Below the pieces are notes generated by a model. It had not been told where the DNA came from. It did no database searches and worked only from the letters and a program-made list of their open reading frames with translations. Made by a program: the position numbers and the translations under genes. From Sphingomonas hengshuiensis (GTDB lineage Bacteria > Pseudomonadota > Alphaproteobacteria > Sphingomonadales > Sphingomonadaceae), in NCBI GenBank assembly GCA_003240755.1, contig QFNF01000025.1, positions 1-63,299 of the forward strand: a stretch of 63,299 nt of DNA, read 5' to 3'. Position 1 is the stretch's first letter. Every line of letters begins with the position of its first letter. Positions 1 through 63,299 of this stretch are shown here, piece after piece.

Positions 1-338
1 CGACTGCCGCCCTGGGATCGATCGCCTTCGCGCCCGAGATCGTCGAGCCGATGATCGGAAAGATGCATGCGCGCTACGGTGCCGGCATCTATGACAAATA
101 TGGCTTCCTCGATTCCTTCAACCCGACGCTGACCCGCACCGACCGTCCGCTCCAGCATGGCAAGCTGGTGCCCGGCATCGGCTGGGTCGATGGCGACTAT
201 CTGGGCATCGACCAGGGGCCGATCGTGCTGATGATCGAGAACCGCCGTTCGGGCATGATCTGGGACGTCATGCGGCGCAATCCGCATATCCGGCGCGGGC
301 TGGAGCGGGCGGGGTTCACCGGCGGCTGGCTGGCGTGA
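1..338 (+). CDS. Glucoamylase-like family protein, C-terminal part (cut by window edge)
   Basis: The reading frame enters from the left edge, in phase from base 3, and ends at the TGA at 336-338, so only about the last 111 residues are visible. They resemble the end of the putative glucoamylase family (PF10091): a Tyr/Gly-rich stretch, then GFLDSFNPT, a GWVDGDYLGIDQGP segment and IENRRSG near the C terminus. In that family the IDQGP(I/V) region closes an alpha/alpha barrel that acts on oligosaccharides or cyclic glucans. The stop overlaps the GTG start of the next gene, so the two are probably co-translated. The substrate cannot be told from this fragment. Confidence 0.8.
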   Translation, partial: TAALGSIAFAPEIVEPMIGKMHARYGAGIYDKYGFLDSFNPTLTRTDRPLQHGKLVPGIGWVDGDYLGIDQGPIVLMIENRRSGMIWDVMRRNPHIRRGLERAGFTGGWLA

Positions 339-3300
339 TCGGGCTGTTCGCCGCGGCCGCCGCAGCCCAGGCGCAGCCGCTCGACCGGTTCGACGACGTG
401 GCGGCGTGGCAGGCGGCGTCGTCCGACGGCGTCAGCGCGGCGGCGAACGCCGTACCGGGCGCGACGGACAGGGCGCTGCAACTGCGCTACGATTTCGCGA
501 AAGTGTCGGGCTATGCCTTCGTCCGGCGGACGCTGCCGATCACCTTCCCGCCCAACTGGGAGATGCGGCTGAAGGTCCGCGGGACCGGCGGCGTCAACGA
601 TCTGCAGATCAAGTTCACCGATGCCGACGGCACCAATGTGTGGTGGGTAGTGAAGCCCAATTTCCGTCCCGCTGCCGACTGGCAGGAGCTGCGCATCCGC
701 CCGCGCGACGTCCAGTTCGCCTGGGGACCGACGACCGACAGGACGCTGCGATCGACCCGGGCGGTCGAGATCGTCGTCGTACGCGGGCGCGATGGTGGAG
801 CGGGCACGATCGAGGTCGACGACTGGACGTTCGAGACCCTGCCCCCGCCCCGCCCGCTGCCTGCACCGACAGCGAACGATCCGCGCGCGATCGACGGCGA
901 CCGGACGACGGCGGCGCGCGGACCGGTCACGATCGACTTCGGGGGCCCGCGCGAGCTGAGCGGGCTGGTGCTGCACTGGGCCGGTGCCGCCCCGGCCTAC
1001 GCGATCGAGGCGTCCGACGACCGCCGTCGCTGGCGTATGTTGCGCAGCGTTCGCCAGAGCGATGGCGGTACCGATCCGATCGCGCTGCCCGATACCGAAA
1101 CCCGCTACCTTCGCATCGCCGGCGCAAGCGGACTGGCCGAGGTGGAGATCAAGGACCGCGCATGGGCGGCCGACCCCAACGCCTTCGTGACCGCGCTGGC
1201 CCGACAGGCGCCGCGCGGGCGCTTTCCGCGCGGCTTTACCGAACAGAGCTATTGGACGCTGGTCGCCAATGACGGTGGCGCGGCAAGCGGGCTGATCGGC
1301 GAGGACGGCGCGATCGAGGTCGCCAAGGGCGGTTTCTCGATCGAACCGTTCGTGGTCGAGGACGGCAGGACCGTCGCGTGGAGCGACGTCGCCACCAGTC
1401 ACAACCTCGAGGACGGCTATCTGCCGATACCGCATGCGCTGTGGACGGCGGACGGGTGGACGCTCGATACCAGCCTGTTCTCCGATACGCAGACCATGCG
1501 GCTGATGGCGCGCTATATGCTCCGGAACACGGGCGACACCCCGCGCACGCTGCGACTGGTGCTGGCGGTGCGGCCATTCCAGGTGAACCCGCCCGCGCAG
1601 TTCCTCAGCCAGCGTGGCGGGGTCAGCCCGATTTCGGCTCTGGCATGGGACGGCAGCGCGATGGCGGTGACGACGCCCGGCGCGATCGAAGGCGATCCGG
1701 CGGTCACGCGCCGGCTGTTCCCGGTGACGGCGCCGGCACAGGGCTGGGCCACCCCGTTCGACCAGGGGGCGCTGGCCGACCCCACCCGCCCCGGCAAAGC
1801 AGCGCGCGCCGACGATCCGACGCGGCTGGCATCGGGCGGGATTGCCTATGACATCACCCTCGCGCCGGGCCAGAGCTGGTCGACCGCCGTGGCGATCGGC
1901 GGCGACGCACCGGTGACGCAGGCGGCGCTCGACGCCGCCCATGCCGCCACCCGAAGCAATTGGCAGAAGACGCTCGGCGCGGTGACGATGACGGTGCCGG
2001 CGGTCAAGCAGCCGCTCGCCGATACGGTGAAGTCGGCGCTGGCACAGGTACTGATGAGCCGCGACGGACCTGCCCTCAAACCCGGCACGCGTTCCTATGA
2101 CCGTAGCTGGATCCGCGACGGCGCGATGATGACCGAGACGATGTTGCGACTGGGCGTCGTCGCCCCCGGTCGCGCCTTTGCCGACTGGTACGGGCCGAAC
2201 CTGTTCGCCAATGGCAAGGTGCCGTGCTGCGTCGATGCGCGCGGCCCCGATCCGGTGCCCGAGAATGACAGCCATGGGCAGTATATCCATCTCGTCACCG
2301 ACCTGTACCGCTATACCGGGGACAAGGCGGCATTGGCGCGCGACTGGCCAAGGCTCGACGCGGCACGGCGTTATATGGAAAGCCTTGCCCGGTCGGAACG
2401 GACCGAGGCCAACCGCGCACCGGAACGTCGCATGCTCTATGGCCTGATGCCGCCATCGATCAGCCACGAAGGCTATTCGGCCAAGGCGCAATACAGCCTG
2501 TGGGACGATTTCTGGGCGCTGACCGGCTACAAGGACGCCGCCTATGCCGCGCGCGTACTGGGCAGGCCGGAGGCGGCGGAGATCGAGGCGCAGCGCGACC
2601 GGTTCCAGTCGGACCTCCACGCCGCGATCGCGGCATCGGTAGCGCATTGGAAGATCGCTTATATCCCCGGCGCCACCAGCATGGGCGATTTCGACGCGAC
2701 GTCGACCACCATGGCGCTCGACCCGGCGGGCGAGCAGGCCCGGCTCGACCCGAAGCTGCTTGCCCGCACCTTCGAGCGGCAATGGCGCCGCGTGATGGCG
2801 CGGCCGGTCAGCAGCGACTGGAGCGACTATACGCCGTACGAGCTGCGCAACGTGTCGGCGATGGTACGACTGGGCTGGCGTGAACGGGCGAACCGGATGC
2901 TCGATTTCTACATGGGCGATCGGCGGCCGGGCGGATGGAACGGCTGGGCAGAGGTCGTCGGGCGCGATCCCCGCGACATCCGCTTTCTGGGCGACGTGCC
3001 GCATGCATGGGTGGCGTCGGACTATATCCGCGCCGCGCTGGACCTGTTCGCCTATGTCGATCAGGACCGGCGCGCCATCGTACTGGCCGGCGGGCTCGAC
3101 CGGGACTGGCTGGCGGACAGGGGGTCCGACGTGCGCGGCCTTCGCACGCCCTATGGCACCATCGACCTGGCGATCCGCGCGGAGGAGGACCGGGTCGTCG
3201 CGACGATCGGTGGCGGGGCGATGCCGCCCGGCGGGTTCGTGCTGCCCTGGCCGCTCGACGGCGAAGCGGGGCGGGCGACCATCAATGGCAAGCCGGCGTC

Positions 3301-3373
3301 GATCGCCGCCGAGGGCCTGCGCATCCCGGCGGGCAGCGGACCGATCGCCGTGGTGATGGAACGAAAGCACTGA
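335..3373 (+). CDS. Secreted discoidin-domain / six-hairpin glycosidase-like protein
   Basis: 1012 residues from a GTG that overlaps the upstream stop (GTGA), suggesting translational coupling. The N terminus is a short Ala-rich signal-like segment ending AQAQ. Residues about 20-170 look like a carbohydrate-binding beta-sandwich and about 180-275 like an F5/8 type C (discoidin) fold. From about residue 560 an alpha-helical region contains SYDRSWIRDGAMM, CCVDARGPDPVPENDSHGQY and WAEVVGRDPRD, typical of six-hairpin (GH15-like) glycosidases. With the glucoamylase-like gene before it, a role in periplasmic glucan or oligosaccharide breakdown is likely but inferred. The signal peptide lacks a basic n-region, so the true start may lie slightly upstream at a non-standard codon. 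Confidence 0.75.
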   Translation: MIGLFAAAAAAQAQPLDRFDDVAAWQAASSDGVSAAANAVPGATDRALQLRYDFAKVSGYAFVRRTLPITFPPNWEMRLKVRGTGGVNDLQIKFTDADGTNVWWVVKPNFRPAADWQELRIRPRDVQFAWGPTTDRTLRSTRAVEIVVVRGRDGGAGTIEVDDWTFETLPPPRPLPAPTANDPRAIDGDRTTAARGPVTIDFGGPRELSGLVLHWAGAAPAYAIEASDDRRRWRMLRSVRQSDGGTDPIALPDTETRYLRIAGASGLAEVEIKDRAWAADPNAFVTALARQAPRGRFPRGFTEQSYWTLVANDGGAASGLIGEDGAIEVAKGGFSIEPFVVEDGRTVAWSDVATSHNLEDGYLPIPHALWTADGWTLDTSLFSDTQTMRLMARYMLRNTGDTPRTLRLVLAVRPFQVNPPAQFLSQRGGVSPISALAWDGSAMAVTTPGAIEGDPAVTRRLFPVTAPAQGWATPFDQGALADPTRPGKAARADDPTRLASGGIAYDITLAPGQSWSTAVAIGGDAPVTQAALDAAHAATRSNWQKTLGAVTMTVPAVKQPLADTVKSALAQVLMSRDGPALKPGTRSYDRSWIRDGAMMTETMLRLGVVAPGRAFADWYGPNLFANGKVPCCVDARGPDPVPENDSHGQYIHLVTDLYRYTGDKAALARDWPRLDAARRYMESLARSERTEANRAPERRMLYGLMPPSISHEGYSAKAQYSLWDDFWALTGYKDAAYAARVLGRPEAAEIEAQRDRFQSDLHAAIAASVAHWKIAYIPGATSMGDFDATSTTMALDPAGEQARLDPKLLARTFERQWRRVMARPVSSDWSDYTPYELRNVSAMVRLGWRERANRMLDFYMGDRRPGGWNGWAEVVGRDPRDIRFLGDVPHAWVASDYIRAALDLFAYVDQDRRAIVLAGGLDRDWLADRGSDVRGLRTPYGTIDLAIRAEEDRVVATIGGGAMPPGGFVLPWPLDGEAGRATINGKPASIAAEGLRIPAGSGPIAVVMERKH

Positions 3374-3425
3374 CATCTCGTTTCGGTTCCGTGCCGTATG
3401 AACCGGCACGGGGCGAAGGGGGATC

Positions 3426-4400
3426 ATGCGCCGCATCAGGGCCATTTCGGGGGCGGTCGCCTTGCTGTCGCTGGGTGCCTGCAATCGGCACCAATCGGCG
3501 CTCACTGTCTTTGGAGAAGAGGCGGCCACCGTCCGCCATCTGACCATCGTCATGCTGATCGGCGCGGTCGTCATCGCCGCCGGTGTCGCCGCGCTGATGG
3601 TTGCCGCCGTGCGCGCACCCGAGGGCCGGCTGACGCTGTCGGGTGGCATGCGGATGGTCGGCTGGCTGGGCGGGGTGTTGCCGGTGGTCGTGCTGCTGGG
3701 GCTGCTGCTCTACAGCCTGCCGGCGATGCGGCCATTGCCGGTCGGACGGGACGACCTGCGCATCGCAGTGCAGGGCGAACAATTCTGGTGGCGCGTCCGC
3801 TACCAGCCGCCCGGCGCCCCACCGGTCGTCACCGCAAACGAAATCCGCATTCCGGTCGGGCGCACCGTCCAGTTCGACCTGACCGCCGGCGACGTGATCC
3901 ACAGTTTCTGGATACCGGGTCTGGCCGGCAAGATGGACATGATCCCCGGCCGTACCAACCGGCTGGTGGTACGTGCGACGACGGCCGGCAGGTTTCGCGG
4001 CGTATGCACCGAATTCTGCGGGCTGAGCCATGCGCTGATGGCATTTGACGTCGTCGCGATGGAACCCGCGGCGTTCGACGCATGGCTGGCGAGCGAGCGA
4101 CGCCCCGCCGCTCCGGCGCCCGCGGAAGACGACGGCGCACGCGCCTTTGCCGCCAATGGCTGCGCCGGTTGCCATGCCATCGCCGGCACCGGCAATGCGG
4201 GGCGGATCGGCCCCGACCTGACCCATATCGGCAGCCGCGCATCGCTGGGCGCCGGAACGCAACCGATGACCCGCGCCGCGCTGGTCCGCTTCATCACGGA
4301 TGCGCCCTCGGTCAAACCCGGTGCGCGGATGCCCGCCTATCCGCAGATGCCGCGTCAGGATGCACAGGCGATCGCCGCCTATCTGGAAAGCCTGAAATGA
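3426..4400 (+). CDS. coxB: Cytochrome c oxidase subunit II fused to cytochrome c (caa3 type)
   Basis: 324 residues. A lipobox (LGAC, Cys about 19) predicts a lipid-anchored N terminus, followed by two membrane helices and a periplasmic cupredoxin domain. The CuA ligands are visible: His159 in VIHSFW, and Cys194, Glu196, Cys198, His202 and Met205 in CTEFCGLSHALM. The C terminus carries a class I cytochrome c domain with CAGCH (Cys246, Cys249, His250) and a likely Met ligand in GARMPAYPQM. This fusion defines caa3-type oxidases, in which electrons pass through the tethered heme c to CuA. First gene of a tightly overlapping oxidase operon; its TGA overlaps the next ATG. Confidence 0.95.
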   Translation: MRRIRAISGAVALLSLGACNRHQSALTVFGEEAATVRHLTIVMLIGAVVIAAGVAALMVAAVRAPEGRLTLSGGMRMVGWLGGVLPVVVLLGLLLYSLPAMRPLPVGRDDLRIAVQGEQFWWRVRYQPPGAPPVVTANEIRIPVGRTVQFDLTAGDVIHSFWIPGLAGKMDMIPGRTNRLVVRATTAGRFRGVCTEFCGLSHALMAFDVVAMEPAAFDAWLASERRPAAPAPAEDDGARAFAANGCAGCHAIAGTGNAGRIGPDLTHIGSRASLGAGTQPMTRAALVRFITDAPSVKPGARMPAYPQMPRQDAQAIAAYLESLK

Positions 4401-6922
4401 GCCTGCACGCGCAAGACGATCCCGCGCTCCGCGCCGCACAGGAAGAACGCCTGCGGGCGGTGTGGCGGGCGCCGCAGGGCATTTTCCTGCGCTGGACCGA
4501 CTGCAACAACAACCGTGTCGGCGCGTGGTACACGCTGACCGCGTTCGGCTTCATGCTGTTCGCCGGGGTACTGGCCCTCATCATGCGTACCCAGTTGGCG
4601 GTCCCCGACAACGATCTCGTGTCCGCCAACAGCTTCAACCAGCTATTCACGCTGCACGGCTCGATGATGATGTTCCTGTTCGCCGTGCCGATGTTCGAGG
4701 CGGTGTCGATCATCCTGCTGCCCCAGCTACTGGGCGCGCGCGACCTGCCCTTTCCGCGGCTGTCGGCGTTCGGATACTGGTCGTTCCTCCTGGGCGGGGT
4801 GTTCGTCGGCGGCTCGATCTTCTTCAACGCCGCGCCCGATGGCGGGTGGTTCATGTATCCGCCGCTGACCACGCGCACCGACCTTTCGGGGCTTGGCGCC
4901 GATATCTGGATGCTGGGGCTCAGCTTTATCGAGGTGTCGTCGGTCGCCGCCGCGGTCGAACTGATCGTCGGAGTGCTGAAATGCCGGCCGCCCGGCATGC
5001 GGCTCAACCTGATGCCGCTCTATGCGTGGTATATCCTCGTCGTCGCGGTGATGATCCTGTTCGCCTTTCCGCCGTTGATCGCCGGCGATATCCTGTTCGA
5101 GATGGAGCGGCTGCTCAACTGGCCGTTCTTCGATGCCGGCCGCGGCGGCGATCCGCTGTTGTGGCAGCACCTGTTCTGGATCTTCGGCCATCCGGAAGTC
5201 TATATCGTCTTCCTGCCGTCGATCGCGCTGTTCGCGATGATGATCCCGACCTTCGCGCAAAGGCATCTGCTCGGCTATCCGTGGATCGTGCTGGCGGCGG
5301 TCGGCACCGCGTTCCTGTCGTTCGGGCTGTGGGTACACCACATGTTCGCGACCGGCCTGCCGAAAATCAGCCTCGCCTTCTTCTCCGCCGCGTCCGAAGC
5401 GGTGGCGATCCCGACCGGCATCCAGATCTTCGCGTTCATCGCGACCCTGTGGGCGGGCAAGGTCAAATGGTCGACGCCCCTGCTCTATGCCAGCGGGTCG
5501 CTCGCCATCTTCGTCATCGGCGGGCTGACCGGCGTGATGGTCGCGATCGCGCCGTTCGACTGGCAGGCGCACGACACCTATTTCGTCGTCGCGCATCTCC
5601 ATTATGTGCTGATCGGCGGCACGCTGCTGCCGCTGTTCGGCGGGCTTTATTATTACTGGCCGCTGATTACCGGCAAGAAGCTGTCCGACAGGCTTGGGCG
5701 CACCGCCTTCTGGATGCTGTTCGTCGGTGCGAACCTTACCTTCTTCCCGATGCATTTCAGTGGCCTGTACGGCATGCCGCGCCGGGTGTTCACCTATCCG
5801 AGCGAGCTGGGCATCGATTACCTCAACCTCGCCTCGACCATCGGCGCCTATCTGTTCGCCCTCGGCACGCTGGTGGTGTGCATCGACCTTGCCCGCTCGC
5901 CATGGCGGTCCAAGGCAATGCGCAACCCGTGGAATGCCGGCACGCTCGAATGGCTGGCGCATCCCGATGACGAGGATTGGGGCATCCGGTCGGTCCCGCT
6001 GATCGAAAGCCGCTATCCCATCTGGGACCAGAAGGACTTCGTGCGGAAGGTCGACGAAGGCCGCTTCTTCCTGCCCGATGCGGAGGAAGGCCGGCGCGAG
6101 ACGATCGTGACCACCGTGCTCGATGCCCGCCCGCTCTTCGTCGCGCGCCTCGGCACGCCCAGTTGGGTGCCGATGCTGACCGCGATTGCGCTGGGCAGCG
6201 TGTTCATCCTCACCACCTATCACCTCTACTGGTGGTCGCTGGCGGGCGCGGTCGCCACCCTGGGCTTCGTCCTCTACTGGTTGTGGACCGGTACCGCCGA
6301 AATCCCCGAAAAGCCGTCCAAGCCGATCGGGCACGGCATCGAACTGCCGCTCTACGTCTCGGGATCGGCCGCGCCCGGATGGTGGGCGATGTTCATCACG
6401 ATGATGGCCGATGCCACCGCCTTTTCCGGGCTGGTGTTCGGCTATTATTTCTTCTGGACGGTACATCCCGAATTCCCGCCATCGGGGCCGGGGATGGACG
6501 GCCCCGGCACCTTCTGGCCGATGATGGCGCTGGGCGTCGCGGCGGTTGGCTGGATCGCAACGGTGGCGGCGCGCGAAAGCAACCGGCGGGGCGGCGTGGG
6601 GGTAGCGCGCGCGCTGCTGGTGTTGGGCATGCTTGCGAGCCTGGGGGGTATCTGGACCGGGTTGCAGGGGCCGCTGTCCACCGGGCTCGACCCCGAACTG
6701 CACAGCTATCCCGCGATCGTGTGGGTGCTGGTGATCTGGACGACCGTCCATGCCGGCGTCGGCGCGATCATGCAGGCCTATACGCTGGCGCGCAGCATCG
6801 CCGGGCGGATGACGCCGCGCCATGACGCGGACCTGCGCAACATCACCGTGTATCAGCATTTCATGGCGCTCACCGCCCTCGTCACCTATGCGACGATCGG
6901 CCTGTTCCCGGGGGTCGCATGA
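4397..6922 (+). CDS. Cytochrome c oxidase subunit I/III fusion
   Basis: 841 residues, starting at the ATG that overlaps the stop of the subunit II gene (ATGA). Residues 1 to about 560 are subunit I and the C-terminal part carries subunit III helices (WWAMFITMMADATAFSGLVFGYYFFW). Heme and CuB ligands are all present: His87 in LHG, His265 and Tyr269 in HPEVY, His314-His315 in VHHMF, and His400 and His402 in HLHY. Glu267 of HPEVY and Asp116 of the D-channel entrance are kept. However, the K-channel Lys position in IPTGIQIF is Gln343, and the D-channel Asn positions appear as Ile105 and Ser123. It is the proton/electron-handling core of the terminal oxidase. Confidence 0.95.
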   Translation: MSLHAQDDPALRAAQEERLRAVWRAPQGIFLRWTDCNNNRVGAWYTLTAFGFMLFAGVLALIMRTQLAVPDNDLVSANSFNQLFTLHGSMMMFLFAVPMFEAVSIILLPQLLGARDLPFPRLSAFGYWSFLLGGVFVGGSIFFNAAPDGGWFMYPPLTTRTDLSGLGADIWMLGLSFIEVSSVAAAVELIVGVLKCRPPGMRLNLMPLYAWYILVVAVMILFAFPPLIAGDILFEMERLLNWPFFDAGRGGDPLLWQHLFWIFGHPEVYIVFLPSIALFAMMIPTFAQRHLLGYPWIVLAAVGTAFLSFGLWVHHMFATGLPKISLAFFSAASEAVAIPTGIQIFAFIATLWAGKVKWSTPLLYASGSLAIFVIGGLTGVMVAIAPFDWQAHDTYFVVAHLHYVLIGGTLLPLFGGLYYYWPLITGKKLSDRLGRTAFWMLFVGANLTFFPMHFSGLYGMPRRVFTYPSELGIDYLNLASTIGAYLFALGTLVVCIDLARSPWRSKAMRNPWNAGTLEWLAHPDDEDWGIRSVPLIESRYPIWDQKDFVRKVDEGRFFLPDAEEGRRETIVTTVLDARPLFVARLGTPSWVPMLTAIALGSVFILTTYHLYWWSLAGAVATLGFVLYWLWTGTAEIPEKPSKPIGHGIELPLYVSGSAAPGWWAMFITMMADATAFSGLVFGYYFFWTVHPEFPPSGPGMDGPGTFWPMMALGVAAVGWIATVAARESNRRGGVGVARALLVLGMLASLGGIWTGLQGPLSTGLDPELHSYPAIVWVLVIWTTVHAGVGAIMQAYTLARSIAGRMTPRHDADLRNITVYQHFMALTALVTYATIGLFPGVA

Positions 6923-7299
6923 AGCGCGGGCTGCACGGCATGGTGGCCCGGCTGAAGGTCACGCTCTGGTCGCTGATCGTGCCGCCGACCGTCTGGGCGG
7001 TGCATTTCCTGTTCTCCTATCTGTGGGCGGCGATCCATTGCGCGAAGGCCGGCGGGTTTCCGCGCCTGCCGGTCGTCTATGCGGCCGGCACCTTCGCCGC
7101 GCTGGCGATCATCCTGGCGGCCGGCATCGTCGCGCACCTCCAGTCGCGCGTGCCGGGCGATCCCGCACCGCACGAGGAAGGCACCGACAGCGACCGCATC
7201 CGCTTCCTCGCCTTCTCGACCGTGCTGCTCGCCGCGCTGAGCTTCGTCGGGGTGATCTTCACCGCAGCGCCGGTGCTGTTCCTGACGGACTGCCGATGA
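6919..7299 (+). CDS. Small membrane protein of the caa3 oxidase operon
   Basis: 126 residues with three hydrophobic segments (about 16-35, 45-65 and 95-120), so probably an integral membrane protein. It overlaps the oxidase I/III gene upstream (ATGA) and the CtaG gene downstream (ATGA), so it is locked into the oxidase operon. I do not recognise a named family with certainty. Size and position fit an accessory or subunit IV-like protein of the oxidase, or an assembly helper. Two Cys (His-Cys after the second helix start, and Cys near the C terminus) are the only obvious candidate metal or disulphide residues. Confidence 0.75.
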   Translation: MKRGLHGMVARLKVTLWSLIVPPTVWAVHFLFSYLWAAIHCAKAGGFPRLPVVYAAGTFAALAIILAAGIVAHLQSRVPGDPAPHEEGTDSDRIRFLAFSTVLLAALSFVGVIFTAAPVLFLTDCR

Positions 7300-7889
7300 A
7301 GCGCGCCAGCCTGGTCGCCGGGCTGGTGCTGCTGCCCGCCGGATGGCTGGCGGCGGCGCAGGCGGGAATGGTCGGGCACATGGCCGGGCACATGATCGCG
7401 GTGGCGATCGCCGCGCCGCTGCTCGCGCTGGGGCTCAGGGACACCCGCTTCGATCCGGCGTGCCGTTGGCCGCGGACCGTGACGCCGCTCGCCATGTCGC
7501 TGGTCGAACTGGCGACGGTGTGGGGCTGGCACCTGCCCGCGCTGCGCATGCTGGCGGACAGCCATGGCTGGGCGATGATCGTCGAACAGGCGATGTTCCT
7601 TGCCGCCGGGTGGCTGCTCTGGGCAGCGGTGCTCGGCACCGGGCCGGACCGGCGCGCGGCGGGGGTCGGCGCGTTGCTGCTGACGTCGATGCACATGACG
7701 CTGCTCGGTGCGCTGATCGGCCTCGCCCCCCGCCCGCTCTACCCGGCGATGGCGCACGGGATGCACGACCCGCTGGCCGATCAGCAACTGGGCGGGGTCG
7801 TCATGCTGATGGTCGGGGCGGCAAGCTACTTCCTCGGCGGCCTTGCCCTGCTCGCCACGATCCTCAGGCAACCGGAGCCGACGCCATGA
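7296..7889 (+). CDS. ctaG: CtaG-type cytochrome c oxidase assembly factor (caa3_CtaG family)
   Basis: 197 residues, highly hydrophobic, with about five to six membrane segments. Conserved-looking His and Met residues cluster in MVGHMAGHM, WGWHLPAL, SMHMTLLG and MAHGMHDPLADQQLGG, the pattern of the caa3-associated CtaG family implicated in copper delivery or assembly. It is unrelated to the Cox11-type CtaG. The start at the ATG overlapping the previous stop is chosen because every junction in this operon uses the same ATGA overlap. No Cox11 or Cox15 homologue is seen nearby. Role inferred from family and operon. Confidence 0.85.
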   Translation: MKRASLVAGLVLLPAGWLAAAQAGMVGHMAGHMIAVAIAAPLLALGLRDTRFDPACRWPRTVTPLAMSLVELATVWGWHLPALRMLADSHGWAMIVEQAMFLAAGWLLWAAVLGTGPDRRAAGVGALLLTSMHMTLLGALIGLAPRPLYPAMAHGMHDPLADQQLGGVVMLMVGAASYFLGGLALLATILRQPEPTP

Positions 7890-8935
7890 CCATCCGCCTC
7901 ACCTGGAAGCGCGTGGTCGTGACGCTGCTCGGCATCTTCGCGCTGGGTATGGCCTATGCGTGGTCGGGGCTGTTCAACGTCGCCGCATCGTCGGGGCATT
8001 GGGCGATCACCGACTGGTTCCTGCACTGGGTGATGCGCAATTCGGTGCAGACCCGTGCCGCCCTTTCGACGCCGGCGGAAGCACGGGACGACAGCGGGCT
8101 GGTGAGCGCTGCGGGCTATTACGCCTCGTCCTGCGCGTCGTGCCACGGCGCGCCGGGCGTACGGCCGCTGCCGTTGATGCAGGCCGCGACGCCCCCCGCC
8201 CCCGACCTGTCGAAGAACGCCAGGGAATGGACCGACCGCCAGCTCTACTGGATCCTCGAACATGGCGTGAAGTTCAGCGGCATGCCCGCCTGGGGTGCGA
8301 AGGACCGGCCGGACGAGGTCAGGCGCATGGTCGCCTTCGTCCGCCGCCTGCCGATGATGAGCGCCCGGGAATACCGCTTGCTGGCGGGCAGCAACGCGCT
8401 GGGCGTCGGTGCCGCCAACGGGCGCTTCGACAGTTGCGCCGGTTGTCACGGCACCGACGGCCTCGGTCGCGGACAGGGCGACATCCCGGTCCTTGCCGGA
8501 CAGGACCCGGCCTATCTCGCCGCCGCGCTCGAGGCCTATGCGACCGGCCAGCGCCAGAGCGCCGTGATGGGCAACGCCGCCGCACAGTTGACCCCGCAGG
8601 AGCGTGTCGCCCTTGCGCAGCGTTTCGCCGCCATGCCGGGGATCGCGCCGGGACGCGGCGGCAATCGCGATGCCGCCGCGCGGCGGATCGTCGAGCGCGG
8701 CCTGCCCGACAGGCAGCTTCCCGCCTGCCGCAGTTGTCACGATGCCGCCGGAACCAGGCGCTTTCCGGTGATCGACGGCCAGCGCGCGGCCTATATCGCC
8801 GGGCGGCTGCGCCATTGGCGGGGAGCGAAGGAAGTGGTCGACGCGCGCAAGGATCAGGCGACGATGCCGGTCATCGCCCGGCGCATCCCCACGGACATGA
8901 TCGAGCCGGTCGCGCGCTATCTGGCCGGGGAATGA
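7886..8935 (+). CDS. Triheme cytochrome c
   Basis: 349 residues with an N-terminal membrane anchor or uncleaved signal (about residues 8-28) and three c-type heme motifs: CASCH (Cys83), CAGCH (Cys184) and CRSCH (Cys281). Each lies in its own cytochrome c domain, and a possible Met ligand occurs in KFSGMPAWG. The gene overlaps ctaG by ATGA and ends the oxidase operon. It probably feeds electrons to the caa3 oxidase or links it to another donor, as multi-domain cytochromes of this type do. The exact donor is not evident from sequence. Confidence 0.88.
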   Translation: MTIRLTWKRVVVTLLGIFALGMAYAWSGLFNVAASSGHWAITDWFLHWVMRNSVQTRAALSTPAEARDDSGLVSAAGYYASSCASCHGAPGVRPLPLMQAATPPAPDLSKNAREWTDRQLYWILEHGVKFSGMPAWGAKDRPDEVRRMVAFVRRLPMMSAREYRLLAGSNALGVGAANGRFDSCAGCHGTDGLGRGQGDIPVLAGQDPAYLAAALEAYATGQRQSAVMGNAAAQLTPQERVALAQRFAAMPGIAPGRGGNRDAAARRIVERGLPDRQLPACRSCHDAAGTRRFPVIDGQRAAYIAGRLRHWRGAKEVVDARKDQATMPVIARRIPTDMIEPVARYLAGE

Positions 8936-8977
8936 ACGGTCATTGCCTGGCCCGTGCGGCGCGATAGGGTGCGGCCG

Positions 8978-9712
8978 ATGGCCCCCGATTTCGACCTCGA
9001 CCCGCAGACGCTGCTACGGGCCTATGCCAGCGGCATCTTTCCGATGGCGGACGACCGCGATGCGCCGAGCATCTATTGGGTCGAACCCAGGCTGCGCGGG
9101 GTGCTGCCGCTCGACGGGTTCCATCTGTCGCGCTCGCTGCGCAAGCAGGTCGCATCCGACCGGTACCGCGTGACCGCTGACGTCGCGTTCGAAGCCGTCA
9201 TCGCCCTTTGCGCCGAAAGCGCGACCGACCGGCCGGAGACATGGATCAACGCCACGATCGAGCGGGCCTTCCTGCGCCTGCACGCTATGGGGTTCGCGCA
9301 TTCGGTCGAAGTGTGGGACGGCGACCGTCTGGCCGGGGGGCTGTACGGACTTGCGCTGGGACAGGCGTTCTTCGGTGAATCGATGGTCAGCCGCGCGCCC
9401 AGCGCGTCGAAGGTCGCGCTGGCATGGCTGGTCGCGCGGTTGCGGCTGGGCGGGTTCCGGTTGCTCGACTGCCAGTTCCAGACCGACCATCTGGCGACGA
9501 TGGGCGCGGTGGAAATACCGCGCAAAGCCTATTCGGCGCTGTTGTCCGGCGCGCTGGGGCTCGGTTCGGCAGCCGGGCTGGCCTCGGCCGATTTCGGCGC
9601 GCTCGACCGCCTGGCGCCGCCCGCCGCCGGGGCCGATCCCGCCCCGGCCGATACCGTTTCGGGGCCGGTGTCGGGAAAGGACATCGTGCAGCTTTTGGGC
9701 CAGACGTCATAG
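8978..9712 (+). CDS. aat: Leucyl/phenylalanyl-tRNA--protein transferase
   Basis: 244 residues from the ATG at 8978, preferred over an in-frame GTG at 8954 because family members begin close to the DLDPQTLLRAYASGIFPM segment. Family signatures include GIFPM, WINATIERAF, FAHSVEVWDG, GGLYGLALGQAFFGESM and LLDCQFQTDHLATMGA. The enzyme adds Leu or Phe from aminoacyl-tRNA to N-terminal Lys/Arg of proteins, marking them for ClpS/ClpAP (N-degron pathway). The 3' end, encoding a tail past the conserved core, overlaps the convergent DUF2155 gene by 184 bases. Confidence 0.93.
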   Translation: MAPDFDLDPQTLLRAYASGIFPMADDRDAPSIYWVEPRLRGVLPLDGFHLSRSLRKQVASDRYRVTADVAFEAVIALCAESATDRPETWINATIERAFLRLHAMGFAHSVEVWDGDRLAGGLYGLALGQAFFGESMVSRAPSASKVALAWLVARLRLGGFRLLDCQFQTDHLATMGAVEIPRKAYSALLSGALGLGSAAGLASADFGALDRLAPPAAGADPAPADTVSGPVSGKDIVQLLGQTS

Positions 9713-10200
9713 ATCGGGTGCAGCACCACGTTCAGCGACGGGCGCTCCTTGAACAGCCAGCCCGAAAAGGCACGGCGCCACTTCGTATCGGTCCCGCGCA
9801 CGTCCATCTGCACGAAGGCGCCGGTATATTGCTCCTGCTCCCACGGCGCGGTGCGCTCGCAGGCGCGCAGACGGACGATGACGTCGCCGACGCGGGTCGC
9901 CTGTCCGGGCTTCAGCGTCAGGTCGCGGCTTTCGCCGTTACGCTTGTTCAGCAGGCCGACGACCGCGACGCGCTGCGCCATCGGCGTGGCACCGGCGAGC
10001 AGGCGATCGTCGAGCCCGGTATCGACGCTGACGACGTCGGGACCGCCGGCACGCGGGCGCGCCGATTCGGGCACGGCGATCTCCGCCCGCGGGCCTGTGG
10101 GTGTCACCTGACGCGACTGCCAGCTACGCCAGCCGAACCATCCGCCGACCGCCAGCAGGACCGCAATCGCCAGCCCGGCCAGCCAGCGGCGTGAATTCAC
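9529..10200 (-). CDS. DUF2155 domain-containing secreted or membrane-anchored protein
   Basis: 223 residues from a GTG overlapping the stop of the NDUFA12 gene (GTGA). A hydrophobic segment (about residues 6-22) anchors or exports the protein. The core, about 75-170, matches the alphaproteobacterial DUF2155 pattern: KRNGESRDLTLKPG, RLRACERTAPWEQEQYTGAF, FSGWLFKERPSLN and HPIYDVWPKSC. A low-complexity Ala/Pro/Ser tail follows and is encoded antisense to the end of aat. Function unknown. Linkage to NDUFA12 is common in alphaproteobacteria and may suggest an envelope role tied to respiration, which is only an inference. Confidence 0.85.
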   Translation of the reverse strand: MNSRRWLAGLAIAVLLAVGGWFGWRSWQSRQVTPTGPRAEIAVPESARPRAGGPDVVSVDTGLDDRLLAGATPMAQRVAVVGLLNKRNGESRDLTLKPGQATRVGDVIVRLRACERTAPWEQEQYTGAFVQMDVRGTDTKWRRAFSGWLFKERPSLNVVLHPIYDVWPKSCTMSFPDTGPETVSAGAGSAPAAGGARRSSAPKSAEASPAAEPSPSAPDNSAE

Positions 10201-10589
10201 GCGTCCGGGCTCCACGCCTCGTAATCGCCGGTGGCGCGGACGCGGGCACCGCCCTTGTCGAGCACGCCCGGCGGACGATAGGCGAGCGCGGTACCGGTCT
10301 GGTTGGCGATGGGCGGCTTCTGCCACTGGCGCACCGGCGGCAGCGACTGGTCGGGCGTACCGTCGATCTGATGGTGCAGCCAACTGAACCATTCGGGCGG
10401 CACGCGGCTCGCGTCGTTCGATCCCGAATAGATCACCCAGCGGCGCGGGTTGCCATTGGTGTCGCGTCCGCCCTGATAATAGGCGTTGCCGAGGTCGTCG
10501 GTGCCGACCTGCGTCTTGCCGCGCAAGCCGAGCCAGGTGCCGAAGGTGGCACCGTTCCACCAGGTGAAGACGTTCGCGAGGATACCCAT
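10197..10589 (-). CDS. NADH:ubiquinone oxidoreductase accessory subunit NDUFA12/B17.2 family
   Basis: 130 residues starting MGILANVFTWWNGATFGT. The family signature is clear: VGTDDLGNAYYQ, RRWVIYSG, ASRVPPEWFSWLHHQ and KPPIANQTGTALAYRPPG. This is the bacterial counterpart of the mitochondrial complex I subunit NDUFA12, found in alphaproteobacteria and sitting on the peripheral arm of complex I. The ATG at 10589 is preferred to an upstream in-frame codon because the family begins at this MG-type N terminus. The main nuo operon is not in the window, so the subunit is encoded away from it. Confidence 0.92.
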   Translation of the reverse strand: MGILANVFTWWNGATFGTWLGLRGKTQVGTDDLGNAYYQGGRDTNGNPRRWVIYSGSNDASRVPPEWFSWLHHQIDGTPDQSLPPVRQWQKPPIANQTGTALAYRPPGVLDKGGARVRATGDYEAWSPDA

Positions 10590-10634
10590 GCGCGTCCGCT
10601 TAGCGTCCCCGTGCGCCCACGACAATGGGGCGGA

Positions 10635-11126
10635 TCATTTCCACGTCACCTTGTCACCCGCCGCGATGCCCAGTTCGGCGGTACGCCCGCCGGCCAGTTC
10701 CAGTACGGCGGCGATCGGTTCGCCCGACTCCACCTTTGCTTCGGAAAACGGCACGGCATTCTCGCCGATGGTCGCGATCGTGCCATCCTGCCGGATGAAG
10801 ATGATGTCGAGCGAACCGGGCGTGTTGCGCATCCAGAAGCTGGCCGCGCGCGGCGGTCCGCCATCGGGCGGATAGGGCGCGAACAACATGCCCGCATCGG
10901 GGGCGAGCGGCGGACGGTACATCAGCCCCTGCTGCTGCTGCGCCTCGGTCGCGGCGACCTCTGCCCTGAACAGGTGCGACCGGCCGGCAGCGGTCGTTAT
11001 CGTCACCTGCCGGACCTGCATGCCATGCTCGGACAGCGATTCGTTGCCGCCCGCTTCACCCTTGCACGCCCCTACCGTCGCCAGCAGTGCGATCGCCACC
11101 AGTCCCGAAATTCGTCGTACGCCCAC
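10635..11126 (-). CDS. DUF192 domain lipoprotein
   Basis: 163 residues with a lipoprotein signal peptide ending in the lipobox VGAC (Cys about 21). The rest is a DUF192 domain: EVAATEAQQQQGLMYRPPLAPDAGMLF, FWMRNTPGSLDIIFI, TIGENAVPFSE and VLELAGGRTAELGIAAGD. Function of the family is unknown. It follows the double cold-shock gene on the same strand with only a 4-base gap, suggesting one transcript. Lipid anchoring in the inner or outer membrane is predicted. Confidence 0.88.
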   Translation of the reverse strand: MGVRRISGLVAIALLATVGACKGEAGGNESLSEHGMQVRQVTITTAAGRSHLFRAEVAATEAQQQQGLMYRPPLAPDAGMLFAPYPPDGGPPRAASFWMRNTPGSLDIIFIRQDGTIATIGENAVPFSEAKVESGEPIAAVLELAGGRTAELGIAAGDKVTWK

Positions 11127-11130
11127 GCGT

Positions 11131-11718
11131 TTACCCGCCCGCTGCGACCATCACGGCCAACGGCCCCTTCTGCCCCTCGACGATGCGCGCGACAAGCCGT
11201 TGCTCGGGATCGACATCCTCGATCCCGCCACGGCGCAGCGTTTCCATATGGACGAACACGTCGCCCGGCTGGCTGTCCCGCACCAGGAAACCATAGCCTT
11301 TCAGCCGGTTGAACCATTTGACCGACACCGGTTCGAACGGGCCGGCCTGATCCGCCATGGCCAGCCGATCGGGTCGGTCCGCGACGCGGCGGACGGGTTC
11401 GATCGCGCTCGACAGGTCGATGTCGGTGATCTCGACCGCCTGATGCCCGCGCGTCCTGCGCGCGACGGTGCAATGGATCACCGCGCCTTCGGGCAACGTG
11501 CGGCGGCCATGTGGCTCAAGTACCGAGAAATGCACCAGAACATCGCCGATACCGTCATCGTCCGTCACCGCGAACCCAAAGCCGCGGGTGACGTCGAACC
11601 ATTTGATGACGCCGCGCACGGCGGGCAACACTTCCTCGCCCGACACCGGCAGGTCGTGCCCCGTCGTCGGCGGCGTCGCCGCGCAATCATCGGCAATCGT
11701 TCGCGCTTCCAAACGCAT
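11131..11718 (-). CDS. Cold-shock protein with two cold-shock domains
   Basis: 195 residues containing two CspA-type OB folds. The first (about 33-100) has GVIKWFDVTRGFGFAV and DVLVHFSVLEPHGRRTLPEG. The second (about 130-195) has VSVKWFNRLKGYGFLV and GDVFVHMETLRRGGI. The RNP1/RNP2 aromatic residues (KWF, GFGF/GYGF, FVH) are kept in both halves. Double-CSD proteins are typical of alphaproteobacteria and bind single-stranded nucleic acid, often acting in cold or stationary phase. A short non-conserved N terminus precedes the first domain. It is directly upstream of the DUF192 gene. Confidence 0.92.
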   Translation of the reverse strand: MRLEARTIADDCAATPPTTGHDLPVSGEEVLPAVRGVIKWFDVTRGFGFAVTDDDGIGDVLVHFSVLEPHGRRTLPEGAVIHCTVARRTRGHQAVEITDIDLSSAIEPVRRVADRPDRLAMADQAGPFEPVSVKWFNRLKGYGFLVRDSQPGDVFVHMETLRRGGIEDVDPEQRLVARIVEGQKGPLAVMVAAGG

Positions 11719-11786
11719 TGTTGCGTGCTCCCCCTGGGGCGCATCCTAACACGATGTTTCGCGAACGCGACGATTTCTTTGCGGGA

Positions 11787-12317
11787 TCATTCCGGCAGGA
11801 CGACCTCGTCGATATCGGCGGGGTCGAGCGACAGGATCCGGCGGGCAAGTGCCGGCGCGTGGCCCGCGCGGACCATCGCCGCGACCTGCTTTTCGCGGCG
11901 GTCGCGCTCGACCGGCGCGAGCGCGAACGGCCCGATCCGCCTGCGTCGGGCAAAGGCCAGCGCCGCCGCCTCGGCGGCGTCGTCCAGCGTGTCGGCGACG
12001 GCGCCGGCGTCCTCCTGCCCCACCCCGGCATGGCGCAGCGCATCGTGCACCCGGCGCGCGCCCAGCCCCCGGCGGGTCATCGCGGCCGCGCGCATCTCGG
12101 CAAAGGCACGGTCGTCGACATAGCGCAGCTCGGCCATCCGGTCGGCAAGCCCCACGACATCGACCGGCCCCTCGCTGCCGCGCTCACGCAGCTTGCGGGT
12201 CAGATACGCGGCCAGCTTCGCACGGGTGGTCGCATAGCGTTCAACATAGCGTAAGGCGGCACGCTCCAGGGCAGGCTGATCGAGCGGCGGGAGCGGACGG
12301 CGGGGAGGGCGGGACAT
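11787..12317 (-). CDS. recX: Regulatory protein RecX
   Basis: 176 residues from MSRPPRRPLPP. Repeated three-helix units characteristic of RecX are visible: ALRYVERYATTRAKLAAYLTRKLRERG, LRYVDDRAFAEMRAAAMTRRGLGARRVHDALRHAGV and RRRIGPFALAPVERDRREKQVAAMVRAGHAPALARRIL. RecX binds RecA filaments and limits their extension or recombinase activity. recA is not adjacent here. It is transcribed divergently from the fatty acyl-AMP ligase gene. An in-frame upstream extension exists but lacks family similarity. Confidence 0.88.
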   Translation of the reverse strand: MSRPPRRPLPPLDQPALERAALRYVERYATTRAKLAAYLTRKLRERGSEGPVDVVGLADRMAELRYVDDRAFAEMRAAAMTRRGLGARRVHDALRHAGVGQEDAGAVADTLDDAAEAAALAFARRRRIGPFALAPVERDRREKQVAAMVRAGHAPALARRILSLDPADIDEVVLPE

Positions 12318-12442
12318 GCGCCATGTTTGTGCCACACTGCGTCGCGATTTTGAAATGAACTGTGCCGCGCGGTCCTTTGCCGCTATGGCGACACGCTTCG
12401 AACGCCGCGTATCGCGCGAACGGGCCTGAGAGTTGGACAAGA

Positions 12443-14197
12443 ATGACGACGAATCTTGAAGGAAGTATTGCAGTTGCCCCGGAAGCGACCCCGACGGACG
12501 ACGCCTTGCCGCGCCGGTTCGCCGATTTCGCGACGCTGGGCGAGGCAATGGATTATGCCGCGCGGGGGACGCGCGGGCTGAACTTCCACGATGCGCGCGG
12601 TACGTTGAAACAGCCCTATCCGTTTCGCGAGATGCGCGCGGACGCGCTGCAGCAGGCGTATCGTCTGATCGCGAGGGGCGTACGCCCGGGCGACCGCATC
12701 GCGCTGATCGCCGAAACCGGGGCCGAGTTCGCCGCCCTGTTCTTCGGCGTCGTCTATGCCGGGGCGTGGCCGGTGCCGCTGCCGCTGCCCACCTCGTTCG
12801 GCGGACGCGAGGCGTATGTCGAACAGTTGCGGGTGCAACTGGCGAGCTGTGACCCGAAAACGCTGTTCTACCCGGCCGAGCTGGAAGCGATGGCGGGCGA
12901 AGCCGCCCGCATCTCCGGCATCGAGGGCATCGACTGGGAAAGCTTCTCCGCCGCCGATGCGCCCGTCGTCGACCTGCCCCGGGCGTCGGGCGACGATATC
13001 TGCTACCTGCAATATTCCAGCGGCTCGACCCGTTTCCCGCACGGGACCGAGATCACCCACGCCGCGCTGCTCAACAATCTCGCGGCGCACAGCCATGGCA
13101 TGGAGCTGGGCGAGAATGATCGCTGCATTTCGTGGCTGCCCTGGTATCACGACATGGGGCTGGTCGGCTGCTTCCTGTCGGTCGTCGCCAATCAGGTATC
13201 GACCGACTATCTGAAGACCGAGGATTTCGCCCGCCGCCCGCTGGCGTGGCTCGACCTCATCACCCGCAACCAGGGCACTTCGATCTCCTATTCGCCGACG
13301 TTCGGGTACGACATCTGTGCGCGACGGATGTCCAGCCAGACCAAGGCGGCGGACCGGTTCGACCTGTCGCGCTGGCGGCTGGCGGGCAATGGCGCGGACA
13401 TGATCCGGCCCGACGTGATGCAGTCGTTCGTCGATGCGTTCGCCGATGCCGGGTTCAAGGCGTCGGCCTTCCTGCCGTCCTATGGCCTGGCCGAGGCGAC
13501 GCTGGCGGTGGCGATCATGCCGCCGGGCGAGGGGATCATCGTCGAACTGGTTGAGGAGACGGAGCTTTCCGGTCATGCCGGCCGCGCCGACCGTCCGCAG
13601 CGCTATCGCGCGATCGTGAATTGCGGAAAGCCGGTGCGCGACATGGCGGTGGAAATCCGCGAGGAGGACGGCACCCCCCTGCCCGAGCGCGCGATCGGCA
13701 AGCTGTGGTGCAAGGGGCCGTCGCTGATGAACGGCTATTTCCGCGATCCGGAGGCGACCGAGGCATGCATGGCCGATGGCTGGCTGGACACCGGGGACAT
13801 GGGCTATCTGTCTGACGGATATGTCTATATCGTCGGCCGGGCCAAGGACATGATTATCGTCAACGGCAGGAATCACTGGCCGCAGGACATCGAATGGGCG
13901 GTCGAGCAGTTGCCCGGGTTCAAGGCGGGCGACATCGCCGCGTTCGCGATCACGACACCCGGCGGCGAGGAAACGCCCGCGGTTCTGGTACAGTGCCGCG
14001 CGTCGGACGAGGCCGAGCGGCTGCGGCTGCGCGAGGAAATTCGCGAGCGTGTCCGGTCGGTTACTGGCATGAACTGCGTCATCGAGCTGGTCCCGCCGCG
14101 GACCTTGCCGCGCACATCGTCGGGCAAGCTCAGCCGGGCGAAGGCGCGCAAACTGTACCTCGAGGGCGAAATCAAGCCCTATGCCATCGCCGCCTGA
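12443..14197 (+). CDS. Fatty acyl-AMP ligase (acyl-adenylate-forming enzyme)
   Basis: 584 residues from the ATG at 12443 (a weak GGA lies seven bases upstream). Adenylate-forming motifs are complete: YSSGSTRFPHG (ATP-binding loop), SYGLAEATLA, GWLDTGDMGY and the C-terminal lysine loop PRTSSGKLSR. Overall similarity is to FadD32/FAAL-type enzymes that activate a fatty acid to acyl-AMP and often transfer it to an acyl carrier protein rather than CoA. In sphingomonads such enzymes are often tied to special lipid synthesis, but no ACP, serine palmitoyltransferase or polyketide gene lies beside it here. Substrate unknown. Confidence 0.87.
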   Translation: MTTNLEGSIAVAPEATPTDDALPRRFADFATLGEAMDYAARGTRGLNFHDARGTLKQPYPFREMRADALQQAYRLIARGVRPGDRIALIAETGAEFAALFFGVVYAGAWPVPLPLPTSFGGREAYVEQLRVQLASCDPKTLFYPAELEAMAGEAARISGIEGIDWESFSAADAPVVDLPRASGDDICYLQYSSGSTRFPHGTEITHAALLNNLAAHSHGMELGENDRCISWLPWYHDMGLVGCFLSVVANQVSTDYLKTEDFARRPLAWLDLITRNQGTSISYSPTFGYDICARRMSSQTKAADRFDLSRWRLAGNGADMIRPDVMQSFVDAFADAGFKASAFLPSYGLAEATLAVAIMPPGEGIIVELVEETELSGHAGRADRPQRYRAIVNCGKPVRDMAVEIREEDGTPLPERAIGKLWCKGPSLMNGYFRDPEATEACMADGWLDTGDMGYLSDGYVYIVGRAKDMIIVNGRNHWPQDIEWAVEQLPGFKAGDIAAFAITTPGGEETPAVLVQCRASDEAERLRLREEIRERVRSVTGMNCVIELVPPRTLPRTSSGKLSRAKARKLYLEGEIKPYAIAA

Positions 14198-14285
14198 TTT
14201 TCCGCTTTCCTACACGCGCCGCCTTCCCTAACCCATAATCGGCCTTGCCCTTCCGGTTCGACCGGGATAGAGGCCGCGTCCGCAC

Positions 14286-14361
14286 ACGAGTGTAGCTCAG
14301 CTGGTAGAGCATCGGTCTCCAAAACCGAGGGCCGGGGGTTCGAATCCCTCCACTCGTGCCA
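14286..14361 (+). tRNA. tRNA-Trp (anticodon CCA)
   Basis: A 76-base cloverleaf. The acceptor stem ACGAGTG (14286-14292) pairs with CACTCGT (14351-14357), the discriminator is G and CCA is encoded at 14359-14361. The D arm contains TAGCTCAGCTGGTAGAGC, the anticodon loop reads CTCCAAA with anticodon CCA, and the T arm contains GGTTCGAATCC. A PvuII-type CAGCTG site (14298-14303) falls in the D arm. tRNA-Trp upstream of secE-nusG is a common bacterial order; here a YqaA/DedA-type gene is interposed. Confidence 0.98.
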
Positions 14362-14433
14362 GCGCGACCCGCGCCAACCGCCCCGCCGGCCGGGGCATCC
14401 CGTCCCCGCCCCATGCAAGCAGGACCGACGACG

Positions 14434-15012
14434 ATGTTTCGCGCGCTGTACGACTGGACGCTCCGCCTCGCCAACCATCGCCATGCGGTGCGCAGCCTGG
14501 CGGTCGTGTCGTTCTGCGAAAGCTCGTTCTTTCCGATCCCGCCCGACGTCGTGCTGGTCCCGGTCATCCTGCAGCACCGTACCCGCGCGTACCAGATCGC
14601 GGCGATCTGCACGATCGCGTCGGTGCTGGGCGGCATGGTCGGCTATGCCATCGGCTATTTCCTGTGGGACACGGTCGGCGCGTGGGTCATCAACCTGTAC
14701 GGGTTGCAGGACAAGGCGGCGAAGTTCCAGGCCGGGTTCGCCGAATATGGCGCGGCGATCATCCTGCTGAAAGGGTTGACCCCGATCCCGTTCAAGCTGG
14801 TGACGATCGCGTCGGGCCTTGCCAAGTTCAACTTCGCGCTGTTCGTCCTCACCGCTGCGATCACCCGCGCCTTCCGCTTCTTCCTGATCGCGTTCCTGCT
14901 CAAGAAATATGGCGCGCCGGTGCAGGAGTTCATCGAGAAGCGGCTGACGCTGATCGGCACGCTGCTGGTCGTGGCGCTGGTCGGCGGGTTCGCGGCGGTG
15001 TCGCTGCTGTAG
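14434..15012 (+). CDS. YqaA/DedA-type membrane protein (SNARE-associated/VTT domain)
   Basis: 192 residues with about five hydrophobic segments. Features of the VTT/DedA superfamily include ESSFFPIPPDVVLVPVIL near the N terminus, then GGMVGYAIGYFLWDTVG, KGLTPIPFKLVTIASGLAKFN and ITRAFRFF. The FPIPPD and TPIPFK motifs suit the YqaA subgroup. Members are thought to move or scramble lipids across the inner membrane. The ATG at 14434 was chosen because an AGGA lies about ten bases upstream; an in-frame ATG at 14413 would add seven residues. It sits between tRNA-Trp and secE. Confidence 0.85.
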   Translation: MFRALYDWTLRLANHRHAVRSLAVVSFCESSFFPIPPDVVLVPVILQHRTRAYQIAAICTIASVLGGMVGYAIGYFLWDTVGAWVINLYGLQDKAAKFQAGFAEYGAAIILLKGLTPIPFKLVTIASGLAKFNFALFVLTAAITRAFRFFLIAFLLKKYGAPVQEFIEKRLTLIGTLLVVALVGGFAAVSLL

Positions 15013-15163
15013 CCCCCCGCCCCGCCGCGCTTGCACGGGGGGCCATTCGACGCTAGATACCATCCCCAATCCGACAGCGTGGATGGGCCGCGCCGGTTCC
15101 CAGAGGGACCGGACGGGGCCTTGTGTCCGGCGGTCGGTAGAACCGATAATGAAGGTCGTGCAC

Positions 15164-15361
15164 GTGGCGAAAGTTACCCCCGTCGAATTCATGCGGCAGG
15201 TCCGGGCCGAAACGGCCAAGGTGACGTGGCCGACGCGCAAGGAAACGGTGATGACCGCGGTGATGGTCGTCATCATGACGACGCTGCTGGCGGTCTTCTT
15301 CCTCGGCGTGGATTCGGCGTTCGACGCGATCGTCAAGGCGCTGCTGAAGCTCGCGCAGTAA
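15164..15361 (+). CDS. secE: Preprotein translocase subunit SecE
   Basis: 65 residues starting at GTG 15164 (product MAKVTPVEFMRQV), preferred because GAAGG ends eight bases upstream and the length matches single-helix alphaproteobacterial SecE; an in-frame ATG at 15149 is the alternative. The amphipathic segment RQVRAETAKVTWPTRKET is the family signature, followed by one membrane helix (MTAVMVVIMTTLLAVFFLGV). SecE clamps the two halves of SecY in the SecYEG channel. nusG follows 35 bases later, as in most bacteria. Confidence 0.95.
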   Translation: MAKVTPVEFMRQVRAETAKVTWPTRKETVMTAVMVVIMTTLLAVFFLGVDSAFDAIVKALLKLAQ

Positions 15362-15396
15362 CGCCCGCCGCACCCCCAATAGCTTTAAGGACACCC

Positions 15397-15936
15397 ATGT
15401 CGCGCTGGTACATCATTCACGCCTATTCCGGCTTCGAGGGCAAGGTCCGCGATTCGATCCTGACCGAGGCGACGCGCCTCGGCCTCGACCATGCGGTCGA
15501 GGCGATCGAGGTGCCGACCGAGAATGTGACCGAAGTGCGCCGCGGCAAGAAGGTGCAGTCCGAGCGCAAGTTCATGCCCGGTTACGTGCTGGCGAAGCTG
15601 GACCTGAGCGACCAGGTGTACCACCTCGTCAAGAACACGCCCAAGGTCACGGGTTTCCTGGGATCGTCGGGCAAGCCGCAGGCGATCAGCGAGGCGGAAG
15701 CCACGCGGATGCTGAACAGCAAGGAGGAGGCCGCCGCGTCGCCCACCAAGCAGAAGATCAAGGTCGATTTCGAGATCGGCGATTCGGTCAAGGTGCTGGA
15801 CGGCCCGTTCGCGAGCTTCAACGGCGTGGTCGAGGAACTGGACTTCGACAAGTCGAAGGTGAAGGTCAGCGTGTCGATCTTCGGGCGGGCGACGCCGGTC
15901 GAGCTGGATTTCGAGCAGGTGGAACGAAGCAAGTAA
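15397..15936 (+). CDS. nusG: Transcription termination/antitermination protein NusG
   Basis: 179 residues from the ATG at 15397, with AAGG six to nine bases upstream. The NGN domain (MSRWYIIHAYSGFEGKV, ERKFMPGYVLAKL, VTGFLG) and the C-terminal KOW domain (GDSVKVLDGPFASFNGVVEE) are complete. NusG binds the RNA polymerase clamp, suppresses pausing and bridges to Rho or ribosomal protein S10. Normally rplK-rplA would follow in one operon. Here about 3 kb of other genes, including an R-M system, lie between, and a hairpin terminator follows nusG. Confidence 0.97.
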   Translation: MSRWYIIHAYSGFEGKVRDSILTEATRLGLDHAVEAIEVPTENVTEVRRGKKVQSERKFMPGYVLAKLDLSDQVYHLVKNTPKVTGFLGSSGKPQAISEAEATRMLNSKEEAAASPTKQKIKVDFEIGDSVKVLDGPFASFNGVVEELDFDKSKVKVSVSIFGRATPVELDFEQVERSK

Positions 15937-16026
15937 GGCGAAGCCGTCCCGCCCCCGTCATCGGCATGGCGCGGGACGGCGGGCGCATTCCCTGATCGGC
16001 ACCTGCGGCGCAAGGCGGGGCATGAT

Positions 16027-16052
16027 GGGGCAGACCCCCTGCTGCCCCCTTT
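16027..16052 (+). terminator. Possible intrinsic terminator after nusG
   Basis: GGGGCAG (16027-16033) pairs with CTGCCCC (16042-16048) around an 8-base loop, followed by CTTT. A second inverted repeat (CCGTCCCGC with GCGGGACGG) lies just upstream in the same gap. The T-run is short, so strength is uncertain. Its position between nusG and the inserted restriction gene would separate secE-nusG transcription from what follows. Confidence 0.4.
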
Positions 16053-16066
16053 CCGCCATCGCGAAG

Positions 16067-16627
16067 TCAGTCGTTATCCGCCCGGAACGGATCAAGCACA
16101 GGCATCACGGGAACCATCTTGCTGGCGCGAAACCTGATTTCCGGGTCGCAGCCGGCCAGTAACTGTCCGTGTTCCAGGACATAGCCGACCGGTATCTTCG
16201 GATTGTTGATGTCCCTGCCGCCGTCGGAATGCCACTTGCTCTCCTGCTTCGCGAACCACGGCTCTAGCTGCCACGGTTTCATGCGATAAACGGCAATCAA
16301 TTCGATACCGCGATACAGGGCAAAGACCCAGTCGACCTGCCGATATTTCGCAAGAATGACCGGATTCAGATGATGATGGGTCGAAAAATTCTTCGTCAGA
16401 TCGAGATTTACCGATTTCAGCTCATATTCCAGGCCGAGTTCGTCACGCGCATCGTTCCCCTCGCGACCGGGCAATACCGTCAGACCCAGGGTGAGGATGA
16501 CTTGTAGCAGCTTGCCACCATTGTCCTGGAAAATGTCGTTGATGCCGTGCCGTAGCGCCAGCGCCTGAAACTCGCGAATGGCGGGCATCAGTGCGTCCAT
16601 TCGATCCTTGTCCGGGTGCGGTTTCAT
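16067..16627 (-). CDS. PvuII-like type II restriction endonuclease
   Basis: 186 residues. Near-identity of blocks to R.PvuII is recognisable: [55 protein letters not shown] and [16 protein letters not shown]. The PD-(D/E)XK catalytic residues are Asp59 (GND), Glu69 and Lys71 (ELK), one off from Asp58/Glu68/Lys70 of R.PvuII. The expected target is CAGCTG. R.PvuII is 157 residues; this protein has a C-terminal extension of about 30 residues after the YVLEHG segment. The start overlaps the stop of the controller gene (ATGA). Sampled lines are only about 50-57% G+C, unlike the neighbouring core genes, supporting horizontal origin. Confidence 0.95.
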
Positions 16628-16866
16628 GGTGTCGGCTCCGGTGCCAGCAGGGTCGCAGGCCCGACGCCAAGCGCCAGCGCCAGCCTTTCGATATTGTCGA
16701 GCGATATGTTCCGTTCCGCGCGCTCGACCGCACCGACGAACGTACGATGCAGCCCGGCGCGGTCGGCCAGCGCCTCCTGACTTAGTCCTTGCGCCTGCCG
16801 CCGCCGTTTGAGATTAACGGCGAGGATACAGCGAAGGCTGACAGCGTCCGGTGGCATGCGCGTCAT
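16624..16866 (-). CDS. R-M controller protein (C protein, XRE helix-turn-helix)
   Basis: About 80 residues if started at the ATG at 16866; alternatives are 16899 (91 residues) and 16857. The XRE-type DNA-binding fold is clear: [52 protein letters not shown], closely matching C.PvuII-type controllers. Such proteins bind C-boxes, activate their own and the endonuclease gene, and delay nuclease production after entry into a new host. The gene is co-directional with and overlaps the endonuclease gene, and divergent from the methyltransferase, exactly the PvuII layout. No clear Shine-Dalgarno is seen before any start, so a leaderless transcript is possible. Confidence 0.9.
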
Positions 16867-16882
16867 CAACACCGGATGATGC

Positions 16883-16912
16883 AAATGCGTCGACAGCATA
16901 TACGTAGCATTT
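16883..16912. promoter_or_regulatory. Candidate C-protein operator between divergent R-M promoters
   Basis: An inverted repeat AAATGC (16883-16888) and GCATTT (16907-16912) brackets a further GCAT (16896-16899), giving ATGC-N7-GCAT-N7-GCAT with 11-base phasing, about one helical turn. It occupies the short gap between the controller and methyltransferase genes, where C-boxes lie in PvuII-type systems. It does not match the textbook GACT/AGTC C-box, so the assignment rests on symmetry and location only. Confidence 0.4.
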
Positions 16913-16927
16913 TTGGAGATTCGGTCG

Positions 16928-17908
16928 ATGCCTGCCCATTTGGCGTATCACACACATCATGGTGAGGCCTGGCACGGCGACGCGTTGGAACTGCTCGAAA
17001 AACTGCCGGACGGCAGCGTCAATCTCGTAATGACCTCGCCACCATTCGCGCTGCTGCGCAAGAAGGAATATGGGAATGCAGACCAGCGCGACTATATCGA
17101 CTGGCTGACCCAGTTCGCCCGGATCGTGCATCGCAAGCTGACCGATGACGGCAGCTTCGTACTTGACCTGGGCGGTGCGTATCAAAAGGGTTCGCCGACC
17201 CGCAGCCTTTACAATTTCCGGATTCCGATCCGGCTGTGCGACGAAATCGGCTTTCATCTTGCCGAGGATTTCTACTGGCACAATCCCGCAAAACTGCCCA
17301 GCCCCATCGAATGGGTCAACAAGCGCAAGATCCGGGTGAAGGATTCGGTCAATACGATCTGGTGGTTTTCCAAGACCGAATGGCCGAAGGCGGATATTAC
17401 CAAGGTTCTGGCACCCTATAGCGACCGGATGAAGAAACTGCTGGTGGATCCGGCGGCATTCTACAAACCCAAGGACCGCCCGAGCGGCCATGCGATAGGT
17501 ACTGCATTCGGCAAGGACAATGGCGGGTCGATTCCGTCCAACATGCTGCAGATTCCGAATACGGACAGCAACGGAGTCTATCTGCGTGGGTGCCGCAGCC
17601 TTGGCGAAAAGGGGCATCCCGCGCGATATCCGTCAAAATTGCCGGAATTCTTCATCAAGATGCTGACCGATCCCGGCGACGTCGTCGTCGATATCTTTGC
17701 AGGTTCGAACACGACCGGTCAGGTCGCGGAAAATCTGGGCCGGAAATGGCGTTCGTTCGAAGTGAGGCTGGACTATCTCGCTACCTCGGCATTCCGTTTT
17801 CTTGATTCCGACGTGAGCGATGCCGAGCTTCATGCGGTGCATGCCGCCATCCTGGCCGGACAAACACAGGATCTGTCCGATCAGTTCGTCGCCGCCGCGG
17901 CCGAATAG
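16928..17908 (+). CDS. PvuII-like N4-cytosine DNA methyltransferase
   Basis: 326 residues from the ATG at 16928, with GGAG about ten bases upstream. The N terminus YHTHHGEAWHGDALELLE and the catalytic motif TSPPF (36-40) come before the SAM-binding motif VDIFAGSNTTG (Asp255 onward), the order of beta-class amino-methyltransferases. WVNKRKIR-KDSVNT-WWFSKTEWPK-DITKVLAPYSDRMKK is shared with M.PvuII. It should protect CAGCTG by N4 methylation of the inner cytosine. It is divergent from the controller and endonuclease genes and complete, so the module looks functional. Confidence 0.95.
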   Translation: MPAHLAYHTHHGEAWHGDALELLEKLPDGSVNLVMTSPPFALLRKKEYGNADQRDYIDWLTQFARIVHRKLTDDGSFVLDLGGAYQKGSPTRSLYNFRIPIRLCDEIGFHLAEDFYWHNPAKLPSPIEWVNKRKIRVKDSVNTIWWFSKTEWPKADITKVLAPYSDRMKKLLVDPAAFYKPKDRPSGHAIGTAFGKDNGGSIPSNMLQIPNTDSNGVYLRGCRSLGEKGHPARYPSKLPEFFIKMLTDPGDVVVDIFAGSNTTGQVAENLGRKWRSFEVRLDYLATSAFRFLDSDVSDAELHAVHAAILAGQTQDLSDQFVAAAAE

Positions 17909-17980
17909 ACCAACCGGGACGTTCGTCACGGATCGCCCGATCAGCCCCGGCCGTTCTCGGCATGGCCGTTGCCGGTCGCC

Positions 17981-18802
17981 TCACTTCCCCCGCAGCGCCA
18001 TCTCCAACGCCACCTCCCAGCCGCCCGGCTCCCACTGGCTGCGTCGCCCACCCCGCCGCCACTCCAGTTGCGCATGTTCGACCATCCGCATTTCCTCCTC
18101 GGCCAGCAGCAGGCCGGCGCGATAGGCCTTCGCCTTGCGGTCGAGATAGGCGGTGTTGCTCTCGCCGCGCTTCGGGGCGAGGTCGGGGTCGGCGAGGCCC
18201 TTGGCGCGCCGGTCGTTCCACGCGATCATCTGCATCGCCTGCGCCGCCGTCATGGCCGGGATCGGCGGGGGATCGTTGTGTTGCCAATGGTCGTGGACGC
18301 TCGCCTCCGGCAGCGCGCTTTCGAGCAGCGCCGCCTCCAGCCGTTCGGAGCCGACCGCCAGCGCCACGCGCATCTCGCGGGCGAAGCCGGGATGGGCGCG
18401 GGCGCGGGCGTAGAAGCTGGAGTGCGCGAAGCCGGCGGCGGCTGCGGAGAGGCGGACGTTGGCGGTGGCGCTGAGCGCTGCGAGGAAGCGTTGTTCGGCG
18501 TCGCGGTCGATGGTGCGGGTCTTGCCGACGCGCAGTTGCAGGCGACCTTTCGAGCGGACGACGCGCGCCGGCCCCTCCGTCTTGTCGGGCTGGGCGAGGC
18601 GGGCGGCGGCGAGGGTCAGCGCGGCTTCCCAGCGCTGGGCGAAGTCGGGGTCGGCGTTCCTCCGCTTGGTGAGCATCGAGCGGTTGAGACCGGTGACGCG
18701 GGCAGCGTCGCGGGCGTTGCCGGTGCGCTCGAGTTCGGTCAGGAACGCGGCGTTCTGCAGCGCCTGTTTGCGGCTATAGGGGCGTGGCTTGCGATCGGGC
18801 AT
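17981..18802 (-). CDS. Protein with two helix-turn-helix-like repeats, function unknown
   Basis: 273 residues from the ATG at 18802. Two similar alpha-helical units are visible: residues about 10-65 (FLTELERTGNARDAARVTGLNRSMLTKRRNADPDFAQRWEAAL) and about 95-150 (FLAALSATANVRLSAAAAGFAHSSFYARARAHPGFAREM). Each has the pattern of a helix-turn-helix followed by an aromatic-acid segment, reminiscent of phage small-terminase or transposase DNA-binding units. The C-terminal third is Arg/Ala/Glu-rich and unassigned. It lies between the R-M system and rplK, in opposite orientation to rplK. High G+C argues against arrival together with the restriction gene. I cannot name a function. Confidence 0.7.
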   Translation of the reverse strand: MPDRKPRPYSRKQALQNAAFLTELERTGNARDAARVTGLNRSMLTKRRNADPDFAQRWEAALTLAAARLAQPDKTEGPARVVRSKGRLQLRVGKTRTIDRDAEQRFLAALSATANVRLSAAAAGFAHSSFYARARAHPGFAREMRVALAVGSERLEAALLESALPEASVHDHWQHNDPPPIPAMTAAQAMQMIAWNDRRAKGLADPDLAPKRGESNTAYLDRKAKAYRAGLLLAEEEMRMVEHAQLEWRRGGRRSQWEPGGWEVALEMALRGK

Positions 18803-18955
18803 GGCGCCTACCGGATCAGGCGGAATCCTACATTGCAAGCGGGCGGCGTCTGCGCTATGCGCGGCGCTTCCCAAACGACAGTTTTGGAAACCATGGCGGG
18901 AGGTGCCCCGGAAACGGCGCGCCGCACGGACCGCTAAACTTGAAAGAGAGTGAAC

Positions 18956-19277
18956 ATGGCCAAGAAGATTACCGGCTATATCAAGCTGCAGGTGCCGGCG
19001 GGCGAAGCCAAGCCGTCGCCGCCGATCGGCCCGGCGCTGGGTCAGCGCGGCGTGAACATCATGGAATTCTGCAAGGCGCCTCATCAAGCAGGCGATCAAC
19101 CTGAAGTCGGGTTCGAAGGAACCGGGCAAGGTGAAGGCCGGCAGCATCAAGCGGTCGCAGCTCAGCGACATCGCCACGATGAAGATGAAGGATCTGAACG
19201 CCAACGACATCGACGCGGCGACGAAGATCATCGAAGGTTCGGCCCGCGCGATGGGCCTCGAAGTGGTGGAGGGTTAA
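18956..19277 (+). pseudogene. rplK: Ribosomal protein L11 gene with a 110-base internal deletion and frameshift
   Basis: The N-terminal frame from ATG 18956 encodes [37 protein letters not shown] and then abruptly changes. The C-terminal half of L11 ([49 protein letters not shown]) resumes at about 19079 in a different frame, ending at TAA 19275-19277. Compared with a normal 143-residue L11, about 37 residues between Ala40 and the LIKQ segment are missing; the gene spans 322 instead of about 432 bases, so 110 bases are lost and the frame shifts. The N-terminal domain end and the hinge would be absent. This may be a real mutation or an assembly or sequencing error; rplA follows intact. Confidence 0.88.
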
Positions 19278-19281
19278 GACC

Positions 19282-19980
19282 GTGGCCAAGCTGACCAAGA
19301 AGGCGAAGACCCTCGCCGCTGCCGTCGATGCGCAGAAGCTGTACGGCGTCGATGAAGCGATCGCGCTCGCCAAGACCCATGCGACCGCCAAGTTCGACGA
19401 GACGATCGAAGTCGCGCTGAACCTGGGCGTCGATCCGCGCCACGCCGACCAGATGGTCCGCGGCGTCGTGACCCTGCCCAAGGGCACCGGCAAGACCGTG
19501 CGCGTCGGCGTGTTCGCGCGCGGCGCCAAGGCCGAGGAAGCCACCGCGGCGGGTGCCGATGTCGTCGGCGCCGAGGACCTGATGGACGCGATCCAGGGCG
19601 GCAAGATCGATTTCGATCGCTGCATCGCGACCCCGGACATGATGGGCCTGGTCGGTCGTCTCGGCAAGATCCTGGGGCCGAAGGGCCTGATGCCGAACCC
19701 GAAGCTCGGCACGGTCACGATGAACGTCGCGGCTGCGGTCGAGGCGGCCAAGGGCGGCCAGGTGGAATATCGCGTCGAAAAGGCCGGCATCATCCATTCG
19801 GGCATCGGCAAGGCGTCGTTCCCGGCCGCCGACCTGCGCGAGAATTTCGACGCGCTGGTCGATGCGGTGGTGAAGGCCAAGCCGTCGGGCGCCAAGGGCA
19901 AATATGTCCGCAAGGTCGCGGTCAGCTCGTCGATGGGCCCGGGGATCAAGGTCGATACGACCGAGGTCGCAGGCGCGTAA
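19282..19980 (+). CDS. rplA: 50S ribosomal protein L1
   Basis: 232 residues from GTG 19282, four bases after the rplK stop. The sequence is typical over its full length: [78 protein letters not shown] and [21 protein letters not shown]1 forms the ribosomal stalk at the E site and can repress its own operon. The intact L1 makes the broken neighbouring rplK more striking. Structured RNA and a terminator lie downstream instead of the expected rplJ-rplL. Confidence 0.97.
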
Positions 19981-19989
19981 GCCAGAGCC

Positions 19990-20098
19990 GCACCGCTTTG
20001 GCGCGAGCCAAAGCGGAGACGGTGACAGGCCGGCCGGCGGGGCTTAAGCCCCGACCGACGGCGCGGGATTTATTTCCGCATCGGCCGACAAACAGAAC
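19990..20098 (+). ncRNA. Structured leader-like RNA after rplA (possible L10 leader)
   Basis: Two strong structures are present: a perfect 10-bp hairpin CCGCTTTGGC / GCCAAAGCGG with a GCGA loop (19993-20016), and the palindrome GGGGCTTAAGCCCC (about 20038-20051) in a context of GGAGACGGTGACAGG and GACCGACGG. Such elements between rplA and rplJ recall the L10 autoregulatory leader, but no rplJ follows. The identification is from memory of related leaders and is tentative; it may be a remnant or a different structured RNA. Confidence 0.4.
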
Positions 20099-20133
20099 AA
20101 GGGGTCGGAGGCTATACGCTTCCGGCCCCTTTT
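20099..20133 (+). terminator. Intrinsic terminator or attenuator downstream of rplA
   Basis: AAGGGGTCGGA (20099-20109) pairs with TCCGGCCCCTT (20121-20131, one wobble), followed by TTC after a run of four T. It is the clearest rho-independent signal in this locus. It either ends the rplKA transcript or represents an attenuator that normally lies in front of rplJ. Confidence 0.7.
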
Positions 20134-20178
20134 CTCTGGCGTGGGGGATGGAGCCGGGAGGTTCCGACCCAATGGATT

Positions 20179-20315
20179 CCGGCCTGCGCCGGGATGACAT
20201 TGCGGGCGCGATGACGGCGGTGGCCACAGGTCCGTCGCCCCGGCGGAGGCTGGGGCCTCGTGCGGCGGGGCGTGCGCTGTCGTAGCGGGGAGATCCCGGC
20301 CTGCGCCGGGATGAC
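20179..20315 (+). repeat. Two copies of a REP-like repeat
   Basis: The 20-base core CCGGCCTGCGCCGGGATGAC occurs at 20179-20198 and again at 20296-20315, direct orientation. Each core can fold (CCGGC with GCCGG). Relatives occur at 37052-37121 and 43724-43831. No transposase is nearby, so these fit REP/MITE-like extragenic repeats common in sphingomonad genomes. Confidence 0.65.
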
Positions 20316-20324
20316 GCAGGTGGC

Positions 20325-20819
20325 TCAGATATTCCCCTGCTCCGCCTCCGGCACGTCGTCGTCCGGGCCGTAATACAGCTTGGCGCATTCGTCGCGCAGG
20401 CATCCGCCTTCGATCACGATATCGTTGCGATAGGCGTCGGCGATGAAGCCCAGCGTATCGATGTGGCGATCCTCGAAATACATCCGGTGCACGTCGTCGC
20501 GGCCGGCGCCATAGACGACGCGGGCGACCTTCGACCAGATCGAGGCCATGGTGCACATGCCGCAGGGTTGCAGCGTCGAATAGAGCGTGGCGTCGCGCAG
20601 CTCCATGTCGCCTTCGCTCTCGCAGGCGCGGCGGATCGCCATCATCTCGGCATGGGCGGTGGCGTCGGGCAGCAGCTCGGTCTGGTTGGGCTCGGCCGAC
20701 AGCACGCGGCCGCCGCGCACGATGATCGCGCCCAGCGGCGAGCAGGACGGGTCGTCGCCCTTGGTCCGGGCGATGGCGATCGCCTCGCGCATCCAGCGTT
20801 CGTCCTGTGCGGTCGGCAT
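20325..20819 (-). CDS. Zinc-dependent nucleoside/nucleobase deaminase family protein
   Basis: 164 residues from the ATG at 20819; a GGGGA lies about eight bases upstream, which favours it over the in-frame ATG at 20825. The cytidine-deaminase-fold zinc motifs are intact: TAHAEMMAI (His ligand and catalytic Glu) and PCGMC (two Cys ligands). The general pattern MREAIAIARTK and LGAIIVRGGRVLS also fits guanine/adenosine deaminase relatives such as TadA and GuaD. The exact base is not predictable. It lies near the divergent repeats after rplA and shares its strand with the deacetylase-like gene upstream. Confidence 0.85.
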   Translation of the reverse strand: MPTAQDERWMREAIAIARTKGDDPSCSPLGAIIVRGGRVLSAEPNQTELLPDATAHAEMMAIRRACESEGDMELRDATLYSTLQPCGMCTMASIWSKVARVVYGAGRDDVHRMYFEDRHIDTLGFIADAYRNDIVIEGGCLRDECAKLYYGPDDDVPEAEQGNI

Positions 20820-20865
20820 CGGCATGTCCCCTTCGCGCTGCCCAACGTGCGACGGCGGCGAAGGA

Positions 20866-21849
20866 TCAGGCGGCGGCGAGGATATCGTCGCTCGACGCCG
20901 CGCGCACGCCCAGCCGGTCGAGCAGGCCGAGCACCGCGTCCCACCAGCGCCAGAAGGCGGCAAGGTCGGCGGCGTCGCGGACATAGGGGGTGTGGCCGGG
21001 GACGAGGCTGGGCGAGTGATAGGCGAAGTTGAGGACGCGCACCCCCTCCCCCACGGCCACCCGCACCGCCTCCAGCACGTCGGCGAGCGGCATGTCCTCG
21101 GGCGTCAGCGCGACGCGGTGGAGCATGCCCGACCGGGCGAGCAGGCCGCGCCCGCGCGGCACATGGCCGGCGGCACGATAGAGCGGCTGGCCGGCGCGGC
21201 GCAGCCGGCCGGTGAAGACGGTGGTCAGCGGCAGTTCGAGGATCGCGCCGTCCGGCCCGGTATGGAAGGCGTCGTTGCCGATCGCGCGATAGTCCGGCCC
21301 GCCCTGCGCCCCGTAATCATAGCGCGCGCGCATCGAGCTATCGAGGCGGTAGCCGCGCCGGGCGAGCAGGCGCAGCGTGTCGGGGCCAAGGCCGTAGCGG
21401 CCGGCGCGATAGACGGTCGGCGGGGCGCCGGCGAGCGCGGTCAGCGCGGCGGTGAGGCGGTCGAGCTTGGCCCCCTCCAGCGCAGGCGGCAGGTTGCCGG
21501 CGAAGCTGCTGCGCGGCGACAGCGTTTCGTCGAAGGGCGGGTTGACCCACGGGTGGAGCTGCGCGCCGATGGTGGCGTGGCCATGGGCGGCGACGGCACG
21601 CAGGGCATCGATCGCGGCAGGATCGGTCGCGACCGGATAGTCGACCAGATAGCAGCTCCGGACCCCCGATGCCGCCATCCGGGCGTGCGCGGCGGGCAGG
21701 GCGGCGACGGCGCTGACCCCCCAGCCGTCGTGGCGGAAGGGAGCGCGCCAGTCGAATTCCTCCTCGGTATCGACGAACACGGTGAAGCGGGTGCCGAAGC
21801 CGTCGCGCCAGACGACCGGCCGGCCGTCGGCGGGCCGGAACGGGATCAC
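20866..21849 (-). CDS. Polysaccharide deacetylase-like protein (WalW-type)
   Basis: 327 residues from a GTG that overlaps the stop of the kinase gene (GTGA). Family residues include TVFVDTEEEFDW (first metal Asp), QLHPWVNPPFDE (His), VYRAGRYGLGPDTLRLLARRGYRLDSSMRARYDY and FAYHSPSL near the C terminus. This matches NodB-like deacetylases annotated as WalW in alphaproteobacteria. It may modify cell-wall or exopolysaccharide sugars, though no signal peptide is apparent, so a cytoplasmic role is possible. Coupling to the upstream histidine kinase suggests a functional link. Confidence 0.8.
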   Translation of the reverse strand: MIPFRPADGRPVVWRDGFGTRFTVFVDTEEEFDWRAPFRHDGWGVSAVAALPAAHARMAASGVRSCYLVDYPVATDPAAIDALRAVAAHGHATIGAQLHPWVNPPFDETLSPRSSFAGNLPPALEGAKLDRLTAALTALAGAPPTVYRAGRYGLGPDTLRLLARRGYRLDSSMRARYDYGAQGGPDYRAIGNDAFHTGPDGAILELPLTTVFTGRLRRAGQPLYRAAGHVPRGRGLLARSGMLHRVALTPEDMPLADVLEAVRVAVGEGVRVLNFAYHSPSLVPGHTPYVRDAADLAAFWRWWDAVLGLLDRLGVRAASSDDILAAA

Positions 21850-23564
21850 CGGCCGAGCGCCTGCCCGACTTCCGCCCCGGCCGCGGGCAGGCGCAGCGTC
21901 AGCGTGGCGGAACCGAAGGCGAGCGTGCCGCCCAGCTCGCTCGCGAGGTTGCGGGCGAGGCGCAGCGCGAAACCGGTGCCGAGGAGCGACTGGTCCTGTT
22001 CGTCGTCGTCGACGTCGAACACGCTGTCGCCGGGCCATGCGCCCAGCGCCTGCGGGCGATCGAGCACGATCGCGACATGGCCATCGCCCTCCAGCCCCAT
22101 GCGGACATAGATCGATTCGTCCGGCTCGCCCGCAGATACCAGGGTCGCGAGCAGGCGGGCGAGCAGCCGTTCGACGGCGCGGCGATCGCCGATGACGGAC
22201 AGGTCGGTCGGCTCGATCTCCAGCAGCGTACCGCGCAAGGTGCACAGCGAGGCAAGGTCGCCGGCGATGACGTCGAACACCGGGCGCAACGCCACGCTGT
22301 CGGCGCGCAGGTCCAGCGCGTCGCCATCGATCCGCGCGGCAAGGTCGAGATCGTCGATCACCGCGACCAGATCGCGCGAATGGTCGAGGATCGCGCCGGC
22401 GCGGTCGCGATAGACCGGCGGCACGGGGCCGAGCAGTTGCGCCTCGATCATCTCGGCGAAACCGGCGATGGCGCCTGCGGGCGTACGCAGTTCGTGGACC
22501 AGTTGGCGAAGCTGGGCGACGCCGGCGTCGCGGTTGGGGGCGGGCTCGGCACGTTCATCGCGGCGGGGGCGGCGCGCGGTGCCGCGATAGCCGGTAAAGC
22601 GCCCGGTGGCATGGTCGAAGGCGGGCACGCCCGACACGCACCATTCGCCCGCCGCGTCGCTGTCGCCACCGATGACCAGCCGCGCATCGCGGAACGGGCT
22701 GCGCTGGCGCAGCGCACCGGCGGCGACGCCGTCGAAACGGGCATGGCCGGGCGCGGCACCGAAGTCGAGCGACAGGCCGATCAGCGGCGCGCGGCTGACG
22801 CCGTCGACCCAGCGCAGAACGCCGGTCGCGTCGGTTTCGAAGCGGAAGCTGTCATGGGTGGCGCGCGGGGGCGGCGGCGGCGGGGCGACGTCCTGCGTGC
22901 GTTCGAACGCCTCGATCCGGGCCATGACATCGACGATGCTGAACGGGCCGGCGGGGTCGGCCTCGCCGGTCGCCGCGAGGCGGGCGGGCTCGCTGTCGCC
23001 CTGCGTCCCCTCGGCAGCGACCGGGGCCGCTGCGGGGCGGGCGTCGTTCGCGTGCGACGGGATGTTCCGGGCCTCGCCGGGCTGACGGGCTTCGCCGGGC
23101 TGAAGGGCCTCGCCGCCCTGGGCGCCATCCGCGCGATCGTCACCCAGCACGAGGTCGGTGCTGCCGAAACTGTCGAGCGCGCGCCGGACGGCGGGGGCGA
23201 GGTCGCGGCGGTTGCGGACCACGCCGCGCGCCGCCGGGCCGAGGCGCGGAAGGAGCGCCAGCCAGTCATCGTCCGACAGGGCGGCACTGCGCAGCACGGG
23301 AAGCGCCGCCTCGATCACGTCGGTCGCGAGCAGGTCGACCAGCAGGGCGGGCGGGCGGGCATATTCGAGGTCGCGCGCGCTGGCGACGCGCACCGTGCGC
23401 GGCACGCCGTCGCGCAGATCATGGAGCAGCGCGATGGCACGGGGATCGGGGGCGGCACGGCCGCGACCGATCAGGTCGACCAACTGGCGCCACGCCGATG
23501 CGCGCGCCCCCTCCCCCGTCAGATCGGACGCCAGAACCGTTTCGAGAGTGTCGTCGAAGCGCAC
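21846..23564 (-). CDS. Histidine kinase with DUF2336-like N terminus and degenerate ATP-binding domain
   Basis: 572 residues, no membrane segments. Residues about 1-140 are helical repeats like DUF2336 (PPALLVDLLATDVIEAALPVLRSAALSDDDWLALLPRL, VVRNRRDLAPAVRRAL). A linker with QPGEAR repeats and a poly-Pro run follows, then a PAS-like region (about 240-330). The HisKA H-box is intact: LVHELRTPAGAIAGFAEMI. In the HATPase region the N-box lacks its Asn (VERLLARLLATLVSAG) and the G1 DxGxG is replaced (VLDRPQALGAW), while a G2-like LGTGFALRLARNLASELGG remains. It may be a phosphotransferase or weak kinase. No cognate response regulator is adjacent. Confidence 0.8.
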   Translation of the reverse strand: MRFDDTLETVLASDLTGEGARASAWRQLVDLIGRGRAAPDPRAIALLHDLRDGVPRTVRVASARDLEYARPPALLVDLLATDVIEAALPVLRSAALSDDDWLALLPRLGPAARGVVRNRRDLAPAVRRALDSFGSTDLVLGDDRADGAQGGEALQPGEARQPGEARNIPSHANDARPAAAPVAAEGTQGDSEPARLAATGEADPAGPFSIVDVMARIEAFERTQDVAPPPPPPRATHDSFRFETDATGVLRWVDGVSRAPLIGLSLDFGAAPGHARFDGVAAGALRQRSPFRDARLVIGGDSDAAGEWCVSGVPAFDHATGRFTGYRGTARRPRRDERAEPAPNRDAGVAQLRQLVHELRTPAGAIAGFAEMIEAQLLGPVPPVYRDRAGAILDHSRDLVAVIDDLDLAARIDGDALDLRADSVALRPVFDVIAGDLASLCTLRGTLLEIEPTDLSVIGDRRAVERLLARLLATLVSAGEPDESIYVRMGLEGDGHVAIVLDRPQALGAWPGDSVFDVDDDEQDQSLLGTGFALRLARNLASELGGTLAFGSATLTLRLPAAGAEVGQALGR

Positions 23565-23688
23565 CGATTACCCTATAGCCGCCACGCGGAGCCGCGGCGC
23601 GCGCAATCCTTAACCCGCCGCATCGCAATACGGAACTGCCCATTTTCGGCACGTCGCAATGTGGGACAATTGCGCTTCCGCGTAATTT

Positions 23689-23694
23689 TATAAT
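23689..23694 (+). promoter_or_regulatory. Candidate -10 element upstream of the Lrp-family gene
   Basis: A perfect TATAAT in the 176-base gap between the divergent kinase and Lrp genes, within an AT-rich stretch, 46 bases before the Lrp start. No good -35 hexamer is seen at 17 bases. Transcription would start near 23701. Confidence 0.4.
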
Positions 23695-23740
23695 GCTGTA
23701 GGCAGTCCTTTCATTCGTACCTAATCACGGACACCGACCC

Positions 23741-24211
23741 ATGGCATTCGATCGTATCGACCGGCAAATCCTTGCGCTGCTGCAGGAGGACGGGCGGATG
23801 ACGAATGTCGAACTGGCCGAGCGCGTCGGGCTGACCGCGCCGCCGTGCCTGCGCCGGGTGCGGGCGCTGGAGGAGGCCGGGGCGATCCGCGGCTATCACG
23901 CGACGCTCGACCCCCGGCTGCTGGGGTTCACGATCACGGTGTTCGCGCTGGTCAGCCTGAAGAGCCAGGCGGGCAGCGATCTGGCCGCGTTCGAGGCACA
24001 TGTCGCGACCATCCCCGAGGTCCGCGAATGCCATATGCTGAATGGCGAGATCGACTTCATCCTCAAGATCGTGGCGGCGGACCTCGAGACGTTCCAGTCG
24101 ATGCTGACCACGCAACTGATTACCGCGCCGAATGTCGCGAGCGTGAAGACGTCGCCGACGGTGCGGACGTCGAAGGCATTGCCGGGCATCCCGGTCACGG
24201 CGGAGGCGTGA
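23741..24211 (+). CDS. Lrp/AsnC family transcriptional regulator
   Basis: 156 residues from ATG 23741. The N-terminal winged helix-turn-helix is FDRIDRQILALLQEDGRMTNVELAERVGLTAPPCLRRVRALEEAG and the C-terminal AsnC ligand-binding (RAM) domain includes HVATIPEVRECHMLNGEIDFILKIVAADLETFQSML. Such proteins form octamers and control amino-acid metabolism in response to Leu or other ligands. No amino-acid gene is adjacent, so the regulon cannot be inferred. It is convergent with the TPR gene, with a terminator between. Confidence 0.95.
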   Translation: MAFDRIDRQILALLQEDGRMTNVELAERVGLTAPPCLRRVRALEEAGAIRGYHATLDPRLLGFTITVFALVSLKSQAGSDLAAFEAHVATIPEVRECHMLNGEIDFILKIVAADLETFQSMLTTQLITAPNVASVKTSPTVRTSKALPGIPVTAEA

Positions 24212-24247
24212 CGGGCGCGCCGCGTGCTCCCGTCCCCCGAATGAAAA

Positions 24248-24275
24248 CGGCCCGGACAGTCGCCTGTCCGGGCCG
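24248..24275 (-). terminator. Intrinsic terminator between Lrp and TPR genes
   Basis: A perfect 12-bp stem (CGGCCCGGACAG / CTGTCCGGGCCG) with a 4-base loop. On the minus strand it is followed by TTTTCAT, so it should terminate the TPR gene. The same design (ATGAAAACG then a stem with a TCGC loop) recurs at 56386-56413. Confidence 0.75.
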
Positions 24276-24297
24276 CTCCCCATCCCGTCAACCGCGA

Positions 24298-25602
24298 TCA
24301 GTTGTTGCCGACCGCCGGGGTCGAGGCGGTGACGCGGGGGTTGTCGACATAGAAGGTCCAGAAGCTGGCGATCTCGGCGCGCGGGCCGGTCGTCACCTTG
24401 GCAAAGGCCGCCTTGGCCTCGGCCGACTGGTTGGCACGGGCATGGGCGATGCCGATGCGGGTATTGGCCTCGTCGGCGTCGATGCCGCCCTTCTGCAGTG
24501 CGAGGTTGAACAGTTCGACCGCCTTCGCATTGTTGCCGGTCGCCAGATAGACATTGCCCGCCGCCAGCGCGGCGCGGCCATTGGCACCGGCCTTCGCCCG
24601 GGTTTCCAGCGCAGCGACTGACCCGTCGTTCCTGATCTGGGTCTGGGCGGTGGTCTTGAGCTGGTTGAAGACGGTCGCCGACGCGGGGATCTTGCCCGCG
24701 GCGCGGCCCTCGTCGATCACCGCGACGGTTTCATAGGGCAGGCCGATGTCCTGCGTCGTCTGGACATAGTCGCGATAATCGTTCTGGTCGGCGAGCGACT
24801 TGGTATCGCGCATCAGCCGCAGCACGTCGACGCGCGCCTGGTTGCCGAGCGTCGCGCCGCGATTGTCGGCACGGTCGCGGAACAGCGCCAGCACGGTGCG
24901 CCAGTTCGCCTGGGTCGGATATTCGGCCAGCTTGCGGCGCGCCCACTGACCCGCTTCGACCGGGCGGTTCGAGCGGTAGAGCTGCGAGATGGCGACGTCG
25001 TACCAGTTGGCGGGCACCGGCTGGCCCGATGCCTTGCGCGCGGCCATGACCTTGTCGAGGCTGGCAAGGCCCTGATCGACCTGGCCCTTCTGGATCGCGA
25101 TGCTGGCGAGACGCAGGTCGAGATCGGGTTCGGCATAGCCGGCCTGCTTCGCGCGTTCGAAATTCTGCAGCGCGACATCGGTCTGCTTGGTATCGAGCGC
25201 GAGGACGCCGCGATTATAGTACAGCCCGCCGCGTTCCTCCGCCTTCAGCTTCGGGCTGGCGAGCAGTTCGTCGATCGCGGCGGCGAGCGCCGGACGGTCG
25301 TTCTTCCCCTGCGCGGCCGAAACCTTGAGCTGGGCGAGGAAATACGCCTCGTCCTGGTTGCCGGCGGTCATCGCGGCCTGCATCGCGGCGATCTGCTGAT
25401 CCGCCGTGGCGAAGTCCTTCGCCTTGATCGCGGCATCGGCGGCGAGGGCGGCGGTGCGGAATGCCTCGCCGACCTGGATCTGCGGCGCGGCGGGCGCGGC
25501 CTCTTCCTTCTTCCGGCGCTGGGCGTCGGCCGGCGGGGCGACGACCAGGGTTGCACCCAGGCCGATAAGGGCGGCGCGGGCAGCCTTGGAAACGAACGTC
25601 AT
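24298..25602 (-). CDS. Secreted tetratricopeptide-repeat protein
   Basis: 434 residues with a signal peptide (MTFVSKAARAALIGLGATLVVAPPADAQ). The mature part is helical, with TPR-like pairs: NRGVLALDTKQTDVALQNFERAKQAGY, LRLASIAIQKGQVDQGLASLDKVMAAR, AAGNVYLATGNNAKAVELFNLALQKGG and NTRIGIAHARANQSAEAKAAF. It is probably periplasmic or outer-membrane associated and a protein-interaction scaffold. Function unknown. It has its own terminator, and the neighbouring genes do not indicate a pathway. Confidence 0.82.
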   Translation of the reverse strand: MTFVSKAARAALIGLGATLVVAPPADAQRRKKEEAAPAAPQIQVGEAFRTAALAADAAIKAKDFATADQQIAAMQAAMTAGNQDEAYFLAQLKVSAAQGKNDRPALAAAIDELLASPKLKAEERGGLYYNRGVLALDTKQTDVALQNFERAKQAGYAEPDLDLRLASIAIQKGQVDQGLASLDKVMAARKASGQPVPANWYDVAISQLYRSNRPVEAGQWARRKLAEYPTQANWRTVLALFRDRADNRGATLGNQARVDVLRLMRDTKSLADQNDYRDYVQTTQDIGLPYETVAVIDEGRAAGKIPASATVFNQLKTTAQTQIRNDGSVAALETRAKAGANGRAALAAGNVYLATGNNAKAVELFNLALQKGGIDADEANTRIGIAHARANQSAEAKAAFAKVTTGPRAEIASFWTFYVDNPRVTASTPAVGNN

Positions 25603-25787
25603 GCCGTGATCTCTCCCGAAAACTGGTGCTGGACTTGAGCGCCCGGCAGGCGCGGCCCATCTAGGTCCTACCGCGTTGCCGCACAAGACGAGCGCGCGTA
25701 ACGTTGCGTTGCCGGACGACGGGTGAACGCGCGTTGAACGCATCGGCTCCCTTTGACGCTGCGATGGCGGGGCGATAGGCGGGCGCG

Positions 25788-26537
25788 ATGATCGCGATCC
25801 TTTCCCCCGCCAAGACGCTCGATTACGACAGCGCCCTGCCCGCCCTGAGCGCCAGCGCGCCGCGCTTTGGCGAGCAGACCGGGCAGATCGCCCGCGCGGC
25901 GGCGCGGCTGGGGGCGCCGAAGCTGGCCAGCCTGATGCGGATCTCGCCCCGGCTGGCGCAGTTGAATGCGCAGCGGTATCGCGATTTCGCCGATGCGCCG
26001 GAGCGCCCGGCGCTGTGGGCATTCGCGGGCGACGTGTATGCCGGGTTCGAGGTGAAGTCGCTGCAGGCACCGGCGTTCGACTTCGCGCAGGCGCATGTCC
26101 GCATCCTGTCGGGGCTGTACGGGCTGCTCCGGCCGCTCGATGCGATCCGGCCCTATCGGCTGGAGATGGGGACGCGCTGGGCGCCGGGGCGGGCGAAGGA
26201 CCTGTACGCGTTCTGGGAGGACCGGATCGCGGCGTTGCTGGCACAGGATGTCGCCGACAGCGGCTCGGCCGTCGTGCTGAACCTCGCCAGCCAGGAATAT
26301 TGGCAGGCCGTGGCGGGCAAGCTGCCCGATGGCATCCGGGTGATCGAGGTCGATTTCCGCGAGGACGGGCCGGACGGGCCGCGCTTCGTCAGCTTCCATG
26401 CGAAGCGTGCCCGGGGAATGATGGCGCGGTGGATGTGCGAACATCGCGTGACCGGGGTCGAGGCGATGCAGGGGTTCGACAGCGACGGCTATCGCTTCGT
26501 CGGCGCCGAGGAAGACCGCTGGACGTTCGTCCGGTAG
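25788..26537 (+). CDS. yaaA: Peroxide stress protein YaaA (DUF328)
   Basis: 249 residues. Full-length similarity to YaaA: MIAILSPAKTLDYDS, FGEQTGQIARAAARLGAPKLASLMRIS, YAGFEVKSLQAPAFDFAQAHVRILSGLYGLLRPLDAI, MGTRWAP and VLNLASQEYWQAV. In Escherichia coli YaaA is part of the OxyR regulon and limits free iron during peroxide stress. The start ATG at 25788 is the first residue of the conserved family N terminus. No OxyR-type gene lies nearby. Confidence 0.93.
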   Translation: MIAILSPAKTLDYDSALPALSASAPRFGEQTGQIARAAARLGAPKLASLMRISPRLAQLNAQRYRDFADAPERPALWAFAGDVYAGFEVKSLQAPAFDFAQAHVRILSGLYGLLRPLDAIRPYRLEMGTRWAPGRAKDLYAFWEDRIAALLAQDVADSGSAVVLNLASQEYWQAVAGKLPDGIRVIEVDFREDGPDGPRFVSFHAKRARGMMARWMCEHRVTGVEAMQGFDSDGYRFVGAEEDRWTFVR

Positions 26538-26567
26538 CAGCCCCGGCCGTCCGCTCCGCCCGGCGGG

Positions 26568-26783
26568 TCAGGAACCGCCGTGGCTGCCGTCCTGCCGCGG
26601 CATCCGTGCGGCGACGACGATCGCGGCGCTCGACAACAGGATCGCCGAGACGAGCGCGCCGATCGACAGCAGGCCGACCGGCGTGACGTCGACCCGCGCC
26701 TTCAGCCGCAGCCTGCGCCCGGCGCGCAGCATCAGCGCGGCGTGCTGGGACGCGGGCGGGCGGACGGGCGGTTCGGGCTCCAT
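26568..26783 (-). CDS. Small single-pass membrane protein, unknown
   Basis: 71 residues with one strong hydrophobic helix (about 38-60: LLSIGALVSAILLSSAAIVVAA) after a basic stretch (LRAGRRLRLKARV), and a short hydrophilic tail. The basic side should face the cytoplasm. Not recognised as a named family. It lies between yaaA and pckA in 330 otherwise non-coding bases. Codon use is like the neighbours, which supports a real gene, but confidence is moderate because of its size. Confidence 0.5.
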   Translation of the reverse strand: MEPEPPVRPPASQHAALMLRAGRRLRLKARVDVTPVGLLSIGALVSAILLSSAAIVVAARMPRQDGSHGGS

Positions 26784-26827
26784 GGGGCGGTAACGCCGGA
26801 CGGGGGGACAAGGCTCCGATGGAAATG

Positions 26828-26854
26828 GCGCCCCCGCTGACGTGGCGGGGGCGC
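26828..26854 (-). terminator. Possible terminator after pckA
   Basis: Inverted repeat GCGCCCCCGC (26828-26837) and GCGGGGGCGC (26845-26854) with a 7-base loop. On the minus strand it is followed by CATTTCC rather than a clean T-run, so it is a weak intrinsic terminator at best. It lies 14 bases beyond the pckA stop. Confidence 0.45.
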
Positions 26855-26868
26855 TCCTCTCCTACCCC

Positions 26869-28476
26869 TCAGGCCGGTTCGCGCGTCCGTGGCGCGGCGT
26901 CGCGGACGCCGGCGTCGACCGCATCGGCGAACTGCGCGAAATTCTGGTTGAACAACTCGACCAGCCGGGCGGCGGTGCGGTCATAGGCGGCGCCATCGGC
27001 CCAGGTGCCGCGCGGATCGAGGATCGCCGGATCGACACCCGGCACCGCGACCGGTACCTCGAACCCGAAATTGGGATCGGTACGGAATGCGGCATCGGCC
27101 AGCGACCCGTCCAATGCGGCGGCGAGCAGCGCGCGCGTCGCCCGGATCGGCATGCGGCGCCCCTCGCCATATCGGCCGCCGGTCCAGCCGGTGTTGACCA
27201 GCCAGCAGGCGACATTGCCCCTGGCGATGCGCTCCTTCAGCAGATTGCCATAGACCGAGGGGTGGCGCGGCATGAACGGCGCGCCGAAACAGGTGGAGAA
27301 GACCGGTTCCGGCTCGGTCACGCCGATCTCGGTCCCGGCGACCTTCGAGGTATAGCCCGACAGGAAATGGTACATCGCCTGGTCGGGGGTCAGGCGCGCG
27401 ATCGGCGGCAGGATGCCGAACGCGTCGGCGGTCAGCATCACCACGTTGCGCGGCACCGGCCCCATATTGTCGGCCGAGGCATTGGGGATGAAGTCGATCG
27501 GATAGGCGGCGCGCGAATTTTCGGCGAGGCTGGGATCGTCGAGGTCGAGGGCGCGGGTATCCGGGTCCATCACCACGTTTTCGAGCACGGTGCCGAAGCG
27601 CTTCGTCGTGGCGAAGATTTCCGGCTCGGCCTCCGCCGACAGGCGGATCATCTTGGCATAGCAGCCGCCTTCGAAATTGAAGACCGCGGTGTCGGACCAG
27701 CCATGTTCGTCGTCGCCGATCAGCGTACGGCTGGCATCGGCGCTGAGCGTCGTCTTGCCGGTGCCCGACAGGCCGAAGAACACCGCGGTATCGCCGTCCG
27801 GCCCGATATTGGCCGAACAGTGCATCGGCATCGTGCCCGTCTCGGGCAGCAGGAAGTTGAGCAGGCCGAATACCGACTTCTTCATCTCGCCGGCATAGTG
27901 CGTGCCGCCGATCAGGATCAGCTTTTCGGTCAGGCTGACGGCGATCACCGTCTCGCTGCGGCAGCCGTGGCGGGCGGGATCGGCGCGGAAGTCGGGCAGG
28001 TCGATGATCGTGAAGTCGGGAACGAAGCCCGCCAGATCGCCCTCCTCCGGCCGCACCAGCATCGTGCGGATGAACAGGTTGTGCCACGCCAGCGTGTTGA
28101 CCACGCGCACCTTCACCCGGTGTTCGGGCTGCGACCCGCCGAACAGGTCCTGTACGAACAATGTCGGTACGCCCGCCAGTTCGGCGAGGAAATCGGCCTT
28201 GAGCGCAGCGAAATGCTCCGGGGTCATCGCGCGGTTGGTCTTGCCCCACCACACGGTGTCCTCGGTCACGGCGTCGCGGACCATGAACTTGTCCTGCGGG
28301 CTGCGCCCCGTGTGGCGGCCGGTGGTGACGACCAGCGGGCCGTCCTTGGCCAGCAGCCCCTCGCCGCGGGCGACCGCCGCCTCGACCAGTTGCGGCGTGC
28401 GCAGGTTCCAGTGCACCTCGGCACCGGTTTCGATGCCCATCGCCGAGAGGTCATGTCCGGGCGTCACGATCGCCAT
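26869..28476 (-). CDS. pckA: Phosphoenolpyruvate carboxykinase (ATP)
   Basis: 535 residues. Hallmarks of ATP-dependent PEPCK are present: [29 protein letters not shown], the P-loop [26 protein letters not shown] and [11 protein letters not shown]. The enzyme turns oxaloacetate into phosphoenolpyruvate with ATP in gluconeogenesis. It is divergent from chvI across 310 bases. pckA beside chvI-chvG is a conserved arrangement in alphaproteobacteria, and ChvI is known to affect central carbon genes in some of them. Confidence 0.97.
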
Positions 28477-28786
28477 TGCCGCTATTCTCCCTGCATCCGA
28501 GTCGCCGGCGGTTCGCGACCGGCGTGCTTGTCGACGATGTACGGGTCCGCCGGGCGGCCGTCAAACATGTTAAACAGCGTCGGCGACGCATGGTTTCGCC
28601 CGTACGATCAACGGCTTGGACACTGAATTATATGATGATTTGCGGGGAGGGTCGGGTCCGCCCCCCTCGCCGATCCGGGACGGCGGGCGGCGGCGGGCGC
28701 GGCGCGGCCGCGACTTGGGCACAGGGCATTGAGCGGCGGCGTCCTTTCCCGTAACCGTCGCGGGTGATGCACACGGATTTCCGCCC
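28477..28786. other. Divergent intergenic region between pckA and chvI
   Basis: About 310 bases without a convincing gene. It must hold the divergent promoters. An AT-rich patch containing GAATTATATGATG lies near 28626-28638 within otherwise G+C-rich DNA, and AACATGTTAA at about 28564-28573 is near-palindromic. I see no clear terminator or known riboswitch. Confidence 0.5.
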
Positions 28787-29497
28787 ATGACCGCGACGAT
28801 CGCGCTGGTCGATGACGACCGCAACATCCTGACGTCGGTATCGATCGCGCTGCAGACCGAAGGGTTCGTGACGCGGGTCTATTCGGACGGCGAAGTGGCG
28901 CTGAAGGCCTTTGCCGAGAATCCGCCCGACCTGGCGGTGCTCGACATCAAGATGCCGCGGATGGACGGGCTGGAGCTGCTGCGGCGCCTGCGCGAGAAGA
29001 GCCGGTTGCCGGTGATCTTCCTGACCAGCAAGGACGACGAGCTGGACGAGGCGCTGGGCCTCGCGATGGGCGCCGACGACTATATCGCCAAGCCGTTTTC
29101 GCAGCGGCTGCTGATCGCGCGCATCCGCGCCATCCTGCGCCGCGCCGAACCGGCGCAGGCGGGCGAGCCGGGCAGTCCCGACGCCGGCGGCCAGGCGGTG
29201 CTGGAGCGCGGGCGGCTGGCGATGGACCCGGCGCGGCACAAGGTGACGTGGAACGGCGAGAACGTCACGCTGACCGTCACCGAGTTCCTGATCCTCGAAA
29301 CGCTTGCCCAGCGCCCCGGCATCGTCAAGACGCGCAACCAGTTGATGGACGCCGCCTATCAGGACGACATCTATGTCGACGACCGCACGATCGACAGCCA
29401 TATCAAGCGGCTGCGGCGGAAATTCCGGCAGGTCGACCGGGATTTCGACGCGATCGAGACGCTGTATGGCGCCGGTTATCGGTTCGCCGACGATTAG
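28787..29497 (+). CDS. chvI: Response regulator ChvI (OmpR/PhoB type)
   Basis: 236 residues. The receiver domain has the acidic pair in LVDDDRNI, the phospho-acceptor Asp in [13 protein letters not shown], and the conserved Thr/Lys in FLTSKDD and AKPFSQ. A winged-helix DNA-binding domain (about 135-232) has [16 protein letters not shown] and [17 protein letters not shown]. The sequence [16 protein letters not shown] and the neighbours identify ChvI of the ChvG/ChvI acid- and envelope-responsive system. The ChvG sensor follows after a palindromic repeat. Confidence 0.95.
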
Positions 29498-29518
29498 CAG
29501 TCGGATGATACCGAACCC

Positions 29519-29635
29519 AACCGTTCGTGCTGAGTAGGGGCTGAGCTTGTCGAAGACCCGTATCGAAGCATTGGTGGCCACGGTCCTTCGATACGCCATT
29601 TCGACAAGCTCAATGGCTACTCAGGACGAACGGTT
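29519..29635. repeat. Large imperfect inverted repeat between chvI and chvG
   Basis: The left arm (AACCGTTCGT, then CTGAG, GAGCTTGTCGAA and TATCGAA) is mirrored by the right arm (TTCGATA, TTCGACAAGCTC, CTCAG, ACGAACGGTT). The element spans about 117 bases and carries the TTCGACAAGCTC motif often seen in sphingomonad intergenic repeats. It could fold into a long hairpin on the chvI-chvG transcript and lower chvG expression. Confidence 0.75.
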
Positions 29636-29664
29636 TGCTTGCCTTTGGCGCGCGGGAGTATTTG

Positions 29665-31236
29665 ATGCCCCCCGATGACACCCCCGAAGACCTGCCCGCC
29701 GACGAAGGCGCGCTGTCGCTGCGCTGGTCGGGCCGGGTGTCGCTGACGCCGCGCATCCTGTTCGTGAACATCTTCGCCCTTGCCCTGATGGCGGGCGGGT
29801 TCTTCTACCTCGACAGCTACCGCGCGCGGATCGTCGACGGACGGGTGGCGCAGGCCGAGCGCGAGGTGCGGCTGATCGCCGAGGCGCTGTCGCTGCTGCC
29901 GCCCGACGACCGGACCGACGAAATGGTCAATTTCGCGCGCAAGTCGGGCCTGCGGCTGCGCATCTACGACCGGCGCGGGCGGCTGGCCGCCGACAGCCGG
30001 GCGCTGGGGGTGCGCAATTTCCAGCTCCTCGATCCCGACAAGGACGGCTGGCAACAGGACGCCGCGCGCGCGCTGGACGCCGGGATCGACACGGTGGTCG
30101 GCAACGAACGCGATCCGCTGTACCGCGAACGCGCGCCGGGGCGCGGGCTGCGCTGGCCCGACGTGGTGACGGTGCGCACCACCGGCGGCACGGCGGCGAC
30201 GGTGTGGCGCGCGCCCGACCGCACCCCGGTCGTCACCGCCGCCGCGCCGCTGCCCGAGGACCGGGTGCTGATGGCGACGGTCAACGCGCGCGACATCACC
30301 CAGACGGTGCGCTCGGAGCGGTTCCGCCTGAGCCTCGTCCTCGGCGTCGCGGTGCTGTTGTCGGTGCTGCTGTCGCTGTTCCTCGCGCGGACCATCGTTC
30401 GGCCGATGCGGATGCTGGCCCGCGCGGCGATCCGGGTACGGCTGGGCCGCGCGCGCGAGGTCGTGGTCCCCCGCCTGCCCAGCCGGCGCGACGAGATCGG
30501 GATGCTCGCCCGCGCATTGTCCGACATGACCAGCACGCTGCGCAGCCGGATCGACGCGACCGAGGCGTTCGCCGCCGACGTGACGCACGAGCTGAAGAAC
30601 CCGCTCGCCTCGCTCCGATCGGCGGTCGATGGCCTCGGCGCGGTGCAGGACCCCGACCTGCGCGCACAGTTGCTGGCGATCGTCCAGGACGATGTGCACC
30701 GGCTCGACCGGCTCATCACCGATATCTCCGACGCGTCGCGGCTGGATGCGCAGCTCGCGCGGGCCAAGTTCGAGGCCGTCGATCTGGGCGCGCTGATCGC
30801 CGCGCTGGTCGGCTATCGCTGCGATCGCGGGATCGGACGGGGCATCACGCTGACGTTCGACCACGACGAACCGCTGGTGGTACATGGCGAGGGCGCCCGG
30901 CTGGAGCGGGTGTTCGCCAACCTGATCGACAACGCCGTGTCCTTTTCGCCGCCCGGCGGCACGGTGCGGATCGCCGGGACCAACGACGGCGATCTGGTCG
31001 AGATCGAGGTGATCGACGAAGGCCCCGGCGTGCCGCCCGAACAGCGCGAGGCGGTGTTCCGCCGGTTCCATTCGGTGCGCCCGGGCGACGAGGCGTTCGG
31101 GCGGCACTCCGGGCTCGGCCTTGCCATCGCACGGACCATCGTCGAAGGGCATGGCGGTATGATCGCCGCCGAATCACGCAGGGACCATCGCGAGGGCGCG
31201 CGCTTCGTCGTGCAACTGCCGGTGGCCGGCGCATGA
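29665..31236 (+). CDS. chvG: Sensor histidine kinase ChvG
   Basis: 523 residues from ATG 29665. Two membrane helices (about 32-52 and 228-250) flank a periplasmic sensor of about 180 residues. HAMP (IVRPMRMLARAAIRVRLGR), HisKA (FAADVTHELKNPLASLRSAVDGL) and HATPase domains follow, with intact N (FANLIDNAVSFSPPGG), G1 (DEGPGVP) and G2 (GLGLAIARTIVEGHGG) boxes. In other alphaproteobacteria ChvG senses acid or cell-envelope stress and is held off by ExoR. No exoR is seen here. The end overlaps hprK (ATGA). Confidence 0.93.
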   Translation: MPPDDTPEDLPADEGALSLRWSGRVSLTPRILFVNIFALALMAGGFFYLDSYRARIVDGRVAQAEREVRLIAEALSLLPPDDRTDEMVNFARKSGLRLRIYDRRGRLAADSRALGVRNFQLLDPDKDGWQQDAARALDAGIDTVVGNERDPLYRERAPGRGLRWPDVVTVRTTGGTAATVWRAPDRTPVVTAAAPLPEDRVLMATVNARDITQTVRSERFRLSLVLGVAVLLSVLLSLFLARTIVRPMRMLARAAIRVRLGRAREVVVPRLPSRRDEIGMLARALSDMTSTLRSRIDATEAFAADVTHELKNPLASLRSAVDGLGAVQDPDLRAQLLAIVQDDVHRLDRLITDISDASRLDAQLARAKFEAVDLGALIAALVGYRCDRGIGRGITLTFDHDEPLVVHGEGARLERVFANLIDNAVSFSPPGGTVRIAGTNDGDLVEIEVIDEGPGVPPEQREAVFRRFHSVRPGDEAFGRHSGLGLAIARTIVEGHGGMIAAESRRDHREGARFVVQLPVAGA

Positions 31237-31655
31237 GCGGCGAACCGCCGCCGACGGTCCATGCGTCCTGCGTCGCGATCGACGGGCGGGCGGTGCTGAT
31301 CGCCGGGCCGTCGGGGGCGGGCAAGTCCGACCTCGCGCTGCGGCTGATCGATGCCGGCGCGACGCTGGTGAGCGACGACTATACGGTGCTGACGCCGCAC
31401 GGCGGCGTGCTCCATGCCGCGCCGCCCGCGACCATCGCCGGGCGGATCGAGGTGCGGGGGCTGGGCATCATCGAACGGCCGTTCGTCCGCGACGTCGCGG
31501 TCGCGCTATGGGTCGAATCCGGCATCCCGGAACGCATGCCCGCGGTCATGACCCATGCCATCGCCGGCATTGCCCTGCCCGCCTATACGCTGGCATTGCT
31601 CGAAGCGTCGGCCCCGGCGCGCATCCACCTCATGCTCGACAGGATCGCACGATAA
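31233..31655 (+). CDS. hprK: Short HPr kinase/phosphorylase
   Basis: 140 residues, starting at the ATG overlapping the chvG stop. It contains the Walker A motif GPSGAGKSDLALRLI, LVSDDYTVL and the HprK signature region GRIEVRGLGIIERPF. As in other alphaproteobacteria it lacks the N-terminal domain of the Gram-positive enzyme and is only the catalytic core. It would phosphorylate HPr on the regulatory Ser; the partner HPr lies 1.3 kb downstream. rapZ starts within its stop codon (TAATG). Confidence 0.92.
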   Translation: MSGEPPPTVHASCVAIDGRAVLIAGPSGAGKSDLALRLIDAGATLVSDDYTVLTPHGGVLHAAPPATIAGRIEVRGLGIIERPFVRDVAVALWVESGIPERMPAVMTHAIAGIALPAYTLALLEASAPARIHLMLDRIAR

Positions 31656-32545
31656 TGCAGCATGCCAGCATTCTGCTCGTCACCGGCATGTCCGGCGCGG
31701 GGAAATCGACGGTGCTCAAGACGCTGGAGGACAGCGGCTGGGACATTGTCGACAACCTGCCGCTGCGCCTGCTCGGCAGCCTGATCGCCACCGGCCCGGA
31801 CGATGCCGACCGGCCGCTGGCGATCGGCATCGGCACGCGCACGCGCGGGTTCGATGCCGAACAGATCGTCGCCGCGATCCGCGCCCGCCCCGATTTCGGG
31901 GTCAGCGTCCTGTTCCTCGACAGCAGCCAGGCCGAGCTGGAGCGGCGGTACAACGAGACGCGGCGGCGCCATCCGCTGGCGCCGGACCGTACCGCCGCCG
32001 ACGGGATCGAAAGCGAGCGCGAGGTGCTGGAACCGTTGCGCGCCTTCGCCAACCGGCTGCTCGACACCACCAGCTTCTCGCGCAGCGACCTGGCGCAATG
32101 GACGCGGGAGACCTTTGCCGAACGCAGCAGCAGCGAACCGGTGCTGTCGGTCCTGTCGTTCGGGTTCGCGCGCGGCGTGCCGCGCAACGCCGACATCGTG
32201 CTGGACATGCGCTTCCTGCGCAATCCGCACTGGGACCCGGTGCTGCGGCCGGGCACCGGGCTGGACGCCGATGTCGCCGCCTATGTGCAGGCCGACCCCG
32301 CCTATGCCGCGGCGATCGCGTCGTTCGAGACGATGCTGCTGACGCTGCTGCCGCGATACCGGGCGGAGGGCAAATCCTATGTCACCATCGCGTTCGGCTG
32401 TACCGGCGGGCGCCACCGGTCGGTCCATGTCGCGGAGCGGATGGGGGCATGGTTGCGTGACAACGGATTTTCGCCCACGATACACCATCGCGATCTCGGC
32501 TCCGCGCCGCAGGATTCGCTCGAAGGCGCGAAACAGGCGCCATGA
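31655..32545 (+). CDS. rapZ: RNase adapter RapZ
   Basis: 296 residues. Signatures are the Walker A VTGMSGAGKSTVLKTLEDSGW, VDNLPLRLL, FLDSSQAELERRYNETRRRHPL, SFGFARGVPRNADIVLDMRFLRNPHW and the C-terminal TIAFGCTGGRHRSVHVAE. In enterobacteria RapZ controls GlmS through small RNAs and RNase E; in alphaproteobacteria its target is less clear, but linkage with PTS genes is conserved. It overlaps hprK by one base and the EIIA gene by four. Confidence 0.95.
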   Translation: MQHASILLVTGMSGAGKSTVLKTLEDSGWDIVDNLPLRLLGSLIATGPDDADRPLAIGIGTRTRGFDAEQIVAAIRARPDFGVSVLFLDSSQAELERRYNETRRRHPLAPDRTAADGIESEREVLEPLRAFANRLLDTTSFSRSDLAQWTRETFAERSSSEPVLSVLSFGFARGVPRNADIVLDMRFLRNPHWDPVLRPGTGLDADVAAYVQADPAYAAAIASFETMLLTLLPRYRAEGKSYVTIAFGCTGGRHRSVHVAERMGAWLRDNGFSPTIHHRDLGSAPQDSLEGAKQAP

Positions 32546-32976
32546 CGGATGTGGGAACGACGACGCACATGATCGGCCTGGTATTGGTGACGCACGGACG
32601 TCTTGCCGAGGAGTTCGTCGTGGCGATGGAACATGTCGTCGGCCCGCAGGAGCGGATCGGGACGGTGTGCATCGGTCCCGAGGACGACATGGAGGAACGC
32701 CGCGCCGACATCGCCCGGGCGATCGCCGCGGTCGATACCGGACAGGGCGTGATCGTGCTGACCGACCTGTTCGGCGGCACGCCCAGCAACCTCGCCATCT
32801 CGCTGATGGAAACCGGCCGGGTGGAGGTGATCGCGGGCATCAACCTGCCGATGCTGATCCGGCTGGGCGGCGCGCGCAAGGCGATGAAGGTCGCCGAGGC
32901 GGTGGCGGCAGCGCGCGAGGCGGGGCGCAAATATATCTCGGTCGCGTCCGAAGTGCTGGGCGAGGCGGCGGCATGA
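32542..32976 (+). CDS. PTS sugar transporter subunit IIA, mannose-type
   Basis: 144 residues. The EIIA-Man fold is marked by GLVLVTHGRLAEEFV with the phosphorylatable His (THG, about residue 18), VLTDLFGGTPSNLA and GINLPMLIRL. No EIIB or EIIC is present, so it is part of a regulatory rather than a transport phosphorelay, as is typical of alphaproteobacteria. Start overlaps rapZ and end overlaps the HPr gene. Confidence 0.93.
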   Translation: MTDVGTTTHMIGLVLVTHGRLAEEFVVAMEHVVGPQERIGTVCIGPEDDMEERRADIARAIAAVDTGQGVIVLTDLFGGTPSNLAISLMETGRVEVIAGINLPMLIRLGGARKAMKVAEAVAAAREAGRKYISVASEVLGEAAA

Positions 32977-33242
32977 CCGTTACCCGTACCGTCCAGATCA
33001 CCAACCGCCGCGGGCTGCACGCGCGCGCGTCGGCCAAGTTCGTGACGATGGCCGCCGCGCAGCCGATCGAGGTCAATGTCGAGAAGGACGGATCGCGCGT
33101 CACCGGCACGTCGATCATGGGGCTGATGATGCTGGGCGCCGCCAAGGGCGACCATATCACGATCAGCGCGAGCGGCGACGGGGCCGAGGCGGTGGTCGGG
33201 CAACTGGCGCAACTGGTCGAGGATCGCTTCGGCGAGGATTGA
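32973..33242 (+). CDS. Phosphocarrier protein HPr
   Basis: 89 residues. The active-site His is in RRGLHARASAKFV and the regulatory Ser region reads GTSIMGLMMLGAAKGD, both intact, so phosphorylation by both EI (His) and HprK (Ser) is possible. The enzyme I gene (ptsP or ptsI) is not visible in the window. It completes a compact ChvI-ChvG-HprK-RapZ-EIIA-HPr unit. Confidence 0.94.
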   Translation: MTVTRTVQITNRRGLHARASAKFVTMAAAQPIEVNVEKDGSRVTGTSIMGLMMLGAAKGDHITISASGDGAEAVVGQLAQLVEDRFGED

Positions 33243-33347
33243 GCGCGACCCGGCACCGGTCGTCGATCGGGCCTTGCCCGACACCCGCCGCGACACCGGA
33301 CCGCCATCTTGCGGCCCGGCGCGATCCGGCCGGCAGGCCTGTCCCCC

Positions 33348-34571
33348 CTATCCCCGCAGCCGGCGTTCCTCCTCCACCATGTAATCGCGCGTCAGCGGCA
33401 GGGCGAGGCGGTCGCGGCTGAGCTGGACCTGGTAATTGACCATGCCGCCATGGCGGAACGCGGCGGCGGCGCCGGCGAGGTAGAAGGTCCACATGCGGTA
33501 GAATTTCTCGTCGTACAGCGCGACGATCTGGTCCCTTGCCGCCACCGTGCGGTCGTACCAATGGTCGATGGTCAGCGCGTAATGGACGCGCAGCACCTCG
33601 ATATCGGTCGCGATCAGCTTGGTCCCTTCATAGCCGCGCACGATTTCCGACAGCGCCGGGTTGTAGCCGCCGGGGAAGATGTATTTCGTCGTGAAGGTGT
33701 CGGTGACGCCCGGCACGCCCATCCGGCCGATGGTGTGCAGCAGCATGACGCCGTCGTCGCTCAGCAGGTCGCGGCATTTGCGGAAGAACGCGCCATAGTG
33801 CGGCGGCCCGACATGTTCGAACATGCCAACCGACACGATCCGGTCGAAGCGGCCGGTGACGTGGCGATAGTCGATCAGCTCGAACTTTACCTTGTCGGCG
33901 ACGCCGGCTTCCTCGGCGCGACGGCGGGCGACCTTGATCTGTTCCTCGGACAGGGTGACGCCCAGCACCTCGGCCCCGGTCTTTTCGTGCAGGTACAGCG
34001 CCATCCCGCCCCAGCCGCAGCCGATGTCGAGTACGCGCATGCCGGGCTTCACCGCCAGCTTGGCGGCGATATGCGCCTTCTTGTCGGCCTGCGCCTGTTC
34101 GAGGCCGTTGGCCGCGTCGGTGAAATAGGCGCAGCTATATTGCAGGTCGGTGTCGAGAAAGAGTGCGTAGAGCCGGTCGGACAGGTCGTAATGGTGCGCG
34201 ACGTTGCGTTTCGACCGGCGGGCCATGTTGACGCGATCGACCCGGTGGCGGACCGCGTCGAACAGGCGGATCGGCAGCGAGGGGGCGAGCGAACTGCCCC
34301 GGCCCCATGGCGTATTGCCGGTCAGCAGTTCGACGAGGTCGCGGATATCGCCGCGGTCGATGACGAGGTCGCCGTCCATGAACGCCTCCGCCGCGCCCAG
34401 CGCCGGATGGCGGACGATGCGGCCGGCGACCCCGGGACGGGCGAAGCGGATCGCGACGTCGCGGAACGCCGGATCGGGGGTGCCGAAGGTCACGGTCCGG
34501 CCATCGGCATGGGTCAGGGAGAGCGTACCGCGGCGGACAGTACGTGCGAGAAACGTGTCGATCAGAGCCAT
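33348..34571 (-). CDS. cfa: Cyclopropane-fatty-acyl-phospholipid synthase family methyltransferase
   Basis: 407 residues from ATG 34571. An N-terminal lipid-binding region is followed by the SAM-dependent domain: NVAHHYDLSDRLYALFLDTDLQYSCAYF, VLDIGCGWGGMALYL, SVGMFEHVG and FPGGYNPALSE. The conserved HHYDL and YSCAYF motifs mark CFA synthases, which add methylene from SAM to membrane unsaturated acyl chains. It is divergent from the glycosyltransferase gene. A close relative using another lipid cannot be excluded. Confidence 0.92.
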   Translation of the reverse strand: MALIDTFLARTVRRGTLSLTHADGRTVTFGTPDPAFRDVAIRFARPGVAGRIVRHPALGAAEAFMDGDLVIDRGDIRDLVELLTGNTPWGRGSSLAPSLPIRLFDAVRHRVDRVNMARRSKRNVAHHYDLSDRLYALFLDTDLQYSCAYFTDAANGLEQAQADKKAHIAAKLAVKPGMRVLDIGCGWGGMALYLHEKTGAEVLGVTLSEEQIKVARRRAEEAGVADKVKFELIDYRHVTGRFDRIVSVGMFEHVGPPHYGAFFRKCRDLLSDDGVMLLHTIGRMGVPGVTDTFTTKYIFPGGYNPALSEIVRGYEGTKLIATDIEVLRVHYALTIDHWYDRTVAARDQIVALYDEKFYRMWTFYLAGAAAAFRHGGMVNYQVQLSRDRLALPLTRDYMVEEERRLRG

Positions 34572-34690
34572 GGCCCGGTCCGATACGGACCGATTGTGGC
34601 AAGCGATGGGCGATGGGCGCCCCGGATTCCCTCCTTGCGCACCGGGGAGGATTTTCTTGCCCCCGATCCTGCATCCGCTACACCCCGCCC

Positions 34691-35923
34691 ATGCTTTCCC
34701 GCCTGCGCGATCGCCCGTGGACCACCGCCCTGCTGATCGCGTGTGTCGCGCAGATGCTGTTCCTGTGGGGCCTGGGGCGGCCGGGCAAGCTGTCGTTCGA
34801 CGAGGTGCATTACGTGCCCGCGGCGCGGACGCTGCTGGCGCTCGCCTATCCGGCCAACACCGAACATCCGCTGGTGGCAAAGGCATGCATCGCCGCCGGG
34901 ATCGCGCTGTTCGGCGACAATCCGTGGGGCTGGCGGATCATGGGGACGCTGGCCGGGACCGCGACCGTGCTGGGCGTGTTCGCGTGCCTGCAACTGCTGT
35001 TCCGGCGGACGCATGTGTCGGCGTTCGGCGCGGCGATGGCGGTGCTGAACCAGACGCTGCTGATCGAGGCGCGGACCGCGATGCTGGAGGTGTATCTGGG
35101 CGCCTTCACCACCCTGGCCATCGCGGCGCTGCTATGGTCGATGCGCGGGCGGCCGGTCCCGCGCCTCGCGCTGTCGGCGGTCTTGTTCGGGCTGGCGGTC
35201 GGGGTCAAATGGGCGGCGGTGCCCTATGTCGCGGGTGCCGGGCTGCTGCTGATCTGGGGCAAGAGCGATCACCGCGATTACTGGCCGGGGGTGCCGCTGT
35301 TCCCGGCGCTGGCGCTGTTCGGGGCCGTCAGCATCGCGACCTATTTCGCGACCTTCGCCCCCGCCTTCTTCTATGCGCAGGACCCGCTGACGCTCGCACG
35401 GCTGATCCCGTTCCAGCGCGAGATGTACGAGCGGCAGACGCAGGTCCTCGCCGCGCATCCCTATCAGTCGAGCTGGTGGAGCTGGCCGCTGCTGATCCGG
35501 CCGATCTGGTATTTCTACGAACCCGACAACGGGGTGCAGCGCGGCGTGCTGCTGCTCGGCAATCCGGCGATCATGTGGGGCGGGCTGGTCGCGGTATGGG
35601 CGTGCCTGTGGGCGGGTGTCCGGCGGCGGGTGCCGGCGCTGGTCGGGATCGCCCTGCTGTGGGTCGGGTCGCTGGCGGTGTGGGCGGTGATCCCCAAGTC
35701 GCTGGGATTCTATTATTACTATCACCTGTCCGGCATCTGGCTGTGCATGGCGCTGGCCGGGGCGTTCCATGCATGGGGCCGGGGGCGGTTCGCGCGCGCC
35801 GACGAAGGGTTCGCGCTGCTGGCGATCATGCTGTTCGTCTATTTCTATCCGATCATCGCCGCCGCGCCGCTGGACGGGCCACAGGCGTTCAACCGGTGGA
35901 TGTGGTTCGATAGCTGGCGCTAG
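34691..35923 (+). CDS. GT39-like (PMT) phospholipid-carrier-dependent glycosyltransferase
   Basis: 410 residues from ATG 34691 with about nine to eleven membrane helices. The first periplasmic loop has FDEVHYVPAARTLL, carrying the acidic residues of GT39/PMT and ArnT-like enzymes. HPYQSSWWSWPLLIRPIWYFYE and YYYYHLSGIW also fit the family. It should transfer a sugar from a polyprenyl phosphate to protein or lipid on the outer face of the inner membrane. The convergent gene encodes a likely supplier of that donor. The two stops share a CTAG. Confidence 0.85.
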   Translation: MLSRLRDRPWTTALLIACVAQMLFLWGLGRPGKLSFDEVHYVPAARTLLALAYPANTEHPLVAKACIAAGIALFGDNPWGWRIMGTLAGTATVLGVFACLQLLFRRTHVSAFGAAMAVLNQTLLIEARTAMLEVYLGAFTTLAIAALLWSMRGRPVPRLALSAVLFGLAVGVKWAAVPYVAGAGLLLIWGKSDHRDYWPGVPLFPALALFGAVSIATYFATFAPAFFYAQDPLTLARLIPFQREMYERQTQVLAAHPYQSSWWSWPLLIRPIWYFYEPDNGVQRGVLLLGNPAIMWGGLVAVWACLWAGVRRRVPALVGIALLWVGSLAVWAVIPKSLGFYYYYHLSGIWLCMALAGAFHAWGRGRFARADEGFALLAIMLFVYFYPIIAAAPLDGPQAFNRWMWFDSWR

Positions 35924-37038
35924 GCCGCGCGACGCCGGCCGTAGCGCCCCCAGGTGAAGCGCGACGACAGCGCGAAGTTCCATACCGCCCCGACGGCGAT
36001 CCCCGCCAGCGCCGGCAGCGCCCACGCCCCGCCGCGCACATCGTACAGGAACGCCGCGACCCCGACATTGGCCACCGCGCCGACCGAACACACCGCGCAG
36101 AACGACACCCAGCCATCGACCAGCGCCCGCGCGCCCCGCAGCCGCCGGTCGCGATAGGTCAGCAGGTTGTTGAGGCAGAAGTTGAACGTCATCGCCATCA
36201 CCGTCGCGACGATCGTCGCCGCGATGAACCCGGCGCCGAGTTCGAGGCACAGCCCCAGCACGGCCAGATGCACGATCGCCCCCGCCGCGCCGATCGCGGA
36301 GAACATGACGAAGCGCACCGGCACCACCCGCCCGAACATCCGGTCGTACAGCGCGATCAGATATTCGAGCGCGACGACATGGTCGAGCTTGCTTTCCCCC
36401 ACCGCGCGGGTGCGAAAGACATAGGGCAGCTCGGCGAACTTCAGCGGCTGTGGCGCGGCGGTGAGGATGTCGAGCAGAATCTTGAACCCGATCCCCGACA
36501 GCCGTGGCACGACGCTGCGCACCACCGCGCCCCGGATCATGAAGAAGCCGCTCATCGGGTCGGACAATTCGGCCTTGAGCACCCGGCGCGACAGGCGGGT
36601 GGCCAGCGCCGACTTGGCCACGCGGTCGGCATCCCACGCCCCGGTCCCGCCCCCTGCGACGAAGCGCGACCCGATCACCAGGTCGAGCGCCGGGTCGGCG
36701 GTCAGCGCCGCCGCCATGCGCGGCAACAGCGCCTCGTCATGCTGCAGGTCGCCGTCGATCACCGCGACCAGCGGCGCGGCGGTGGCGCACATCCCCTCGA
36801 TGCACGCGCTCGACAGGCCGCGCCGCCCGATGCGCTGGATCACGCGGATGCGCGGGTCGTCGCGGGCGATCGCGCGCGCCACGTCGGCGGTGCCGTCGGG
36901 GCTGTCGTCGTCGACGAAGATCGCCTCCCACGCGATACCGGCCAGCGCCGCGTCGAGCGCGGCGACCAGCAGCGGCACGTTGCCGCGTTCGTTGAAGACG
37001 GGAACGACGACGGCAAGGTCGAGCGGGGTCATCGGCAT
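35920..37038 (-). CDS. Polyprenyl-phosphate glycosyltransferase (GT2) fused to GtrA-like domain
   Basis: 372 residues. The N-terminal GT-A domain shows AVVVPVFNERGNVPLLVAALD, FVDDDSPDGTADVARAIA, RGLSSACIEGM and VIDGDLQHDEALLPRM (DXD-like), as in dolichol-phosphate mannosyltransferases. About residues 240-365 form four membrane helices of GtrA type. Such fusions make a polyprenyl-phosphate sugar and help flip it. Together with the convergent GT39-like gene they form a plausible donor/transferase pair. Confidence 0.9.
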   Translation of the reverse strand: MPMTPLDLAVVVPVFNERGNVPLLVAALDAALAGIAWEAIFVDDDSPDGTADVARAIARDDPRIRVIQRIGRRGLSSACIEGMCATAAPLVAVIDGDLQHDEALLPRMAAALTADPALDLVIGSRFVAGGGTGAWDADRVAKSALATRLSRRVLKAELSDPMSGFFMIRGAVVRSVVPRLSGIGFKILLDILTAAPQPLKFAELPYVFRTRAVGESKLDHVVALEYLIALYDRMFGRVVPVRFVMFSAIGAAGAIVHLAVLGLCLELGAGFIAATIVATVMAMTFNFCLNNLLTYRDRRLRGARALVDGWVSFCAVCSVGAVANVGVAAFLYDVRGGAWALPALAGIAVGAVWNFALSSRFTWGRYGRRRAA

Positions 37039-37051
37039 GCCGCCCCCCTGG

Positions 37052-37121
37052 CCCCGCGCAGGCCGGGGTCCGGGGTCCCGGGCGCTACCGTCACCGTATC
37101 CGGCCTCCGGCCTGCGCGGGG
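37052..37121. repeat. REP-like inverted repeat
   Basis: CCCCGCGCAGGCCGG (37052-37066) is the exact reverse complement of CCGGCCTGCGCGGGG (37107-37121), 15 bp arms, in the gap between the GT2-GtrA gene and leuB. The GGCCTGCGC core is shared with the repeats near 20179 and 43740. It could act as a bidirectional barrier to readthrough. Confidence 0.7.
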
Positions 37122-37140
37122 ATACGGGTGCGCCGACCGA

Positions 37141-38184
37141 TCACAGCGCCGCCAGCACCGCGTCCGTCATCTCCGCGGTCGACGCGCTGCCCCCCAGATC
37201 GGGTGTGCGATGCCCGGCGACCAGCGCCGCCGTCACCGCGCCCTCGACCCGGTCGGCCGCGTCCGCCAGCCCCAGCGAATGGCGCAGCATCATCGCCGCC
37301 GACAGGATCGTCGCCAGCGGGTTCGCCTTCCCCTGCCCCGCGATATCGGGCGCGGACCCGTGGATCGGTTCGTACAGCCCCTTCCGGTCCTGATTGATCG
37401 CGGCGGAGGGCAGCATGCCGATCGACCCGGCGCACATGCTCGCCTGATCCGACAGGATGTCGCCGAACAGGTTGCCGGTGACGATCACGTCGAACTGCCC
37501 CGGATTGCGCACCAACTGCATCGCGGCATTGTCGACATACATGTGGGTCAGCGCGACATCGGGATAATCGGCCGCGACCTCGATCACCACGTCGCGCCAT
37601 AGCTGCGAGGTTTCGAGCACGTTCGCCTTGTCGACCGAACACAGCCGGCGGCCCCGGGTACGCGCCGTTTCGAACGCGACGCGGGCGATGCGCGCGACCT
37701 CGGCCTCGTCATAGCGCATCAGGTCATGGCCTTCGCGCAGGCCGCCGGGCGTCGTGCAGCGCCCCTTGTCGCCGAAATAGACGTCGCCGGTCAGTTCGCG
37801 CACGATCACCATGTCGATCGCGGCGGCGACTTCGGGGCGCAGCGCGGAGGCATCCTCCAGCCCCGCGAACAACCTGGCCGGGCGCAGGTTGGCGAACAGG
37901 CCCAGTTCCTTGCGCAGCCCCAGTATCGCCTGTTCGGGGCGGTGTTCGCGCGCGACATTGTCGAATTCGGGATCGCCGACCGCACCGAACAGCACGGCGT
38001 CGGCGCGCTTCGCCAGAGCCAGCGTCGCCGGCGGCAGCGGGTGGCCATGCGCGCGATAGGCGGCGCCGCCGACCGGCGCTTCCTCGAACGTCAGGTCCAG
38101 CCCCAGCGCATCGAGCACCGCCCGCGCCGCCGCCACCACTTCCGGTCCGATCCCGTCGCCGGGCAGTATCGCGATCAAAGCCAT
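37141..38184 (-). CDS. leuB: 3-isopropylmalate dehydrogenase
   Basis: 347 residues from the ATG at 38184, seven bases after a GGA; in-frame ATGs at 38187 and 38196 are alternatives. Family signatures are [60 protein letters not shown] and [20 protein letters not shown]. The enzyme oxidises and decarboxylates 3-isopropylmalate in leucine synthesis. leuCD are not in the window, so the pathway genes are dispersed. It is upstream of the glycosyltransferase gene on the same strand but separated by the repeat. Confidence 0.97.
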
Positions 38185-38247
38185 CATATCATCCATGGTT
38201 CACGCACGAAGATTGCGCGAGGACGCTCCTGCCCCAAGCCGGCTCGA

Positions 38248-38979
38248 TCACGCAACCGTCCTTTTCAATCGCTCGACCAGCCGGGTGCGCGCCGCCAGCA
38301 CATCCTGTCCCTTCAGCCCCAGCAGGTCGCGGGCCAGGAAATGACCCGACAGCGCAAGGCCGTCGAACGCGGCGTCCCACCCCGCCGGCCCGCCCGCGAT
38401 CAGGAAGGCGGGCAGCGGCAGCAACCGGTGTTCCAGCCCCGCCGCCGCCGCGCGCGACACCGCGCCGCCGCTCCTCGGGCTGACATGGGTCAGCTCGTCC
38501 GCCACCCCGGTCGCGACGCATTCGTCGAGCGACAGGCCAAAGCCCAGTTCGGACAGGATCAGCAATTCGGTCCGCACCAATGCCCCGACCCAGTCGCGCG
38601 CGCCCGGCGCCGCCGCGATCGCCGCGAACAGCCCGTCCAGCGCGGCATGGATGCGCGGATAGGGCTGCGCCTCGGGCAAGGCATAGGCGGTCAGCGCACA
38701 CAGCCAGTCGATCGCGGCGGCGGCGAGCGGCTCGGCGAACAGCGGCGCCCGGCTCTCGACCAGCTCGACGGTCAGCGCCGCCAGTTGCGTATCGCTCCGC
38801 GCCCGCCAGTCGCCCCGGATCAGGTTGCCCGGTTGCAGGATCGGCCGGATCGCCCGGCTGCGCCCGCCGCGGACATAACCCGGCTGGACGCCGGCGTGTT
38901 CGGTCAGCGCCCGGACGATCGCGCCATGCTCGCCGTGCGTGCGCACGGAGAGGAGGATCGCGGTGGCGTTGAGGTGCAT
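38248..38979 (-). CDS. recO: DNA repair protein RecO
   Basis: 243 residues: MHLNATAILLSVRTHGEHGAIVRALTEHAG at the OB-fold N terminus, then GYVRGGRSRAIRPILQPGNLI, and a helical C-terminal domain (ELLILSELGFGLSLDECVATG) with the typical Leu-rich pattern. RecO loads RecA with RecF and RecR at gaps. Directly upstream of leuB on the minus strand with about 60 bases between. Confidence 0.92.
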   Translation of the reverse strand: MHLNATAILLSVRTHGEHGAIVRALTEHAGVQPGYVRGGRSRAIRPILQPGNLIRGDWRARSDTQLAALTVELVESRAPLFAEPLAAAAIDWLCALTAYALPEAQPYPRIHAALDGLFAAIAAAPGARDWVGALVRTELLILSELGFGLSLDECVATGVADELTHVSPRSGGAVSRAAAAGLEHRLLPLPAFLIAGGPAGWDAAFDGLALSGHFLARDLLGLKGQDVLAARTRLVERLKRTVA

Positions 38980-39281
38980 GAGGTGGGTTTAGCAGGGTTT
39001 GACCGTCCGGTATAAGCCTCGCCCTGCAAATGCCCCATCGCGGCGGAGCAGCGTGAAGACCCCGTGGCCGCCGCTCCGTCACGGACCGGCAACCGACCCT
39101 TCCGTCCTTCTCCACGGAACCGACATGGCGATCGGACAGGGTTGCCGCTTTCCTACAGGACCATGGCCATGTCATCGTCCGGGCGGCTCTTTGTATCGGT
39201 ACATGTACGCGCGGACGAGGGCGATGTCCGGTCGCCGCGAATATTGCGCACGAGTGTGAACTTAGTGAACTTTGGCCCGAT
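38980..39281. other. Intergenic region between recO and the FemAB-like gene
   Basis: About 300 bases. No convincing ORF. It contains the palindrome GTACATGTAC (about 39198-39207) and a direct repeat GTGAAC (about 39256 and 39266, in TGTGAACTTAGTGAACTTT). These could be regulator half-sites. No terminator hairpin is obvious. Confidence 0.4.
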
Positions 39282-40193
39282 CTACCCCCGTCGCACCCGC
39301 GCCATCAGCCGCCCGGCCACCGGCCAGTCGCGCGCCTGCTTCACCCGCGCCACGCCGCCGTCGAATGCCCGTAGCGCCCCGACCGTCGCGCGATTGGCCA
39401 GCGTCCCGCGCAGCAGCAGCAGGTCGGCGCAGGGGGTGCCGCCGGTCGCGAACTGGCGCTTGTGCTGCCCCTCCCCCTCGGTGAAGTCGAACCGCTCAGC
39501 CGCCGGTTCGGCGAACAGCGTACGGAACGCTTCCATGTGCAGCACGCTGCCGGGCGACCAGTCGCTCCAGTCGGGGTCGTGGCCGACATAGTCGTAGCGG
39601 ACGTCGCCCGCGCTCATCGGGCAATAGAGATAGGCGATCGGCGTGCCGCCGACGAACAGCAGCCAGCCGAACGCCTCGCCCGCAGCGCCCTTGCCCTGCA
39701 TCGCGGCGCGGAACGCCATGGTGTCGGGCAGGCCGGCGCCGAGCAGCTTTTCCTGATAGGTCCGCGCCGCCACCCGGCGCGCGAGGCCGTGGAACGCGGC
39801 CAGCTCGGCCGGGGTGCGATAGGTGCGGATGTCGAGGCTGCCGTCATTCGCCTCGGCCAGCTTCTTCGCCTTGCGCTTCAGGCCGGAGCGGGCATTGCCC
39901 GACAGCCCGGCGAACCATGCATCGAACCCGGTGGTCAGGTCGGTGTGATAGCGGGTGTAGCGTTGCCGGACAAAGGCGATGCCGTCGCCGGTCCGCATCG
40001 CATCGACCAACGGTTCGGGCAGCGACGTCACCGACCAGCCATCGGCGCCCTTCGGCAGCGGCGGAAGCACCGGCGCCTCGCCCGACAGCACGTCGCGCAA
40101 CTCCATCGGCACGCGGACCAGCCGGCGGCGGACCGAGAACAGCGTGCGCGCGCCGATCTGGAACTTCAGCGGCCAGCGTTCGGCGACGCTCAC
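39282..40193 (-). CDS. GNAT/FemAB-like acetyltransferase (Acetyltransf_6 family)
   Basis: 303 residues from a GTG overlapping the stop of the deacetylase gene (GTGA). Features of the CelD/BioF-type acyltransferase family include YHTDLTTGFDAWFAGLSGNARSGLKRKAKKL, RTPAELAAFHGLARRVAARTYQEKLLGAGLP, GWLLFVGGTPIAYLYCP and YDYVGHDPDWSDWSPGSVLHMEAFRTLF. Such proteins modify polysaccharides or peptidoglycan precursors. Translational coupling with a polysaccharide deacetylase suggests a joint role in envelope or exopolysaccharide modification. Substrate unknown. Confidence 0.82.
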   Translation of the reverse strand: MSVAERWPLKFQIGARTLFSVRRRLVRVPMELRDVLSGEAPVLPPLPKGADGWSVTSLPEPLVDAMRTGDGIAFVRQRYTRYHTDLTTGFDAWFAGLSGNARSGLKRKAKKLAEANDGSLDIRTYRTPAELAAFHGLARRVAARTYQEKLLGAGLPDTMAFRAAMQGKGAAGEAFGWLLFVGGTPIAYLYCPMSAGDVRYDYVGHDPDWSDWSPGSVLHMEAFRTLFAEPAAERFDFTEGEGQHKRQFATGGTPCADLLLLRGTLANRATVGALRAFDGGVARVKQARDWPVAGRLMARVRRG

Positions 40194-41146
40194 GCCGCGC
40201 GTTCCTCGACCATGTTCGACCAGAGTTGTTCGACCTGCCGCCCGGCCGTCCGCAGGCGGCTGGCGGGGAGCGGCCGGTCGTCCTGCCCCAGCCGCAGCAC
40301 CGGTCGATCGCGGAAATGGGTGGTCGGCAGCGTGTCGGCACGGGCGGCAAGCGCCGCGCACAGCGCCTCGAACCGGCGGACATGGACCCGGTTGGCGCGC
40401 GTGCCCTGCCGGTTGGCAAGCTCGAAGCCGTGACTGACGATCGTCACCGCCGCATGATCGTTGGCGGCGGCATGGGCCAGCGCGGCGCGCATCTCGCCTG
40501 CGGACAGCGCGCATATCTGGAAATGCCGCCGCCCGCCGCCCGCCAGCGCGATGGTCGTCACCGGCAGCTCGACCAGGGAGCGATGCGCGACCGGCGCGAT
40601 CAGGTCCGGCGACAGGCCGATCGCGCTGGGCCAGGGATGGTGCGCGCCATTATGGCTGCTGTCATAGGCAAAGCCGAGCGCGGACAGCGCGTCGAGCGTC
40701 GTGTCGTCGGCGCTGTAGCTGCCCGCGCGGAACGCCACCGGATCGGGCGCGCCCGCCGCGCGAAGCAGGTCGCGCGCCTCGCCCAGCAGATCCTGTTGTT
40801 CCTGCCGGGACAGGTCGACCAGCTCGAACCGGCCATGCGCCTTTCCCCGGTCCCCCACCGCCGCGCCGACCCAGTTGGGGTGCAGGTGCAGTTGCACCTC
40901 CTGCCCCGCCGCGAGGATCGCCTCGACCGTCGTCGCGATCGCCGCCATGCCATAGAGGCGCGCGGGCAGCGGATCGACGAAGAAGCACGCTTTCAGCCCA
41001 TGCGCCCGCAACCGCTCCAGTTGCCACGACACCCCGACCCCGGCGGGTTCTAGCGACCGGGCGACGACCGCATCGGCCGGAAGATCGGCGGCATGGTGCC
41101 GCCACATCAATTCGGTGTCGATGGTGAGGAAGACCGGCGTCGCCAT
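40190..41146 (-). CDS. Polysaccharide deacetylase-like protein
   Basis: 318 residues from ATG 41146, with AGGA about nine bases upstream. NodB-homology motifs: VFLTIDTELMWR (metal Asp), HLHPNWVG (His), VAFRAGSYSADDTTLDALSALGFAYDSSHN and TIVSHGFEL. It resembles the second deacetylase-like protein in this window (20866-21849). It lacks a clear signal peptide. Probably deacetylates an N-acetylated sugar in cell-surface polymer production together with the coupled acetyltransferase. Confidence 0.82.
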   Translation of the reverse strand: MATPVFLTIDTELMWRHHAADLPADAVVARSLEPAGVGVSWQLERLRAHGLKACFFVDPLPARLYGMAAIATTVEAILAAGQEVQLHLHPNWVGAAVGDRGKAHGRFELVDLSRQEQQDLLGEARDLLRAAGAPDPVAFRAGSYSADDTTLDALSALGFAYDSSHNGAHHPWPSAIGLSPDLIAPVAHRSLVELPVTTIALAGGGRRHFQICALSAGEMRAALAHAAANDHAAVTIVSHGFELANRQGTRANRVHVRRFEALCAALAARADTLPTTHFRDRPVLRLGQDDRPLPASRLRTAGRQVEQLWSNMVEERAA

Positions 41147-41292
41147 GGCGAACGTCCTGCACGATCCCGTGTAAAAATCCCATGAAGGGCGGGCGATCGA
41201 CGAAAATTTGTGCGGCGCACATAATCGCGACCTTAACCATGCAACCCCGCCCGCCTCGGATATGATTACTGTGCCGTAACGGAAACTGGCAC

Positions 41293-41318
41293 ACCCCCTG
41301 CAGGGTCGCGGGGGTTTT
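41293..41318 (+). terminator. Terminator-like hairpin ahead of a small ORF
   Basis: ACCCCC (41293-41298) pairs with GGGGGT (41310-41315), followed by a run of T to 41317, with an 11-base loop. It lies 63 bases before the candidate small ORF at 41381, so it could end a short upstream RNA or act as an attenuator. Confidence 0.45.
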
Positions 41319-41380
41319 CGCAGCGGAACAGGAGTGGCAGACACCCCGTTGGCACGTAAGATTATTACCGGGAGGGCTGA

Positions 41381-41551
41381 ATGATTGACGACGTCGACCG
41401 CACCGATGCCATTTTCCTCGTCGCATGCCACGGGCGCGAGGCACCACGGGTTGCCGGGTCGCGCAGCGCCCGCGCGGTCGACCGCGGCGATGCTGGCGAG
41501 GCCCGGCGATGGCGTGCGATCCGCAGCTTCATCCAGCGCGGCATCGGATAG
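41381..41551 (+). CDS. Candidate 56-residue small protein
   Basis: An ATG with a good GGGAGG Shine-Dalgarno about five to six bases upstream opens a 57-codon frame ending TAG at 41551. The product begins MIDDVDRTDAIFLVACHGREAPRV and ends IRSFIQRGIG, with a balanced acidic N terminus and basic C terminus. Upstream sequence is relatively AT-rich, holding likely promoter elements and a terminator-like hairpin. I do not recognise the family. It may be a real small gene or a regulated leader; codon use looks plausible. Confidence 0.4.
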   Translation: MIDDVDRTDAIFLVACHGREAPRVAGSRSARAVDRGDAGEARRWRAIRSFIQRGIG

Positions 41552-41557
41552 CACACC

Positions 41558-41755
41558 CTAGCCGGGCATTCCCGCCCAGTCATTCCATTCCGCGATCGCC
41601 GCCGCCGTTTCGGCCCGCAGCCGGGCCCCCGCCGCTTCGTCGATCGCCCGGCGCAGCGCGGCGTGACAGGTTGCCGCCACATCGATTCCCTCCGCGGTCG
41701 CACGGGCGACCAGTGCCGCATCCAGCGGCACGTCAGCGGGCGTGGAAGAAGTCAT
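41558..41755 (-). CDS. CcdA-like antitoxin family protein (no toxin gene adjacent)
   Basis: 65 residues whose start lies inside the 3' end of uvrC (23-base overlap). The pattern, a short helical N terminus, then ALRRAIDEAAGARLRAETAAAIAEWNDWAGMPG, resembles the CcdA family in which Arg/Glu and WND-type residues precede a flexible tail. The usual partner ccdB should follow downstream on the same strand, but no CcdB-like frame is seen there. It could be an orphan antitoxin or another small regulator translated with uvrC. Assignment is tentative. Confidence 0.45.
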   Translation of the reverse strand: MTSSTPADVPLDAALVARATAEGIDVAATCHAALRRAIDEAAGARLRAETAAAIAEWNDWAGMPG

Positions 41756-43664
41756 AGACCCCCTGCGCCATCGCCCGGCTGACCCCCGGCGCCTTCTGCA
41801 GATCCTCGAGGCTGGCGTTGCGCACTGCCCGCGCCGTACCGAAGTGCATCAGCAGCGCCTTCTTGCGCGCCGGGCCGATGCCCGGCACGTCGTCCAGCGG
41901 GCTGGCACCGATCGCCTTCGACCGTTTGTCGCGATGCGCGCCGATGACGAAGCGATGGACCTCGTCGCGCAGCCGCTGGAGATAGAACAGCACCGGCGAA
42001 TTGACCGGCAGCGTCAGCTCGCGCCCGTCCATCAGGTGGAACACCTCGCGCCCGTCGCGCCCGTGATGCGGCCCCTTCGCCACGCCGACCATGCAGACAT
42101 CCTCGATGCCCAGATCCTCCAGCACCGCCTTTGCCGCGCTCAACTGCCCCTTGCCGCCGTCGATCAGGACAAGGTCGGGCCAGCCATTGCCGTCGCGGTC
42201 GACCTCGCGGTCGGGGTTCTCCTCCTGCGCCCGGGCGAAACGACGGGTCAGCACCTCGCGCATCATCGCGAAGTCGTCGTTGGTCTGCGCCTGCTTGATG
42301 TTGAACTTGCGATACTGGCCCTTGCGGAACCCCTCCGGACCGGCGACGACCATCGCCCCCAGCGCGTTCGTCCCCTGGATATGGCTGTTGTCATAGACCT
42401 CGATCCGGTTCGGCGGCCCTTCCAGCTCGAACAGCTCGGCCACCTCGCGCAGCAGCTTTGCCTGCGTCGTGGACTCGGCGTTGCGCCGCTCCAGCGCTTC
42501 CTCCGCATTGCGCTTCGCCTGGTCGAGCAGGCGGCGGCGCACCCCGCGCTGCGGCACCGACAACGCGACCTTGAACCCGGCGCGCTCGGCCATCGCCTCG
42601 GCCAGTACCGGCCCTTCGACCAGTTCGCGGTCGACAAGGACGTTGCGCGGTGGCGGCACCTCCTCGTAGAACTGCATCAGGAACGCCGACATCACCTCGT
42701 CCTCGGGCACGTCGTTGGTGTGGGCGGGAAAGAAGCTGCGATGGCCCCAGTTCTGGCCCCCGCGGATGAAGAACGCCTGGATGCCGATCGTCCCCTCGCG
42801 ACACGCCATGGCAAAGATATCGGCGTCGCCGACGCCATCGGCGTTGATCGCCTGGCTCCCCTGGATGAAGGTCAGCGCCTTCAGCCGGTCGCGCAGCACC
42901 GCGGCCAGTTCGAAGTCCATCGCCTCCGCCGCAGCCTGCATCTGCACGCCCAGCTTCGCCTGCACCCTGGTCGACCTGCCCGCAAGGAAGTCCTTCGCGT
43001 CGGAAATCAGCTCGGCATAGGCGGGCGGGTCGATGCGGCCGACGCACGGCGCCGAACAACGCTTGATCTGGTACAGCAGGCATGGCCGATCGCGCGTCTT
43101 GAAGAAGCCATCGGTGCACGAGCGCAGCAGGAACAGCTTCTGCAGCGCGTTCAGCGTCTGCGTCACCGACCCGGCGCTGGCGAAGGGGCCGTAATATTCG
43201 CCCTTCGCCCGGCGTGCCCCGCGATGCTTCTGGATGCGCGGAAATTCGTGATCGGCGCGCAGCAGGATGAACGGGAAGCTCTTATCGTCGCGCAGCAGGA
43301 CGTTGTACGGCGGGCGGTAGCGCTTGATGAGCTGCGCCTCGAGCAGCAGCGCCTCCGCCTCGTTGTTGGTCGTGACGATCGTCATCGACCGGGTCTGCGA
43401 CACCATGCGCTGCAGCCGCCTGGTCAGGCGCGACACCTGCGTATAGTTGGCGACCCGGTTCCTGAGCGCGCGCGCCTTCCCGACATACAGCACCTCGCCG
43501 CGCGCATCCTGCATCCGGTACACGCCCGGCCGTGCGGGCAGCGTCGCCAGCACGTTGCGGATCGCGGCGACACCGGCGTCGAGATCCGGCGCATCCGACC
43601 CGCGCACGGTAAAGCTGGCCTTGTCCTCGTGGAAGCGATTGGGAGCGTTGGGGGTTTCCGACAT
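41733..43664 (-). CDS. uvrC: Excinuclease ABC subunit C
   Basis: 643 residues. The GIY-YIG nuclease domain is near residues 40-120 (ARPGVYRMQDARGEVLYVGKARALRNRV), followed by a Cys-containing segment CLLYQIKRCSAPCVGRI, the UVR motif region (AMDFELAAVLRDRLKAL), the RNase H-like C-terminal nuclease (VYDNSHIQGTNALGAMVV, VLIDGGKGQLSAA) and HhH repeats (LDDVPGIGPARKKALL). UvrC makes both incisions in nucleotide excision repair. Full length and intact. Downstream CcdA-like gene overlaps its end. Confidence 0.97.
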   Translation of the reverse strand: MSETPNAPNRFHEDKASFTVRGSDAPDLDAGVAAIRNVLATLPARPGVYRMQDARGEVLYVGKARALRNRVANYTQVSRLTRRLQRMVSQTRSMTIVTTNNEAEALLLEAQLIKRYRPPYNVLLRDDKSFPFILLRADHEFPRIQKHRGARRAKGEYYGPFASAGSVTQTLNALQKLFLLRSCTDGFFKTRDRPCLLYQIKRCSAPCVGRIDPPAYAELISDAKDFLAGRSTRVQAKLGVQMQAAAEAMDFELAAVLRDRLKALTFIQGSQAINADGVGDADIFAMACREGTIGIQAFFIRGGQNWGHRSFFPAHTNDVPEDEVMSAFLMQFYEEVPPPRNVLVDRELVEGPVLAEAMAERAGFKVALSVPQRGVRRRLLDQAKRNAEEALERRNAESTTQAKLLREVAELFELEGPPNRIEVYDNSHIQGTNALGAMVVAGPEGFRKGQYRKFNIKQAQTNDDFAMMREVLTRRFARAQEENPDREVDRDGNGWPDLVLIDGGKGQLSAAKAVLEDLGIEDVCMVGVAKGPHHGRDGREVFHLMDGRELTLPVNSPVLFYLQRLRDEVHRFVIGAHRDKRSKAIGASPLDDVPGIGPARKKALLMHFGTARAVRNASLEDLQKAPGVSRAMAQGVYDFFHAR

Positions 43665-43723
43665 CGGGTGCGATTTAGGAGATGGCGGGCGGTTGCGCCA
43701 GACGAAGACGAATGGAACCGCCC

Positions 43724-43831
43724 CCCCTTCGTCATCCCGCGCAGGCGGGGATCCATACGCGCAACGGTTGGGCTGCTTTCAGGAACGTCAGTGCATATGG
43801 ATTCCCGCCTGCGCGGAATGACGAATGGGGG
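43724..43831. repeat. REP-like inverted repeat pair
   Basis: Left arm CCTTCGTCATCCCGCGCAGGCGGG... and right arm ...CCCGCCTGCGCGGAATGACGAATGGGG face each other about 50 bases apart. The GTCATCCCGC/GCGG-AATGAC pattern relates it to the repeats at 20179 and 37052. It fills most of the gap between uvrC and the oxidoreductase gene. Confidence 0.7.
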
Positions 43832-43861
43832 CAGAGGGTCGCTCTGCTAAAGCGAAGGGCC

Positions 43862-44851
43862 CTACCCCGCCCGCGCCGCCGCGATGATCCGCAGCCCGCG
43901 CACGGCATCGGCCGGATCGACCGGTACGTCGCCCTGCCCCCGGATCGCGTCGCGCATCGCGCGGTAGAAGCCGCGCCAGTCGCCCGATTCCGACCGGACC
44001 GGCCGCGCGGCGCCCTCGCCATCGGTCAGCACGCCCCACAGGCCGTCGGGCTCGATGCCATAGCCGCTGTCGGTCGGCATGCCGCCGGCGCGCAGCACCG
44101 CCTCCTGCGGATCGATGCCATGCTTGATGAAGCTGCCCCGGGTCCCGTGCAGCGCGAAGCGCGGCCGCGGGGCGGCGACCAGCGACGCCGAACCGATCGT
44201 CACCCGGCGATTGCCATAGCGCAGGACGATCTCGAAATAATCGTCGACCCCGGCGGCGGGACGTTGCGTCATCACGTCGCCGGCCACCGCGTCGGGCATG
44301 CCGAACAGGCGGATCGCCTGATCGATCATATGCGGGCCGAGGTCGTTGAGCAGCCCGCTGCCCGGCCCGCCCTCCTCACGCCAGCCCGGCTTGATCGCCA
44401 GACGGAAACGGTCCCAGCGCAATTCGGCGAGCATCACCTCGCCCAGCGCATCCTCGCGCAGCAGCCGTTCGACGGTCAGGAAGTCGCTGTCCCAGCGGCG
44501 GTTGTGGAATATGCTGAGCAGCCGCCCGGTCCCCCGCGCCAGTTGGACCAGCGCGACCGCATCGGCATCGTCGGTGGCGAGCGGCTTGTCGACCACCACA
44601 TGACGTCCGGCGGCCAGCGCCGCCTGTGCCAGCGGGGCATGGCTGTCATTCGGGGTGGCGATGACGATCAGGTCGAGGCTGTCGTCGGCGATCAGCGCCG
44701 CCGGATCGGCATGGCGCACCGCGCCGGGAAAGCGATCGGTCGGGCGCGAGGTGGCGATCGCCGCCAGTTCCATCCCCTCGACGGTCGCGACCAGCGGCGC
44801 GTGGAACGACGCGCCGGCCAGGCCGAACCCGATCAGGCCGACGCGCACCAT
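43862..44851 (-). CDS. Gfo/Idh/MocA family oxidoreductase
   Basis: 329 residues from ATG 44851. A Rossmann fold (MVRVGLIGFGLAGASFHAPLV), DLIVIATPNDSHAPLAQAALAAGRHVVVDKPLA with the conserved DKP (usual EKP lysine motif), then LLNDLGPHMIDQAIRLFG in the C-terminal domain. NAD(P)-dependent sugar or cyclitol dehydrogenase; substrate unknown. The gene for a small secreted protein lies directly upstream with a one-base gap, so both share a transcript. Confidence 0.9.
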   Translation of the reverse strand: MVRVGLIGFGLAGASFHAPLVATVEGMELAAIATSRPTDRFPGAVRHADPAALIADDSLDLIVIATPNDSHAPLAQAALAAGRHVVVDKPLATDDADAVALVQLARGTGRLLSIFHNRRWDSDFLTVERLLREDALGEVMLAELRWDRFRLAIKPGWREEGGPGSGLLNDLGPHMIDQAIRLFGMPDAVAGDVMTQRPAAGVDDYFEIVLRYGNRRVTIGSASLVAAPRPRFALHGTRGSFIKHGIDPQEAVLRAGGMPTDSGYGIEPDGLWGVLTDGEGAARPVRSESGDWRGFYRAMRDAIRGQGDVPVDPADAVRGLRIIAAARAG

Positions 44852-44852
44852 G

Positions 44853-45155
44853 TCAGTGCAGCTTCGCCAGCTCGGCCGAAACCCTTGCGACCTGATCGTC
44901 GGTGATCCGGCCATTGGCATAGGGCTGGACCTGCTTCAGGCTCATGCCCTTGAACATCGCATAGGATTCATGGGCGAGCATGCCGGGAAAGGTCGCGTCG
45001 AGGATCGCCTTGCCCTTCGGGTCGGCGGCGATGGTTTCGATGCTGCTGTCGATGGTCAGCTTCGCAGCGGGCGCGGGCGCCGGTGCCGGAGCGGTCTGGG
45101 CCGATACGGCCAGCGGCGTCGCGATCAGCGTAGCGGCGGTCAACAGGAACTTCAT
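44853..45155 (-). CDS. Small secreted protein, function unknown
   Basis: 100 residues with a signal peptide (MKFLLTAATLIATPLAVSAQ), an Ala/Pro linker, then a helical domain: LTIDSSIETIAADPKGKAILDATFPGMLAHESYAMFKGMSLKQVQPYANGRITDDQVARVSAELAKLH. The tail looks like an all-helical domain seen in alphaproteobacterial periplasmic proteins of unknown role. ATG 45155 gives the clean signal peptide. Confidence 0.75.
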   Translation of the reverse strand: MKFLLTAATLIATPLAVSAQTAPAPAPAPAAKLTIDSSIETIAADPKGKAILDATFPGMLAHESYAMFKGMSLKQVQPYANGRITDDQVARVSAELAKLH

Positions 45156-45272
45156 GACGATCCCTCCATGGGCTTGCATGCCCTGCGCGGGGGTTTAGCG
45201 CCCCGTCCGTCGTCCGCCAAGCGGGCCGCCGACACCGGCGCGCGCTCCGGCCTGCCCCGCAGGGCGACCGGA

Positions 45273-45593
45273 TCATCCCTGCGCGAACAGCTTGGTTCCG
45301 ACGACGCCGATCACGATCAGCACCATGAACCCCGCCTGCACCGGCGCGATCCGTTCCCCGAACAGCATCGCGCCGCCGATGATGACACCGACCGCGCCCA
45401 GCCCCGTCCACACCGCATAGGCGGTGCCCGCCGGGATGCCGCGCATCGCCAGCGCGAGCAGCCCCATGTTCACGAACGACAGGGTGATCGGCACCGCAGA
45501 GGCAAGGAGCGTCCCCTGCACCGCCGCCCATTTCAGGCTCAACGCCCAGATGATCTCGCACACGACCGCAACCGCGAGAATGGCCCATGCCAT
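45273..45593 (-). CDS. SMR-family exporter (Gdx/SugE-like)
   Basis: 106 residues and four membrane helices. The conserved Glu of helix 1 lies in VVCEIIWALSLKWA; the Trp after it, together with AGTAYAVWTGLGAVG, is typical of the SugE/Gdx group rather than EmrE (which has GTT/MK). Gdx proteins export guanidinium as antiparallel dimers. Other SMR substrates remain possible. An 8-bp stem (GCACGGCC / GGCCGTGC) lies upstream at about 45635-45658, but no guanidine-riboswitch ACGR-loop signature is evident. Confidence 0.85.
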   Translation of the reverse strand: MAWAILAVAVVCEIIWALSLKWAAVQGTLLASAVPITLSFVNMGLLALAMRGIPAGTAYAVWTGLGAVGVIIGGAMLFGERIAPVQAGFMVLIVIGVVGTKLFAQG

Positions 45594-45666
45594 GTCGCTT
45601 TCTCCATTTGCGGGCTCGGCAAGGGGAATGGCACGGCCGGAAACCCGAAAGAGGCCGTGCGGAAGT

Positions 45667-46266
45667 TCAGTCCAGCGGCGGGCCGAACCGGTTCGGTCCG
45701 GGATCGCCCGGTCGGCACAGTTGGACGACCAGCACGACCAGCGCCACCAGATAGGCGACATTGTTGCCGAACAACAGCAGGAACGGTGCCATGTCGGCTG
45801 CTCCGCCCGGCCGCCCGACCTGGACAAGGGCCAACCAGAACGCGATCAGCCCGGTCGCAAGGAACGGCAGCGGCAACAGCCCCCACCACCCGCCCCGCCC
45901 GGCATCGTGCAACCGCCGCACCACCGATGCCGCCAGCAACAGGACCGACAGCACCGCGACAATCGCGATCATCGCCACGAACCAGCGCATCGGCTCCGTC
46001 AGCAGCGCGGGTGGGACCGGCCCGTCGATCTGCATCGAATAGTGCCCCGGTCCGGCGCCGATCATGGTGCGATCGGGATGCCTCGCGGCAAAGGTCGCCA
46101 TGTTGCGCGCGATGGCGCCGAACATCGGGACGCCCGCAACCATGCCGGCGATCATGTTGGCGACCATGACGCACGCCACCCACGGCCAGAACAGCCGTCG
46201 CGGCTCGCGACCGGACCACCGGGTCAGCCGCGAAAGCTGAAACCGCGGGGTCCGGTGCGGCGTCAT
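45667..46266 (-). CDS. DUF805-type membrane protein
   Basis: 199 residues starting at ATG 46266, which overlaps the end of atpF (TGATG). Four hydrophobic helices, with RRLHDAGRGGWWGLLPLPFLATG, the motif of DUF805, and VVQLCRPGDPGPNRFGPPLD, the typical C-terminal motif. Function of the family is unknown. Its coupling to the ATP synthase b gene is unusual and may be only convenience. Otherwise ordinary. Confidence 0.88.
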   Translation of the reverse strand: MTPHRTPRFQLSRLTRWSGREPRRLFWPWVACVMVANMIAGMVAGVPMFGAIARNMATFAARHPDRTMIGAGPGHYSMQIDGPVPPALLTEPMRWFVAMIAIVAVLSVLLLAASVVRRLHDAGRGGWWGLLPLPFLATGLIAFWLALVQVGRPGGAADMAPFLLLFGNNVAYLVALVVLVVQLCRPGDPGPNRFGPPLD

Positions 46267-46898
46267 CAATTCAGGCGGCTACCGCCAAGGCCGGCAATCG
46301 TCCGGTCGACCAGCACGCGATCGGCATCGCCCGACAGATGCGTCGCGATCAGCGTGCCGGCGGCCCTGGCGGCGGCATCGGCGGCGGTCGCGCGGACCTC
46401 GGCAATGGCGGCGCGTTCGGCGGCGGCGATCTTGTCGGTCGCCATCCGGGCGCGGCGCTGGGTCAGGTCGGCGGCATCGGCCTCCGCCTTGGCCAGCAGG
46501 CCCTGTGCTTCGGCCTCGGCATGGGCGACCATCTCGGCGGCCTGGGCCTCGATCCCGGCGATCTTCGACGTATATTCGTCGCGCAGCGCCTCGGCCTCGG
46601 CGCGGAGCGTCCGCGCCTCGTCGAGACGGGTACGGATCGCGGCGATCTGTCCGTCGAGCAGGCGGCCGATGACGGCGGGAACGCCCTTCACGACCAGCAC
46701 GATCAGGAAGATCAGCATCGCCGCGCTGACCCATGCCGTACCATCCAGACCGAGCGCGGTCGGATCCGGATGGTTGGCGCCGGTCACGCTGCCATGTTCG
46801 CTGCCGACGGCATCGCCGCCGGTGCGCGGCAGGCCTTCCTCGTGGATCGCTTCGTTCAGCGTGGGGCTGCCGTGCTGGTCGACAGTGGGATTAGCCAT
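46266..46898 (-). CDS. atpF: ATP synthase Fo subunit b
   Basis: 210 residues: a hydrophilic N-terminal extension of about 50 residues, then one membrane helix (AWVSAAMLIFLIVLVV) and a long Ala/Glu/Arg coiled coil (RTRLDEARTLRAEAEALRDEYTSKIAGIEAQAAEMVAHAEAEAQ). It forms one half of the peripheral stalk with b'. It overlaps the b' gene by eight bases. The N-terminal extension is longer than in many b subunits and could be a species feature. Confidence 0.92.
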   Translation of the reverse strand: MANPTVDQHGSPTLNEAIHEEGLPRTGGDAVGSEHGSVTGANHPDPTALGLDGTAWVSAAMLIFLIVLVVKGVPAVIGRLLDGQIAAIRTRLDEARTLRAEAEALRDEYTSKIAGIEAQAAEMVAHAEAEAQGLLAKAEADAADLTQRRARMATDKIAAAERAAIAEVRATAADAAARAAGTLIATHLSGDADRVLVDRTIAGLGGSRLN

Positions 46899-47382
46899 GG
46901 AGCACCGCCTTCACCGCGCCCTGCGCGTCCTGTTCGCTGACCTGCACGCCCGCGACACGGGCGACGATCGCCTGTGCGGCCTCGGCGGCGACCTGCTCGA
47001 CCTGTGCCAGCGCGGCGCTACGCTGCGCGGCGATGTCGGCTTCGGCCTGGGCGACACGCGCCTGCACCTCGGCATTGGCCGCGGCCAGCCGCTCGGCAGT
47101 GGCGGCGGCGCCCTTTGCGCGGGCCTCGGCCAGCAGCTTCTGCGCCGCTTCGCGGCTCGCATTTTCGCGGGTGCGCCATGCCGCTTCGGTCGCGTCGGCC
47201 TGGCTACGCGCCTGATCGGCGGCGGCGAGGTCGGCGGCGATGCCCTGGTCGCGCCGGTCGACCGTGCCCTGCACCCTGGGCACCATGCCGAGGCCCACGA
47301 CGAGGAACACGATGCCGAAGGTCAGCACCAGCCAGAAGACCTGCGACCCCCAGGTCGCGGCGAGCTGCTCGATTTGCGGCAT
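46891..47382 (-). CDS. ATP synthase Fo subunit b'
   Basis: 163 residues beginning MPQIEQLAATWGSQVFWLVLTFGIVFLVV with a single N-terminal membrane helix, then a coiled coil rich in Ala/Gln/Glu. This GSQVFWLVLTF pattern identifies subunit b' of alphaproteobacteria and cyanobacteria, encoded before b. The order atpB-E-b'-b confirms the assignment. Confidence 0.93.
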   Translation of the reverse strand: MPQIEQLAATWGSQVFWLVLTFGIVFLVVGLGMVPRVQGTVDRRDQGIAADLAAADQARSQADATEAAWRTRENASREAAQKLLAEARAKGAAATAERLAAANAEVQARVAQAEADIAAQRSAALAQVEQVAAEAAQAIVARVAGVQVSEQDAQGAVKAVLHG

Positions 47383-47494
47383 GATACGTCCCGTATTGGT
47401 CTGGTCGACCGGGCGCCATGCCCGGCCGAAACCGGCCCGTCAGGCGGACCGGCGGTCCGGCGCGGGGCATGTCCCCACGCCGGCATCGCGCATG

Positions 47495-47722
47495 TTACGC
47501 GACGAAGATCAGCAGCACCGCGACGACGAACGCCAGCAGGCCGAGCAGTTCGGCGGCGGCGAAGCCGATGAACATGTTGCCCTGCTGCCCGGCGGCGGCC
47601 GACGGGTTGCGCAGCGCGCCCTGCAGGAAGGCGGCGAAGACGTTGCCCACGCCCAGCGCGGCGAGGCCGGCACCGATGGCGGCGAGACCGGCGCCGAGGA
47701 ACTTGATGGCGTCTGCTTCCAT
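47495..47722 (-). CDS. atpE: ATP synthase Fo subunit c
   Basis: 75 residues, two helices with the glycine-rich first helix ([22 protein letters not shown]), polar loop RNPSA and second helix containing the proton-carrying Glu58 ([13 protein letters not shown]). The Glu is the ion-binding carboxylate. Typical alphaproteobacterial c subunit. Preceded and followed by Fo genes. Confidence 0.97.
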
Positions 47723-47761
47723 GTCGAAAACTCCCTTGGAAAAATCTGTGTTCGGGTTGGA

Positions 47762-48547
47762 TCAGTGATGGTCGTGCAGATGCACGGCATCGTTGATGTA
47801 AAGCGAGGTCAGCAGCGCGAAGACATAGGCCTGCACGCCGGCGACCAGCATTTCGAGGGCCGATACGCCGACCATCAGCGCAAAGCTCGGCACGCTGACC
47901 AGCACGCCGATGCCCGCACCGGTCGCGGTCGAATTGATGATGAAGCCCGCCAGCACCTTGAGCAGGATGTGGCCTGCCGTCATCGCCACGAACAGTCGCA
48001 GCGCGAGGCTGAACGGGCGGACCATGAACGACACGAACTCGATCGGCGCGACCAGCAGCAGCACCGGGATCGGCGTGCCCTTCGGCGCGAACAGGCTGAA
48101 GAAGCGCAGGCCATGCTTGAACAGGCCGACGATCAGCACGATCGAGAAGCTGGCGATGGCAAGGACGCCGGTCACGGTGAAGTGGCTGGTGACGGTGAAC
48201 GGGTGGAGGCCGACCAGGCCGAAGGGCAGCAGGCCGACGACGTTCGCGAACAGGATGAACATGAACAGCGAGAAGACGTAGGGCAGGTACCGGCGCCCTT
48301 CATGTCCGATATTCGCGGCGAGCAGCTTGTCGATGAAGCCGGTGAAGCCCTCGACCGCCATCTGCCAGCGGCCCGGGATCGCCTGCTGCTTCATGCCGCC
48401 GATCATGAACACGAACAGCGCGACCGCCGCGACGATCATCCACAGCGCCGAATTGGTGAACGGCAGGACGTGATCGCCGAGCGGAATGTTGAAGATCGTC
48501 TGCACCTCGAACTGGTGCATCGGATCGATCTTGCCTGCCTGCGCCAC
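47762..48547 (-). CDS. atpB: ATP synthase Fo subunit a
   Basis: 261 residues from GTG 48547 (VAQAGKIDPMHQFEVQTIF...), preferred because the family begins with a short KIDPMHQF-type segment; an ATG at 48520 is the alternative. Five to six membrane helices; the essential Arg is in FVSFMVRPFSLALRLFVAMTAGH. It forms the two half-channels for protons next to the c ring. The c-subunit gene follows 39 bases downstream. Confidence 0.95.
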   Translation of the reverse strand: MAQAGKIDPMHQFEVQTIFNIPLGDHVLPFTNSALWMIVAAVALFVFMIGGMKQQAIPGRWQMAVEGFTGFIDKLLAANIGHEGRRYLPYVFSLFMFILFANVVGLLPFGLVGLHPFTVTSHFTVTGVLAIASFSIVLIVGLFKHGLRFFSLFAPKGTPIPVLLLVAPIEFVSFMVRPFSLALRLFVAMTAGHILLKVLAGFIINSTATGAGIGVLVSVPSFALMVGVSALEMLVAGVQAYVFALLTSLYINDAVHLHDHH

Positions 48548-48584
48548 GTCGCTTCGCCCCGATATGCCAAGGCGCCCAGGACAC

Positions 48585-48905
48585 TTAGTCCGGACGCCGG
48601 TTCGAAATCCTGATGATATTCCTGAACGCACTGACGATCCCGAGGGAGAGCAGCACGAGCAGGAGCCATGGCGAGGTGCCGAGCAGATAATCGAGCGTTC
48701 CCCCGATCACCGCCCCCCCGACCATCCCACCGATCAGTTCGGCCAGCACGCGATTGCCGAGGCGGTAGTTCTTCTCCCCCGCCTCGTCGCGCGCCTGGCC
48801 GGTCCGGATCGCCCCGTCCGTCCTTGCCCGTCGCAATCGCTCGTCGAGCGAGGTGATCCGGGCATCTTCGGGCAAGGGGTCTAGTCCGGGCTCGTTCTCC
48901 GCCAT
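48585..48905 (-). CDS. atpI: ATP synthase-associated protein AtpI
   Basis: 106 residues from ATG 48905; a GGAGG immediately precedes, and an ATG one codon upstream (48908) is the alternative. An acidic N terminus, then AELIGGMVGGAVIGGTLDYLLGTSPWLLLVLLSLGIVSAFRN with two membrane helices and the GGAVIGGTLDYLLGTSP pattern of AtpI. It may help assemble the c ring. First gene of the Fo operon here. Confidence 0.9.
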   Translation of the reverse strand: MAENEPGLDPLPEDARITSLDERLRRARTDGAIRTGQARDEAGEKNYRLGNRVLAELIGGMVGGAVIGGTLDYLLGTSPWLLLVLLSLGIVSAFRNIIRISNRRPD

Positions 48906-49046
48906 CATCCCCTCCACGACCAGTCGGTCGGGCCGGATATGCGCCGGATGGCGAGCCCGCCAAGGCAGGCGCGCTTTAGGAAGGTGACGGTTTCGAGTCA
49001 ACCATAGCGTTCGCGCGCAAAGCTTTCCGGAGGATGAACGGGGAGC

Positions 49047-49077
49047 GGCAATGGTAGGGACGAACTCTACCATTGCC
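49047..49077. other. Perfect 11-bp stem-loop overlapping a small ORF start
   Basis: GGCAATGGTAG (49047-49057) and CTACCATTGCC (49067-49077) pair perfectly around a 9-base loop. There is no T-run in either direction. The right arm includes the possible TTG start of the small ORF at 49073, so it could control that start, or be a protein-binding site upstream of the atp operon. Confidence 0.6.
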
Positions 49078-49255
49078 GCCGACTTCCACCGATCCGGATT
49101 CGCGCTACACCGATCTCGCGGTCGACATATCGGCCGCGGAAGAGGTGATCGAACTGGATAACGATACCGCAACCGTCATCATCGGCGTAACTATGCTGAT
49201 GGTGGCTTTCGCGACCTTGGTGCTCAAAATCATCGAGGTTGCCCGCTCGAAGTAG
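49073..49255 (+). CDS. Candidate small membrane protein
   Basis: 60 residues from TTG 49073. The predicted product has an acidic N terminus (DPDSRYTDLAVDISAAEEVIELDNDT) and one hydrophobic helix (ATVIIGVTMLMVAFATLVLKIIEVARSK). Relative to the surroundings it is less G+C rich. No ATG start is available in frame because a TAG lies at 49055-49057. Either a real small protein with a weak start or a decayed remnant. Evidence is limited to composition and predicted topology. Confidence 0.35.
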   Translation: MPPTSTDPDSRYTDLAVDISAAEEVIELDNDTATVIIGVTMLMVAFATLVLKIIEVARSK

Positions 49256-49274
49256 CGGCGGGACGGGGTCGGCC

Positions 49275-49658
49275 TCACACGCAGCGCGGGTCGCGCTCCG
49301 GCGGGCCGTTGCCCCGCGTCTCCCAGCTACCGCCCGGCGTCCTGTACTTCTCGCCCGGCTTGGTCTGCGCGATCAGGTTGCAGCCCGATACGAACGCGAA
49401 CTGTTCGACCGTCGCGCCCGACTGCGCGCCGCGGGTATAGGCCGCCTTGCGCTGGATGTTGATGTTGGCGACCAGCGCGCGCAGTTCGGCCGTGCCGCCG
49501 CCCACGACGCCCAGATAGCCGTCGGGCTGTTCGCCGACCTGCCCCGCGGCGCGCGCCGCCTGATAGGCCGGATCGCGCTGCGCCCATGCGGTGCCGGCAA
49601 GCCCCGCGACCGCGACGAAGGCGGCTGCGGCAAGGCCGTATTTGACGTAAGCGTGCAT
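49275..49658 (-). CDS. ydbL: YdbL family (DUF1318) secreted protein
   Basis: 127 residues with a signal peptide (MHAYVKYGLAAAAFVAVAGLAGTAWA). The mature part has RDPAYQAARAAGQVGEQPDGYLGVVGG, ANINIQRKAAYTRGAQSGATVEQFAFVSGCNLIAQTKPGEKYRTPGGSW, matching DUF1318/YdbL. In E. coli ydbL is in an operon with ydbH and ynbE. Here it follows ynbE by two bases, the same gene order. Confidence 0.88.
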   Translation of the reverse strand: MHAYVKYGLAAAAFVAVAGLAGTAWAQRDPAYQAARAAGQVGEQPDGYLGVVGGGTAELRALVANINIQRKAAYTRGAQSGATVEQFAFVSGCNLIAQTKPGEKYRTPGGSWETRGNGPPERDPRCV

Positions 49659-49660
49659 GG

Positions 49661-49855
49661 TCAGAATATCCCCGGATTGTCCTGGATGAGGGTCTTCGCC
49701 TCGCCATCGAGACGATACACCACTTCCTGCGTGATGTTGATGTTCAGGTTGATGACGATCGGCTTGTCGGGCGCCGCCACGTTGACGCACCCGCCCGCAA
49801 GACACGCGGTTCCGCCGATCATCAGGGCTTTGAGCATCGTCACGCTGTCGGTCAT
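49661..49855 (-). CDS. ynbE: YnbE-like lipoprotein
   Basis: 64 residues with a lipobox (LAGGC, Cys about 23) and a short mature part KPIVINLNINITQEVVYRLDGEA. This NINITQEVVYRLD segment is the YnbE signature. Starts within the stop of ydbH (ATGA). In enterobacteria YnbE forms an outer-membrane partner for the AsmA-like protein YdbH in inner-to-outer membrane lipid traffic. An internal ATG at 49837 is an alternative. Confidence 0.87.
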   Translation of the reverse strand: MTDSVTMLKALMIGGTACLAGGCVNVAAPDKPIVINLNINITQEVVYRLDGEAKTLIQDNPGIF

Positions 49856-52800
49856 GGCACGGTCTCGCTTTCCGAGGGCTGAATGGTGGTATCGAGCGGC
49901 GCCGGGGGCAAGCCCTGTTCACGGCGGCGCTGTTCGGCCTGCAGGGCCGGAAGGTTGCGTTCGATCAGCCGCTTCGGATCATAATAGTTCTGCACCGAAT
50001 CGATCAGTTGGCGGAAAGGCGCCCGGATCCGCACGTTGAACACCAGCGGCAGCTTCGCGAGGCGGCGGATCAGGAAGTTGCTGTACGTCCCCTCGCCCTG
50101 GCTGACCCCGGCGAAACGGATCGCGGTCAGCATCTCGCCGGCCAGCGGCCCGTCCAGCTCGATCGTCAGCCGGCGATAGTCCATCGACCTGAGCGCCTGG
50201 AACGCCAGGTTGCCCCAGAAGCCGACATCCTCCTTCGTCACGTCACCCACATAGGACAGGTTGCCCGAACCGCGCGACTGGAGCCGGCCGCCCTCGATCC
50301 GGCCGCCATTCGCGTCGAAGATCATCGGCAGCACGCCGTCGAACACGCCCGAGGCGTTGAGATTGTCGAAGTCGAACTGTTGCAGGAACAGCCCGCCATC
50401 GACGCCGGTGACGCGAAAGGTCATGCGCCGCTCCCGATCCTCGGCAAAGTCGAGGATGGTCGGCTCCAGCACCATTTCCCCGCCGCCCAGCGGCCAGCGG
50501 CCCCCTTCGATCTGGACCCGCATCCCGTCGATCAGGCGATAGCGCACGACGCCGTCGGTGACGGCGATGCCGGGATTGACCTCTCCGATCGTCGCAACCT
50601 GTCCCGGCGCGGTAACGAGGCCGAGCAGGTCGGTGAAGCGGATCTCGCCCGCCAGCCCGCTCACCGGGCCGAAGGCGGCGGCAAGATCGGTATCGGCGGT
50701 GCGGAAGGTGCCGGTGCTGGTGACGCCGTCCGGGCTCCACGCGATATCGCCGCGTCCCGCCACGGTGCCCACCACATCGGCGACGACACCGAAGGTCAGC
50801 CGGGTCAGCTCGTTCGGCTGGAACGAATCGCCAAAGGTGATGCCGGGGACCGCCAGCACCGCATGGCCGCGTCCGGTGTCAAGGTCGTGGACGATGGTCA
50901 CGTCGCTGACCTTCACGCCCTTTGCCGGATGTTCCAGCGTGCCGCCGGCGCGGATGTCGTTGCCGGCAAGCGTCAGCTTGAAATCGTCGCTGCGCAGCGG
51001 TTCGAAGCGCGGTTCGGCATCGGCATCGCGCACCCCGACAGCGCCATCCAGCGACAGCACGCCGCCGGCCAGCCGCCAGTCGCCCGCCGCCTCGCGGATC
51101 AGCAGGGGGACGTTGCCGATCTGCCCCTGCCCCCGCGCAAAGGTGCCGGCGACCATATTGCCCGCGACCCGCCCGGTCAGCGTGCCGAGGTCGAGGACGC
51201 TGACCCGATCGGGATTGCCCAGCCGGGTCCTTACCTCGCCCAGCGTGAAGCCGAGATCGGCCAGCGCGAAACGCCCGTTCGCCGCGGCCAGCGTCAGCGG
51301 CGTGCCGCCGAGCGTTCCCTGCAGCCGCGTCGCGCCGATCGCGACCCCGCCACCAACCCGACCGTTCGCCAGCCGGACCATCGCCCCGTCCGCCGCACAG
51401 AGCCGCAGCCGCGCCGGATCGAGCGTCAGCGCCGATACGCGCAGCCGGTCGAAGGCGGCCGGCACGCAGCCGCGGTTGACCAGCAGCCGCCCCCCGCCGT
51501 CCCACCGCGCGTCGATCGGCAGCGCAAGGCGGTCGACCCGTCCGCCGCTGAACGGTCCCGACAGTTCGACGCGGGTCCGGATCGCGGTAGTGCCGTCGGC
51601 GGCGGTGCGGAAGCGGACCGGCGCGAGCGCGAGGCGCGCATCGCCCGCGGCGTAGGGTTGCATCGTCGCGGTACCGGTGACGGGCTGGCCGGGCGCGGCC
51701 TGTGCCAGCCGGATGCTGGCCGAGGGCAGTCCGCCGCCACCCGTCGCCAGCGTACCGTTCAGCGCCACGCCCTTGCCCGACACCCAGCGCACCGGGCCAT
51801 CGCGCAGCGTTGCGCGGGCACCGCTGGCGGCGACGAAGGCGAGCCGGTCGATCCGCGCGGCAAACGGGCGGGCGGCAACCTCGGCGGTCACGTCGAACCG
51901 CCGCGCCGCACGGGCCGCGGCCTGCGCCGCCGCCGTAGCGAGCAGGGCGACGGGCGTCCCCGCCGCGCCCTTTCCGATCCCCACGATCCGCGCGAGGGTG
52001 GCGGCGTCGAGGCGCGCACCGCGCGCACCGACGCGCCCTTCGAACGCAGGAGTGCCACCGATCGCATAGCGTCCGGCGATCGACAGTCCGTCGCCGGCCA
52101 GTTGCGGCAGGGCGAACGCCCGCGATGCGAGGTCGAGCGTACCGGCGGTGCCCCGTGCGCCGCCGTCGAAGCCGATCGTGCCGGCGAGGGCGGCGACCCG
52201 CGTCTGCGGCGCGGCGATCCGCTCCGCCTGTATCCGCGCCGTGCCCCGCCAGCGATCGAAGCCGGGCGACAGCGTGGCGCCGGCATCGACCACCGGGCGC
52301 ATCACCCGCACGTCGCCGCATGCCGCCGCCCGTGCGCGGATCGGGCCGGCCAGCGCGGGGCCGGTGCGGGCGGTGCGCAGCGACAGGTTCGCCGCCAGCC
52401 GCTCGATCCCGCAGCCGTTCAGCGACAGCCGTTCGGACACCGCCGCAAGCTGTCCGGTGAAGCCGTCGGCCAGATTGCCCCTGCCCGCCAGCTTCGCCCC
52501 GATCAGCCCATAGGGGGTGGCGAGGCGGATACGCCCGTCGTCGACCGCGACGTCGAAATCGGGAAGGGCGAACGGCTTGCCCGAGGGCGGCGGCAGCAAC
52601 CGGTCGATCTGGCCGAACGATACGGTGCCATCGCTCCGCAGCGTCGCGCGCAGCCGTGCCTGCCCGACGCGGGCGCCGGTGACGGTCGCCCCGTTCAGCG
52701 AGACGCTGGTATCGACCTCGATCCAGTCGGCGATCAGGTCGGGGGCACGCGGATCGCCGATCACGACATCGACCAGCCGCTGCCGCCCCAGTCCGATCTC

Positions 52801-53022
52801 CGCCACCCGGTAGCGCGCGGCGACCCCGCGCTTTTCCAGTTCGCGGCGGACGATATTGTCGGCGATCGGCCGGCGCTGTGTCCAGACCAGTGCCGCCAGC
52901 AGCAGGACGATGCCGCTGACGACCAGCAGCACCTGCACAAAGCGCCGGCGCCTGCGGCCATGGCGACGCGGCGACGCTACGGTCTCCACCGCCAGATCGT
53001 CGTCACCGCCCAGATCATCCAC
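49852..53022 (-). CDS. ydbH: YdbH-domain AsmA-like protein (intermembrane lipid transport)
   Basis: 1056 residues. One N-terminal membrane helix (RRRFVQVLLVVSGIVLLLAALVWTQ) anchors a long, beta-rich body of repeated short strands with many Gly/Thr/Asp. The C-terminal part matches the YdbH domain (DRERRMTFRVTGVDGGLFLQQFDFDNLNASGVFDGVLPMIFD, GGRIEGGRLQSRGSGNLSYVG, EGTYSNFLIRRLAKLPLVFNVRIRAPFRQL). AsmA/TamB/YdbH proteins form hydrophobic grooves bridging the envelope. Operon with ynbE and ydbL supports this role. Confidence 0.9.
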   Translation of the reverse strand: MDDLGGDDDLAVETVASPRRHGRRRRRFVQVLLVVSGIVLLLAALVWTQRRPIADNIVRRELEKRGVAARYRVAEIGLGRQRLVDVVIGDPRAPDLIADWIEVDTSVSLNGATVTGARVGQARLRATLRSDGTVSFGQIDRLLPPPSGKPFALPDFDVAVDDGRIRLATPYGLIGAKLAGRGNLADGFTGQLAAVSERLSLNGCGIERLAANLSLRTARTGPALAGPIRARAAACGDVRVMRPVVDAGATLSPGFDRWRGTARIQAERIAAPQTRVAALAGTIGFDGGARGTAGTLDLASRAFALPQLAGDGLSIAGRYAIGGTPAFEGRVGARGARLDAATLARIVGIGKGAAGTPVALLATAAAQAAARAARRFDVTAEVAARPFAARIDRLAFVAASGARATLRDGPVRWVSGKGVALNGTLATGGGGLPSASIRLAQAAPGQPVTGTATMQPYAAGDARLALAPVRFRTAADGTTAIRTRVELSGPFSGGRVDRLALPIDARWDGGGRLLVNRGCVPAAFDRLRVSALTLDPARLRLCAADGAMVRLANGRVGGGVAIGATRLQGTLGGTPLTLAAANGRFALADLGFTLGEVRTRLGNPDRVSVLDLGTLTGRVAGNMVAGTFARGQGQIGNVPLLIREAAGDWRLAGGVLSLDGAVGVRDADAEPRFEPLRSDDFKLTLAGNDIRAGGTLEHPAKGVKVSDVTIVHDLDTGRGHAVLAVPGITFGDSFQPNELTRLTFGVVADVVGTVAGRGDIAWSPDGVTSTGTFRTADTDLAAAFGPVSGLAGEIRFTDLLGLVTAPGQVATIGEVNPGIAVTDGVVRYRLIDGMRVQIEGGRWPLGGGEMVLEPTILDFAEDRERRMTFRVTGVDGGLFLQQFDFDNLNASGVFDGVLPMIFDANGGRIEGGRLQSRGSGNLSYVGDVTKEDVGFWGNLAFQALRSMDYRRLTIELDGPLAGEMLTAIRFAGVSQGEGTYSNFLIRRLAKLPLVFNVRIRAPFRQLIDSVQNYYDPKRLIERNLPALQAEQRRREQGLPPAPLDTTIQPSESETVP

Positions 53023-53124
53023 TCCGCTGCTTCGCCCCGTTCGTCGCGGCTCCGGCCGCCCTGGTCAAGCGCCACAGGCACGAAACGGTTCCGGCAGCGC
53101 AACGGAAGGTTGCGTGGAAGCGGC

Positions 53125-53448
53125 TCAGCGCGGGGGCGTCGCCGCCTTGCGCCGTTCCCGCCACGCCGTCACCGCTTCGCCCAGCGGCGGGGTCATGCAG
53201 GCTTCCATCTCCCTTGCGGTCCGGACGGTCGGCACGCAGGCGAGATAGGCTTGGCAGACACCGCCATCGAACAGCGGGTCGCCGCTGGAGGGCTTCAACG
53301 TGCAACGCTTTACGCCGGCGCGGCGGTCGCGCTTCATGACGATCCGGACGTTGCGCGGGCGCTCGCCGGTGACGACGATCTCGTCATCGGACGGGGACGC
53401 GGGCGGAGCGGCCTTTGCCAGCAGCATGGCGGCCAAGAGGACGAACAT
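53125..53448 (-). CDS. Small secreted Cys-containing protein, unknown
   Basis: 107 residues from ATG 53448, overlapping the stop of the PagL-like gene (TGATG). A hydrophobic N terminus (MFVLLAAMLLAKAAPPA) suggests export. The mature region contains DDEIVVTGERPRNVRIVMKRDRRAGVKRCTLKPSSGDPLFDGGVCQAYLACVPT with four Cys, likely two disulphides. I do not recognise the family beyond similar small periplasmic proteins of sphingomonads. Translational coupling to the outer-membrane protein suggests a shared role. Confidence 0.65.
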   Translation of the reverse strand: MFVLLAAMLLAKAAPPASPSDDEIVVTGERPRNVRIVMKRDRRAGVKRCTLKPSSGDPLFDGGVCQAYLACVPTVRTAREMEACMTPPLGEAVTAWRERRKAATPPR

Positions 53449-54113
53449 CACCGGCCCAGCCGGCGCACGATGCGGATACCGATATTGTCGATCCCCGGAT
53501 TGGTCTCCGAAAACATCCGGCGATGGCTGTAATGCTCCCACGCCAGCTCGACCGCCCAGTGCCGGTCGACCCGCACGCCGATCGACGCATTGGGATTGAA
53601 CAGGATTTTCGAGCCGAACGACGTGCGGCGGCGATAGACGTCGTAGCGCCGCCACGCCTCTCCGCTGGAGATGCCCGGCTGGAACGGATCGGGCGTGAAG
53701 CGGTAGCCGTCGATGACCGTCGCGCCGATCCCTATCTGACCGTACACCCGGCCGCGCAGGATATGCTGCCGCCACTCCGCGCCGGCGCTGAAGAAGCTGG
53801 TGCGCCCGGCGGTGTTGATCTGCGCCTTGGCGGTCAGGCGGGGTTTAAGCAGGATGCGCAGCGGCGCGGTGCGATAGGCGATCTGGACGTCGACCGTGCC
53901 TTTTTCCTCCAACCCTTCATAGATCTGGCCGTCCGGCAGGTCGGGCAGGTCGAGGATCAATTTGCCGCCGAGCGGATGGAAGTTGGCACCGTGCCGCAGG
54001 ACGCCGAGGGCGAGCTCCGCCTGCTCCTGCGCCATCGCCGTCGCCGTCGCCGTCGCCGTCGTGGAGACGAGCGCCAACACCGCGCCCAGGACGCCCCTCC
54101 GCAACCGAATCAT
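53448..54113 (-). CDS. PagL-like acyloxyacyl hydrolase / lipid A 3-O-deacylase
   Basis: 221 residues with a signal peptide whose hydrophobic core is a run of Thr-Ala repeats (TATATATAMAQEQ) encoded by four CGCCGT units. The mature protein looks like an eight-strand outer-membrane barrel. The C-terminal segment AWEHYSHRRMFSETNPGIDNIGIRIVRRLG carries the His-Ser (Ser in SHRRMFS) and NPGIDN pattern of PagL. It would remove an acyl chain from lipid A in the outer membrane. The catalytic Glu cannot be assigned with certainty. Divergent from the DUF2975 gene. Confidence 0.8.
   Translation of the reverse strand: MIRLRRGVLGAVLALVSTTATATATAMAQEQAELALGVLRHGANFHPLGGKLILDLPDLPDGQIYEGLEEKGTVDVQIAYRTAPLRILLKPRLTAKAQINTAGRTSFFSAGAEWRQHILRGRVYGQIGIGATVIDGYRFTPDPFQPGISSGEAWRRYDVYRRRTSFGSKILFNPNASIGVRVDRHWAVELAWEHYSHRRMFSETNPGIDNIGIRIVRRLGR
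54036..54059. repeat. Four tandem CGCCGT hexamers in the PagL-like signal peptide
   Basis: Four perfect copies of CGCCGT at 54036-54059 inside the coding sequence. Copy change by one unit would add or remove two residues without shifting the frame, so length variation would tune the signal peptide rather than switch the gene off. Confidence 0.85.
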
Positions 54114-54149
54114 GTGAACCCCTTCCCGCAAACGGCAGTCGCTTCGCAG

Positions 54150-54177
54150 TTGCCGATGTCGTATCATCGACAATAAT
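54150..54177 (+). promoter_or_regulatory. Candidate sigma70-like promoter for the DUF2975 gene
   Basis: TTGCCG (54150-54155) and AATAAT (54172-54177) are spaced 16 bases in the AT-richer gap between the divergent genes; transcription would begin near 54184, only about 17 bases before the GTG start. The match is reasonable but not unique. Confidence 0.35.
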
Positions 54178-54200
54178 TGCTGTAAAACAGAAAGTATCTT

Positions 54201-54827
54201 GTGTTCGACGGATATTCGCTGCCACCCCGGAAAGCGCGGACCAGCCGCTGGATGGGTATGCTGTTCCTGCTGATCGCAGCCATGATGGGCGTTGGGACAA
54301 TTGTCGGAGCGGCGGCGCCCGGCATCTACTGGAATTGCGATTCCGAACAGCGCTGCACCGGCGGGACCGATGCGACGAACATGCTGCCCGACGAAACGCG
54401 CTTGATATTGAACCGCGACCCGGTAGCGCGCGGCAAGTTTCTCGCCTGGATGGCAAAACCCGGGGTGCATGCCGGATTGGCGGCGCTGATATTCCTGGAA
54501 TTCGTGCCGATGATGATCCTGCTCTTTTCGATCGGCATGGCGCTTCGCCGGTTGGGGGAGCGAAAGCGCCATGCCCTTACCCTCGCGCTGCCATGGCTCC
54601 GGCGGGCGTCACGCGCCGCCATTGCACTGGCGGTAGCCCGGCTGGTCGTTCCGGTGCCTACCGCCATCCTGCTGCATCAGGGCGTGGATCAGGACGATAT
54701 CGTCCTGCCCGGCATCGAACTGAGCAACACGTTGGTATTGTTGCTGCTGACCATCGCCATCCACGCCGTCATCTGGGCATTGGAAGCAGGCATCCGGGCC
54801 GAGCGCGAACTGGCCGATTTCGTCTGA
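54201..54827 (+). CDS. DUF2975-like membrane protein
   Basis: 208 residues from GTG 54201. Four hydrophobic segments (about 18-40, 88-112, 130-155 and 170-195) and a His/Cys-containing first loop (YWNCDSEQRCTGGTD). Linked by one-base overlap (TGATG) to a downstream XRE regulator, the usual DUF2975-plus-HTH arrangement. Such pairs are widespread but their role is unknown. Confidence 0.78.
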   Translation: MFDGYSLPPRKARTSRWMGMLFLLIAAMMGVGTIVGAAAPGIYWNCDSEQRCTGGTDATNMLPDETRLILNRDPVARGKFLAWMAKPGVHAGLAALIFLEFVPMMILLFSIGMALRRLGERKRHALTLALPWLRRASRAAIALAVARLVVPVPTAILLHQGVDQDDIVLPGIELSNTLVLLLLTIAIHAVIWALEAGIRAERELADFV

Positions 54828-55063
54828 TGCCGGTTATCGTCAATCTCGACGTGATGCTGGCGCGGCGCAAGGTGCGGTCGAAGGAACTGGCCGAGGCGAT
54901 CGGCATCACCGAATCGAACCTGTCGCTGCTGAAATCGGGCAAGGTGAAGGGCGTGCGCTTCGCGACGCTGGCGGCGATCTGTCGCTATCTGGATTGCACC
55001 CCGGGCGACATCCTCGACTACACCCCGTCCGACGACGATCTGCGTGCCGGGGGCGAGGCGTGA
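54827..55063 (+). CDS. XRE-family small regulator (YozG-like)
   Basis: 78 residues, mostly a helix-turn-helix domain: MPVIVNLDVMLARRKVRSKELAEAIGITESNLSLLKSGKVKGVRFATLAAICRYLDCTPGDILDY. Together with the DUF2975 membrane protein it resembles the YozG-type pair. The C terminus is short and acidic. Likely autoregulates the pair; ligand or signal unknown. Confidence 0.92.
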   Translation: MPVIVNLDVMLARRKVRSKELAEAIGITESNLSLLKSGKVKGVRFATLAAICRYLDCTPGDILDYTPSDDDLRAGGEA

Positions 55064-55108
55064 TCGGCCCCCTCGCCCCCTGCCCCGCGATCCGCTAGGC
55101 AGGCGGGC

Positions 55109-55792
55109 ATGACCACCCCCGAGACCGACGGCACCGGCCATCGTGCGCGCCTGCGCGGGCGGTTGCTGGAGCATGGCGGGGAGGCGCTGCTCGACCATGA
55201 ACTGATCGAATATCTGTTGGCGCTGACCATACCGCGGCGCGATACCAAGCCGCTGGCCAAGACGCTGCTGCACGAATTCGGCGGGATCGGCGGGTTGCTG
55301 ACCGCGCAGCCGATGGCGCTGGGCAAGGTGCCGGGCATGGGCGAGGGCGCCGTCGCGGCGATCCGCATCGCGCAGGAAGCCGCCACGCGGATGCTGCAGG
55401 CACAGGTGATCGCGCGGCCGGTGCTGTCGAACTGGCAGGCGCTGCTCGACTATCTCCATGCCGACATGGCGCATCAGGCGGTCGAGCGGATCCGCGTGCT
55501 GCACCTCAACAGCCGCAACCTGCTGATCCGCGACGAGCTGGTGGCGGAGGGGACGATCGACGAGGCGCCGATCTATACCCGCGAGGTGATCCGCCGCGCA
55601 CTGGACCTCGGGTCGGCGGCGCTGATCCTCGTCCACAATCATCCCAGCGGCGACCACAGCCCCAGCCGCGCCGATATCGACCTGACCCGCACCATCGCGG
55701 CGGCGGGCAAGCCGCTGGACATCACCGTCCACGACCACCTCATCATCGGCGCGAAGGGGCATACGAGCCTGCGCGCCCAGGGAATGATCTGA
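55109..55792 (+). CDS. radC: RadC family JAB-domain protein
   Basis: 227 residues. N-terminal helical domain (GHRARLRGRLLEHGGEALLDHELIEYLLAL) and the JAB/MPN metalloprotease-like domain with RIRVLHLNSRNLLIRDE, ILVHNHPSGDHSPSRADIDLTR and LDITVHDHLIIG. The HNHPSGD metal motif is intact. Despite its name it is not needed for radiation resistance; its real role is unclear. Overlaps the next start by one base (TGATG). Confidence 0.95.
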   Translation: MTTPETDGTGHRARLRGRLLEHGGEALLDHELIEYLLALTIPRRDTKPLAKTLLHEFGGIGGLLTAQPMALGKVPGMGEGAVAAIRIAQEAATRMLQAQVIARPVLSNWQALLDYLHADMAHQAVERIRVLHLNSRNLLIRDELVAEGTIDEAPIYTREVIRRALDLGSAALILVHNHPSGDHSPSRADIDLTRTIAAAGKPLDITVHDHLIIGAKGHTSLRAQGMI

Positions 55793-56346
55793 TGCCTGCC
55801 GAAAAGGAAAAGATGATCGCCGGCGACCTGTACCATGCCGGCGATGCCGAACTGGTGGCCGACGTGGCGCGGGCGGCGGCATGGATGGATCGCTACAACG
55901 CGTCGATCGCGATGGCGCCCGATGCGCGCGCGGCGCTGCTGCGCGAGGGGCTGGGCGCGGTCGGCAGCGGTGTCACGATCCGCCCGCCATTCCATGTCGA
56001 TTACGGCTATAACATCAGCGTCGGCGACGACGTGTTCCTGAACTATGGCTGCGTCATCCTCGACGTGTGCGCGGTGACGATCGGGGACAAGACGCAGATC
56101 GGACCGGGCGTGCAGATCCTGTCCGCCGACCACCCGCGCGATCCGGCGGTGCGGGCGCGGATGCTGGAATTCGGGCGGCCGGTGACGATCGGCGCGAATG
56201 TGTGGATCGGCGGCGGGGCGATCCTGCTGCCCGGCGTGACCGTGGGCGACGATGCGCTGATCGGCGCTGGCGCGGTGGTGACGCGCGACGTGCCGGCGGG
56301 GGCCACGGTGGTGGGAAACCCGGCACGGATATTGCCACCGAAATAA
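55792..56346 (+). CDS. Maltose/galactoside O-acetyltransferase-type sugar acetyltransferase
   Basis: 184 residues. Left-handed beta-helix hexapeptide repeats, with FHVDYGYNISVGDDVFLNYGCVILDVCAVTIGDKTQIGPGVQILSADHP (His catalytic residue in SADHP), IGANVWIGGGAILLPGVTVGDDALIGAGAVVTRDVPAG. This is the Maa/LacA subgroup: acetyl-CoA dependent transfer to sugars. Substrate unknown. Confidence 0.92.
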   Translation: MPAEKEKMIAGDLYHAGDAELVADVARAAAWMDRYNASIAMAPDARAALLREGLGAVGSGVTIRPPFHVDYGYNISVGDDVFLNYGCVILDVCAVTIGDKTQIGPGVQILSADHPRDPAVRARMLEFGRPVTIGANVWIGGGAILLPGVTVGDDALIGAGAVVTRDVPAGATVVGNPARILPPK

Positions 56347-56385
56347 AGAGAGCGCGCGCGGTCGCCCGCCGGTCAGGCATGAAAA

Positions 56386-56413
56386 CGACCGCCGGGATCG
56401 CTCCCGGCGGTCG
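56386..56413 (-). terminator. Intrinsic terminator after the EF-hand gene
   Basis: Stem CGACCGCCGGGA / TCCCGGCGGTCG with a TCGC loop; on the minus strand followed by TTTTC. Twin of the element at 24248-24275. It also separates the convergent acetyltransferase gene. Confidence 0.75.
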
Positions 56414-56438
56414 CATCGATATCAGCGCAGGACGCGGT

Positions 56439-56918
56439 TCAGGCGCTCTGGCTCAGGAAAGTCGTCAGTTCGGCCTTCGTCACCGCTTTCGACCTGTCCT
56501 TGTCCGCCTGGGCGAACGCCTGCTTGATCCAGCTCTTCACCTCGGGCTTTTCGGCCGTCACGCCGGGTTCGCTCGCCGAGCGCAGCGCGACCATCCATTC
56601 GCCGAACTGCTGTTCGGTCAACTGCCCCTTCCCGTCCTTGTCATATTTCGGGAATTCGGCCTCGACGATCTGCGCGATCTGCGTGCCGCTGGCGGGCTGG
56701 CCGGCCTCGGCAGTGGTCTGCGCGGTCTGCGTCGCGGGATCGGGCTGGGTCGCCGGGGCCGCCTGCGTGGCGGCGACCGACGGATCAACCGGAGTGGTCG
56801 CCGGTGTAGCCGGTGCCGGCTGCGTCGCCGGAGCAGTCGTCTGCGACGGGACGGCGTCCTGGGCAAATGCCGGTGCAGCAACGATCATGGCACTGGCGAG
56901 AAGAATACGCTTCATCAT
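56439..56918 (-). CDS. Secreted EF-hand protein
   Basis: 159 residues from ATG 56918, with AGGAGA about six bases upstream. Signal peptide (MMKRILLASAMIVAAPAFAQ), a long Ala/Pro/Thr/Gln low-complexity linker, then two EF-hand loops: DKDGKGQLTEQQF and DKDRSKAVTKAEL. The second loop has a degenerate middle. Probably a periplasmic calcium-binding protein; sphingomonad genomes carry many. Function unknown. Confidence 0.85.
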   Translation of the reverse strand: MMKRILLASAMIVAAPAFAQDAVPSQTTAPATQPAPATPATTPVDPSVAATQAAPATQPDPATQTAQTTAEAGQPASGTQIAQIVEAEFPKYDKDGKGQLTEQQFGEWMVALRSASEPGVTAEKPEVKSWIKQAFAQADKDRSKAVTKAELTTFLSQSA

Positions 56919-57128
56919 CGAATTTCTCCTTTCGGATTGGTTCGGGAATTCATGCCACCACTTCGAAACATGTCCGACGCGGCGATGCGATGGCCAAACC
57001 AACTTAGGTCGTTTCGGTTTCCATTGAACCCCTTTGCCAATCTGTTCTATCGCACGACAGGCTCGATTCGTCCGCGACTTGTTGCTAGGGCGCGGCAAAG
57101 CGTTCGCCCGATTCCGAAAGGTCCCTGC

Positions 57129-58439
57129 ATGATTCCGCGCTATTCCCGTCCCGACATGGCCGCCCTGTGGCAGCCGCAGGCCCGGTTCCGCATCTGGTTC
57201 GAGATCGAGGCGCATGCGACCGATGCGCTGGCCGAGCTGGGCGTGGTGCCGAAGGCAGCGGCCGAAAAGATCTGGGCGATGAACGATGCCGAATTCGACG
57301 TCGACCGGATCGACGCGATCGAGGCGGAGACCAAGCACGACGTCATCGCCTTCCTGACCCATGTGTCGGAACGGACCGGGCCGGAAGCGCGCTTCCTGCA
57401 CCAGGGGATGACCAGTTCGGACGTGCTCGACACCTGCCTCGCGGTGCAACTGGCGCGGGCGTCGGACATTCTCCTCGCCGATCTCGACAAGCTGCTGGAC
57501 GTGATCGAGCGGCGCGCGCGCGAGCACAAGCTGACCCCGACGATCGGCCGCAGCCACGGCATCCATGCCGAACCGGTGACGTTCGGGCTGAAGCTGGCCC
57601 AGGCCTATGCCGAGTTCGACCGCTGTCGCACGCGGTTGCGCAATGCGCGCGCCGAAGTGGCGACCTGCGCGATTTCGGGCGCGGTCGGGACCTTCGCCAA
57701 CATCGATCCGCGCGTCGAGCAGCATGTCGCCGACAAGATGGGCCTGACCGTCGAGCCGGTATCGACCCAGGTGATCCCGCGCGACCGCCATGCGATGTAT
57801 TTTGCGACCCTGGGCGTGATCGCCGGGTCGATCGAGCGGCTGGCCACCGAAATCCGCCATCTGCAGCGCACCGAGGTGCTGGAGGCAGAGGAATATTTCT
57901 CGCCCGGCCAGAAGGGGTCGTCGGCGATGCCGCACAAGCGCAACCCGGTGCTGACCGAAAACCTGACCGGCCTTGCCCGCATGGTGCGCGGGTACGTCAC
58001 CCCGGCGCTGGAGAATGTCGCGCTGTGGCATGAGCGTGACATCAGCCATTCGTCGGTCGAGCGCTATATCGGCCCCGACGCGACGATCACGCTCGACTTC
58101 GCGCTCGCCCGGCTGACCGGGGTGATCGACAGGCTGGTCGTCTATCCGGCGCGCATGGAAAAGAACCTCAACAAGATGGGGGGCCTCGTTCATTCGCAGC
58201 GCGTGCTGCTGGCGCTGACCCAGGCCGGCGTCAGCCGCGAGGATTCGTACCGTTACGTGCAGCGCAACGCGATGAAGGTGTGGGAATCGGACGGGGAACT
58301 GTCGCTGCTCGAACTGCTCAAGGCCGATCCGGACGTCGCCGCCGCGCTGTCGGCCGAAGCGATCGAGAGCCGGTTCGACCTCGGCTATCACTACAAGCAT
58401 GTCGACACGATCTTTGCGCGGGTGTTCGGTACGGCATGA
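57129..58439 (+). CDS. purB: Adenylosuccinate lyase
   Basis: 436 residues from ATG 57129, AAAGG seven bases upstream. The fumarase/aspartase signature GSSAMPHKRNP is intact, as are TSSDVLDTCLAVQL, GRSHGIHAEPVTFG and HERDISHSSVERYIGPDATI. It splits SAICAR and adenylosuccinate in purine synthesis. Complete and alone, with no other pur gene nearby. The 210-base gap upstream holds no visible gene. Confidence 0.97.
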   Translation: MIPRYSRPDMAALWQPQARFRIWFEIEAHATDALAELGVVPKAAAEKIWAMNDAEFDVDRIDAIEAETKHDVIAFLTHVSERTGPEARFLHQGMTSSDVLDTCLAVQLARASDILLADLDKLLDVIERRAREHKLTPTIGRSHGIHAEPVTFGLKLAQAYAEFDRCRTRLRNARAEVATCAISGAVGTFANIDPRVEQHVADKMGLTVEPVSTQVIPRDRHAMYFATLGVIAGSIERLATEIRHLQRTEVLEAEEYFSPGQKGSSAMPHKRNPVLTENLTGLARMVRGYVTPALENVALWHERDISHSSVERYIGPDATITLDFALARLTGVIDRLVVYPARMEKNLNKMGGLVHSQRVLLALTQAGVSREDSYRYVQRNAMKVWESDGELSLLELLKADPDVAAALSAEAIESRFDLGYHYKHVDTIFARVFGTA

Positions 58440-58526
58440 TGCCCTGCCCCGCCGGACTGCGTCCGGCGGGTGTTCCCCTCCGGTACGGCGACGCCGCCCC
58501 GGTCAGACAACAGGAAAGCGCAGCAT

Positions 58527-60041
58527 ATGACCACAATGGAAGCGCGCAGGCGCGGCCGGGGGCGTCGCTGGTGGTCGATCTGGGCCGTGGGCGGCGTCGA
58601 CCATGACGCCGTCATCCGCCAGATCGCCGAGGATTCGGGCTGGAGCGGACGCTATGCGTTCCTGATCGTCGTCTCCGCCGCGATCTCGCTGCTGGGCCTG
58701 CTCATGCCGTCGGTCGCGGTGCTGATCGGGGCGATGCTGTTGTCGCCGCTGATGATGCCGATCATCGGGCTGGGGTTCGGCATCGCGACCGTCGACACCC
58801 GCGAGATCCGGCGCGCGGCGACCGCGTTGCTGGCCGGTGCGCTGATCGCGGTGGCGCTGTCGGTCGTCTGCGTCGCGCTGTCGCCGATCCAGACCATCAC
58901 CAGCGAGATCGCCGCGCGGACGCGACCGACGCTGTTCGACCTGCTCGTGGCGCTGCTGTCGGCGGTCGCGGGCGCCTATGCCCTGATCCGCGGCCGGGGC
59001 GGCACGGTCGTCGGCGTCGCCATCGCCATCGCGCTGATGCCGCCGCTGGTCGTGGTGGGGTTCGGGATCGCCACGCTCAACTGGACGGTGTTCGCCGGGT
59101 CGCTGCTGCTGTTCATGACCAACGCCATCACCATCGCGCTGACGGCGGCGCTGGTCGCGCGCGTGTACGGGTTCGGCAGCCATTTGTCGCCGCAGCATAC
59201 CGGGTGGCAACTGGTGCTGTTCGTGGTCGCGCTGGGCCTGTTGTCGGTGCCGCTGGGCACGGCGCTGCGCCAGATCGCGTTCGAGGCGGTGGCACAGCGG
59301 CAGGTGCGCGAAACCATCGCCGCGCGCTTTCCCGATGCGTCGCGGCTGGGACAGCTCGACATCGATTTCGCCACCGCGCCGATCCGCATCCGCGCCGTCA
59401 TCCTGACGCCGCGGATCGATCCGAATGCCGATCGCGTACTGGCGGCGGACCTGCAACGGCGGCTGGCGCGGCCGATCGACGTCCATGTCGACCAGTTGAA
59501 CGTGTTGCCCGACGATGCGAGCGTGGAGGCCGCGCAGATCGCGCGCGCCAACAGCGGGGCGGGATCGGGCGATGCCGAACGCCGCCGCCGCGCCGTCGAC
59601 GACCTTGCGCTGATCGCCGGGATCGCGCCGGACGCGATCCGGTCGGAACCGGGTTCGCAGATGCTGGCCGCCACGGCCGCCACGTTGCCGGGCCTGCCGA
59701 TGGCCGGCTATCGCGCGATCGAGGCGCGGGCCGAACGCGCCCTGCCCGGCTGGACGATCGCGCTCGCCCCGCCCGCCGACACCGCGCTGCCGGCGATCAC
59801 GCTGACCGCCGGGGTGATCGACGATACGGCGTTGACGGCCGCGTCATGGGCCTCGGCGCGCCGCGCGCTGCCGCTGCGCGTGAATGGCGGCACATCGGCG
59901 CAGCGAGCCGCGGTCGCGGCCGGGATCACCGATCGCGGCGGGCGCGCCGCACCGGGCACGGCGGGCGGTGCGCTCCGCCTGGCGTGGGACGTCGCGGAGA
60001 CGACCGGGGACGCGGCGGCGCAACCCGCACCGGCGGGATAG
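58527..60041 (+). CDS. DUF389 membrane protein
   Basis: 504 residues from ATG 58527 (AGGAAAG upstream). The N-terminal part has about six helices with VVSAAISLLGLLMPSVAVLIGAMLLSPLMMPIIGLGFGIA and ALMPPLVVVGFGIATLNW, the DUF389 signature. Residues about 270-504 are soluble, Ala/Arg-rich and not assigned. Function of the family unknown. The start was chosen over an upstream in-frame codon at 58470 that lies in the purB leader. Confidence 0.88.
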   Translation: MTTMEARRRGRGRRWWSIWAVGGVDHDAVIRQIAEDSGWSGRYAFLIVVSAAISLLGLLMPSVAVLIGAMLLSPLMMPIIGLGFGIATVDTREIRRAATALLAGALIAVALSVVCVALSPIQTITSEIAARTRPTLFDLLVALLSAVAGAYALIRGRGGTVVGVAIAIALMPPLVVVGFGIATLNWTVFAGSLLLFMTNAITIALTAALVARVYGFGSHLSPQHTGWQLVLFVVALGLLSVPLGTALRQIAFEAVAQRQVRETIAARFPDASRLGQLDIDFATAPIRIRAVILTPRIDPNADRVLAADLQRRLARPIDVHVDQLNVLPDDASVEAAQIARANSGAGSGDAERRRRAVDDLALIAGIAPDAIRSEPGSQMLAATAATLPGLPMAGYRAIEARAERALPGWTIALAPPADTALPAITLTAGVIDDTALTAASWASARRALPLRVNGGTSAQRAAVAAGITDRGGRAAPGTAGGALRLAWDVAETTGDAAAQPAPAG

Positions 60042-60051
60042 CCGGGCGGTA

Positions 60052-60609
60052 TTACCGGGTGGCGGGCCGCTCCATATATACCGCGTCCGCGCCGAACCCT
60101 TCGGCCGCCCCCGGCGCCGCGAAGAACCCCTGCCGCGCCCAATAGGCATCGGCGCCACCGACGGCGACCAGGGCAAGGATCGGGATGCGGCGGCGGGCCG
60201 CGGCGTCGGCGAGGATCGGAAGGAGGCGTTCGACCGCCCTGCTGCCGCGCCCCGCCGGAGCGACGACCACGTCATGCAGATACCAGCAATCCGCATCGGG
60301 CGGCAGGTCGCCCAGCAGCCGATGCATTGCCGGCGGGGCGAAGCGGTGCCACGGGTGGCTGATACAATGGCCGAGAACGGCCGGCGGCCGGCCGGATGCT
60401 CCCTCGTGCTCCGCGCCATCGCCGGCTTCTTCCTGCCGGGGCGGTGCGTCTGCGTCGCCCCCGCTCAGCACCCAGCATCCACCCGGCGCCAGCGCGATGC
60501 GTTCGGCGTAGAGGTCGGCCGCTTCGCCATAGTCGCCCAGTTCGGCCCGGGCGAGCGATGCGATCGCGGCGGCGTCGGCGGGGATGGCGGGACGCCACAG
60601 GGCAGGCAT
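60052..60609 (-). CDS. GNAT family N-acetyltransferase
   Basis: 185 residues. The GNAT core: WRPAIPADAAAIASLARAELGDYGE at the N terminus, CWYLHDVVVAPAGRGSRAVERLLPILADAAARRR for acetyl-CoA binding (V-x-P-x-x-RG) and LVAVGGADAYWARQGFFAA near the end. A hydrophilic insert (GDADAPPRQEEAGDGAEHEG) lies in the first third. Convergent with the DUF389 gene, 10 bases apart. Substrate unknown. Confidence 0.88.
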   Translation of the reverse strand: MPALWRPAIPADAAAIASLARAELGDYGEAADLYAERIALAPGGCWVLSGGDADAPPRQEEAGDGAEHEGASGRPPAVLGHCISHPWHRFAPPAMHRLLGDLPPDADCWYLHDVVVAPAGRGSRAVERLLPILADAAARRRIPILALVAVGGADAYWARQGFFAAPGAAEGFGADAVYMERPATR

Positions 60610-60649
60610 TCGCGACTCCGTTGTCAGAAATTGGTCCGATCCGTCGCCA

Positions 60650-60667
60650 TCCCGGCGCGAGCCGGGA
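60650..60667. repeat. Short REP-like hairpin
   Basis: TCCCGGC and GCCGGGA pair around a GCGA loop in the gap between the GNAT gene and dnaJ. No T-run. Similar to other short palindromes in the window. Confidence 0.5.
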
Positions 60668-60711
60668 CGGGACGATGGCTCAGATCGGGCGGCGGCGTCA
60701 GACGCCCTCCC

Positions 60712-61836
60712 CTAGCCCCCGAGCGCGGTCTTCAGGCGGCTGAAGAAGCCCATCGATTCGGGGCATTCCTCACCGGTTTCGGTTTCGCGGAACGCTTCCA
60801 GCAATTCCTTCTGTCGTGCCGACAGGCGGGTCGGGGTCTCCACCTCGATATGGATGACCATGTCGCCGTGCCCGCGACCCTGCAGCACCGGCATGCCGGC
60901 ACCGCGCTGGCGCAGTTCCTTGCCCGACTGGATGCCGGCGGGCACGCGGATGCTGTGCTTCTGTCCGTCGAGGCCGGGGATTTCGATGACCCCGCCCAGT
61001 GCCGCGGTGGTGAAGCTGATCGGTGCGCGGGCGTGGAGCGCGGTCCCCTCGCGTTCGAACAGCGCGTGGCGCTTCACATGGAGGAAGATGTAGAGGTCGC
61101 CTGCCGGGGCGCCGCGCGCGCCCGCCTCACCCTCGCCGGTCAGGCGGATACGCGTGCCTTCGTCCACGCCGGGGGGAACGTTGACCTGCAACGTCTTGGT
61201 CTGGTCGACGCGGCCCTCGCCATTGCATACCGGGCACGGGTCGCTGATGACCTGTCCGGCGCCGTGGCAGGTCGGGCAGGCGCGTTCGACGACGAAGAAG
61301 CCCTGCTGCGCGCGAACCTTTCCATGGCCGGCGCAGGTCGGGCAGGTTCGTGCCTTGGTACCGGGCGACGCGCCGCTGCCGCCGCACGGGCCACAGGCGG
61401 TCGATACATCGACGGTGATCTCGGTCTGGTGGCCGTGATAGGCCTCTTCCAGCGACACTTCCATGTCGTAGCGCAGGTCGGCGCCGCGACGCGGGCCGGC
61501 ACGCCCGCCCTGCCGACCGCCGCCCATGAATTCGCCAAAGACGCTTTCGAAGATATCGGAGAAGCCGCCGAAATCCTGCGCGCCGGCCCCGGCGCCACCC
61601 GCACCCTGCCGGAACGCGGCATGGCCATAGCGGTCGTATGCCGCGCGCTTCTGCGGGTCCTTCAGGCAGTCATAGGCTTCGTTGATCGCCTTGAACTTCG
61701 CCTCGGAATCCTTGCACCCGGCATTCTTGTCGGGGTGATATTTGATCGCGAGCTTGCGGTACGACGACTTGATCGTCCCCGCATCCGCGGTGCGCTCGCA
61801 TTCGAGCAGTTCGTAGAAATCGACTTCGGTGGTCAT
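60712..61836 (-). CDS. dnaJ: Chaperone protein DnaJ
   Basis: 374 residues from ATG 61836. J-domain with the HPD motif (IKYHPDKN), a Gly/Phe region, and four zinc motifs: [24 protein letters not shown] and CPVCNGEG. The C-terminal substrate-binding domain follows ([30 protein letters not shown]). It stimulates DnaK ATP hydrolysis and delivers substrates. It follows dnaK with a 121-base gap that holds two near-identical hairpins. Confidence 0.97.
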
Positions 61837-61843
61837 CAAAAAG

Positions 61844-61944
61844 CCCTCTCCCCTTCAGGGGAGAGGGTTTGGGAGAGGAGCAGTCCACAACGACCCGCCC
61901 GCCACTCCCCCTCTCCCCAGCCCTCTCCCCCGAGGGGGAGAGGG
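61844..61944. repeat. Twin hairpins in the dnaK-dnaJ intergenic region
   Basis: Two hairpins with the same 10-bp stem, CCCTCTCCCC / GGGGAGAGGG, at 61844-61867 (TTCA loop) and 61921-61944 (CGAG loop). They resemble the common C/T-rich extragenic palindromes. Such structure on the dnaK transcript could slow readthrough or protect the upstream mRNA, lowering dnaJ relative to dnaK. Confidence 0.75.
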
Positions 61945-61957
61945 AGGGGCGTCCGTT

Positions 61958-63299
<1,342 letters not shown>

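Follow-up and report, generated by a model that had tools for sequence, protein, structure and literature searches.

What is a restriction-modification (R-M) set of the PvuII type doing between nusG and rplK in a Sphingomonas genome, and how long has the lineage lived with it? We have analyzed a stretch of 63,299 nucleotides from Sphingomonas hengshuiensis (contig QFNF01000025.1, hereafter the window) in which an original prediction had placed such a set, describing it as a recent transfer into a core locus. Our analysis points to a complete PvuII-type Type IIP R-M system, timed by a controller protein (C) and located in a nusG-rplK cargo interval, that was probably acquired from a sphingomonad, in a lineage long exposed to a CAGCTG-cutting system; we give this reading a probability of roughly nine in ten. 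The enzymatic activities, the regulatory switch and the age of residence are what we infer by analogy with the PvuII system (PMC2997769) and from the sequence. In such a system the methyltransferase (M) would methylate the cytosine of CAGCTG. A weak promoter would allow slow production of C, which would bind an operator between M and C, activating its own C-R operon and later repressing it. The endonuclease (R) would appear only once the host DNA was protected, and would then cut unmethylated CAGCTG in incoming DNA.

Gene content and identity of the cassette

The complete R-M-C set predicted between nusG and rplK was confirmed at 16067-17908 (Table 1). The three frames are open and M diverges from C-R, which is the layout of plasmid pPvu1 of Proteus vulgaris (NC_002632). 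R, C and M were 69.5, 57.6 and 66.7% identical to their pPvu1 counterparts over 151, 66 and 312 residues, respectively (a second comparison of R gave 62.9% over 175), an agreement that chance could not remotely produce. M matched the M.PvuII structure 1boo (E 1.5e-148), the Pfam family PF01555 and PDLC03323 (E 1.1e-168), and it contains both motifs named in the prediction of an N4-cytosine methyltransferase, TSPPF and DIFAGSNTTG; a TTG at 16913 is an alternative to its main start.

Table 1. Features of the nusG-rplK interval and its surroundings in the window
Feature	Position	Strand	Basis
R, PvuII-type endonuclease, 186 aa	16067..16627	-	PF09225, 1eyu/3ksk, AlphaFold model
C, controller (HTH_3), 77 aa from ATG 16857	16624..16857	-	sequence matches
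Putative C-box operator GCTACGTATATGCTGTCGACGCATTTGCATCA, between M and C	16877..16908	-	aligned position of pPvu1 operator
M, N4-cytosine methyltransferase, 326 aa	16928..17908	+	1boo, PF01555, PDLC03323
Terminase-small-subunit-like HTH gene, 273 aa from MPDR	17981..18802	-	phrog_4044
nusG, left neighbour, 3' part of a longer called ORF	15400..15936	+	PF02357
rplK, right neighbour, lacking 110 bp, frame lost	18956..19281	+	alignment to relatives
tRNA-Trp, carrying the sole CAGCTG of the window (14298)	14286..14361	+	tRNA call

R was matched by PF09225 in Pfam (E 5.9e-63), and by R.PvuII structures (1eyu, 3ksk), with E 3.9e-71 for 1eyu and E 3.8e-143 for a two-domain single-chain form. Its AlphaFold model, built from 29 sequences (mean pLDDT 92.0), had R.PvuII entries as best PDB matches, with TM-scores of 0.95 to 1pvi_A and 1eyu_B (target-normalised) and of 0.89-0.96 when normalised to the ten top single-copy chains. 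The blocks shared with R.PvuII and the three catalytic residues were as predicted: D59, E69 and K71 are the counterparts of the catalytic residues of R.PvuII, D58, E68 and K70, and none of the three varies in an alignment of 29 rows, the first of which starts without the Met. The PvuII-type identity of the system is thus confirmed at the level of sequence and of predicted fold.

A C-terminal extension of about 30 residues had been described as missing from R.PvuII. It is real, starting beyond approximately residue 157 (16067-16150, minus strand), but it is not special, since most of the closest homologues have it as well. The tripeptide DPF was found in the tail of 29 of the 103 homologues with the core motif, drawn from the best 120 of 4799; these 29 include the entry P0001 of the window itself and 16 of the 19 next-best entries (P0002-P0020). 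In close homologues the motif is conserved and [IL]DPFxx[DE][DE]-like. The model predicts neither helix nor strand for the tail, whose mean pLDDT goes from 92 (residues 161-170) to 83 (171-180) and 54 (last five); our guess is that it may act as a short linear motif.

The family is large, with 4799 homologues of R at E<=0.001. R also has matches in 11 plasmid and 5 phage records. When one genome was scanned for each species, 159 loci were confirmed; in the best 80 of them the arrangement M<C>R> was found 72 times; the other 8 were without a match to C and/or M. PvuII-orthologous systems and C-R fusions have already been described (Liang and Blumenthal, 2013; PMC3850674). Nine of the ten systems reported there have C and a divergent M, in the same family and layout, and the section of its Results on identification names no sphingomonad; unlike those fusions, C and R are separate genes in the window. 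The set in the window, which appears to be intact and whose operator is a variant one, is therefore an addition to a kind already known from many members and does not found a new kind. Compared with pPvu1 it is alike in gene order and orientation, protein families, operator position and the presence of a C-R overlap. It differs in its chromosome-like setting, an R that is 29 residues longer, a shorter overlap (4 nt against 23), the half-sites of the operator and a recognition-helix residue of C.

A PvuII-family nuclease was seen at 2468-2992 of locus L005. The five roseobacter-type phage records (H12-H16) carry an R-like sequence 42-45% identical to R of the window, and in phage RcXuper the nuclease is found among replication genes, flanked by an HD hydrolase and DNA polymerase I; none of the 6 features displayed around it is a methyltransferase.

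Around the cassette, flanking repeats were short or imperfect matches with no obvious target duplication (among the 20 largest of 34 direct and the 25 longest of 48 inverted families). Over 15850-19000 no sigma-70-like promoter was found, and terminator-like sites were as many as in shuffled sequence. The neighbouring rplK lacks 110 bp that all six aligned relatives have, and the frame is lost after about 41 codons; either L11 has truly been lost or the assembly is at fault.

The controller and its putative operator

As predicted, a small HTH protein is encoded upstream of R and overlaps it, the stop of C and the start of R sharing the ATGA. The ORF finder started C at ATG 16899. Since this codon sits within the operator, ATG 16857 is the likelier start. 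For the operator we used 85 loci plus the window, keeping the 77 with a match to both C and M and dropping 9. When scored against the consensus GCTACTTATAGTCTGTAGACTTATAGTCATCA, drawn by eye from the same loci that it scores, the M-C stretch exceeded the best of 200 single-base shuffles in 62 of the 77 loci, window included. Of the 15 without an operator match, 2 were Acidobacteriaceae; the other 13, whose titles place them in the Bacteroidota, have a recognition helix of a different kind. The window operator gave 23 matches out of 32 to this by-eye consensus against a shuffle maximum of 19. Its two right half-sites are both TGC, whereas GTC prevails in the family; the operators of Sphingobium sp. 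15-1 and of Sphingomonas sp. NFR15 share this feature. Because both repeats depart in this way from the canonical half-sites, the function of C in the window is not assured.

The controller itself has a Phe in place of the recognition-helix Tyr of C.PvuII; this Phe occurs in 3 of the 77 loci. By ungapped alignment, allowing for the tag of the crystallised chain, it corresponds to position 37 of C.Esp1396I, for which PMC4041747 reports a 3.5-fold weaker binding upon the change Y37F, together with contacts of T36 and R46 with bases of GTC. The equivalents of T36 and R46 are both retained in the window. Within the set of 62 loci that had an operator match, both right-half GTCs were absent from the three Phe loci (the window, L006 and L009, which are related). 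A strict pairing between this Phe and altered half-sites was considered and dropped, because 8 of the 59 Tyr loci were also without both GTCs. We take the Phe and the altered half-sites as a drift of the switch; they do not prove that the specificity is new.

Such a divergent operator would also suit a relic, with genes that look intact in a system that is either inactive or silent; this seems to be the state of the two nearest copies from sphingomonads. These copies contain the closest named relatives of R (82-84% identical), in Sphingobium sp. 15-1 (L006) and Sphingomonas sp. NFR15 (L007, L105 and L119). They have the same kind of variant operator at other chromosomal positions, with C and/or M broken or mis-assembled. 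In Sphingobium 15-1, C and M are each in two frames and R is open. In NFR15 M is in two frames and the C-R pair is interrupted by IS3-like sequence (L105 1-358 and L119 1870-2206, a call made by eye from the translation), its pieces ending near contig ends that bear this transposase sequence. The broken frames in both strains may be assembly errors. Against a relic, the three frames of the window are open and the catalytic and motif residues are all present, and we consider it distinctly unlikely that the set has decayed into silence.

Depletion of the CAGCTG site

The window has a single CAGCTG, inside the tRNA-Trp gene, against 27.1 copies expected over the 63 kb from 5-mers and 4-mers and 21.6 from base composition (Poisson P(<=1) = 4.7e-11 for the former). 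We then counted the site in 18 genomes, three stretches of 20 kb being taken from each (60-63 kb per genome, with the window), including four chosen as known holders; PF09225 was found in 4 of the 18. Observed and expected counts in the holders were 3 and 19.1 (ratio 0.16) in G001, 1 and 14.1 (0.07) in G002, 0 and 16.8 (0.00) in G519, and 0 and 21.6 (0.00) in G272. The 14 non-holders gave 0.58, 0.67, 0.27, 0.79, 0.58, 0.77, 0.78, 0.95, 0.84, 0.24, 0.26, 0.90, 0.83 and 0.64. All five holders, window included, were therefore at 0-0.16 and all 14 non-holders at 0.24-0.95, a complete separation with an exact one-sided P of 8.6e-5, or of 3.3e-4 if the window is left out, in a statistic that ignores kinship. 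Site depletion thus separates holders of the PvuII family from non-holders within one bacterial group, which is relevant to how long the system has been resident.

By itself, avoidance does not prove that a system is resident, because three non-holders avoid CAGCTG too (G055 at 0.24, G066 at 0.26 and G058 at 0.27) and because the window is poor in other palindromes as well. Of the 37 palindromic hexamers expected at least 8 times, CAGCTG is the second lowest and TGATCA is lower still (0 observed, 20.9 expected); CACGTG (1 and 9.6) and GAGCTC (1 and 9.2) are scarce too. The site could then be rare for unrelated reasons, such as a codon or phage-driven bias, all the more as the relatives without PvuII-type genes are also below 1 (median 0.72). 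Such a bias would have to produce the full separation of five holders from 14 non-holders, kinship ignored, and we regard it as highly improbable. The depletion supports, indirectly, a CAGCTG specificity and speaks for a long exposure of the lineage to it. CAGCTC, CAGCTT and similar hexamers are over-represented in the window, but this was discarded as evidence, being an arithmetic result of the missing CAGCTG. The scarcity of TGATCA suggests a second, BclI-like specificity in the host; this hexamer was scarce also in G056 (1 observed, 14.1 expected) and G066 (1 and 22.4).

Origin and age

The cassette was predicted to be lower in G+C than its surroundings, and so it is: R-C-M has 57.6% against 68.5% for the window, and none of 308 sliding 1842-bp windows was as low. 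Its GC3 is 0.69, compared with 0.90 for nusG and 0.89 for rplA. The foreign composition speaks for a gain by transfer at some time, and this part of the prediction stands. Whether the transfer was recent is another matter. A cassette newly arrived from a distant donor, with little effect on the host, would fit the low composition and also the rarity of PF09225, which was found in 2 of the 397 genomes drawn at the level of family, 2 of 396 at that of order and 1 of 385 at that of class; the sets overlap, and G002, the centre of each draw, is counted in each, leaving 1/396, 1/395 and 0/384 besides it. Against such an arrival, CAGCTG is almost absent from the window and the closest named relatives of R come from sphingomonads, at 82-84% identity, with Proteus at 63-70%. 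Site avoidance of this kind has been tied to long residence (PMC4687349). Given the separation of holders from non-holders together with the work of Rusinov et al., a recent transfer is unlikely for the lineage.

Judging by sequence identity, another sphingomonad is a more likely source than a Proteus-like plasmid. The lineage would have had a long exposure to a CAGCTG-cutting system, with the cassette gained from that sphingomonad, and a system of this type has probably been resident in it for long and is not a new arrival. A GC3 of 0.69 against approximately 0.9 fits a long residence awkwardly, and the copy in the window may be a later replacement of, or successor to, an older one.

The two nearest copies, in Sphingobium 15-1 and NFR15, are both located elsewhere, and we found no ancestral position that they share with the window. 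In Sphingobium 15-1 nusG and rplK are adjacent, with a gap of 248 bp, and the cassette is near 1.107 Mb of the same contig. Its match to the window covers 16071-17851 and includes no flank, so that the cassette by itself appears to be what moves.

The nusG-rplK junction

We have compared 38 genomes, among the 100 relatives of G002 listed, in which nusG and rplK are close on one contig; G001 and G002 were added to the 38, and G049, also close, was left out. None of the genomes listed had a nusG DNA identity above about 87%. Between the two genes there were 1.2-12.8 kb of cargo in 28 of the 38 genomes, 143-427 bp in 7, and an inversion in 3. In these last (L155, L156 and L157, from G032, G051 and G021) the block DedA-secE-nusG is inverted with respect to rplK-rplA. 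In several other relatives among the matches listed, nusG and rplK were on different contigs or more than 100 kb apart. The insertion between nusG and rplK is as predicted, but the description of the locus as core is not appropriate for Sphingomonas-like genomes, in which the junction is variable.

Two wider samples give the contrast. An order-level sample of 75 genomes (69 with a match) was counted by hand, taking a NusG identity of at least 68% as a proxy for the family: at or above this value 12 of 19 genomes had the genes split or more than 500 bp apart, and below it 49 of 50 had less than 300 bp, the remaining one having one gene found. A class-level sample of 72 genomes, 66 with a match, was reduced to 60 by leaving out G002, G016 and four one-gene genomes; 54 of the 60 had less than 500 bp, two had 0.9 and 4.9 kb, two had the genes far apart and two on different contigs. 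On these counts the junction is open in the Sphingomonas-like lineage and mostly closed in more distant alphaproteobacteria, and we reinterpret the site as a lineage-specific hotspot. The tRNA-Trp gene, which might come to mind as an att-like site, is found upstream of secE and does not adjoin the insertion. We found no paper, by title or abstract opening, on nusG-rplK as a hotspot in Sphingomonas.

A terminase-small-like gene and defence cargo

The interval of the window also contains a gene whose product matched phrog_4044, a terminase small subunit (E 9.3e-17; longer starts are possible), and had no match in Pfam. Homologues of this gene recur at nusG-rplK in Sphingomonas-like genomes, being present in 6 of 29 cargo intervals (the 28 plus the window), and all six carry a defence-like gene. 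Next to the PvuII set of the window, the partners were a SMODS nucleotidyltransferase (L120), a capP-like M78 peptidase (L124), an AAA_15/AriA-like protein (L130), PDC-S31 (L144) and an MmeI-like Type IIG enzyme (L154), some of the profiles (M78, AAA_15) being generic. In the 23 intervals without the terminase-small-like gene, none of the 72 predicted proteins matched PADLOC at 1e-5, with cargo ORFs picked by length and GC3 contrast, a choice by which AT-rich genes can be missed. With the window excluded, defence genes were present in 5 of 5 intervals with the gene and 0 of 23 without it (Fisher 1.0e-5, post hoc). The PADLOC threshold has a small background, because six arbitrary 12-kb stretches from such genomes (73 proteins) also gave four families, with one member each and a best value of 1.4e-8. 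Two of the intervals, L134 (975-2729) and L142 (1198-3760), hold large cargo proteins with neither a Pfam nor a PADLOC match at 1e-5.

We have followed the gene family to six further loci, where 10 of 52 flanking ORFs were scanned. Defence matches appeared in G032 (PDC-S58/ApeA-like, beside nusG) and in G025 (PDC-M41B, near rplA). None was found in G022 (downstream of rplA), G033 (beside rplK) or the remote copies of G034 and G029, giving 2 of 4 at the locus and 2 of 6 overall. We have moderate confidence that the association between the terminase-small-like gene and defence is real, and its value at this locus as a marker of defence intervals is possibly new. The broader proposal, that nusG-rplK of Sphingomonas is an integration hotspot at which this gene marks, and perhaps brings in, anti-phage defence cargo, is tentative, and we rate it somewhat below an even chance. 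In relatives such cargo would comprise systems of cyclic-nucleotide signalling, Type IIG R-M, an OLD/AriA-like ATPase, ApeA/HEPN-like systems and candidates. The interval looks like a place to find defence genes by position alone. The terminase-small-like family is itself extensive, with at least 710 scored matches from at least 8000 candidates, mostly in Sphingomonas where the organism is given.
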